Shown here piece by piece: positions 1 to 27,680 of a stretch of 27,680 bases of DNA. Every line of letters begins with the position of its first letter. Positions within the stretch are counted from its first letter, which is position 1. Under the pieces are notes generated by a model that had not been told where the DNA came from, made no database searches, and saw nothing but the letters and a program-made list of their open reading frames with translations. This stretch comes from a virus. The translations under genes were made by a program, and so were the position numbers. The DNA lies in the IMG/VR virus record IMGVR_UViG_3300030103_005392, positions 1-27,680 of that record. One strand, given 5' to 3'.

Positions 1-228
1 TTCGAAGTAATTGGAACAGACAACGCTGAATTATTTGATTGGATCAAAGATAATCTATCACCAGATCAATTAATTCTTGAGTTTTACACTCCAGGAGAAC
101 CAAACAGCGGATGGATACACTGTAGCTGGATTGAAGGAACACCAAGAGCATCATACTTGCATGCTTACAAATCAGAAGGTAAAACAAAATATAAACCAAT
201 TATGGGAAGTGCAAAGGAGATAGTATGA
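1..228 (+). CDS. M15-type peptidase (probable endolysin), 3' end only
   Basis: An open frame runs from base 1 to the TGA at 226-228, giving the last 75 residues of a protein whose start lies outside the window. It contains N-S-G-W-I-H-C-S-W, which resembles the Trp-x-His-x-Ser strand carrying the third zinc ligand of peptidase M15 (D-Ala-D-Ala carboxypeptidase-like) domains, followed by a short positively charged tail. In phages such proteins usually cut peptidoglycan peptides and act as endolysins. The upstream His and Asp zinc ligands are not in the window, so activity cannot be judged. The stop overlaps the next start as ATGA, implying translational coupling. The family call rests on one motif plus context. 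Confidence 0.55.
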   Translation, partial: FEVIGTDNAELFDWIKDNLSPDQLILEFYTPGEPNSGWIHCSWIEGTPRASYLHAYKSEGKTKYKPIMGSAKEIV

Positions 229-368
229 CGATAAGTAGATCACAAATGACACAACAAATTGATGGCAAATTACGTGGTGCTAAAAATGAAAAGAAAAAAG
301 AAAAAAAGAAAATATACGTTAAAAAATCCAATAAAAAGAATCCTCTCGCTAGGACATTTACTGTTTAA
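225..368 (+). CDS. Small Lys-rich phage protein, possibly frameshifted
   Basis: A 47-residue frame starting M-T-I-S-R-S-Q-M, coupled to the upstream peptidase by an ATGA overlap. The middle is almost all Lys/Glu and is encoded by A-tracts (A6 at 294-299, A7 at 301-307, A6 at 321-326). The frame ends at TAA 366-368 soon after N-P-L-A-R. The +1 frame is open over the same region and continues to TAG 439-441 with L-F-K-P-K-V-I-Q-S-K-K-L-Y-N-R-K-R, which looks like the natural C-terminus of such a basic protein and would overlap the next gene by 20 bases. It could be a truncated gene, a homopolymer sequencing error or a slippage product. Function unknown; the basic charge suggests nucleic-acid contact. 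Confidence 0.5.
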   Translation: MTISRSQMTQQIDGKLRGAKNEKKKEKKKIYVKKSNKKNPLARTFTV

Positions 369-421
369 GCCAAAAGTGATACAATCTAAAAAGTTGTACA
401 ACCGAAAGAGGCTAAAACACA

Positions 422-772
422 ATGACAAAACTATGTGCTAGAGGCAAAGCGGCCGCTAAAAGAAAATTCAAAGTATATCCCAGTGCGTATGCTAATGCAT
501 ATGCTAGTAAAATTTGTGCGGGGAAAATAAAAGATCCTTCAGGTGTAAAAAGAAAAGATTTTAAAGGACCTAAACCTGCAGCAAAGGGAGCAGAAATTAA
601 AATAAAAAAAGTTGCAGATGGATTACACAAAGCATCTGCATTACATAAAAAACAAGCAAAGACACTAGAATCAATTAAAGCTTATCAAGGTAAATTTATT
701 AAGCATGACTCAGCAGGCATTAAGATGTCCAATGAGAGCTTAGTCAATTATTACGGCGATTTATTAAAATGA
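422..772 (+). CDS. Conserved basic phage protein, unknown function
   Basis: A 116-residue Lys/Ala-rich protein. The N-terminal half (residues 4-50) carries R-G-K-A-A-A-K-R-K-F-K-V-Y-P-S-A-Y-A-N and then A-S-K-I-C-A-G-K, ending in G-V-K-R-K-D-F-K-G-P-K-P. I recognise this block as recurring in marine phage genomes and beside CVPA-motif proteins like the next gene. The C-terminal half looks helical (S-A-L-H-K-K-Q-A-K-T-L-E-S-I-K). An AAAGAGG ribosome site lies upstream of ATG 422. Its stop overlaps the next gene by 4 bases (ATGA), so the two are probably co-translated. Two cysteines occur in the conserved half. No catalytic motif is visible and the role is unknown. Confidence 0.8.
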   Translation: MTKLCARGKAAAKRKFKVYPSAYANAYASKICAGKIKDPSGVKRKDFKGPKPAAKGAEIKIKKVADGLHKASALHKKQAKTLESIKAYQGKFIKHDSAGIKMSNESLVNYYGDLLK

Positions 773-1164
773 GTGAACGAGGTACTTGTTGGGAAGGTTA
801 TGTCCAAAAGGGCATGAAGAAAAAAGGGAATCGTATGGTTCCTAATTGTGTTCCAGCAGGTATGAAAGAGGGAGGACTAAAAAAATGGTTTTCACAAAAA
901 TGGGTAGATATTGGGAGCAAACGAAAAGATGGTTCGTACGCACCTTGTGGTCGTTCAAAATTAAAAGAGGACAAGAAACGGAAGTATCCAAAGTGCGTCC
1001 CTGCTGCAAAAGCGGCAAGGATGACAGACTCACAGAAGCGGAGTGCCGTTGTGAGGAAAAGAAGTAGAGCTCAAGGAGTTGGCGGAAAACCAACAAATGT
1101 TAAGACTTTTGCATCTAAAGGTGCGTTTACTAAATTATACTATGGTGGTATGATAGATTACTAG
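769..1164 (+). CDS. Basic Cys-motif phage protein (DUF5872-like)
   Basis: A 131-residue basic protein with an internal duplication. C7 is followed by P-N-C27-V-P-A-G and C60 by P-K-C76-V-P-A-A, giving two copies of a Cys ... Pro-x-Cys-Val-Pro-Ala unit. Between them lies W-F-S-Q-K-W-V-D-I-G, and after them S-Q-K-R-S-A-V-V-R-K-R and G-V-G-G-K-P-T-N-V-K-T-F-A. From memory this matches the DUF5872-type family common in marine phages and some large viruses; no function is established. Paired cysteines in a highly basic protein could bind zinc or nucleic acid, but that is inference. It overlaps the preceding gene by 4 bases and belongs to the same cluster of tiny basic genes. Confidence 0.8.
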   Translation: MSERGTCWEGYVQKGMKKKGNRMVPNCVPAGMKEGGLKKWFSQKWVDIGSKRKDGSYAPCGRSKLKEDKKRKYPKCVPAAKAARMTDSQKRSAVVRKRSRAQGVGGKPTNVKTFASKGAFTKLYYGGMIDY

Positions 1165-1171
1165 GAGACTT

Positions 1172-1327
1172 ATGGAAGAAGCAACAGAATATAAAAAATA
1201 TCTTGAAGCTCTTAGAAAAGCTACTCAAGATAGTAAAAAAAATAAAAAACCAATTAAGCCGAAGAAACTTGCATGCGGTGGTATGGGTATTGCTGTTAAA
1301 GGCGGAAAATTTGAAGGAGTAAAATAA
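1172..1327 (+). CDS. Small Lys-rich protein with Cys-Gly-Gly-Met tail
   Basis: A 51-residue frame beginning M-E-E-A-T-E-Y-K-K-Y. The first 20 residues look helical, followed by a Lys/Pro linker (K-N-K-K-P-I-K-P-K-K) and a short Gly-rich end with C-G-G-M-G and K-G-G-K-F. An AGGAG ribosome site (1163-1167) precedes ATG 1172, and it fits tightly between its neighbours (7 bases after one, 1 base before the next), which supports it being real. No family recognised. Like its neighbours it is basic and tiny, and may be a virion-associated or DNA-associated accessory protein. Confidence 0.65.
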   Translation: MEEATEYKKYLEALRKATQDSKKNKKPIKPKKLACGGMGIAVKGGKFEGVK

Positions 1328-1328
1328 T

Positions 1329-1517
1329 ATGAAAAACGGAAGAATAAAAGTACATACAAAAATGGGTGGCGGTCTTATGGGTGCTACTAAAAAATTAAAA
1401 GCTCAAGGTAAAATGGGTGGTGGACAAATGAAAAAACCAATGATGGCCAAAACAGGTAAACTTATTGGTAAACAAAAAAATCTACCTCAACATTTACAAG
1501 AAAAAATATTAGCGTAA
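1329..1517 (+). CDS. Small basic Gly/Met-rich protein with K-M-G-G-G repeats
   Basis: A 62-residue, strongly basic protein built around repeated K-M-G-G-G (residues 11-15 and 28-32), with K-K-P-M-M-A-K-T-G-K following and a polar helix-like end (L-P-Q-H-L-Q-E-K-I-L). It starts one base after the preceding stop, with GGAG in the overlapping region as the ribosome site. Low-complexity Gly/Met/Lys proteins of this size are frequent next to structural genes in marine phages, but their role is unknown. No catalytic or metal-binding motif is visible. Confidence 0.65.
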   Translation: MKNGRIKVHTKMGGGLMGATKKLKAQGKMGGGQMKKPMMAKTGKLIGKQKNLPQHLQEKILA

Positions 1518-1524
1518 GGATGAG

Positions 1525-2196
1525 ATGGCAAGTTCAGGAACTACAAGTTTTAACATCACAATTGATGAAGTCATTAATGAAGCTTACGAAAGATGTGGTG
1601 TAAGAGTAAATTCTGGTCATGACTTAAAGTCAGCTAGAAGAAGTTTAAACTTACTTTTTTCTGAATGGGGCAACAGAGGTATCAACCTTTGGAAAGTAAA
1701 ATCTAAAACAGAAACTTTAGTCAATGGTTCTGTAACTTACACAACACCAAGTGATTGTAATGACGTGCTCGAAGCTGTTGTTACACTTTCTGGAGGAAAC
1801 CAACAAACCTTAACAAAAATATCTAGATCTGAATACATTGCGATTCCAAATAAAACTCAAACAGGAACTCCATCTCAGTATTATGTAGATAGACAAATAA
1901 CACCAACTATTAGTTTATACCTTGCACCTGATACGAGTGCGGTGACTAATATATTTTATTATTATCTTGCAAGAATTGAAGATGCTGGAGCTTATACAAA
2001 CTCATCTGATATGCCATTTAGATTCTTTCCATGTATGGTATCTGGATTAGCTTTTTATCTATCACAAAAAATTGCACCTGAAAGAATACAGGCAATGAAA
2101 CTATTATATGAAGATGAACTCAAAAGAGCATTAGAAGAAGATGGACAAAGAACCTCTGTGTATATCGCTCCTAATGTTTATTACCCACAAGGATAA
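1525..2196 (+). CDS. Head-tail connector/adaptor (P22 gp4- or T7 gp11-like)
   Basis: A 223-residue protein. The N-terminal helical region (residues 10-55) has D-E-V-I-N-E-A-Y-E-R-C-G-V and then L-N-L-L-F-S-E-W-G-N-R-G-I-N-L-W, the Leu-rich 'LL..W...G.NLW' signature of tail-tubular/adaptor proteins. The middle is beta-rich and the C-terminus is helical with L-A-F-Y-L-S-Q-K-I-A-P. This class forms the ring between portal and tail; length fits the 170-230 residue range. An AAGGA ribosome site precedes ATG 1525. It is followed directly by other connector and tail genes. The fold class is fairly sure; which of P22 gp4 or T7 gp11 is closer cannot be decided by eye. Confidence 0.75.
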   Translation: MASSGTTSFNITIDEVINEAYERCGVRVNSGHDLKSARRSLNLLFSEWGNRGINLWKVKSKTETLVNGSVTYTTPSDCNDVLEAVVTLSGGNQQTLTKISRSEYIAIPNKTQTGTPSQYYVDRQITPTISLYLAPDTSAVTNIFYYYLARIEDAGAYTNSSDMPFRFFPCMVSGLAFYLSQKIAPERIQAMKLLYEDELKRALEEDGQRTSVYIAPNVYYPQG

Positions 2197-2198
2197 TT

Positions 2199-2543
2199 AT
2201 GGCATACGCAAGAGGAAAATTCGCAAAGTCAATATCTGACAGATCAGGACAAGAATTTCCGTATAGAGAAATGGTAAAAGAATGGAATGGTTCATTAGTA
2301 CATATTTCAGAATTTGAAAAGAAACATCCACAATTAGACCCAAAACCACATAGAGCAGATCCTATTGCTTTGTATAACTCAAGACCAATGAGAAGTGCAC
2401 CTGTTGTAGTCGACCTTGATCCTGCATTATGGCCTGGTCAGTTTACAAGTAATAACATGCAGCCATCTACAAATGCCAATGAAGAAAATAACAAAAGAGA
2501 GTTACGAGTTAGCTCAGGGGGTGTTACAATAACAATATCATGA
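2199..2543 (+). CDS. Conserved phage virion-module protein, unknown function
   Basis: A 114-residue protein with A-R-G-K-F-A-K-S-I-S-D-R-S-G (residues 4-17), F-P-Y-R-E-M-V-K-E-W-N-G and H-P-Q-L-D-P-K-P-H. I recognise this as a widely conserved small protein found among the structural genes of many tailed phages, including marine ones, without an assigned role. The middle is Pro-rich and the end is beta-like (V-S-S-G-G-V-T-I-T-I). It sits between two adaptor-type genes, starting two bases after one and overlapping the next by 4 bases (ATGA), so it is probably made with the connector complex. Confidence 0.75.
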   Translation: MAYARGKFAKSISDRSGQEFPYREMVKEWNGSLVHISEFEKKHPQLDPKPHRADPIALYNSRPMRSAPVVVDLDPALWPGQFTSNNMQPSTNANEENNKRELRVSSGGVTITIS

Positions 2544-3244
2544 CGTTTGCAGAATTAGTACAAAAGGTAAGAGATTATACAGAGGTAGATTCTACTGTTT
2601 TAACAGATTCTATTATTGGAAGCATGATTAGAGATGCTGAGCTTCGTATATTTAGAGAAGTTGATGCTGATTACACAAGAGAGTATGCAACAGCAAACTT
2701 GAACATCGGATCACCTTACCTTGATCTTCCAAATGCACCCGGCACATCTGGAGGCTCTACGACTAGAAGATCAATAATCGTTAGATCCTTCTTGGTTTAT
2801 GATAATACATCTACAACAAACTCCACAGCTAAAGATTTTTTAGATAAGAGAGATACGACATTCATATTTGAATACAACAGTACATCAGCTACAGGTCTTC
2901 CTAAATATTATGCAAATTGGAAAGAAACAACTTTGATAATGGCTCCTGCTCCAGATAAACAATACCTAGTGCAGTTGAGCTATATCTACACGCCAGATGC
3001 TCTTACATCTACAAATACTACTACATACTTATCTTTAAATGTACCTGACCTACTATTTTATGCGGTTATGCAACAAGCTTATGAATTCTTAAAAGGCCCG
3101 ATGGATATGTACAAAATCTATTCAGACAAGTATAATGTAGCTATACAAAGTTTTGCGTTGGAGCAAATGGGCAGAAGACGTAGAGACGAGTATATGGATG
3201 GAGTGCCAAGGGTCAAAATTCCTTCGCCTTCACCGAATAATTAA
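2540..3244 (+). CDS. Phage adaptor protein (SU10 adaptor-like)
   Basis: A 234-residue protein beginning M-T-F-A-E-L-V-Q-K-V-R-D-Y-T, the usual start of gp6/SU10-type adaptor proteins, followed by a helix with M-I-R-D-A-E-L-R-I-F-R-E-V. The central part is beta-rich and ends in helices around P-D-L-L-F-Y-A-V-M-Q-Q-A-Y-E-F. Such proteins bind the portal and extend the neck. The start overlaps the previous stop by 4 bases. It is the second adaptor-like gene in the region, consistent with a multi-ring neck. The tail end is Arg/Pro-rich (G-R-R-R-R-D). The SU10-adaptor assignment is from remembered sequence style. Confidence 0.7.
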   Translation: MTFAELVQKVRDYTEVDSTVLTDSIIGSMIRDAELRIFREVDADYTREYATANLNIGSPYLDLPNAPGTSGGSTTRRSIIVRSFLVYDNTSTTNSTAKDFLDKRDTTFIFEYNSTSATGLPKYYANWKETTLIMAPAPDKQYLVQLSYIYTPDALTSTNTTTYLSLNVPDLLFYAVMQQAYEFLKGPMDMYKIYSDKYNVAIQSFALEQMGRRRRDEYMDGVPRVKIPSPSPNN

Positions 3245-3267
3245 AGATTTAATTAAGGAGAAATAAC

Positions 3268-3699
3268 ATGGCAATAACACAAGCAGTTTGCAACAGCTTT
3301 AAGAAAGAAATTCTTGAAGGAGTTCACGACTTAGAAAATGGTGGTGACGTTTTTAAATTAGCATTATACAAATCTACAGCAACAATCAATGCTGCAACAA
3401 CAGCATACACAGCAACAGGTGAAGTATCGGCGTCAGGTCAATACGCGGCTAAAGGTGGAACTTTAGCATCACAACAAACTTCATTAGCAACAGGTGGAGT
3501 AGCGATTGTAGATTTTGCAGATTTATCTTTTACAGGTGTAACGTTAACTGCTAGAGGAGCGCTTATTTACAACTCAACAGAAGCTAACAAAGCAGTTTGT
3601 GCTTTAGACTTCGGAGCAGATAAAACAGCGACTTCTGGAACTTTTACAATTCAATTTCCAAACTTTACTTCCTCAGCAGCTATTTTAAGAATCGCGTAA
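3268..3699 (+). CDS. Small beta-rich virion protein
   Basis: A 143-residue Ala/Thr-rich protein with D-V-F-K-L-A-L-Y-K-S (residues 27-36), T-A-Y-T-A-T-G-E-V and G-G-V-A-I-V-D-F-A-D-L-S-F, all alternating as in beta-strands. This pattern is common in small structural proteins near tail genes of marine phages, sometimes labelled head fibre or tail protein; no function is firmly known. A good AAGGAG site (3256-3261) precedes ATG 3268. Its place between the adaptor and the Trp-Gly modular protein supports a tail or decoration role. Confidence 0.65.
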   Translation: MAITQAVCNSFKKEILEGVHDLENGGDVFKLALYKSTATINAATTAYTATGEVSASGQYAAKGGTLASQQTSLATGGVAIVDFADLSFTGVTLTARGALIYNSTEANKAVCALDFGADKTATSGTFTIQFPNFTSSAAILRIA

Positions 3700-3714
3700 T
3701 CGAGGGAGTTATGA

Positions 3715-5232
3715 ATGGCGTCTACTTGGGGGACTAATGTATGGGGATCGAACTCATGGCAGAGTGATGTTAACTCTGTAGCCCCAAGTGGCAACGTCAT
3801 ATCTTTATCAATAGGAACAGAAGACGCCTTCAACGTTGATGGTTGGGGTGGACAAACGTGGGGATTTAACGTTTGGGGTAACCTAACAGATGCTTTTGGA
3901 CAACCTTCAGGAGTCCAATTAACTATATCTCAAGGAGACGAATCCGTAACAGGAGAAATCAATGCTGGTTGGGGCGGAGGTCCTTGGGGCGAAAATGGTT
4001 GGGGTATATTTGGTGATGCTCTTGCAGGTTCACAATTAATTCAATCTGCTGTTCAAAGTGTAACTACAACTGCAGATGCAAACATAAGTCCAACAGCGGT
4101 TTCAATAGCTTCTTCGGTTGGTAACGAAGGTGTTCAGATCGATGTAGCTGTAGTCGCTGCAAGTCAAAATTTAACAATCACTCAAGGTAATGCAGATCCT
4201 GAACCTGATGCTGAAGCAACAGGTCAAGCGTTAACTCTAACACTCGCTTCAGTTTCTATTACAAATGAAATTAATATTGGTTGGGGTGGATTAACTTGGG
4301 GTGCAAACAATTGGGGAGATTTAGCTAACCCTACTGTCGGTGTCACAGGTCGACAATTATCAGTTTCATTAGGAGATGAATCAAACACAGCTGATGCAAA
4401 TGTAAGCGTAACGGGTATAGGAAGAACCGTTACATTAGCAGGTGCTGTTGCAGGAACTTCAGTAGATCCAAACATCACAGGAGTAACTCTTGCTGCACAA
4501 CAAACAAGTGCTTTTGCAGGTGAGTTGGTAGTAGTTGAAGTAACAAGTCCTGTTAATGATGAATGGGGCACTGAATCTTGGGGTCAAGGTTTCTGGGGAG
4601 TTGGAGACGGAGTCACAATATTTGTTGGAACAGATACAGTTCAAACGGGTGAAGCAACAGCTTCTCCAACTGGAGTATCGGCAACAGGATCATTAGGAAC
4701 TTTAGGTCAAGCTTCAATATATGAATTTACAGGAGCTCAAGCAGCCGTTGCACAAAATAGTGCATTTGGTGGAGAGTTAGTAATTGTTCCTGTTACAACC
4801 GCATCAGCTTCATCTTGGGGTGAACAAGCTTGGGGCGTAGGAGAATGGGGTCAAGGTGTAGGAACTGATATTTCACAAGGTGGTGAAGAAGTAGCTATCC
4901 CATCAGTTGAAGTAGATGTTACACCAGTAACTCTTGCAATCAGTGTTGGTCAAGAATCAATTAAAGCAGACGCAAATGTTACCCTTACAACAGCTGGATT
5001 ATTACAAACAGCTTTAGGTGATGAGGACGCTTTCACTAATGTAAGAGTTCCTGTTACAGGTCAAGCATTAGGCCCTATAATTATTGGTGATTATTTAGCA
5101 GGAATAAGTATTACTGCAACTCCAACAGGAGTGACAGGAACAGTAACAGCTGGTATAATGGGAATAAATGCATGGGCTGTTGTTGACCCTGGAGCGAGTC
5201 CAACATGGACGGTAGTTGACAAGGCGGCGTAA
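3715..5232 (+). CDS. Modular virion protein with six Trp-Gly modules
   Basis: A 505-residue Thr/Ala/Val/Gly-rich protein. Six modules follow exactly W-G-x3-W-G-x3-W, with tryptophans at 5/10/15 (last Gly replaced by Gln), 44/49/54, 86/91/96, 190/195/200, 284/289/294 and 368/373/378. They are separated by 30-100 residue beta-like spacers that themselves repeat (for example S-L-G-D-E-S and A-F-A-G-E-L-V-V-V / A-F-G-G-E-L-V-I-V). A GAGGGAG site precedes ATG 3715. It is probably a tail or surface component. The same Trp spacing occurs once in the tail hub protein at 12143-14062, hinting at a shared docking element. No catalytic motif is visible. Confidence 0.7.
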   Translation: MASTWGTNVWGSNSWQSDVNSVAPSGNVISLSIGTEDAFNVDGWGGQTWGFNVWGNLTDAFGQPSGVQLTISQGDESVTGEINAGWGGGPWGENGWGIFGDALAGSQLIQSAVQSVTTTADANISPTAVSIASSVGNEGVQIDVAVVAASQNLTITQGNADPEPDAEATGQALTLTLASVSITNEINIGWGGLTWGANNWGDLANPTVGVTGRQLSVSLGDESNTADANVSVTGIGRTVTLAGAVAGTSVDPNITGVTLAAQQTSAFAGELVVVEVTSPVNDEWGTESWGQGFWGVGDGVTIFVGTDTVQTGEATASPTGVSATGSLGTLGQASIYEFTGAQAAVAQNSAFGGELVIVPVTTASASSWGEQAWGVGEWGQGVGTDISQGGEEVAIPSVEVDVTPVTLAISVGQESIKADANVTLTTAGLLQTALGDEDAFTNVRVPVTGQALGPIIIGDYLAGISITATPTGVTGTVTAGIMGINAWAVVDPGASPTWTVVDKAA

Positions 5233-5270
5233 GGCAAATAAAATTAAGTATTTAATAAAGGATATAAATT

Positions 5271-5921
5271 ATGGCATCAAGTTATTCGACAGATTTAAAA
5301 CTCGAACTAATGGTAACAGGGGAAAACTCTGGAACATGGGGAGATAAAACTAATACAAACTTAAACCTAGTACAACAAGCAGTTGCGGGATTTGAATCAA
5401 TATCAATTGCAGGTGGAGCTCAAACTACTGCCTTAGCGATGACTAACGGAACGATTTCAAACGCAAGAAATGCAGTTATTAAATTATCAGGTACTATTAC
5501 AGGAAACCAAATTGTAACAATTCCAGATTCAATTGAAAAAACTTACATCGTTGAGAATGGAACTGTTGGAGCTTTCACGGTTCAGTTCAAAACTGTATCA
5601 GGAACAGGTCCTACTTTTTCTGCAACAGACAAAGGAACTAAACTTCTTTATGCTGATGGTACAAATGTAAATGATATCTTAAGCAAATCGTCTGGAGTAA
5701 ATCTAGTAAACAGAAATGAAGTGAGATTTGAAGACGCTACAGGTGGTGAGTATGTTGGCCTAAGAGCTGCGGCAACTGTCGGATCAAGCTTTACTTTAAA
5801 TCTACCTACTGCTGATGGTTCATCAGGAAATGGTTTAAAAACAGATGGAGCTGGAAATTTATCTTTCGGCGACGTCGCAACAACAGGTAAAGCCATTGCA
5901 ATGGCTTTAGTTTTTGGTTAA
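5271..5921 (+). CDS. Tail-fibre-like protein
   Basis: A 216-residue protein beginning with S-S-Y-S-T-D-L-K-L-E-L-M and then G-E-N-S-G-T-W-G-D-K-T-N-T-N-L. The 'NSGTWGxxTNxNL' block near the N-terminus is one I recognise from fibre and fibre-like proteins of marine phages. The rest is beta-rich with short repeats and ends G-L-K-T-D-G-A-G-N-L-S-F-G-D-V, typical of fibre stalk or tip segments. AAAGGA precedes the start. It lies within a run of tail genes ending in the adhesin. Short for a complete fibre, so it may be one part of a multi-subunit fibre. Confidence 0.65.
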   Translation: MASSYSTDLKLELMVTGENSGTWGDKTNTNLNLVQQAVAGFESISIAGGAQTTALAMTNGTISNARNAVIKLSGTITGNQIVTIPDSIEKTYIVENGTVGAFTVQFKTVSGTGPTFSATDKGTKLLYADGTNVNDILSKSSGVNLVNRNEVRFEDATGGEYVGLRAAATVGSSFTLNLPTADGSSGNGLKTDGAGNLSFGDVATTGKAIAMALVFG

Positions 5922-5946
5922 TATTAATAATAAAGGAGTATAAAAC

Positions 5947-6312
5947 ATGGCGGCACCAAACCTAGTAAACGTAGCAACGATCACAGCAAAATCAAAACAA
6001 GCTGCGTTGGATACAACACTTACAACTGAGATTCTTGCTAACGCATCATCTTCAAACAAAGTGTTTAAAATTAACAATATCTTAGTAGCAAACATTGATG
6101 GAACAAATGCTGCTGATGCATCTGTATTTATTACAAAATCAGGTGGATCACCAATAGCAATTGCTTCTACAATTTCTGTACCAGCAGATTCTACTTTAAC
6201 AGTTATCGATAAAAACACTTCTCTTTATCTTGAAGAAGGCGATAACATTGAAGCAGGCGCTGGAGCAAACTCAGATTTAGTAATCACTATTAATTACGAA
6301 GAATTAAGTTAA
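5947..6312 (+). CDS. Small beta-sandwich virion protein
   Basis: A 121-residue protein with K-I-N-N-I-L-V-A-N-I-D-G-T in the middle and L-Y-L-E-E-G-D-N-I-E-A-G-A-G-A near the end. It has the same plan as the 116-residue protein at 14223-14573 (K-S-I-Y-V-V-N-N-D and L-N-L-E-A-G-D-A-V), so the two look like distant paralogues. AAGGAG precedes the start. Its place among tail genes suggests a small structural subunit; the precise location in the particle is unknown. Confidence 0.6.
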   Translation: MAAPNLVNVATITAKSKQAALDTTLTTEILANASSSNKVFKINNILVANIDGTNAADASVFITKSGGSPIAIASTISVPADSTLTVIDKNTSLYLEEGDNIEAGAGANSDLVITINYEELS

Positions 6313-6313
6313 T

Positions 6314-6319
6314 AGGAGG
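6314..6319 (+). promoter_or_regulatory. Strong ribosome binding site
   Basis: A perfect AGGAGG with an 11-base spacer to ATG 6331. The spacer is longer than usual. It is one of the two strongest sites in the window, the other being at 26564, and both are followed by TCGT. Confidence 0.6.
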
Positions 6320-6330
6320 TCGTAATCGTT

Positions 6331-6801
6331 ATGGCCAAAATCTTTGTTAAGATAGACAACAGCGAAACTACATTACCTTTAAGAGACACAGGTTCTATTA
6401 CAGGTAAGCAAGTACTTAATAGTGTCTTATTCGATGATGACGCTACAGTTGAGTTTGTTGAATCTTTCCAAAATGATGGACACTCATACGTCGAAGCAGA
6501 AGAAGGTAAACATATGATAAATGGTTTTTATATTCCTGCCATGTCTAAGTTTACCAACCACAATTCTTACCCAAACACTTGGAAGTTAGATGGAACTACT
6601 TTGATTTATGGACCACCAGAACCATGGCCTATGATCGACCAATCATTATCAACTGACGAAAGTGGAAACGAATACGATGTTATTTGGGAAGAAGATCCAA
6701 TGAGACTAATTAGAAAGCAAATAGATTCAGAAGGAAATGTTATTACACCTGAAGTAGTTCAAGTGTATAATACTTCAAGTAACACATGGGAGAATGAATA
6801 A
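6331..6801 (+). CDS. Tail-module protein, unknown function
   Basis: A 156-residue acidic protein with no family recognised. The first third is beta-like (K-I-F-V-K-I-D-N-S-E), the middle has Y-G-P-P-E-P-W-P-M-I-D and the last third D-V-I-W-E-E-D-P-M-R-L-I-R-K. It has a very strong AGGAGG ribosome site 11 bases upstream and overlaps the adhesin start by one base (TAATG). Being just upstream of the adhesin, it could be an adhesin connector or assembly protein, but that is only positional inference. Confidence 0.6.
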   Translation: MAKIFVKIDNSETTLPLRDTGSITGKQVLNSVLFDDDATVEFVESFQNDGHSYVEAEEGKHMINGFYIPAMSKFTNHNSYPNTWKLDGTTLIYGPPEPWPMIDQSLSTDESGNEYDVIWEEDPMRLIRKQIDSEGNVITPEVVQVYNTSSNTWENE

Positions 6802-7658
6802 TGCCAAATAGACAATATTTTAATAATGGTGGTATCATTGGTCCAAACAACGATCCACAAGTATCAGCAGAACAAATTACAACTTTTACTTCTTCAGGTA
6901 CTTTTAACCCATCTGCAGCAACTGCTGAAATTTTATTAATCGGCGGTGGCGGTGGCGGAGGCCCAAACCGAGGAGGTGGAGGCGGAGCGGGAGGCTTATT
7001 GCATTCCTCAGAGCACCCACTTAATGGATCACCTTACCCAGTTTCAATTGGTGGCGGTGGCCCTGGAGGCGGAGGTGGCCCACAAAACTTTCCAGGTGGA
7101 CAAGGTGGACAATCTACATTTGACGGACACACTGCAATCGGTGGTGGTTTCGGAGCGGGACACGGCGGTAACTCAGCGGGCGGCGCTGGAGGATCGGGCG
7201 GAGGAGCAGGACACGCAGGAGGTCCAGGATCTCCAGGATCAGCTCAACAAAACCCAAGTGGCCCTTTTACAGGATATGGATTTCCAGGCGGAGGGGGCGG
7301 AGACCCCGGAGCTGGAGGAGGCGGATCAGGCGCTACAGCTTCTCCTAGAAACACAGGAGGCGCTGGAAGACAATTCGATATAGAGAGTCCAACAGATTCA
7401 CCATCACAAACACACTATGCTTCTGGAGGAGCAGGAGGAAGAGGATCAGGTCCCCCAACTCCTGGAGGCGGAAAAAGTGCACAAGGTGGAAACTCTGGCG
7501 GAGGCGGAGGAAGTCATGGTCCTGTAACATCATCTTATGGAGGCCAAGGCGGATACGCAGTATTTAAAGAACCAGGTGGATTTGCTGGAGCTTCTGGAGT
7601 GTGGACTTTATCAGAAGTTTTAGATCTAGTTGCAGCAGGCAATTGGTCAAGCAGTTAA
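6801..7658 (+). CDS. Glycine-rich receptor-binding tail adhesin
   Basis: A 285-residue protein with three parts. Residues 1-46 form a lead-in with T-T-F-T-S-S-G-T-F-N-P and E-I-L-L-I-G, common before Gly-rich fibre tips. Residues 49-260 are dominated by glycine runs broken by short variable segments, often with Pro-Gly (P-G-S-P-G, F-P-G-G). Residues 262-285 end with S-G-V-W-T-L-S-E-V-L. Gly-rich domains of this kind pack as polyglycine-II helices in phage adhesins (established for T4-superfamily gp38). The variable loops would touch the host receptor. GC content rises sharply here because of Gly codons. It is the last tail gene before the oxygenase cassette. Confidence 0.8.
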   Translation: MPNRQYFNNGGIIGPNNDPQVSAEQITTFTSSGTFNPSAATAEILLIGGGGGGGPNRGGGGGAGGLLHSSEHPLNGSPYPVSIGGGGPGGGGGPQNFPGGQGGQSTFDGHTAIGGGFGAGHGGNSAGGAGGSGGGAGHAGGPGSPGSAQQNPSGPFTGYGFPGGGGGDPGAGGGGSGATASPRNTGGAGRQFDIESPTDSPSQTHYASGGAGGRGSGPPTPGGGKSAQGGNSGGGGGSHGPVTSSYGGQGGYAVFKEPGGFAGASGVWTLSEVLDLVAAGNWSSS

Positions 7659-7665
7659 TTCTTGT

Positions 7666-7694
7666 TTGATAAACTTTAGTTTAAGTGCTAAAGT
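7666..7694 (+). promoter_or_regulatory. Candidate sigma70-type promoter at oxygenase cassette
   Basis: TTGATA (7666-7671), a 17-base spacer and TAAAGT (7689-7694). The predicted transcript start is about 7700-7702, on or next to ATG 7700, so the message would be leaderless. This fits the lack of a Shine-Dalgarno site. It lies in the only real gap between adhesin and cassette. Confidence 0.45.
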
Positions 7695-7695
7695 T
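7672..7695 (+). repeat. 8-bp inverted repeat upstream of first oxygenase
   Basis: AACTTTAG (7672-7679) and CTAAAGTT (7688-7695) form a perfect 8-bp stem with an 8-base loop, ending four bases before ATG 7700. No T-run follows, so it is not an intrinsic terminator. It overlaps the -10 element of the candidate promoter. Confidence 0.55.
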
Positions 7696-7699
7696 ATGA

Positions 7700-8299
7700 A
7701 TGGTCTTAAAGCATAAATATATCTATTTTAGAAACGCATTCCCAAAACATCTTTGTCAAAACATAATTAAATATGGTTTGTCGAAAGGACAAGCTCATGA
7801 TGCTGTTATAGGAGATCAAAATCGAGGAGAGGTTACTAATCACAGAATAAGAAAAAGTAACGTTGATTGGCTTGAAGATAAATGGCTAAATATTAAGCTA
7901 TTTAGAATCATTGAAAAAGCAAATGAACTAGCAGGTTGGAACTTCCAAATAGATGCTGCTGAGCCTGTGCAATTTACAATATATAAACCTGGTATGCATT
8001 ATGATTGGCATGAAGATGCTTTTGAAGGTGCCTACGATAGACAAAATATACCTTATCTTAATGGTAAGGCTAGAAAATTATCCATGTCAATGTTATTAAG
8101 TGAATTCAATGAATATAAAGGTGGAGAGTTTGAAGTGGACTTTGGTAATAGAAAAGAACCCACAAGAACTGTCTACGAGATGCAAAACCAGGGAGATGCA
8201 ATAGTGTTTCCATCTGATTTATTACATAAGGTTAGACCTGTAACACATGGAACAAGATACTCATTAGTGATGTGGAGTATAGGGTGGCCATTCAAATGA
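7700..8299 (+). CDS. 2OG-Fe(II) oxygenase, prolyl-4-hydroxylase type
   Basis: A 199-residue protein of the prolyl-hydroxylase/PKHD class. Iron ligands are visible: H104-x-D106 in Y-D-W-H-E-D, and distal H176 in L-L-H-K-V-R-P; R186 (G-T-R-Y-S-L-V) would bind the 2-oxoglutarate carboxylate. Such enzymes use O2 and 2-oxoglutarate to hydroxylate a substrate, often a peptidyl residue or small molecule. ATG 7696 is out of frame, so ATG 7700 is the start; it has no ribosome site but a promoter-like element and hairpin. It follows the Gly/Pro-rich adhesin and overlaps the next gene by 4 bases. Substrate unknown. Confidence 0.85.
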   Translation: MVLKHKYIYFRNAFPKHLCQNIIKYGLSKGQAHDAVIGDQNRGEVTNHRIRKSNVDWLEDKWLNIKLFRIIEKANELAGWNFQIDAAEPVQFTIYKPGMHYDWHEDAFEGAYDRQNIPYLNGKARKLSMSMLLSEFNEYKGGEFEVDFGNRKEPTRTVYEMQNQGDAIVFPSDLLHKVRPVTHGTRYSLVMWSIGWPFK

Positions 8300-8970
8300 A
8301 CAAATTTAAAGAAAAAAATTATTTTGTAATTAAGAAAGCGATAAGCAAAGAGTTTGCAGAATTTATTTATAACTATTTAGTTCTCAAATCGAACGTTGTT
8401 AATAACCTATTTAAAGATAAATACTTAGAACCTTTCAATACAGATTTAGGAACCTTTGGTACTAATGAACAAGTTAACATACCAGAAACATATTGTTGCT
8501 ACGGTGATTTTGTAATGGAAACATTACTTCTTAAATTGAAAGGTAAGATGGAAAAACTTACAAAACTTCAATTGATACCAAACTATTCTTACACAAGATT
8601 GTATAGAAGAGGGTCTATCTTACCTAAACACAAAGACAGATTTAGTTGTGGTATATCAACTACACTTAATCTTGGTGGAGATCCATGGCCAATATATATT
8701 GAGCCTGACATGACTTACGGAAATAAATCACCTGAAGGTAAATATATTATGAGTGATAGCAAAGGTGTAAAAGTAGACTTAGCACCTGGTGATATGTTGG
8801 TTTACAACGGTATCGATTGTGAGCATTGGAGGGATGAGTTTACAGGAGAGAAATGTGGTCAGGTGTTTTTACACTATCAAGAGACAACACAAAGAGGTTT
8901 AGCTAATAAATTTGACGGAAGACCAGCTCCAGGCTTTCCAGCATTCTATAGAAAAACCAATGAAGATTGA
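8296..8970 (+). CDS. 2OG-Fe(II) oxygenase-like protein
   Basis: A 224-residue protein when started at ATG 8296, which overlaps the previous stop as ATGA; an upstream in-frame ATG at 8272 is inside the previous gene and is less likely. Y-T-R-L-Y-R-R-G-S-I-L-P-K-H-K-D carries H112-x-D114, followed by a strand T-T-L-N-L-G-G. Distal H177 lies in C-E-H-W-R-D-E-F, and the end of the core has V-F-L-H-Y. This is the double-stranded beta-helix layout of 2OG oxygenases seen in many marine phages. Substrate unknown. Its stop overlaps the halogenase by 11 bases. Confidence 0.8.
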   Translation: MNKFKEKNYFVIKKAISKEFAEFIYNYLVLKSNVVNNLFKDKYLEPFNTDLGTFGTNEQVNIPETYCCYGDFVMETLLLKLKGKMEKLTKLQLIPNYSYTRLYRRGSILPKHKDRFSCGISTTLNLGGDPWPIYIEPDMTYGNKSPEGKYIMSDSKGVKVDLAPGDMLVYNGIDCEHWRDEFTGEKCGQVFLHYQETTQRGLANKFDGRPAPGFPAFYRKTNED

Positions 8971-10486
8971 TAAAATTGTTATCGTAGGAGGTGGTTCATC
9001 TGGATGGATGACCGCTGCAACCCTTATTAAATTGTTTCCTAGTAAAAAGATTACATTAATAGAATCTAAAAATTATAAAATAGTTGGTGTAGGAGAGAGC
9101 ACATTAGGAACTATAAACCAATGGTTATCTTTACTTAAAATTAAAGATAAGGATTTTTTACCATATACAGATGGAAGTTATAAACTAAGTATAAGGTTTG
9201 AAGACTTCTATAGGAAGGACGAGAGTTTTCATTATCCGTTTGGACTACCTTACGAAGATAATTTATGGTCTGGAAAGAACACTTGGTATTTTAAAAAAAT
9301 GTTAAAACGAAACACAATGGTTTCGAATTATGCAAACTTTTTATATCCACAAATGCAATTAGTAAAATATAATAGAATAGGTATAAACAAAGATGGAGAA
9401 CTTGGTAACTTTTCATTTGCTAATGACACAGCTTATCACTTTGATGCAACAAAGTTTGGACAATGGTTGAAAGAAAAAATATGTATACCTGAAGGTGTTG
9501 AACACATTATTGATGATATTGAATCTGTAGAACAAGATGAAAATGGTGTCGTATCTCTTAACAATAAGTACAAAGCTGATTTATATATTGATTGCACAGG
9601 TTTCAAATCATTATTACTTGGTGAAAATCTTAAAGTGCCTTTTAAAAGTTATGAGAACCTTTTACCAAACAATAGTGCATGGGCTACAAGAATTCCTTAT
9701 GAGGATAAAGAAAAACAATTAGTGCCTTATACAAATTGTAAAGCTGTAGAGAACGGCTGGATCTGGACAATACCAAGTTGGAATAGAATCGGTACAGGTT
9801 ATGTTTATTCAGATAAATACATAAGCGATGAAGACGCTTTAGCACAATTAAAAAAACATTTAGGTAAGGAAGATATAGAAGCTAACAACATAAAAATGAG
9901 AATTGGTATGCATGAAAAGATCTTTGTAAAAAATGTAGTAGCAATAGGATTATCTGCAGGTTTTATTGAGCCACTAGAAAGTAATGGTTTGTTTACTGTA
10001 CATGAATTTCTTATTGAATTAGCAAGAACATTAAGAAGACCTAATGTAAATCAATTAGATAGAGATGAGTTCAATCATTGCTGTAAAGGTACCTTTGATC
10101 GTTTTGCAGAATTTGTAGCTGTGCATTATTACATGTCAGCAAGAGATGATACTCAATATTGGAGAGATCTTACAAACAAATCAATAGCAAAAGAAAAGAT
10201 GGGTAGTTACGATATTGAAAGATTAATTGAACATAAAAATAATTATAACTATTACAGTGAAACAGGCTTGCAATGTATTGCGACTGGTATGTATAGGTTT
10301 CCAACAGATGATATTGCGATAGCTACAGAAAATTATCTTAAAGAAAAAACTAACGATTGGCTTCTGGATAAATTTGGTAAAGATATTACTGAGAGAGAAC
10401 GAACGGTAGGAAGATGGAAGGAAGCTGCATTAAAAAAACCAAAATTAATTGATGTTCTAGCTGATATACATGCAAAAAGAAATTAA
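8960..10486 (+). CDS. Flavin-dependent tryptophan-type halogenase
   Basis: A 508-residue protein from ATG 8960; a longer in-frame start at 8912 would lie deep in the previous gene and precede the FAD-binding strand. Features of the PrnA/RebH family: dinucleotide motif G10-G-G12-S-S-G15 after the first strand, V-G-V-G-E-S-T (residues 42-48), K75 in G-S-Y-K-L-S-I-R-F at the place of PrnA catalytic Lys79, W267-I-W-T-I-P272 matching the WxWxIP signature, and E340 in P-L-E-S-N-G at the place of PrnA Glu346. It would use FADH2, O2 and halide to halogenate an electron-rich substrate. Phage halogenases of this class are known (VirX1 from cyanophage Syn10). Substrate here unknown. Confidence 0.92.
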   Translation: MKIDKIVIVGGGSSGWMTAATLIKLFPSKKITLIESKNYKIVGVGESTLGTINQWLSLLKIKDKDFLPYTDGSYKLSIRFEDFYRKDESFHYPFGLPYEDNLWSGKNTWYFKKMLKRNTMVSNYANFLYPQMQLVKYNRIGINKDGELGNFSFANDTAYHFDATKFGQWLKEKICIPEGVEHIIDDIESVEQDENGVVSLNNKYKADLYIDCTGFKSLLLGENLKVPFKSYENLLPNNSAWATRIPYEDKEKQLVPYTNCKAVENGWIWTIPSWNRIGTGYVYSDKYISDEDALAQLKKHLGKEDIEANNIKMRIGMHEKIFVKNVVAIGLSAGFIEPLESNGLFTVHEFLIELARTLRRPNVNQLDRDEFNHCCKGTFDRFAEFVAVHYYMSARDDTQYWRDLTNKSIAKEKMGSYDIERLIEHKNNYNYYSETGLQCIATGMYRFPTDDIAIATENYLKEKTNDWLLDKFGKDITERERTVGRWKEAALKKPKLIDVLADIHAKRN

Positions 10487-10976
10487 AACATTTATAGAGC
10501 AACCTGTCTTCTTGTTTGTAGAAAAAATAAAAATTGATATAAAATATTTTAAACATAGAATCGATGAAGGTATAGCACACGAATCAAATAAAAATTATCA
10601 ATCAAATGTTCAATCTAAAATGACAGCTTGGAATTTTTTCTGTGATGATGAGGTGTTTATAAAACAAGTTTTTCGTCCTGCGAGAAATATTATAGAGACA
10701 AGAACAAGGGAAGGTAAATTTAAATTACATAATGCATGGGGAATAAAACAATCTAACGATGAGAAAACAATTAGCCATGACCACAGACCAAGCTTGGCTT
10801 CAGGTGTTGTCTATTTAGATGATTGTGATCAAGAGTTACGTTTTGATCAAATAGACCAGGTCATCAAACCTCAAAAAGGCTTATTAGTATTGTTCTCTGG
10901 TATTCTAAATCATTATACAAATAGGAATAAATCAAATGACAAATACGCATTATCCTTCAATCTCTTCTACGTTTAG
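10470..10976 (+). CDS. Putative 2OG-Fe(II) oxygenase, His-x-His variant
   Basis: A 168-residue protein. I-S-H-D-H-R-P-S-L-A-S-G-V-V-Y-L carries H103-x-H105 before the strand S-G-V-V-Y-L, resembling the '2OG-FeII_Oxy_5' group of phage and marine bacterial proteins, where the usual Asp can be His. Distal H148 is in L-N-H-Y-T-N, and the usual 2-oxoglutarate-binding Arg position appears to be Lys (K158, D-K-Y-A-L-S-F-N). It starts 17 bases before the halogenase stop. Because of the His/Lys substitutions, it could be altered in activity or non-catalytic. Substrate unknown. Confidence 0.65.
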   Translation: MQKEIKTFIEQPVFLFVEKIKIDIKYFKHRIDEGIAHESNKNYQSNVQSKMTAWNFFCDDEVFIKQVFRPARNIIETRTREGKFKLHNAWGIKQSNDEKTISHDHRPSLASGVVYLDDCDQELRFDQIDQVIKPQKGLLVLFSGILNHYTNRNKSNDKYALSFNLFYV

Positions 10977-11556
10977 TACAGATTGGATAATTATTACTAA
11001 TATAAATGTAAAAGGTTTGAAAACACAAATAAACAAACTTACTAAAAAATCAATTGAAGTAAATGTTGAAGAGCGATCTACTTCAGGTGGAGTGTCAAGG
11101 CAATACGATATCTTTTCACAAATTAAATATAATGCAGGGTTACCTACACCATCACAAAAATATTTTCATTATATTAGAGATGAGGTACAAAAAGCTTTAC
11201 ATTTGAAATTCAACCATAACTTTAACTTACAATATATTTCAGGTTGGACTGTGAAGGGAGAAGAGCATACATATCATACTTTGCACAAGCATAACTACAA
11301 AAACAAAATAAGTGTTGAAAAGAAAAATTTAGAAGTAGCCTCTGTAGTCTATTTAGATGTGCCTAAATATGATGAGAAACATTCAAAAGATGCTAACAAT
11401 TTTTATTGTGTTCTTAATAATGAATACATAAAATATTATTCATACAAACCAAAAATAGGAGATCTCATTATATTCCCTATTTGGTTATGGCACGGCTCAT
11501 ATCCACAAACCAAAGGTACGAGACAAACTCTTAACTTAGATTTTAAATTATTATGA
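10936..11556 (+). CDS. Putative 2OG-Fe(II) oxygenase with His cluster
   Basis: A 206-residue protein. Histidines at 111, 114, 117 and 119 sit before E-V-A-S-V-V-Y-L-D-V, so the metal pair is probably H117-x-H119. Distal H186 is in W-L-W-H-G-S-Y-P and R196 in G-T-R-Q-T-L-N-L-D-F. This is the same layout as the preceding gene, suggesting an old duplication followed by strong divergence. ATG 10936 lies 41 bases inside the previous gene, preceded by AGGAA; no better ATG exists downstream before conserved sequence. It overlaps the next gene by 4 bases. Substrate unknown. Confidence 0.65.
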   Translation: MTNTHYPSISSTFSTDWIIITNINVKGLKTQINKLTKKSIEVNVEERSTSGGVSRQYDIFSQIKYNAGLPTPSQKYFHYIRDEVQKALHLKFNHNFNLQYISGWTVKGEEHTYHTLHKHNYKNKISVEKKNLEVASVVYLDVPKYDEKHSKDANNFYCVLNNEYIKYYSYKPKIGDLIIFPIWLWHGSYPQTKGTRQTLNLDFKLL

Positions 11557-12110
11557 ACATAAAAGTTATAGATAATTTCATACCATTACAGACACAGAAT
11601 GAGCTGAAAGATTTAATGATTGGAAGGGAAAGAATATTCCCTTGGTTCTTTATTCCAGATGTAACAGGTTCAGGAGATCAAAATAGATCAGCCGTACAAC
11701 ATGAATTCTATAATCTTTCTAATGGAGTGAACTCAAATTTTTTAGAGAATATTTTACCAGTGGTAAAAAATTTCAATAGACCTGACCTTTGTGTACTAAG
11801 AGCCAATTCATTTTTACAATTTCCAAATCCTGATTATAAACAATATGATACACCACATTTAGATATGCCAAAATATGATAGATCATATACGATAGTCCTA
11901 TACTATGTATGTGATTCAGAAGGACAAACAATATTTTTTAACTCTAAAAACAAGGTCATTAAAAAAGTTATGCCTAAACAAGGGCGGGTTGCTATCTTTG
12001 ATGGGTCTATTCTACATACAGCTTACCAACCAACAAAATCCGTACGATGTATTATAAATTTTAATATAAATAATACATTTATGGACAATATCAGTTCTTT
12101 AACCATTTAG
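11553..12110 (+). CDS. 2OG-Fe(II) oxygenase
   Basis: A 185-residue protein with a clear core: H102-L-D104 in D-T-P-H-L-D-M-P, a strand T-I-V-L-Y-Y-V, a turn D-S-E-G-Q-T-I-F-F, then P-K-Q-G-R-V-A-I-F-D-G, distal H155 in I-L-H-T-A-Y-Q-P, and R165 in V-R-C-I-I-N-F-N. This matches the short stand-alone oxygenases common in marine phages. The start overlaps the preceding stop as ATGA, so the whole cassette from 7700 is a coupled unit. It is the last gene before a fresh promoter-like element. Substrate unknown. Confidence 0.8.
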   Translation: MNIKVIDNFIPLQTQNELKDLMIGRERIFPWFFIPDVTGSGDQNRSAVQHEFYNLSNGVNSNFLENILPVVKNFNRPDLCVLRANSFLQFPNPDYKQYDTPHLDMPKYDRSYTIVLYYVCDSEGQTIFFNSKNKVIKKVMPKQGRVAIFDGSILHTAYQPTKSVRCIINFNINNTFMDNISSLTI

Positions 12111-12136
12111 ACAAACCTTACATAATGGTGTAAAAT
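12108..12136 (+). promoter_or_regulatory. Candidate sigma70-type promoter for tail hub gene
   Basis: TAGACA (12108-12113), a 17-base spacer and TAAAAT (12131-12136), each matching 5 of 6 consensus bases. Counting from the -10, the transcript start falls on about 12143, the first base of the ATG, which predicts a leaderless message. No Shine-Dalgarno site is present. Confidence 0.5.
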
Positions 12137-12151
12137 ACGCTTATGCCATTA
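12123..12151 (+). repeat. 11-bp hairpin containing the hub start codon
   Basis: Arms 12123-12133 and 12141-12151 pair over 11 positions (nine Watson-Crick, two G-U) around a 7-base loop. ATG 12143-12145 lies fully in the downstream arm. The candidate -10 element overlaps the upstream arm, so a transcript starting at 12143 would not carry that arm. Confidence 0.55.
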
Positions 12152-14062
12152 ACTAAAGTAAATTTTGCACCTGGTTTCAATAAACAAGCTTCTGAGTCAG
12201 GAGCCGAAAACCAATGGGTTGACGGAGATTTTGTAAGATTTAGATACGGAATGCCTGAAAAGATTGGTGGTTGGGATGAGATTAAAGACTCAAAACTAGT
12301 AGGTGCAGCAAGAGATATTCACAGTTGGTCAGATTTAGCAGGTAGAAGATACCTTGCTATCGGTACAAACAAAGCTTTGTACATTTACAATGGTGATGAT
12401 TATTACGACGTCACACCTTTCAACACAGCTTTGGCTCAGTCAGGTTGTAACATCACAACAACTAGCGCTTCGAGAACTGTAACGATTACTTCTCCAGCGC
12501 CCCACAACCTCGAACCAGGCGATATCATATCGTTTGTTAATGCTGGATCTTTTAATGCAGCACAAACAGGATATGTTGCATCTGATTTTGACAATGTATT
12601 ATTTGAAGTACAGTTAGCTCCAACATCAACAACTTTTACAATTTTAATGCCTAGCGCAGAATCAGGTTCAGGCACTACAAATAACGGAACATTAGATCTT
12701 AAAGCTTATTTTCAAATAGGTCCATTATTACAAGGTTTCGGTTTTGGTTGGGGAACTGCATTATGGGGTGGATCAACTTGGGGTACACCTAGATCAACTT
12801 CGTCTGCAGTTTTAGATCCAGGTTCTTGGTCTTTAGATAATTATGGTGAGTTACTGATTGCAACAGTAAAGAATGGAGTAACATTACAATGGGATCCAGA
12901 TAATGGTAACGGTATTAATACAAGAGCAGTTGTATTGTCAGGAGCTCCGACTAAATCTGTAATGACTTTGGTTTCTGACAAAGATAGACACCTAATACAT
13001 TTGGGAACAGAAACAACAATTGGTAATACGGCAACACAAGATAAAATGTTTATAAGATTTTCAGATCAAGAAAGTCTTACTGATTACACAGCAACATCAA
13101 CGAACACTGCAGGATCAATGCGAATCGATAGCGGAACTAAAATTGTTGGAGCTGTAAAAGGTAAAGATTATACTTTGATACTCACAGATACATCAGCATA
13201 CTTAATGCAATTTGTAGGTCCACCTTTTACCTTTAGTATTAGGCAGGTTGGTTCAAATTGTGGATGTGTCGGTCAGCATGGAATAGTTTACGCTAATGGT
13301 GCAGTATATTGGATAGGAAACTCAGGTGGTTTCTTTATGTTTGACGGAACGGTAAAAGCTCTACCATCACTTGTTGAAGATTTTGTATTTACTACAGAAG
13401 ATGGTGCACCTGGATTTAATTTTGCTAGTGGAAGTGAACTATGCTATGCTTCACAAAATAGTTTGTACTCTGAGATTTATTGGTTTTACGCTGCGTCTAA
13501 CTCAAACTTTGTAAACAGATTAGTCGCCTATAATTATGCTGAGCAAACTTGGTACACTAGCACCTTAGCAAGAACAACATACACTGATACAAAAGTATTT
13601 AACGATCCAATAGCTACAGAGTTTACAAACAATGTTGCACCAACAACACCAACAATTCAAGGTGTGTCTGAAGGATCCTCACAGGTATTTAACCATGAAG
13701 TTGGTAGAAACGAAGTTCTAGCTAATGGAACTGTAAATGCAATTCCTGCGTTTATTCTTTCTGGAGATTTTGATTTAGATGCTCAAGGTGATGGTGAGTT
13801 CTTTATTAAGATAAGAAGATTTATACCAGATTTTAAATATATAAATGGTGATGCAAAAGTAACACTTACATTGAGAGACTTTCCATCTCAAACACAGGCT
13901 AGCTCACCCTTAGGGCCATTTACAGTTAACTCATCTACGAGTAAGGTAGACACAAGAGCAAGAGCTAGGCTTGCAGCAGTGAAAGTAGAGAATGATGGAA
14001 TTAATCAAAGTTGGAGATTTGGACAATTTAGATTTGACATACAACCTGATGGAAGAAGATAA
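12143..14062 (+). CDS. Tail hub/DNA-stabilisation protein (P22 gp10-like)
   Basis: A 639-residue protein starting P-L-T-K-V-N-F-A-P-G-F-N-K, with W-V-D-G-D-F-V-R-F-R-Y-G and P-E-K-I-G-G-W. This opening is typical of P22 gp10-like stabilisation/hub proteins of short-tailed phages, which close the tail channel below the portal ring. The body is beta-rich, with repeated short strands as in a propeller. Residues 203/208/213 form one W-G-x3-W-G-x3-W module like those in the 3715-5232 protein. The C-terminus has S-W-R-F-G-Q-F-R-F-D-I. It restarts the structural genes after the enzyme cassette and overlaps the next start by one base. Confidence 0.75.
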   Translation: MPLTKVNFAPGFNKQASESGAENQWVDGDFVRFRYGMPEKIGGWDEIKDSKLVGAARDIHSWSDLAGRRYLAIGTNKALYIYNGDDYYDVTPFNTALAQSGCNITTTSASRTVTITSPAPHNLEPGDIISFVNAGSFNAAQTGYVASDFDNVLFEVQLAPTSTTFTILMPSAESGSGTTNNGTLDLKAYFQIGPLLQGFGFGWGTALWGGSTWGTPRSTSSAVLDPGSWSLDNYGELLIATVKNGVTLQWDPDNGNGINTRAVVLSGAPTKSVMTLVSDKDRHLIHLGTETTIGNTATQDKMFIRFSDQESLTDYTATSTNTAGSMRIDSGTKIVGAVKGKDYTLILTDTSAYLMQFVGPPFTFSIRQVGSNCGCVGQHGIVYANGAVYWIGNSGGFFMFDGTVKALPSLVEDFVFTTEDGAPGFNFASGSELCYASQNSLYSEIYWFYAASNSNFVNRLVAYNYAEQTWYTSTLARTTYTDTKVFNDPIATEFTNNVAPTTPTIQGVSEGSSQVFNHEVGRNEVLANGTVNAIPAFILSGDFDLDAQGDGEFFIKIRRFIPDFKYINGDAKVTLTLRDFPSQTQASSPLGPFTVNSSTSKVDTRARARLAAVKVENDGINQSWRFGQFRFDIQPDGRR

Positions 14063-14226
14063 TGGCTAAAGTACAAGTATTTTTACCTGAACCACCAATA
14101 GAATTTAGTACGGATTCTTTTAGACAAATTAACTTGGCTTTAGAAACATTACAGAATCAATTAAATACATCTTACCAAAGAGAACAAAAAAACGACAGCG
14201 AAGCTTTTAATTATTTTTTATCATGA
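14062..14226 (+). CDS. Small conserved phage protein (54 aa)
   Basis: A 54-residue frame: M-A-K-V-Q-V-F-L-P-E-P-P, then a probable amphipathic helix (F-R-Q-I-N-L-A-L-E-T-L-Q-N-Q-L-N). It begins in the TAATG of the hub stop and ends in the ATGA of the next start, so it is tightly coupled on both sides. I recall similar small proteins beside hub genes in marine phages. Role unknown; the helix suggests a small oligomer or a partner of the hub. Confidence 0.7.
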   Translation: MAKVQVFLPEPPIEFSTDSFRQINLALETLQNQLNTSYQREQKNDSEAFNYFLS

Positions 14227-14573
14227 CAATTCAATATAAAAACCAAGGGTACAAACAATCAGACACAACAAAAACGACAGTGCTGACATGTCCAGCAAAT
14301 GCAACAATTATTATAAAAAGTATCTATGTTGTAAACAATGATGCTTCTTCAGGAATTCTTGTAAACATGAATTTAGTAGATTCTTCTGATTCGAGTGCTG
14401 AATACGAATTTTTTAGGGACGATGTTGCAGCTAAGACTCAAGTAAATGCTACACCACAAACATTGAATTTAGAGGCTGGTGATGCAGTTACAGTTCAAGC
14501 AGCTACAGGCAGTAATAAAATCCAAGGTGCTATTACATATGCACAAATAGATAGATCACAGGAAAATGGCTAG
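14223..14573 (+). CDS. Small beta-sandwich virion protein, paralogue-like
   Basis: A 116-residue protein with A-T-I-I-I-K-S-I-Y-V-V-N-N-D and L-N-L-E-A-G-D-A-V-T-V-Q, sharing its strand order with the 121-residue protein at 5947-6312. This plan recurs in small virion proteins of marine phages. The start overlaps the previous stop by 4 bases, and the end overlaps the following small basic gene by 8 bases. Probably a small structural subunit; exact role unknown. Confidence 0.65.
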   Translation: MTIQYKNQGYKQSDTTKTTVLTCPANATIIIKSIYVVNNDASSGILVNMNLVDSSDSSAEYEFFRDDVAAKTQVNATPQTLNLEAGDAVTVQAATGSNKIQGAITYAQIDRSQENG

Positions 14574-14694
14574 AGTTAAATTTACCCACTTCGTGCCTAG
14601 GCCAAAACCTAGGAAAAGGCCACGTCGCCATACTAAGAGTCTTAACAAACATAAGAAAAGATGTTATAAGAAATATAACCGACAAGGACGATAA
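14566..14694 (+). CDS. Tiny Arg/Lys-rich conserved phage protein (42 aa)
   Basis: A 42-residue, extremely basic protein: M-A-R-V-K-F-T-H-F-V, then R-P-K-P-R-K-R-P-R-R-H and K-H-K-K-R-C-Y-K-K-Y-N-R-Q-G-R. GGAAA lies just upstream, the start is inside the preceding stop region, and its TAA shares bases with the next ATG (TAATG). I recall similar R-P-R-R-H-K-K proteins in marine phages. The charge suggests it binds DNA or RNA, perhaps packaged with the genome; that is inference. Confidence 0.65.
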   Translation: MARVKFTHFVPRPKPRKRPRRHTKSLNKHKKRCYKKYNRQGR

Positions 14695-14924
14695 TGAGTG
14701 AAAAACAAAAAACAGTAATTATCAATGGAGAAGAAGTACCAGTTCTTCCAGCGAAAGCAGAAGAAGAGGTCGTAAACAAAAGAACAGGACAAAAATATGA
14801 TAGCAAAGATCATTTTGATTCTGATGTTGCTGATCCCAGTACTGATACTACTTCAGATGATTTACAAATTAATCAGAAAATAACAGTTGCATCTCTTGAA
14901 GTATTTGGTAAAACCAAATCATAA
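14694..14924 (+). CDS. Small acidic conserved phage protein (76 aa)
   Basis: A 76-residue protein with V-I-I-N-G-E-E-V-P-V-L-P-A (residues 8-20), then N-K-R-T-G-Q-K-Y-D-S and an acidic stretch D-V-A-D-P-S-T-D-T-T-S-D-D, ending L-E-V-F-G-K-T-K. I recognise this type as a small conserved protein of marine phages without known function. It is coupled to both neighbours by TAATG overlaps, immediately before the glycosyltransferases. Confidence 0.65.
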   Translation: MSEKQKTVIINGEEVPVLPAKAEEEVVNKRTGQKYDSKDHFDSDVADPSTDTTSDDLQINQKITVASLEVFGKTKS

Positions 14925-15862
14925 TGCAACCAGCAGGCGGTACTGAAATACAACTCGCATATCTTAAAAAGTACGTTGACGAAGGTGTGCTTTCTTCAGT
15001 CCAAATAACAACTTCAATACCAGAGAAAGAACCTTTAGATCCACTAAAACCTAATATTCTTTGGTTAAAAAATTCTTACGATCAGCCTAATCTAGCACCC
15101 TGGTTTCAAAACAAAGACAACCATGAGAAGTATGATTGGTATGTATTCAATTCTCATTGGAGTTTTGAGAAGTATAGATATTTTTTTAAGGTGCCTGAAG
15201 ATAGATGTACGGTAATAAAAAATGCTATTGATTATGATGAGTTACAATTAAAGACTGATTTTACACCAAAACAAAAAATTAAAATGTGCTATATCTCAAC
15301 ACCCTGGAGAGGTCTTGAGGTAGCTCTAAATGCGATGGAGAAGATAAATGATCCTGACATTACATTAGATGTTTATTCAAGCACTATTATATATGGTAAA
15401 CAATTTCATGATCATAATGACAAAAGTTATGAAAAATTATATGAAAAAGCAAAAAGCTTACCTAATGTTAATTACATGGGTTATTGCAATCACAAAACAT
15501 TATTAACTAAACTAAAAGATTACGATGTAAATTGTTTTCCGAGTATCTGGGAAGAGACTTTTTGTATATCAGCTATGGAGTCATTAGCTGCAGGTCAGAT
15601 GTTAGTTACTACAGATCTAGGTGCTTTACCTGAAACTTGTTGTGAGTTTCCAATATATATACCGTTTACACAAAATAAAGATAAACTAACGACACAATTA
15701 GTAGAATGTATTTTACAAACTAAAAAAATATTATCTAATGATTTATCTAGCCATTTAAAATTTCAACAAGAGTATTACAGAAGATTTTATGATTGGAAGT
15801 ATATTGCAAATAGTTGGGCAAACTTTTTAAAAGGAGCAATTCATGTCAAACGAAACAAATAA
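14924..15862 (+). CDS. GT-B glycosyltransferase (GT4-like)
   Basis: A 312-residue protein beginning almost at once with P-A-G-G-T-E-I-Q-L, the N-terminal acceptor-side 'GGTE' loop of GT4 enzymes; the usual first beta-strand is missing or very short. W-Y-V-F-N-S-H-W and the linker V-I-K-N-A-I-D precede the C-terminal Rossmann domain (I-K-M-C-Y-I-S-T-P-W-R-G-L). The E-x7-E donor-binding motif is E211 to E219 in E-T-F-C-I-S-A-M-E. It would transfer a sugar from a nucleotide sugar. It overlaps the next glycosyltransferase by 20 bases. Acceptor unknown; virion proteins or host surface glycans are possibilities. Confidence 0.85.
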   Translation: MQPAGGTEIQLAYLKKYVDEGVLSSVQITTSIPEKEPLDPLKPNILWLKNSYDQPNLAPWFQNKDNHEKYDWYVFNSHWSFEKYRYFFKVPEDRCTVIKNAIDYDELQLKTDFTPKQKIKMCYISTPWRGLEVALNAMEKINDPDITLDVYSSTIIYGKQFHDHNDKSYEKLYEKAKSLPNVNYMGYCNHKTLLTKLKDYDVNCFPSIWEETFCISAMESLAAGQMLVTTDLGALPETCCEFPIYIPFTQNKDKLTTQLVECILQTKKILSNDLSSHLKFQQEYYRRFYDWKYIANSWANFLKGAIHVKRNK

Positions 15863-16601
15863 AAATCATATTATGATATGCACACCTGTGCATTCTGATG
15901 TATCGATACATTATATGAAAGCCTGTCTAGATCTACAAAAGGAATGTATTTTAAATAAAATAAAAATTACTTTTCAATTAATGAAGTCTTCTCTTGTAAC
16001 TCAAGGTAGAAACTTATGTGCCTCTGCTTTCATGAATTCAGATGCGGAGTATATGTTGTTCATTGATTCTGATGTAGAGTTTACAACTAGATCTGTCATG
16101 AGATTAATGAAATCACCACATGACGTATCATTAATACCTTATCCTATAAAACAAAAGACTGATGCTAAGTTTAGAAAAGATTTTGAAACAAGACCTGATG
16201 ATGACATAAATACTATGGGTCATTTGTTTCCTATTGAGATACCAGATACAAAAGATATTAGACCTGTGGATGGATATATTGAAGTTATTAAAGGACCAAC
16301 AGGCATGATGATGATTAAGAAGTCTGTATTTGAAAAGCTTAAAGAACACTACAAAGAACTTGTTATTAAACAGAAAACTTTAATGAATGGTGAGCTAATA
16401 GATAGGCCAAACTATTATAACTTTTTTGATACATATTGGAGTCCGTCTAAGAAAACTTACATGGGTGAAGACTTTTATTTCTGCCAACTTTGGAGAGCTA
16501 TTGGTGGTAAGATTTTTGCCTTATGTGATGAAGAAATAAGCCATATTGGAGAGTATAAGTATACAGGTAAAGTTAAGGACGAATTCTATAAAATCGGCTG
16601 A
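15843..16601 (+). CDS. GT-A glycosyltransferase (GT2-like)
   Basis: A 252-residue protein with first strand I-M-I-C-T-P-V-H, S-L-V-T-Q-G-R-N-L-C, and F-I-D-S-D-V-E-F holding the metal-binding D75-S-D77 motif. Further on are G-P-T-G-M-M-M-I-K-K, G-E-D-F-Y-F-C-Q-L-W and S-H-I-G, matching the acceptor and metal-His regions of GT-A enzymes common in marine phages. AAAGGAG precedes ATG 15843, inside the upstream gene. It pairs with the GT-B enzyme as a two-step glycosylation unit. Donor and acceptor unknown. Confidence 0.8.
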   Translation: MSNETNKNHIMICTPVHSDVSIHYMKACLDLQKECILNKIKITFQLMKSSLVTQGRNLCASAFMNSDAEYMLFIDSDVEFTTRSVMRLMKSPHDVSLIPYPIKQKTDAKFRKDFETRPDDDINTMGHLFPIEIPDTKDIRPVDGYIEVIKGPTGMMMIKKSVFEKLKEHYKELVIKQKTLMNGELIDRPNYYNFFDTYWSPSKKTYMGEDFYFCQLWRAIGGKIFALCDEEISHIGEYKYTGKVKDEFYKIG

Positions 16602-16603
16602 TA

Positions 16604-16632
16604 TTGAAGAAACCTCATATATAAGTTAAAAT
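16604..16632 (+). promoter_or_regulatory. Candidate sigma70-type promoter for internal virion genes
   Basis: TTGAAG (16604-16609), a 17-base spacer and TAAAAT (16627-16632), with a predicted transcript start near 16639, 18 bases before ATG 16657. It lies in a 55-base gap, one of the few true gaps in the + strand operon. No Shine-Dalgarno site follows. Confidence 0.45.
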
Positions 16633-16654
16633 ACCATAATAACTAGTTAAAATA
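16624..16654 (+). repeat. Two 10-bp direct repeats, 21 bp apart
   Basis: AGTTAAAATA occurs at 16624-16633 and again at 16645-16654, so the copies start 21 bp apart, about two helical turns. Each contains TAAAAT, a -10-like hexamer; the first fits the candidate promoter. They may be tandem -10 elements or sites for one protein on the same DNA face. Confidence 0.5.
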
Positions 16655-16660
16655 TTATGG
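16634..16660 (+). repeat. 8-bp inverted repeat containing a start codon
   Basis: CCATAATA (16634-16641) pairs perfectly with TATTATGG (16653-16660) around an 11-base loop. ATG 16657-16659 is in the downstream arm. A transcript starting near 16639 would carry only part of the upstream arm. Confidence 0.55.
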
Positions 16661-17607
16661 ATCCATTTACTATAGCATTAGCAACCTTTGGCATACAAAA
16701 GCTTAGAGGTAAATCAACAAAAAGATCATTAAGAGATGCAGCAATAGCAGGCGGTCTTGGACAATTAGGTGGTATGGCAGGAATACCTGGTATGACAGCC
16801 TTTGGTAGAGCAAGTTCAATGCCTGCAATGTTTCAAGGTGGTAATTTCTTAGGACAACCATCTGCTGCAGAGATAGCAAAAATGGGTGCTTCTGAACTTA
16901 GTGTTGGTCAACAAATAGCATCAGTTCCTGCAAATATAGGAAGTGGAATACAAAGATTAATAGGCGACCCTACACAAACAAATAAAGTTACAGGTGAAAT
17001 TATAAAAGAAGGATCTGGGTTTAGAGGTTTAAGTCCAGGAGCTCAACTTGGTATTGGTCTAGGTGCAACAAGTTTATTAGAAAAAGATGAACCTGCAGAA
17101 ATGCCTGAAGGTACAAGACCTGAAGATTATGAGAAAGCGAAGAAAAAAGCTGATGATCAATTAGCAAATCTTTTGTCTACATATGATTACGAAGGAGAGG
17201 CAGCAGGTATATCTCCATATTCATATCAACAAGGTAATTCATTATATACCTTTAGCAAAGGCGGAATTGCAGAAATAAAAAAGTTTAACGAAGGTGGTAT
17301 AAATTACTTACCATCTAAAATTGACCACGACGAACAAGACACAAATAACTATGTAAGAGCTTCTGGATATGTTGAAGATGGAGCAGGAGCAGGAGACAAA
17401 GACGAAGATACTATGTTAGCACAACTAGCTGATGGTGAGTTTGTTTCAAGAGCAGATGCTATACTTGGTGCAGGTATCATGGAAGGTGGTAATCCTAAAA
17501 GTTATAAAGATATGCGAAAAAAAGGTGCTGCATTCTTTTATGACCAACAGGCGAAGTTTAAAAGAATTTTTGATTTGCTAGATGCGTCCAGAAAAAAAGC
17601 AAATTAA
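16657..17607 (+). CDS. Internal virion/ejection-module protein
   Basis: A 316-residue protein. The N-terminal 140 residues are Gly/Ala/Met-rich and partly hydrophobic (A-A-I-A-G-G-L-G-Q-L-G-G). A helical linker follows, then a conserved C-terminal part with D-T-M-L-A-Q-L-A-D-G-E-F-V (residues 251-263) and K-G-A-A-F-F-Y-D-Q-Q-A-K-F. The 'D-x-M/V-L-A-x-L-x-D-G-E-F-V' motif is frequent in phage virion proteins. It opens the internal virion gene block and overlaps the next gene by 26 bases. Probably part of the ejected core or inner tail; precise role unknown. Confidence 0.65.
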   Translation: MDPFTIALATFGIQKLRGKSTKRSLRDAAIAGGLGQLGGMAGIPGMTAFGRASSMPAMFQGGNFLGQPSAAEIAKMGASELSVGQQIASVPANIGSGIQRLIGDPTQTNKVTGEIIKEGSGFRGLSPGAQLGIGLGATSLLEKDEPAEMPEGTRPEDYEKAKKKADDQLANLLSTYDYEGEAAGISPYSYQQGNSLYTFSKGGIAEIKKFNEGGINYLPSKIDHDEQDTNNYVRASGYVEDGAGAGDKDEDTMLAQLADGEFVSRADAILGAGIMEGGNPKSYKDMRKKGAAFFYDQQAKFKRIFDLLDASRKKAN

Positions 17608-18043
17608 AAAAGAAGTCGGTGTATTATACATCGAAGCTAAGAAGCTCGACGAGTACTGGTCGCTTGTAGAGTTTATGTTAAGAGAAGGTCTGAAATATGA
17701 TGGAGACCCCATGAGTATTGAAGATCTTAAAGAAGGAATTGAACAAGGAGCCTTTCAATTATTTATGATGTTTGGCTCTGATGATGGTGAGAAGTACAAA
17801 GTGTTCGGTGTATTTGTCACTCGTATAATGGTTTTACCGAACTATAAACAGTGTGAAGTAATATTGTTAAAAGGAGAAAAAAGACAACTATGGCAAGACG
17901 AAGCTGCAGAAACAATAGAGGATCTAGCGAGATCAGAGGGTTGCAAGAAGATAGCAGTGCATGCAAGACCGGGTTGGAAAGAATTTTTGGGTACGAAAGA
18001 ATGGAAAGTAAAAAGATATTTATATACAAAGGAGTTAAAGTAA
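17582..18043 (+). CDS. GNAT-like protein (T7 gp13 position)
   Basis: A 153-residue protein with a GNAT-like plan: N-terminal helix, central strand V-F-G-V-F-V-T-R-I, then helix E-T-I-E-D-L-A-R-S-E-G-C-K-K-I and strand A-V-H-A-R-P-G-W-K-E-F-L. The 'ARxxGC..I.V..RPGW' segment is seen in GNAT-fold proteins beside internal virion genes of T7-like phages. A clean acetyl-CoA loop (Q/R-x-x-G-x-G/A) is not visible, so acetyltransferase activity is doubtful. It ends one base before the next start. Confidence 0.65.
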   Translation: MRPEKKQIKKEVGVLYIEAKKLDEYWSLVEFMLREGLKYDGDPMSIEDLKEGIEQGAFQLFMMFGSDDGEKYKVFGVFVTRIMVLPNYKQCEVILLKGEKRQLWQDEAAETIEDLARSEGCKKIAVHARPGWKEFLGTKEWKVKRYLYTKELK

Positions 18044-18044
18044 T

Positions 18045-18890
18045 ATGAGTTTCATCTTCGGAGGAGGAGGTGGCGGCGGAGGCGGCTCCACTTCAGGAAC
18101 ACAAGTCTCAATTGCTAGAGAAGCACCAGAAGTAGAAAGCCGAAAACTCGCACTCTACGATCAGGCAGCTAAGTTAGCATCTACACCTGTAGGTCTACCT
18201 GCGTTTCAAGTTGCAGGTCCAACAGGATTAGAACAAGCAGGATTTCAACAAGCAGGAACGACAGGGGTTGGAGCACAAACTACGGCTGCAGGTATTGGTT
18301 CAGTACTTGGTTCAATGCAAGCTCCGAATATAAATCAATTTTTAAATCCATACCAATCATATGTAACAGATGAGATTACAAGACAAGCAAACATAGCTTC
18401 GAATCAATTATCAGCTAATGCAGTAGGAGCAGGTGCGTTTGGAGGAGCAAGAGAAGGTATTCAACAAGCTGAGATAGAAAGAGCAAGACAAGCAAACATT
18501 GGTCAATCTATGGCACAAGGATTTCAAACTGCTGCAGGTTTGGCAGCTCAACAACAGGGTATTCAACAAGCTGGTGGACAGCTTCTTGGTGCTTTGGGTG
18601 GTCAACAACAAGCCATGCAACAAGCAGACATTGCAAGTTTATTACAAGCAGGTGGTGTCCAAAGAGCTTTGGGCCAACAAGCATTAGATGCACAAAGACA
18701 AACAGATTTATCTAGAGCTTATGAACCATATCAAAGATTAGAATTCTTAAAGGGCATCATGACAAACATGCCAACATCACAGTCTGCCGTTACAGCGACC
18801 ACGGCACCAGGTAGTAATCCTTTAGCTCAGGCTGCAGGAACAGGTATTGGTGCGTATGCTGCTTATAACATAGCTAACAGAGGGAGATAA
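18045..18890 (+). CDS. Gln/Ala-rich internal virion protein (gp14-like)
   Basis: A 281-residue protein starting with F-I-F and nine glycines, a flexible tail common in this group. The middle has N-P-Y-Q-S-Y-V-T-D-E-I-T-R-Q-A and A-G-A-F-G-G-A-R-E-G-I-Q-Q-A, then a long Gln/Ala/Gly helical region (Q-Q-G-I-Q-Q-A-G-G-Q-L-L-G-A-L-G-G). It ends in a small hydrophobic Gly/Ala segment. The place between the GNAT-like gene and two large internal proteins matches T7 gene 14, whose product inserts in the outer membrane during DNA ejection. Assignment is by order and composition, not motif identity. Confidence 0.65.
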   Translation: MSFIFGGGGGGGGGSTSGTQVSIAREAPEVESRKLALYDQAAKLASTPVGLPAFQVAGPTGLEQAGFQQAGTTGVGAQTTAAGIGSVLGSMQAPNINQFLNPYQSYVTDEITRQANIASNQLSANAVGAGAFGGAREGIQQAEIERARQANIGQSMAQGFQTAAGLAAQQQGIQQAGGQLLGALGGQQQAMQQADIASLLQAGGVQRALGQQALDAQRQTDLSRAYEPYQRLEFLKGIMTNMPTSQSAVTATTAPGSNPLAQAAGTGIGAYAAYNIANRGR

Positions 18891-18892
18891 CA

Positions 18893-21103
18893 ATGCTACC
18901 AATACTTTACGGAATAGGCGCAGGTCTAGCTCGATTAGCTCCGGCAGCATATAGAGGTTACAAAACTTTTAAAAAAGCTAGACAAATTGGTGGCCTAGGC
19001 ACATCAAAAGCAGCTCAGGCAGGAACAGGAGGTTTTCCTATTGGTTACCAAGGGACAGCTGCACAAAGAATTATTGGTTCAAGAGGAAAAGGTTTAAGCA
19101 GTGGCTCAGGCCTACAAGGTTTAGCAACAAGATTTGCTAAAAGAAATCCAGGTACAACAGGTACTTTAGAAGGTGGGTTTGGTTTACAAGTAGCAGGACA
19201 AGGTACTTCAGATATTATAGAAGGTGCAAGAGAGGGAGATATGGGAGCAATGGTTTCTGGAATAGGATCAGTGTTATTAGGTACACCTTTAGTAGCAAGA
19301 GGATTAAGAATGGCTGGAGGACAAAGAACTTTTGCAAAGAAATTCCCTGAAACAGCCAAAGCTTTTAAACAAACAGGTAAACAAGTTTATGACAGAATTC
19401 CAACAGGTACTTCTCTTGTTGGTTTTGGTGGAATAGTCGGCGGAGAATTAACTAGAGATAGAACAGGCGGAGCACAAGCGGGAGAGCCACAAGTAATTGG
19501 TGATGATCCTGTAAGAATTGTTATCAATGCAATTGAAAATGATAAGAAAAATCCAAACATTGATACAACAAAACCTGAGTACAAAAAACAAGCTCAAGAA
19601 ATATTAACAATGGCTTATGAACAAGCAGAAGAAGCTGGAATTAAATCAGCTGTTACTGCTGACCAAATAGCTGACACATTCTCATTCCAAACGAATGATC
19701 CAAATCTTAAAGGTAAAGTTATTGATGAAACAAAACTTATTAAAGATAACGGACAAATATCAGGAACAACTATGTCTGATGATGAGATTGCAGACACAGC
19801 CAAAATGCAAGAGGGCGCTGCTTCAGCAGGTAAAAAATTAAAAGATAAAGCATTATCAGAAGCAAATGCAGCAGAAGCAGAACAATTCAATAGATTTTAT
19901 GACAGAATACAAAACCTTACAGGTGGTAATGATAAAACAAATGATTTAATTCTTATGAAATTAGCGTCAGGATTGATGCAAGGTAAAACATCAGAGTCAG
20001 GAATAAAAGGATTTTTAGATGTTCTTGGTAAAGCTGGTGGTGAAACAGTAGATACTGCTATGGCATTGTATTCAAAAGAGGCAGACAGAAGAAATGATTT
20101 AGCTGTTGCATTTTTAAAATCAAAAGAAAAAGGTAAAGATGATGGTATTAATAGAGGCTTTGGTCCTGTAACAGGTACAAGACAAAGAATTCTTGTTGAA
20201 GATCCAAATGCATTATTTGGAAGAGTTGCGTATGACAAAGATGTATTTAAAAACTCTGGAACAGATGCAATTATGATTCCTAAATTTAATGAACAAGGTC
20301 AAGAAATAGGAACAGAATATGTTCCTATGAAGTATGCTGAGTATAATGTAATTAAACCAAGCACAACTAGACTAGACAAAAAGAGAGCACAGTTAGGAAG
20401 TATTGCACTTGGTTATAAGATGACAAACGAAATACAAAAACTTTCAAACAAAGCAATTGGTGGATCTGGTGTAATATCTTTAGGTGTAGAAAATCTTGGT
20501 GGTTTTGTTTCTAACGTAGGTGAAATGTTAGGGTTTGGTGATATTAGCTCTGCTCAAAACTCAGAAATTGATAATACCATCGTTAACGATATGATTATGG
20601 GGGAGGCTTTAGATAAACAAACTGGTGAAATAAGAGCTCTTACTGAAGATGAACTAAAAGAACAAAATGAACTTGTAAAAGAATTTAGAGATGAGATTTC
20701 AGGTATCATGGAAAAAGTAAATCCTGATGGAACTATGAGTCAGATAACAAGAGCAAAATTAATTGAAACGAGAATGAAATATATTCTTGCAAATGCAAAC
20801 AAAGATGAAGATAGATTGACAAGAGCTGACATTGAAGATGCTGCAAATAACACAGAAATATTTAAACTATTTACATCAGATAGAAAAATAAGACTTCAAT
20901 ATGAAGCCTTAAACAAAGAACTACAAGATCAATTTAAAAATAAAGCACAGCAATTTATAGCTTTAGGTGGTAATACAAGATACCTAACAACAAACTTTGC
21001 TTATATGCCTGAAGTAGCTAAATATTTGAAAGATCAAGAACAAAAATTAGCAGGGGCTTCTGTTATTCAAAACATGAATACAAACCTTGAAAGTATAAAA
21101 TAA
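18893..21103 (+). CDS. Large internal virion protein (gp15-like)
   Basis: A 736-residue protein. It opens with a hydrophobic/amphipathic segment (L-P-I-L-Y-G-I-G-A-G-L) and has another around residues 117-137 (M-V-S-G-I-G-S-V-L-L-G). From about residue 200 on it is a long charged helical protein with many Lys/Glu/Asp/Gln and no catalytic motif. Size and order match T7 gp15 (747 residues), part of the ejection tube. It starts two bases after the previous stop with GGGAGA upstream, and overlaps the next start by one base (TAATG). Confidence 0.65.
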   Translation: MLPILYGIGAGLARLAPAAYRGYKTFKKARQIGGLGTSKAAQAGTGGFPIGYQGTAAQRIIGSRGKGLSSGSGLQGLATRFAKRNPGTTGTLEGGFGLQVAGQGTSDIIEGAREGDMGAMVSGIGSVLLGTPLVARGLRMAGGQRTFAKKFPETAKAFKQTGKQVYDRIPTGTSLVGFGGIVGGELTRDRTGGAQAGEPQVIGDDPVRIVINAIENDKKNPNIDTTKPEYKKQAQEILTMAYEQAEEAGIKSAVTADQIADTFSFQTNDPNLKGKVIDETKLIKDNGQISGTTMSDDEIADTAKMQEGAASAGKKLKDKALSEANAAEAEQFNRFYDRIQNLTGGNDKTNDLILMKLASGLMQGKTSESGIKGFLDVLGKAGGETVDTAMALYSKEADRRNDLAVAFLKSKEKGKDDGINRGFGPVTGTRQRILVEDPNALFGRVAYDKDVFKNSGTDAIMIPKFNEQGQEIGTEYVPMKYAEYNVIKPSTTRLDKKRAQLGSIALGYKMTNEIQKLSNKAIGGSGVISLGVENLGGFVSNVGEMLGFGDISSAQNSEIDNTIVNDMIMGEALDKQTGEIRALTEDELKEQNELVKEFRDEISGIMEKVNPDGTMSQITRAKLIETRMKYILANANKDEDRLTRADIEDAANNTEIFKLFTSDRKIRLQYEALNKELQDQFKNKAQQFIALGGNTRYLTTNFAYMPEVAKYLKDQEQKLAGASVIQNMNTNLESIK

Positions 21104-24100
21104 TGGCAAGTATCAAAGAATTACAGACAAGATTAGATAATAAAACATTTAATCCAGCAGAGCTAAATGCTGCACAAAGAGATGCAGTCGACATGGCTTT
21201 TCAACAAGGTGTTTTGAAAGGTTATTCAAGTGTAAGTGAAATAGAAAAGGAAAGAAGAATAGGTGAAAAGCTTATTGCAAAAGAAAAAACAGAAAAGGCT
21301 CAACCATTTACTACTGCAACTAAAGGAATGATCCCGTTCGCTAGTGAAGATAGAGGAATAAAAAGATCAGATTTAGAATTAATTGGAGACGTTGCAGGTG
21401 CAGGATATGTTTATATAAAAGACATGCCTAAAATTATTGAAGAGTTTAGAAGAGATCCTTTGCAAGGTTATGGTGCAAATAAATACATGGCGGCGGCAGA
21501 TAAATTTGATGGCTTCAAAGCTATTGCAAACAAATTACCTATCGTAAAAAATGTAAAAATATTAAATCGTGCTGCAAGAATAGCTGGTAATGTAGCTGAT
21601 GGATTTAGAAATTTAAGTAAGTTTCCCTCTCAATTATTAGCAACTGAAGTAAAATCACAATTAGTAAGTTCTGCGGGTGCTGGAGCTGGATCTGTTCTTT
21701 ATGATGCTGCAAACATGGCTACTGATTTTAATGGTGCAGTCCTACAAGATCTATCTGAGGTATCTAACAATGATATTAAAAAGTTACCTTACGCACAACA
21801 AGTATTTGTTCATGGAGCAGAAGCAATGCAGAATGCTTTGTTTTATAATTTAATTGGTTCATCAATTGCTCCTATATTAGGAACTGTAATGAGAGGAATG
21901 AAAGGGCCATTAGGATTAGGAAGTAAAGAGTCAAAAGAATTAGCTGAGTTTGCACAAAAGAAAAACATGGAAATGACTATACCAGCTTTAGCTAAGACAG
22001 GATCAATTGGGGGAAGAATAATAACTGCATACGAAAAAATATTTGGTGTTATTCCTATCGTAAACACCTTTGCAAAGAAACAAAGACAAAAATTTGAGAA
22101 ACAAGCTTTTGAAGCTTTTATAGAAGAGGTAACCCAAAAGGCACCAATTCAACATGTTGGTGTAATGAACTTGCAATTCTTACCAGTAATGAGAAATAAC
22201 TTTAATGAATTTTTTGAAAGTATAAGAGCTAATTACACAGTAGTTGATAAGCTTGCTGAAAAAATGGGTAATCCAAAAATTATTCCAACAGCTGATGTAA
22301 AAAAAGCAGCAACTGAAATTATGGAGGGGTTTGAAAGAGCTTCATTAGAACCATTTACAGGCAAAGTAGTTAAAGATGGAGCTAGAATACCTGAGTATGG
22401 TGCAGCCTTTAAAAAAGGCTCAGAGTTTGGAGATCCTTTTGTAGATACTATAAACAAACTTCGTGGTATAGATGATTATATTACACCTACTGAATATCAA
22501 GGTTTGATGAAAACAATAATGAGAGATTTTGCTAATAGTGGACTTGATGATCCTTTAAATATGTTTTGGTCTATGCAAACAAGTATGAAAAATGGTTTCA
22601 ACAAAGTAGGTAATCCAGCTGCGATTGATGGTTATTTAAAAAGTCCAGTGTTTAAAGAACAATATGATGAATTAATTGCATCGTCAGGTAAACAAACTGC
22701 AGATGAATTTTTGACTAAAACTGTAAATGATATGAAACAATTTGGTGATTCTTTATTTTACGCTAATAAATATTTCTCTACTACAGTAAGTGCTTTTAAT
22801 AGTCCTGTAGCAAAAAGATTAAAAAACTCTGAAGCAAATATTTTTGCAACAAAAGCAATGGCAGGTGTGCTTAACCCTGGAAGAACAGGTGAGAGTAGTA
22901 TGTGGGAAAATGCAATAAGAAATGTATTTACGCAAAATGATTCAATGGCTCCTATGGCAATGAATCAATTAAAATTTATTTTAGGTGTCAATCAAGGTAA
23001 CAAAGCAGGTCAAGAGTTATTTAACAGAGCACGAACAAATTATTTGTGGGAATCAATAATCAAATCTTTTGATGAACAACCACCTGGTGTTGCAAAAACT
23101 TTAGGAGAATACATAAATGATGCAAAGAAAACAGGTGTAGTTGATTTCAAAGGTATGAAAGATATATTCAAAGCTGCAGGTACGGAAAACTTAGAAGCTG
23201 TAAAAAGATTTGATCCCGAAAAAGCATTACGATATGGTCTTGGAGAAATAGATACACAAGCTCTTAAAGCGACTGCAAAAGATGCAGGTCAATTTAATAT
23301 AGTAAAATTTAGAAACAACATGGGTTACTTTGATAGTGCAAGTAAACAAGCGTCTATTGCCAAGTGGACTGAGATGTACGGAGGTGGCAGACAGGGAAAA
23401 GAGGCTGCACAAAACCTTGGTAAGTTAATTGATTTGATGGAAGCAGAGTATGGCAAAGTTATATCTGATTCAAACTCATATCTAATGAGAAGAATTATGC
23501 TTTCAGGACCTGGCCAATCGGTCATTGCGGGTGGATTATTTGCAGGCGCCGCAGCATCTGGTGGTATAATGGGTGCTATACCTTTAACATTTATTCTTGC
23601 AGCAGGTGGTTATTATTTAGCAAACCCTAAAAGTTTAAAATTTTTATTAGATGTTTACACAGATCTTGAAAGAATGGAAAAATTAGGAAGACGAGCTACA
23701 CCTCAAAATGTTCCTAAATCTATGTTCAAATTATTAAATTGGGCAGCTCAAGAAGATAAAGACTTTCCACAAGTTGACCCTAAGAAAATAGATTTTGAGG
23801 AAGTAACTGATTACCTATTAAATAAAGATATTTTAATACCTCAATATGGTTTTAGTGTGAATGCAATAAACTCAAAATTAAAAGATAGGTTTTACCCTGA
23901 ACTGAAAACTGTCAAAGAAGGTACAAACGAAGCAGCTATTGGTGGTGTAAATTATATTAAGGGATCTGATGAGGGTGTAAACGTTGCGAATCAAACTATT
24001 AATTTTGTGCCACCTGCACCAAATAATGTAAGTGTTCCAAACGTAGCTAATACAACAACACCTAATTTTGGTTCACCTGCATATACAAAAATGGCACCGC

Positions 24101-24198
24101 AAGTTTTTCAACCACAAGCTAATCGAAAACAACAATTTCAAAGTTTATTTCCAAACGATGCATTAAGTGCAGCAATAGCAGAAAGAGGACAACAATAA
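21103..24198 (+). CDS. Very large internal virion protein (gp16-like)
   Basis: A 1031-residue protein, the largest in the window. Most of it is charged and helical. Residues about 803-838 are hydrophobic (S-V-I-A-G-G-L-F-A-G-A-A-A-S-G-G, then I-P-L-T-F-I-L-A-A-G-G) and could cross a membrane. The last 90 residues are Pro/Asn/Gln-rich and probably unstructured (V-P-P-A-P-N-N-V-S-V-P). Order and size match T7 gp16 (1318 residues), the inner ejection protein, but I see no N-terminal transglycosylase motif. It overlaps the next small gene by one base. Confidence 0.65.
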   Translation: MASIKELQTRLDNKTFNPAELNAAQRDAVDMAFQQGVLKGYSSVSEIEKERRIGEKLIAKEKTEKAQPFTTATKGMIPFASEDRGIKRSDLELIGDVAGAGYVYIKDMPKIIEEFRRDPLQGYGANKYMAAADKFDGFKAIANKLPIVKNVKILNRAARIAGNVADGFRNLSKFPSQLLATEVKSQLVSSAGAGAGSVLYDAANMATDFNGAVLQDLSEVSNNDIKKLPYAQQVFVHGAEAMQNALFYNLIGSSIAPILGTVMRGMKGPLGLGSKESKELAEFAQKKNMEMTIPALAKTGSIGGRIITAYEKIFGVIPIVNTFAKKQRQKFEKQAFEAFIEEVTQKAPIQHVGVMNLQFLPVMRNNFNEFFESIRANYTVVDKLAEKMGNPKIIPTADVKKAATEIMEGFERASLEPFTGKVVKDGARIPEYGAAFKKGSEFGDPFVDTINKLRGIDDYITPTEYQGLMKTIMRDFANSGLDDPLNMFWSMQTSMKNGFNKVGNPAAIDGYLKSPVFKEQYDELIASSGKQTADEFLTKTVNDMKQFGDSLFYANKYFSTTVSAFNSPVAKRLKNSEANIFATKAMAGVLNPGRTGESSMWENAIRNVFTQNDSMAPMAMNQLKFILGVNQGNKAGQELFNRARTNYLWESIIKSFDEQPPGVAKTLGEYINDAKKTGVVDFKGMKDIFKAAGTENLEAVKRFDPEKALRYGLGEIDTQALKATAKDAGQFNIVKFRNNMGYFDSASKQASIAKWTEMYGGGRQGKEAAQNLGKLIDLMEAEYGKVISDSNSYLMRRIMLSGPGQSVIAGGLFAGAAASGGIMGAIPLTFILAAGGYYLANPKSLKFLLDVYTDLERMEKLGRRATPQNVPKSMFKLLNWAAQEDKDFPQVDPKKIDFEEVTDYLLNKDILIPQYGFSVNAINSKLKDRFYPELKTVKEGTNEAAIGGVNYIKGSDEGVNVANQTINFVPPAPNNVSVPNVANTTTPNFGSPAYTKMAPQVFQPQANRKQQFQSLFPNDALSAAIAERGQQ

Positions 24199-24374
24199 TG
24201 GCTAAAAAATCAGCATTACAAAAGATAGAACATCATGAAAAAATTTGCAGATACATGCAAAAACAAACATTCGATAGAATAGATAGAATGGAAGCACGAA
24301 TCGCTAGAATGGAAAAGTTTATTGTAGGCGGATTAGGTGCAATTCTTTTAGCTGTACTTTCAAATCATATGTAG
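24198..24374 (+). CDS. Small coiled-coil/membrane protein, possible holin
   Basis: A 58-residue protein: a charged helix (residues 1-40, with heptad-like R-I-D-R-M-E-A-R-I-A-R-M-E) followed by one hydrophobic segment (F-I-V-G-G-L-G-A-I-L-L-A-V-L, 41-54). This is the layout of XhlA-like haemolysin/holin-associated proteins, and I recall near-identical openings (M-A-K-K-S-A-L-Q-K-I-E) in marine phages. It starts in the TAATG of the previous gene. It may be a holin, a holin partner or a membrane anchor for ejection; no gene next to it is a lysin in this window. Confidence 0.65.
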   Translation: MAKKSALQKIEHHEKICRYMQKQTFDRIDRMEARIARMEKFIVGGLGAILLAVLSNHM

Positions 24375-24380
24375 TATAGA

Positions 24381-24403
24381 TCTCGGATGAAGATAATCCG
24401 AGA
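24381..24403 (+). repeat. 8-bp hairpin covering the exonuclease start codon
   Basis: TCTCGGAT (24381-24388) pairs perfectly with ATCCGAGA (24396-24403) around a 7-base loop. ATG 24387-24389 spans the end of the upstream arm and the loop. Half the stem pairs are G-C, making it the strongest perfect stem of this kind in the window. No T-run follows, so it is not an intrinsic terminator. A weak -10-like TATAGA at 24375-24380 would start RNA near 24387; I see no good -35. Confidence 0.6.
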
Positions 24404-25109
24404 AGAGAATAAGTTTACCATCACAGATTATAAGTGGGATAATAAATACTCTTATAGCAATTACTTTCGAGACGATGATAACGGACCACGAACCTACAAA
24501 GTAGGGGAGAAAAAGGTTCCCTCTGTAACAACCATACTTTCAGCTACACAAAGCCCAGAAAAGAAAGCAGGACTTGACGCTTGGAGAGAAAGAGTCGGTC
24601 ATCAAGAAGCTCAACGAATCATGAATCAGGCAGCCACTAGAGGCACAGAAATGCACTATGTACTAGAAAACTACATAAACGGCGTAGGATACTTCAATTT
24701 GTCCAAAGAGGGTGCTCAGGCCAGGTTAATGGCTCATCGTGTCATAGAGGACGGCTTAGGCCCTTTAAAGACCATATATGGGAGCGAGGTAAACCTAGCA
24801 TACGAGGATAAATGGGCAGGATCTACAGATTTAGTAGGTATCTTTGATGATAAACCTACAATAATTGACTTCAAACAATCAAATAAACCTAAGAGAGAAG
24901 AGTGGATAGAGGACTATTTCTATCAAATTGCAGCATATAGTTTAGCACATAAGAAGCAACATGGCGAGATCTTGCAAGGATTTATAGCTGTATGCACTAA
25001 GGATTTATTGTTTCAAGGTTTTAAAATGGATCAAGCAAAGTTATCTGAGTATGAAGATAAATGGTTTAAAAAGGTAGAACAATACTATTCTACTTTATCC
25101 ACTTCTTAA
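24387..25109 (+). CDS. PD-(D/E)XK exonuclease
   Basis: A 240-residue protein of the RecB/Cas4-like nuclease fold. V-P-S-V-T-T-I-L (44-51) and R-G-T-E-M-H-Y-V-L-E (85-94, helix with conserved His) precede the catalytic block W-A-G-S-T-D148-L-V-G and I-I-D161-F-K163; Q180 in Y-F-Y-Q-I-A-A-Y-S-L follows. These are the expected metal-binding and Lys residues plus the Q-x3-Y motif. In phages such enzymes degrade host DNA or act in recombination and replication. There is no ribosome site; the start codon lies in a hairpin. The 3' end overlaps the opposing helicase gene by 20 bases. Confidence 0.85.
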   Translation: MKIIREENKFTITDYKWDNKYSYSNYFRDDDNGPRTYKVGEKKVPSVTTILSATQSPEKKAGLDAWRERVGHQEAQRIMNQAATRGTEMHYVLENYINGVGYFNLSKEGAQARLMAHRVIEDGLGPLKTIYGSEVNLAYEDKWAGSTDLVGIFDDKPTIIDFKQSNKPKREEWIEDYFYQIAAYSLAHKKQHGEILQGFIAVCTKDLLFQGFKMDQAKLSEYEDKWFKKVEQYYSTLSTS

Positions 25110-26502
25110 CTTCTTCACCAAGAGTTTGAGCTGATAGTTTCATCTTCTTATCTAAAGCACCAACAATAAATTCATCGATAGTATTTTCAGCTATAAGATC
25201 TATATAAGTTACATTTTTGTCTTGTCCGATCCTATGAGCCCTATCCTCACTTTGTTCACGAACTTCCAAGTTATACGAATTGCTGAAATACACCACGTAA
25301 GAAGCAGATGTAAGGGTGAGACCATAACCACCAGTGGAAGGATTACCAACAAAAAAACGGCAGCTATCATCATCCTGAAAACGGGCGACAGCTTGTTGCC
25401 TATCTTTAGTTGAAACCTCTCCAAAAATCGAAACCACAGAGTCAGCACCGTACTTCTCCTTCAATTTGTTAATAATAGTTTTTATGTTTTGTACATAGTT
25501 GGCCCATATTATAAACTTACCTTCGGACTCATCCAATATGGTCATTAATTCTTTGATCTTAGGACAATCATCAAATACTTGCACAGAACCATCGTCAGCA
25601 TTAACAAAACCGTTTGCTACCTGGTGTAGTCTTAATATCTCTGTAAGTTTATTTTGAAAGCTCACTTCATCATCATTGATTACTGCATATGCAAATTTCT
25701 TAAGTCTGTTGTATACCTCTGCTTGTTTTAGCGTAAGCTGTATTCTTCTTATTGTGTAGAGTTTATCGGGAAGATCCAAGCAATCTTTTTTTTGCACTCT
25801 AAATGAAAAGTGTCTTAGTTTATCTGTTAGTTCCTCAAGATTAGTATAATACTTAGGAAAAAGCATTTGTTTACCACCCATTTCAATCTGCTGCATAACT
25901 GCATATCTAGCTCTAAAAGTAAAATATGAATCGAAACCTAAAAGCTGTGGACTTAAGAATTCACATTGTGTATATAGATCCAATGGAGATTTTGTTATTG
26001 GTGATCCTGTTAGGATTCTTCGGTAGTTTGCTAGTTTCCCTAGTTTACAAATGTTTCGTGTTCGTTTTGCTGATCTGTTTTTTATCGTGGTGGATTCGTC
26101 TAGAATCATCAGATGATTAACATTCTTTCTAGAAAGTATATCTTTTAGTTTTTCTACACCAGACTTATGGGATAGTGCTTCTACGTTTATTAAAAACCAT
26201 TTTAAATGTCTCTCAGGATGACGTTTATCACCATATACTTCTTTGTCTTTGTGTACGTGTATGACAGCTCCATGACTGTGTGTTTGAATTTCTTTTATCC
26301 AATTACGATATACTGAATTAGGTGCAATTACTATTGCCCAATCTATCCAAGAATTTCTAAAAAAATAATTTGCGTTATCAATTGCAACTTTTGTTTTACC
26401 TGTACCCATTTCCATAAAGTATGCATAATCACGATGTTTAGCTCCTGCTATCAATGCATCCCTTTGATGTTGGAAAGGTTGTGTTTTATATTGAAATTTC
26501 AT
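25090..26502 (-). CDS. SNF2-like SF2 helicase/ATPase
   Basis: A 470-residue protein and the only clear gene on the - strand. It has all main SF2 motifs: Q-like F-Q-H-Q-R-D, Walker A M-G-T-G-K-T (32-37), Ia I-V-I-A-P-N-S-V, Walker B I-L-D-E-S-T (D135-E136-S-T rather than DEAH), III L-T-G-S-P (164-168), V T-G-G-Y-G-L-T-L and VI Q-S-E-D-R-A-H-R-I-G-Q (417-427). The DES form and motif VI are typical of SNF2-type phage helicases. It would use ATP to move on or remodel DNA in replication or recombination. It converges on the exonuclease and diverges from the 26576 gene. Confidence 0.9.
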   Translation of the reverse strand: MKFQYKTQPFQHQRDALIAGAKHRDYAYFMEMGTGKTKVAIDNANYFFRNSWIDWAIVIAPNSVYRNWIKEIQTHSHGAVIHVHKDKEVYGDKRHPERHLKWFLINVEALSHKSGVEKLKDILSRKNVNHLMILDESTTIKNRSAKRTRNICKLGKLANYRRILTGSPITKSPLDLYTQCEFLSPQLLGFDSYFTFRARYAVMQQIEMGGKQMLFPKYYTNLEELTDKLRHFSFRVQKKDCLDLPDKLYTIRRIQLTLKQAEVYNRLKKFAYAVINDDEVSFQNKLTEILRLHQVANGFVNADDGSVQVFDDCPKIKELMTILDESEGKFIIWANYVQNIKTIINKLKEKYGADSVVSIFGEVSTKDRQQAVARFQDDDSCRFFVGNPSTGGYGLTLTSASYVVYFSNSYNLEVREQSEDRAHRIGQDKNVTYIDLIAENTIDEFIVGALDKKMKLSAQTLGEEVKKWIK

Positions 26503-26519
26503 TTAATCCCATCAATATA
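26487..26519 (-). repeat. 8-bp inverted repeat flanking helicase start codon
   Basis: On the - strand TATATTGA (26519-26512) pairs perfectly with TCAATATA (26494-26487) around a 17-base loop that holds the helicase ATG (26502-26500). The upstream arm contains the candidate -10 element, so RNA from that promoter would lack the arm. Confidence 0.5.
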
Positions 26520-26540
26520 TTTTTTTCTTGACTATGTCAA
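26514..26540 (-). promoter_or_regulatory. Candidate promoter for the - strand helicase
   Basis: On the - strand a perfect TTGACA (26540-26535) is followed after 15 bases by TATATT (26519-26514). The spacer is short; a 17-base spacer would use TATTGA instead. The predicted start is about 26507, giving a leader of about five bases before ATG 26502. Confidence 0.5.
26528..26540. promoter_or_regulatory. 13-bp palindrome in divergent intergenic region (possible operator)
   Basis: TTGAC-TAT-GTCAA is a perfect 5-bp dyad with a 3-base centre, between the divergent helicase and 26576 genes. It overlaps the -35 element of the helicase promoter on the - strand and presents TTGACT on the + strand, though no good -10 follows on the + side. 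Confidence 0.5.
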
Positions 26541-26563
26541 ATTATTCATTTACATGGCCTCGT

Positions 26564-26570
26564 AAGGAGG
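26564..26570 (+). promoter_or_regulatory. Strong ribosome binding site deciding start 26576
   Basis: AAGGAGG followed by five bases and ATG 26576. It argues against the longer in-frame TTG start at 26528, which would place this site inside the coding sequence and overlap the palindrome. Confidence 0.75.
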
Positions 26571-26575
26571 TCGTT

Positions 26576-27121
26576 ATGGACTTAGAAGCACTGTCGAAAA
26601 ATATAACAATCGACACAACAGCATCTCAAGAGATCGCTGAACTCTGCAATAAGTTATTGGACATCCAGAAGGAAGTAGCAGCGCTAGAAGACAAACTAAA
26701 AAAGAAAAAAGAAGAAGAGCTAAAACTTTCTGAACAGGATATACCAAACTTAATGCAAAAGACTGGTGTCAGTTTACTCAAACTTACTGATGGTTCATCT
26801 GTAGAGATAAAACCATACTATGGTGCGAGAATTCCTGCATCCAGAACTGAAGAAGCTTTTGGTTGGCTTCGTGAAAACAATTACGGAGATCTAATCAAAA
26901 ATAATGTCACCTTAACTTTCGGTAGGAATCAAGACAACGAAGCAAAATCGTTGGTTGACGATTTAAGAAATAAGGGGCATAATGTTAAGCAAGCCGAAAA
27001 GGTAGAACCGATGACTCTTAAAGCTTTCGTAAGAGAGCAAATAGAAAAAGGGAAAGACGTTCCTGCCGATTTATTCGGTGTTTATGTAGCAACACGAACG
27101 AAGATAACCACGAAGGAGTAA
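26576..27121 (+). CDS. Conserved phage replication-region protein
   Basis: A 181-residue protein from ATG 26576. The N-terminal part is a coiled-coil (residues about 20-55: I-A-E-L-C-N-K-L-L-D-I-Q-K-E-V and L-E-D-K-L-K-K-K-K-E-E-E). Then comes a conserved C-terminal region with D-I-P-N-L-M-Q-K-T-G-V, A-F-G-W-L-R-E-N-N-Y-G-D-L-I-K-N, M-T-L-K-A-F-V-R-E-Q-I-E-K-G-K and D-L-F-G-V-Y-V-A-T-R-T. I recognise this block as widely conserved in early/replication regions of podoviruses, without a firm function. It has the strongest ribosome site in the window and is followed one base later by the next gene. Confidence 0.75.
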   Translation: MDLEALSKNITIDTTASQEIAELCNKLLDIQKEVAALEDKLKKKKEEELKLSEQDIPNLMQKTGVSLLKLTDGSSVEIKPYYGARIPASRTEEAFGWLRENNYGDLIKNNVTLTFGRNQDNEAKSLVDDLRNKGHNVKQAEKVEPMTLKAFVREQIEKGKDVPADLFGVYVATRTKITTKE

Positions 27122-27122
27122 C

Positions 27123-27680
27123 ATGCAACAAGCAAAGAACGCAGCTAATGCAAAAGATGTAGCTGTTAAAAAAGATGCGGGTGTTCCAACGCAATTTAAT
27201 TTGGAAGAGTTAGCAGGACAAGGACAAGAGTTCGTAACTGCAAGGGATACTAAACTCCCTATCTTAAAAATCCTTTATAGCAATTCACCTGTACTTGACG
27301 AATCAGATGGCAAGTATATTGAAACTGCTAAACAAGGTGACATCTACAACGAAACATCTGGAAATCTTTTTAAAGGAAAAGAAGGATTAATCGTTGTGCC
27401 ATGTTTATATATAAACACTTTCAATGAGTGGAAAGACAGAGGCGATAGTCCTGGAAGACCAGTTGGTATCCATATGGATCCAGCAATCATGTCTACAACA
27501 AGTAGAGGTGATGATGGTAAAGACAGACTTGAGAATGGAAACTATGTAGAAGATACAGGTAACCATTTTGTTTATGTCTTGGATGCAGATTACAACCCTG
27601 TTGAAACTGCATTGATTTCAATGAAATCAACTCAGAAGAAAAAGAGTAAGACTTGGAATTCTATGATGCAGAGTCGTAGG
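27123..27680 (+). CDS. Conserved phage replication-region protein, 5' part
   Basis: The first 186 residues of a protein that continues past the window. After an Ala/Lys-rich start it has D-T-K-L-P-I-L-K-I-L-Y-S-N-S-P, D-G-K-Y-I-E-T-A-K-Q-G-D-I-Y-N and G-K-E-G-L-I-V-V-P-C-L-Y-I-N-T. This is a pattern I recognise from a conserved phage family encoded near single-strand binding, recombination and replication genes. A DNA-binding role is plausible but not shown by any motif here. AAGGAG precedes ATG 27123, and it follows the 26576 gene by one base. Confidence 0.7.
   Translation, partial: MQQAKNAANAKDVAVKKDAGVPTQFNLEELAGQGQEFVTARDTKLPILKILYSNSPVLDESDGKYIETAKQGDIYNETSGNLFKGKEGLIVVPCLYINTFNEWKDRGDSPGRPVGIHMDPAIMSTTSRGDDGKDRLENGNYVEDTGNHFVYVLDADYNPVETALISMKSTQKKKSKTWNSMMQSRR

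Follow-up and report, generated by a model that had tools for sequence, protein, structure and literature searches.

We found that a six-gene enzyme cassette in the genome of a marine phage, consisting of five predicted 2OG oxygenases and a predicted halogenase, lies directly behind the gene of a glycine-rich (Gly-rich) tail protein whose composition, across related phages, follows the content of the cassette. One enzyme goes with cysteine, another with histidine and a third with proline; the Cys link is the firmest, the His link is good and the Pro link is suggestive. We consider it fairly probable that the cassette is a modular modification kit for the Gly-rich tail protein, each enzyme working on its own type of residue. 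The window, by which we mean the whole stretch of 27,680 nucleotides that was analyzed, spans positions 1 to 27,680 of IMG/VR record IMGVR_UViG_3300030103_005392.

The backbone of the window is that of an HTVC023P-type pelagiphage. Its structural gene order is shared with MN698239.1 at 30-84% protein identity (most 43-73%), and both flanks of the cassette are syntenic with isolate HTVC023P, whose host is Pelagibacter HTCC1062. As an earlier preliminary description of this DNA had proposed, the cassette comprises six plus-strand open reading frames (ORFs), from 7700 to 12110, each overlapping the next head to tail (by 4, 11, 17, 41 and 4 nt in the 5' to 3' direction). All six genes are intact. 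The cassette and its boundaries are laid out as follows.

5271 to 5921, plus strand: T5271, a conserved tail gene of the HTVC023P gp69 type (58% identity to HTVC023P gp69), the upstream boundary of the variable slot
6801 to 7658, plus strand: Gly-rich tail protein of 285 aa (PF21722, E=4e-13), which ends the upstream tail block
7700 to 8299, plus strand: OX1, predicted PKHD-type 2OG-Fe(II) oxygenase (PF13640, E=6e-15; PiuC matches in the PDB)
8296 to 8970, plus strand: OX2, prolyl-4-hydroxylase-like 2OG oxygenase by predicted fold (no Pfam or NCBIfam match)
8960 to 10486, with the ATG at 8960, plus strand: HAL, predicted flavin-dependent halogenase, VirX1-like (PF04820, E=1e-104)
10470 to 10976, plus strand: OX3, predicted PF13759 oxygenase (E=7e-9; AF2 fold)
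10936 to 11556, plus strand: OX4, predicted rare PF13759 oxygenase (E=1e-7)
11553 to 12110, plus strand: OX5, predicted 2OG-Fe(II) oxygenase (PF13640, E=4e-7; phrog_274, E=3e-37)
12143 to 14062, plus strand: virion structural protein (phrog_3287), the downstream boundary of the cassette and the marker for backbone trees

Measured against two related contigs, dN/dS was 0.03-0.13 for all six cassette genes, indicating that they are functional genes under purifying selection, not chance ORFs. Downstream of the cassette, at 14924-16601, the window carries two glycosyltransferase-like genes that are conserved in the phage group and could glycosylate hydroxylated residues.

The proposed make-up of five oxygenases around a halogenase also holds: OX1 and OX5 (PF13640) and OX3 and OX4 (PF13759) all score above Pfam cut-offs, OX2 is placed by its fold, and HAL by PF04820. 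OX1 and OX5 are predicted to be canonical 2OG-Fe(II) oxygenases. The HxD...H..R motif of OX1 (H104, D106, H176 and R186) is at least 99% conserved at each residue among 168 relatives, and the family alignment of OX5 gives the same motif at H102, D104, H155 and R165; in both family alignments the Arg lies ten residues on from HxD...H. OX2 shares the HxD...H metal triad with OX1 and OX5, and the triad is conserved in its family alignment (H112, D114 and H177). OX3 and OX4 carry HxH...H, as do the PF13759 subfamilies examined, at H103, H105 and H148 in OX3 (conserved in the family alignment) and at H117, H119 and H186 in OX4 (five relatives recovered among the fetched loci); a large family of phage oxygenases may thus hold its iron by three His residues. 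The AlphaFold (AF2) model of OX3 (pLDDT 92.9) best matched the viral collagen prolyl hydroxylase vCPH (5c5t) and was also near 3bvc and 2rg4, both uncharacterized; the predicted folds of OX2 and OX3 are nearest to protein-modifying prolyl hydroxylases, vCPH included. We also noted that phrog_274 is labeled DNA endonuclease V; its member in the window, OX5 (11553-12110), is a predicted 2OG-Fe(II) oxygenase.

HAL retains all the motifs that were sought, namely GxGxxG, K76, WIWTIP (WxWxIP) and E338 in query numbering, and its catalytic Lys and Glu are 100% conserved in 103 relatives. The best PDB match was VirX1 (6qgm, 4.9e-113), and by sequence HAL is a VirX1-like flavin-dependent halogenase with predicted activity. 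It would be chemically plausible for an iodide-preferring enzyme of the VirX1 type to halogenate His or Tyr by an electrophilic route. None of the best 80 bacterial halogenase matches had an oxygenase run around it; an OX-family ORF lay in the flanks of three of these 80, one of which, a Prochlorococcus SAG contig, is probably of phage origin. A halogenase in a deltaproteobacterial MAG (L249, 7986-9587), 50% identical to the phage enzyme, had no oxygenases nearby. A viral contig (L008, 7169-19946) carries five halogenase genes amid oxygenases, and two others (L007 and L080) carry three each.

We then compared the cassette across ~240 loci drawn from IMG/VR scans with the halogenase, the downstream structural protein and OX2. 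The slot between the tail genes and the structural gene is hypervariable: the 73 loci with a complete slot held 57 different ordered enzyme sets, with 0-11 oxygenases per slot and a halogenase in 28/73, and the backbone tree implied at least 16 gains or losses of the halogenase. In this 73-locus set, no pair of loci with structural proteins 75-95% identical had an ordered set in common. The six-gene set and order of the window, which the preliminary description had proposed to look for in viral contigs, recurred in L003-L006, with L009 covering the first three genes, and is confined to close relatives; elsewhere the members vary. In HTVC023P-type phages this locus commonly holds a run of oxygenases, whether accompanied by a halogenase or not. 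The T4-like cyanophage syn9 has a single run that holds many oxygenases together with two halogenases, a larger set than that of the window, and Sf-CH11 has one halogenase with four oxygenases, so that the view of five oxygenases plus a halogenase within tail genes as unusual was not borne out. The same description had held that a common cassette with independently varying members would be unrelated cargo. Cassettes are indeed common and their members do vary independently; however, enzyme content tracks the residues of the neighboring protein, contrary to unrelated cargo. In six loci (L102, L104, L120, L124, L126 and L145), an oxygenase cassette occupied the same slot on the opposite strand.

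The neighboring Gly-rich ORF is probably a receptor-binding adhesin, by analogy with gp38 of T2-type phages, whose receptor loops are described in PMC12892980 as sitting on Gly-rich PGII sandwiches. Since these sandwiches carry the receptor loops, modification of the Gly-rich protein would be expected to change host contact. A Gly-rich ORF lay between T5271 and the first enzyme in 47/55 loci of the window's arrangement, with a median gap of 523 bp; the remaining 8/55 had enzymes and no Gly-rich ORF in between. The cassette arrangement changed at least four times on the backbone tree, and among contigs with enough upstream sequence a Gly-rich ORF preceded T3715 in 0/13 window-type loci versus 5/9 loci with an upstream cassette. 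Adjacency of Gly-rich ORFs and oxygenases was modest by contig permutation, and whole-record rotation of five isolate genomes placed Gly-rich domains near oxygenases in a consistent direction that was not significant (combined p=0.17). A small protein, HTVC023P gp63 (phrog_7759; L010, 9686-10204), with similar ORFs in L016, L046 and L236, is encoded between the Gly-rich protein and the cassette, and is possibly a chaperone or adaptor.

In the discovery set, we tested eight residues of the Gly-rich ORF, and His alone differed clearly with the halogenase. The HAL-His prediction was fixed beforehand, and a new non-redundant group of loci, drawn largely from two additional scans, served to test it: His was 0.97% in 50 loci with HAL and 0.55% in 57 without (p=3.7e-6). 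No other of the 20 residues passed p<0.001 with the same sign in the discovery and the replication sets alike; Cys was slightly lower with HAL in both. A scan of eight enzyme subfamilies, split by sequence, against 20 residues (160 tests, 149 non-redundant loci) gave its strongest signal for the gp66-type oxygenase, the PF13759 subfamily containing HTVC023P gp66, and Cys (1.40% versus 0.21%, p=1e-20, q=1.6e-18). HAL went with His (1.11% versus 0.57%, p=4e-11) and OX1 with Pro (6.85% versus 3.3%, p=5e-6, with only 10 loci lacking OX1). The OX1-Pro link is the one expected from the family, in that a prolyl-hydroxylase-like enzyme pairs with proline. The gp66-type/Cys link was present in both split sets (p=1e-6 and 1.5e-14). 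When the two enzymes were cross-tabulated, Cys followed the gp66-type enzyme only and His followed HAL only, a double dissociation. The window fits the rule: OX1 and HAL are present and the gp66-type oxygenase is absent, and the 285 aa of its Gly-rich protein include 95 Gly, 25 Pro, 7 His and 0 Cys. Proteins encoded elsewhere in these loci showed no effect or a small one, the maximum for His being in OX1 (p=0.0039, versus 4e-11 in the Gly-rich ORF).

Further candidate associations were set aside. The Asp link of OX3#7 and the Gln link of OX3#6 were weak and lacked tree support. A first signal in which the number of enzymes went with the Pro, Lys or Asp content or the length of the adhesin vanished or reversed within one arrangement.

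The main rival to enzyme-substrate pairing, which we regard as unlikely though the most serious, is linkage only: the adhesin type and the nearby enzymes would be inherited as one recombining block, with the adhesin not a substrate. The Cys-linked gp66-type oxygenase does lie mostly between OX1 and OX2, near the adhesin gene (34 loci), the turnover of cassettes goes hand in hand with that of tail genes, and such co-inheritance could produce part of the signal. Against linkage, the Cys and His traits dissociate cleanly, a single residue dominates per enzyme, and the effect recurs over numerous independent switches along the backbone tree. Counts of independent pairs on that tree were 14.9 in the same versus 0.0 in the opposite direction for Cys and the gp66-type enzyme (p=6e-5), 16.5 versus 1.6 for His and HAL (p=5e-4), and 3.5 versus 0 for Pro and OX1, too few to reach significance. 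On the OX1+OX2 tree, the counts were 7.1 versus 0 for the Cys link (p=0.016) and 4.9 versus 0.6 for the His link, which was not significant (median p=0.125). Among the most similar adhesins differing in enzyme, Cys was higher in 55/58 and His in 53/66, and the persistence of the effect in such comparisons (28/30 and 25/30) likewise speaks against linkage. A first fresh set based on OX2 had almost no contrast and a second scan was added; in the fresh set from these two last scans, Cys was 1.44% versus 0.30% (one-sided p=0.0009, with only five loci lacking the gp66-type enzyme), and His was weakly raised at 0.83% versus 0.51% (one-sided p=0.049), the top residue being Ile, not His.

Less probable still are targets in the host or among small molecules, reached through a pathway resembling secondary metabolism or through 2OG use in host metabolism, with the neighborhood no more than a recombination hot spot. 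VirX1 is active, accepts many free aromatic substrates and prefers iodide, according to PMC8407142, and a 2OG/NtcA role has been proposed for cyanophages (PMC3037559). Yet the slot has no scaffold-building genes, the enzyme sets vary freely and so form no fixed pathway, the NtcA proposal concerns cyanobacteria and not SAR11, and the residue match is left unexplained.

There is very little to favor the Trp-rich WG-repeat tail protein (3715-5232), in place of the Gly-rich protein, as the target of the halogenase: at least two WG repeats occurred in 23/23 complete loci with HAL and a scorable T3715, but the link was lost under tree control (2.5 versus 0, 7.5 ties, median p 0.5) and many loci with HAL, for example L012 and L014, have no WG-rich ORFs. 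We rejected this candidate as a phylogenetic confound. The window's WG-repeat protein has 17 WG and 20 Trp in 505 aa; the protein is missing from many relatives, and its association with the halogenase is through ancestry only.

The published reading of OX2 in HTVC023P-type phages as a ferrochelatase partnering the iron oxygenases can practically be discarded: although PHROGs (phrog_2954), GenBank and PMC9599517 annotate the family so, none of 44 OX2 homologues scanned against Pfam matched a ferrochelatase, the window protein matched nothing in Pfam or NCBIfam, ferrochelatase included, and OX2 keeps HxD...H and has the predicted fold of prolyl-4-hydroxylases. Its AF2 model (pLDDT 87.5) best matched Pseudomonas prolyl-4-hydroxylase, PHD2 and other 2OG enzymes in the PDB. 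This fold match, together with the negative scan, means that the published label is most likely wrong and that OX2 is, by predicted fold, a prolyl-4-hydroxylase-like 2OG oxygenase. The "ferrochelatase" of pelagiphages and many cyanophages (phrog_2954/phrog_3531, HTVC023P gp67) likewise appears to be such an oxygenase. The published iron-metabolism reading of these phages depends on the label that our analysis corrects.

We therefore return to the modification kit. In this model, OX1 and perhaps OX2 would hydroxylate prolines of the Gly-rich protein, the VirX1-like halogenase would halogenate its histidines and possibly tyrosines, and in relatives the gp66-type PF13759 oxygenase would act on cysteines. 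Among the six enzymes of the window, these residue assignments cover OX1, HAL and perhaps OX2. Modification would take place during virion assembly, and kits would be swapped by recombination along with adhesin changes, diversifying the receptor-contacting surface. The cassette had been suggested to build a stepwise modification of one target. The single target gains real support, with enzyme content tracking the residues of one neighboring protein; the stepwise order is not supported, and parallel modification fits better because the enzymes are gained and lost independently and each is linked to a different residue. More broadly, we give about even weight to the idea that a combinatorial system for modifying the receptor adhesin, matched to its residues, is encoded by abundant marine phages. 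Each of its exchangeable oxygenases, and its halogenase, would alter a single type of amino acid, and the surface in contact with the host would gain oxidized and halogenated side chains outside the standard set of 20.

Few of the unexplained "auxiliary metabolic genes" carried by marine phages are commoner than those for 2OG oxygenases, and viral halogenases have no known natural substrate; the residue match points to one concrete candidate, the adjacent Gly-rich tail protein. It also yields per-residue predictions that can be tested by proteomics of cultured pelagiphages. If true, these genes would be recast from helpers of host metabolism to agents of host-recognition chemistry. Earlier publications have described clustered 2OG genes and prnA-like halogenases in cyanophages, as well as 2OG clusters in HTVC023P-type phages, with proposed roles in nitrogen or 2OG signaling, DNA repair, antibiotic protection or iron metabolism (PMC3037559, PMC2984593, PMC9599517). 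Our literature search found no paper tying phage oxygenases or halogenases to tail proteins as their target.

Among the closest published cases are the 2OG/"ferrochelatase" genes of HTVC023P-type phages (PMC9599517), which belong to the same phage group and the same families (OX1, OX2 and PF13759) as those of the window; that paper mentions no halogenase, reads OX2 as a ferrochelatase and, in its accessible text, proposes no adhesin target. The closest solved relative of HAL is VirX1 from cyanophage Syn10 (PDB 6QGM), HAL being ~43% identical to the Syn10/syn9 halogenase over the matched part. VirX1 was characterized on free aromatics and its natural substrate is not known, whereas for HAL we propose a protein target; in syn9, a phage related to Syn10, the halogenases lie within an oxygenase run behind tail-fiber genes. 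The window's Gly-rich protein belongs to sequence family PF21722 and is likened to gp38 from its sequence alone. The gp38 of T2-type phages S16 and PP01 is a Gly-rich receptor-binding protein with hypervariable loops, and the likeness lies in a Gly-rich domain in a tail gene; the accessible part of PMC12892980 does not discuss modification of gp38. Finally, vCPH of PBCV-1, the nearest fold to OX3, is like OX3 a viral enzyme, a 2OG prolyl hydroxylase; however, vCPH is a lone gene of an algal virus, whereas the enzymes of the window would make up a combinatorial kit.
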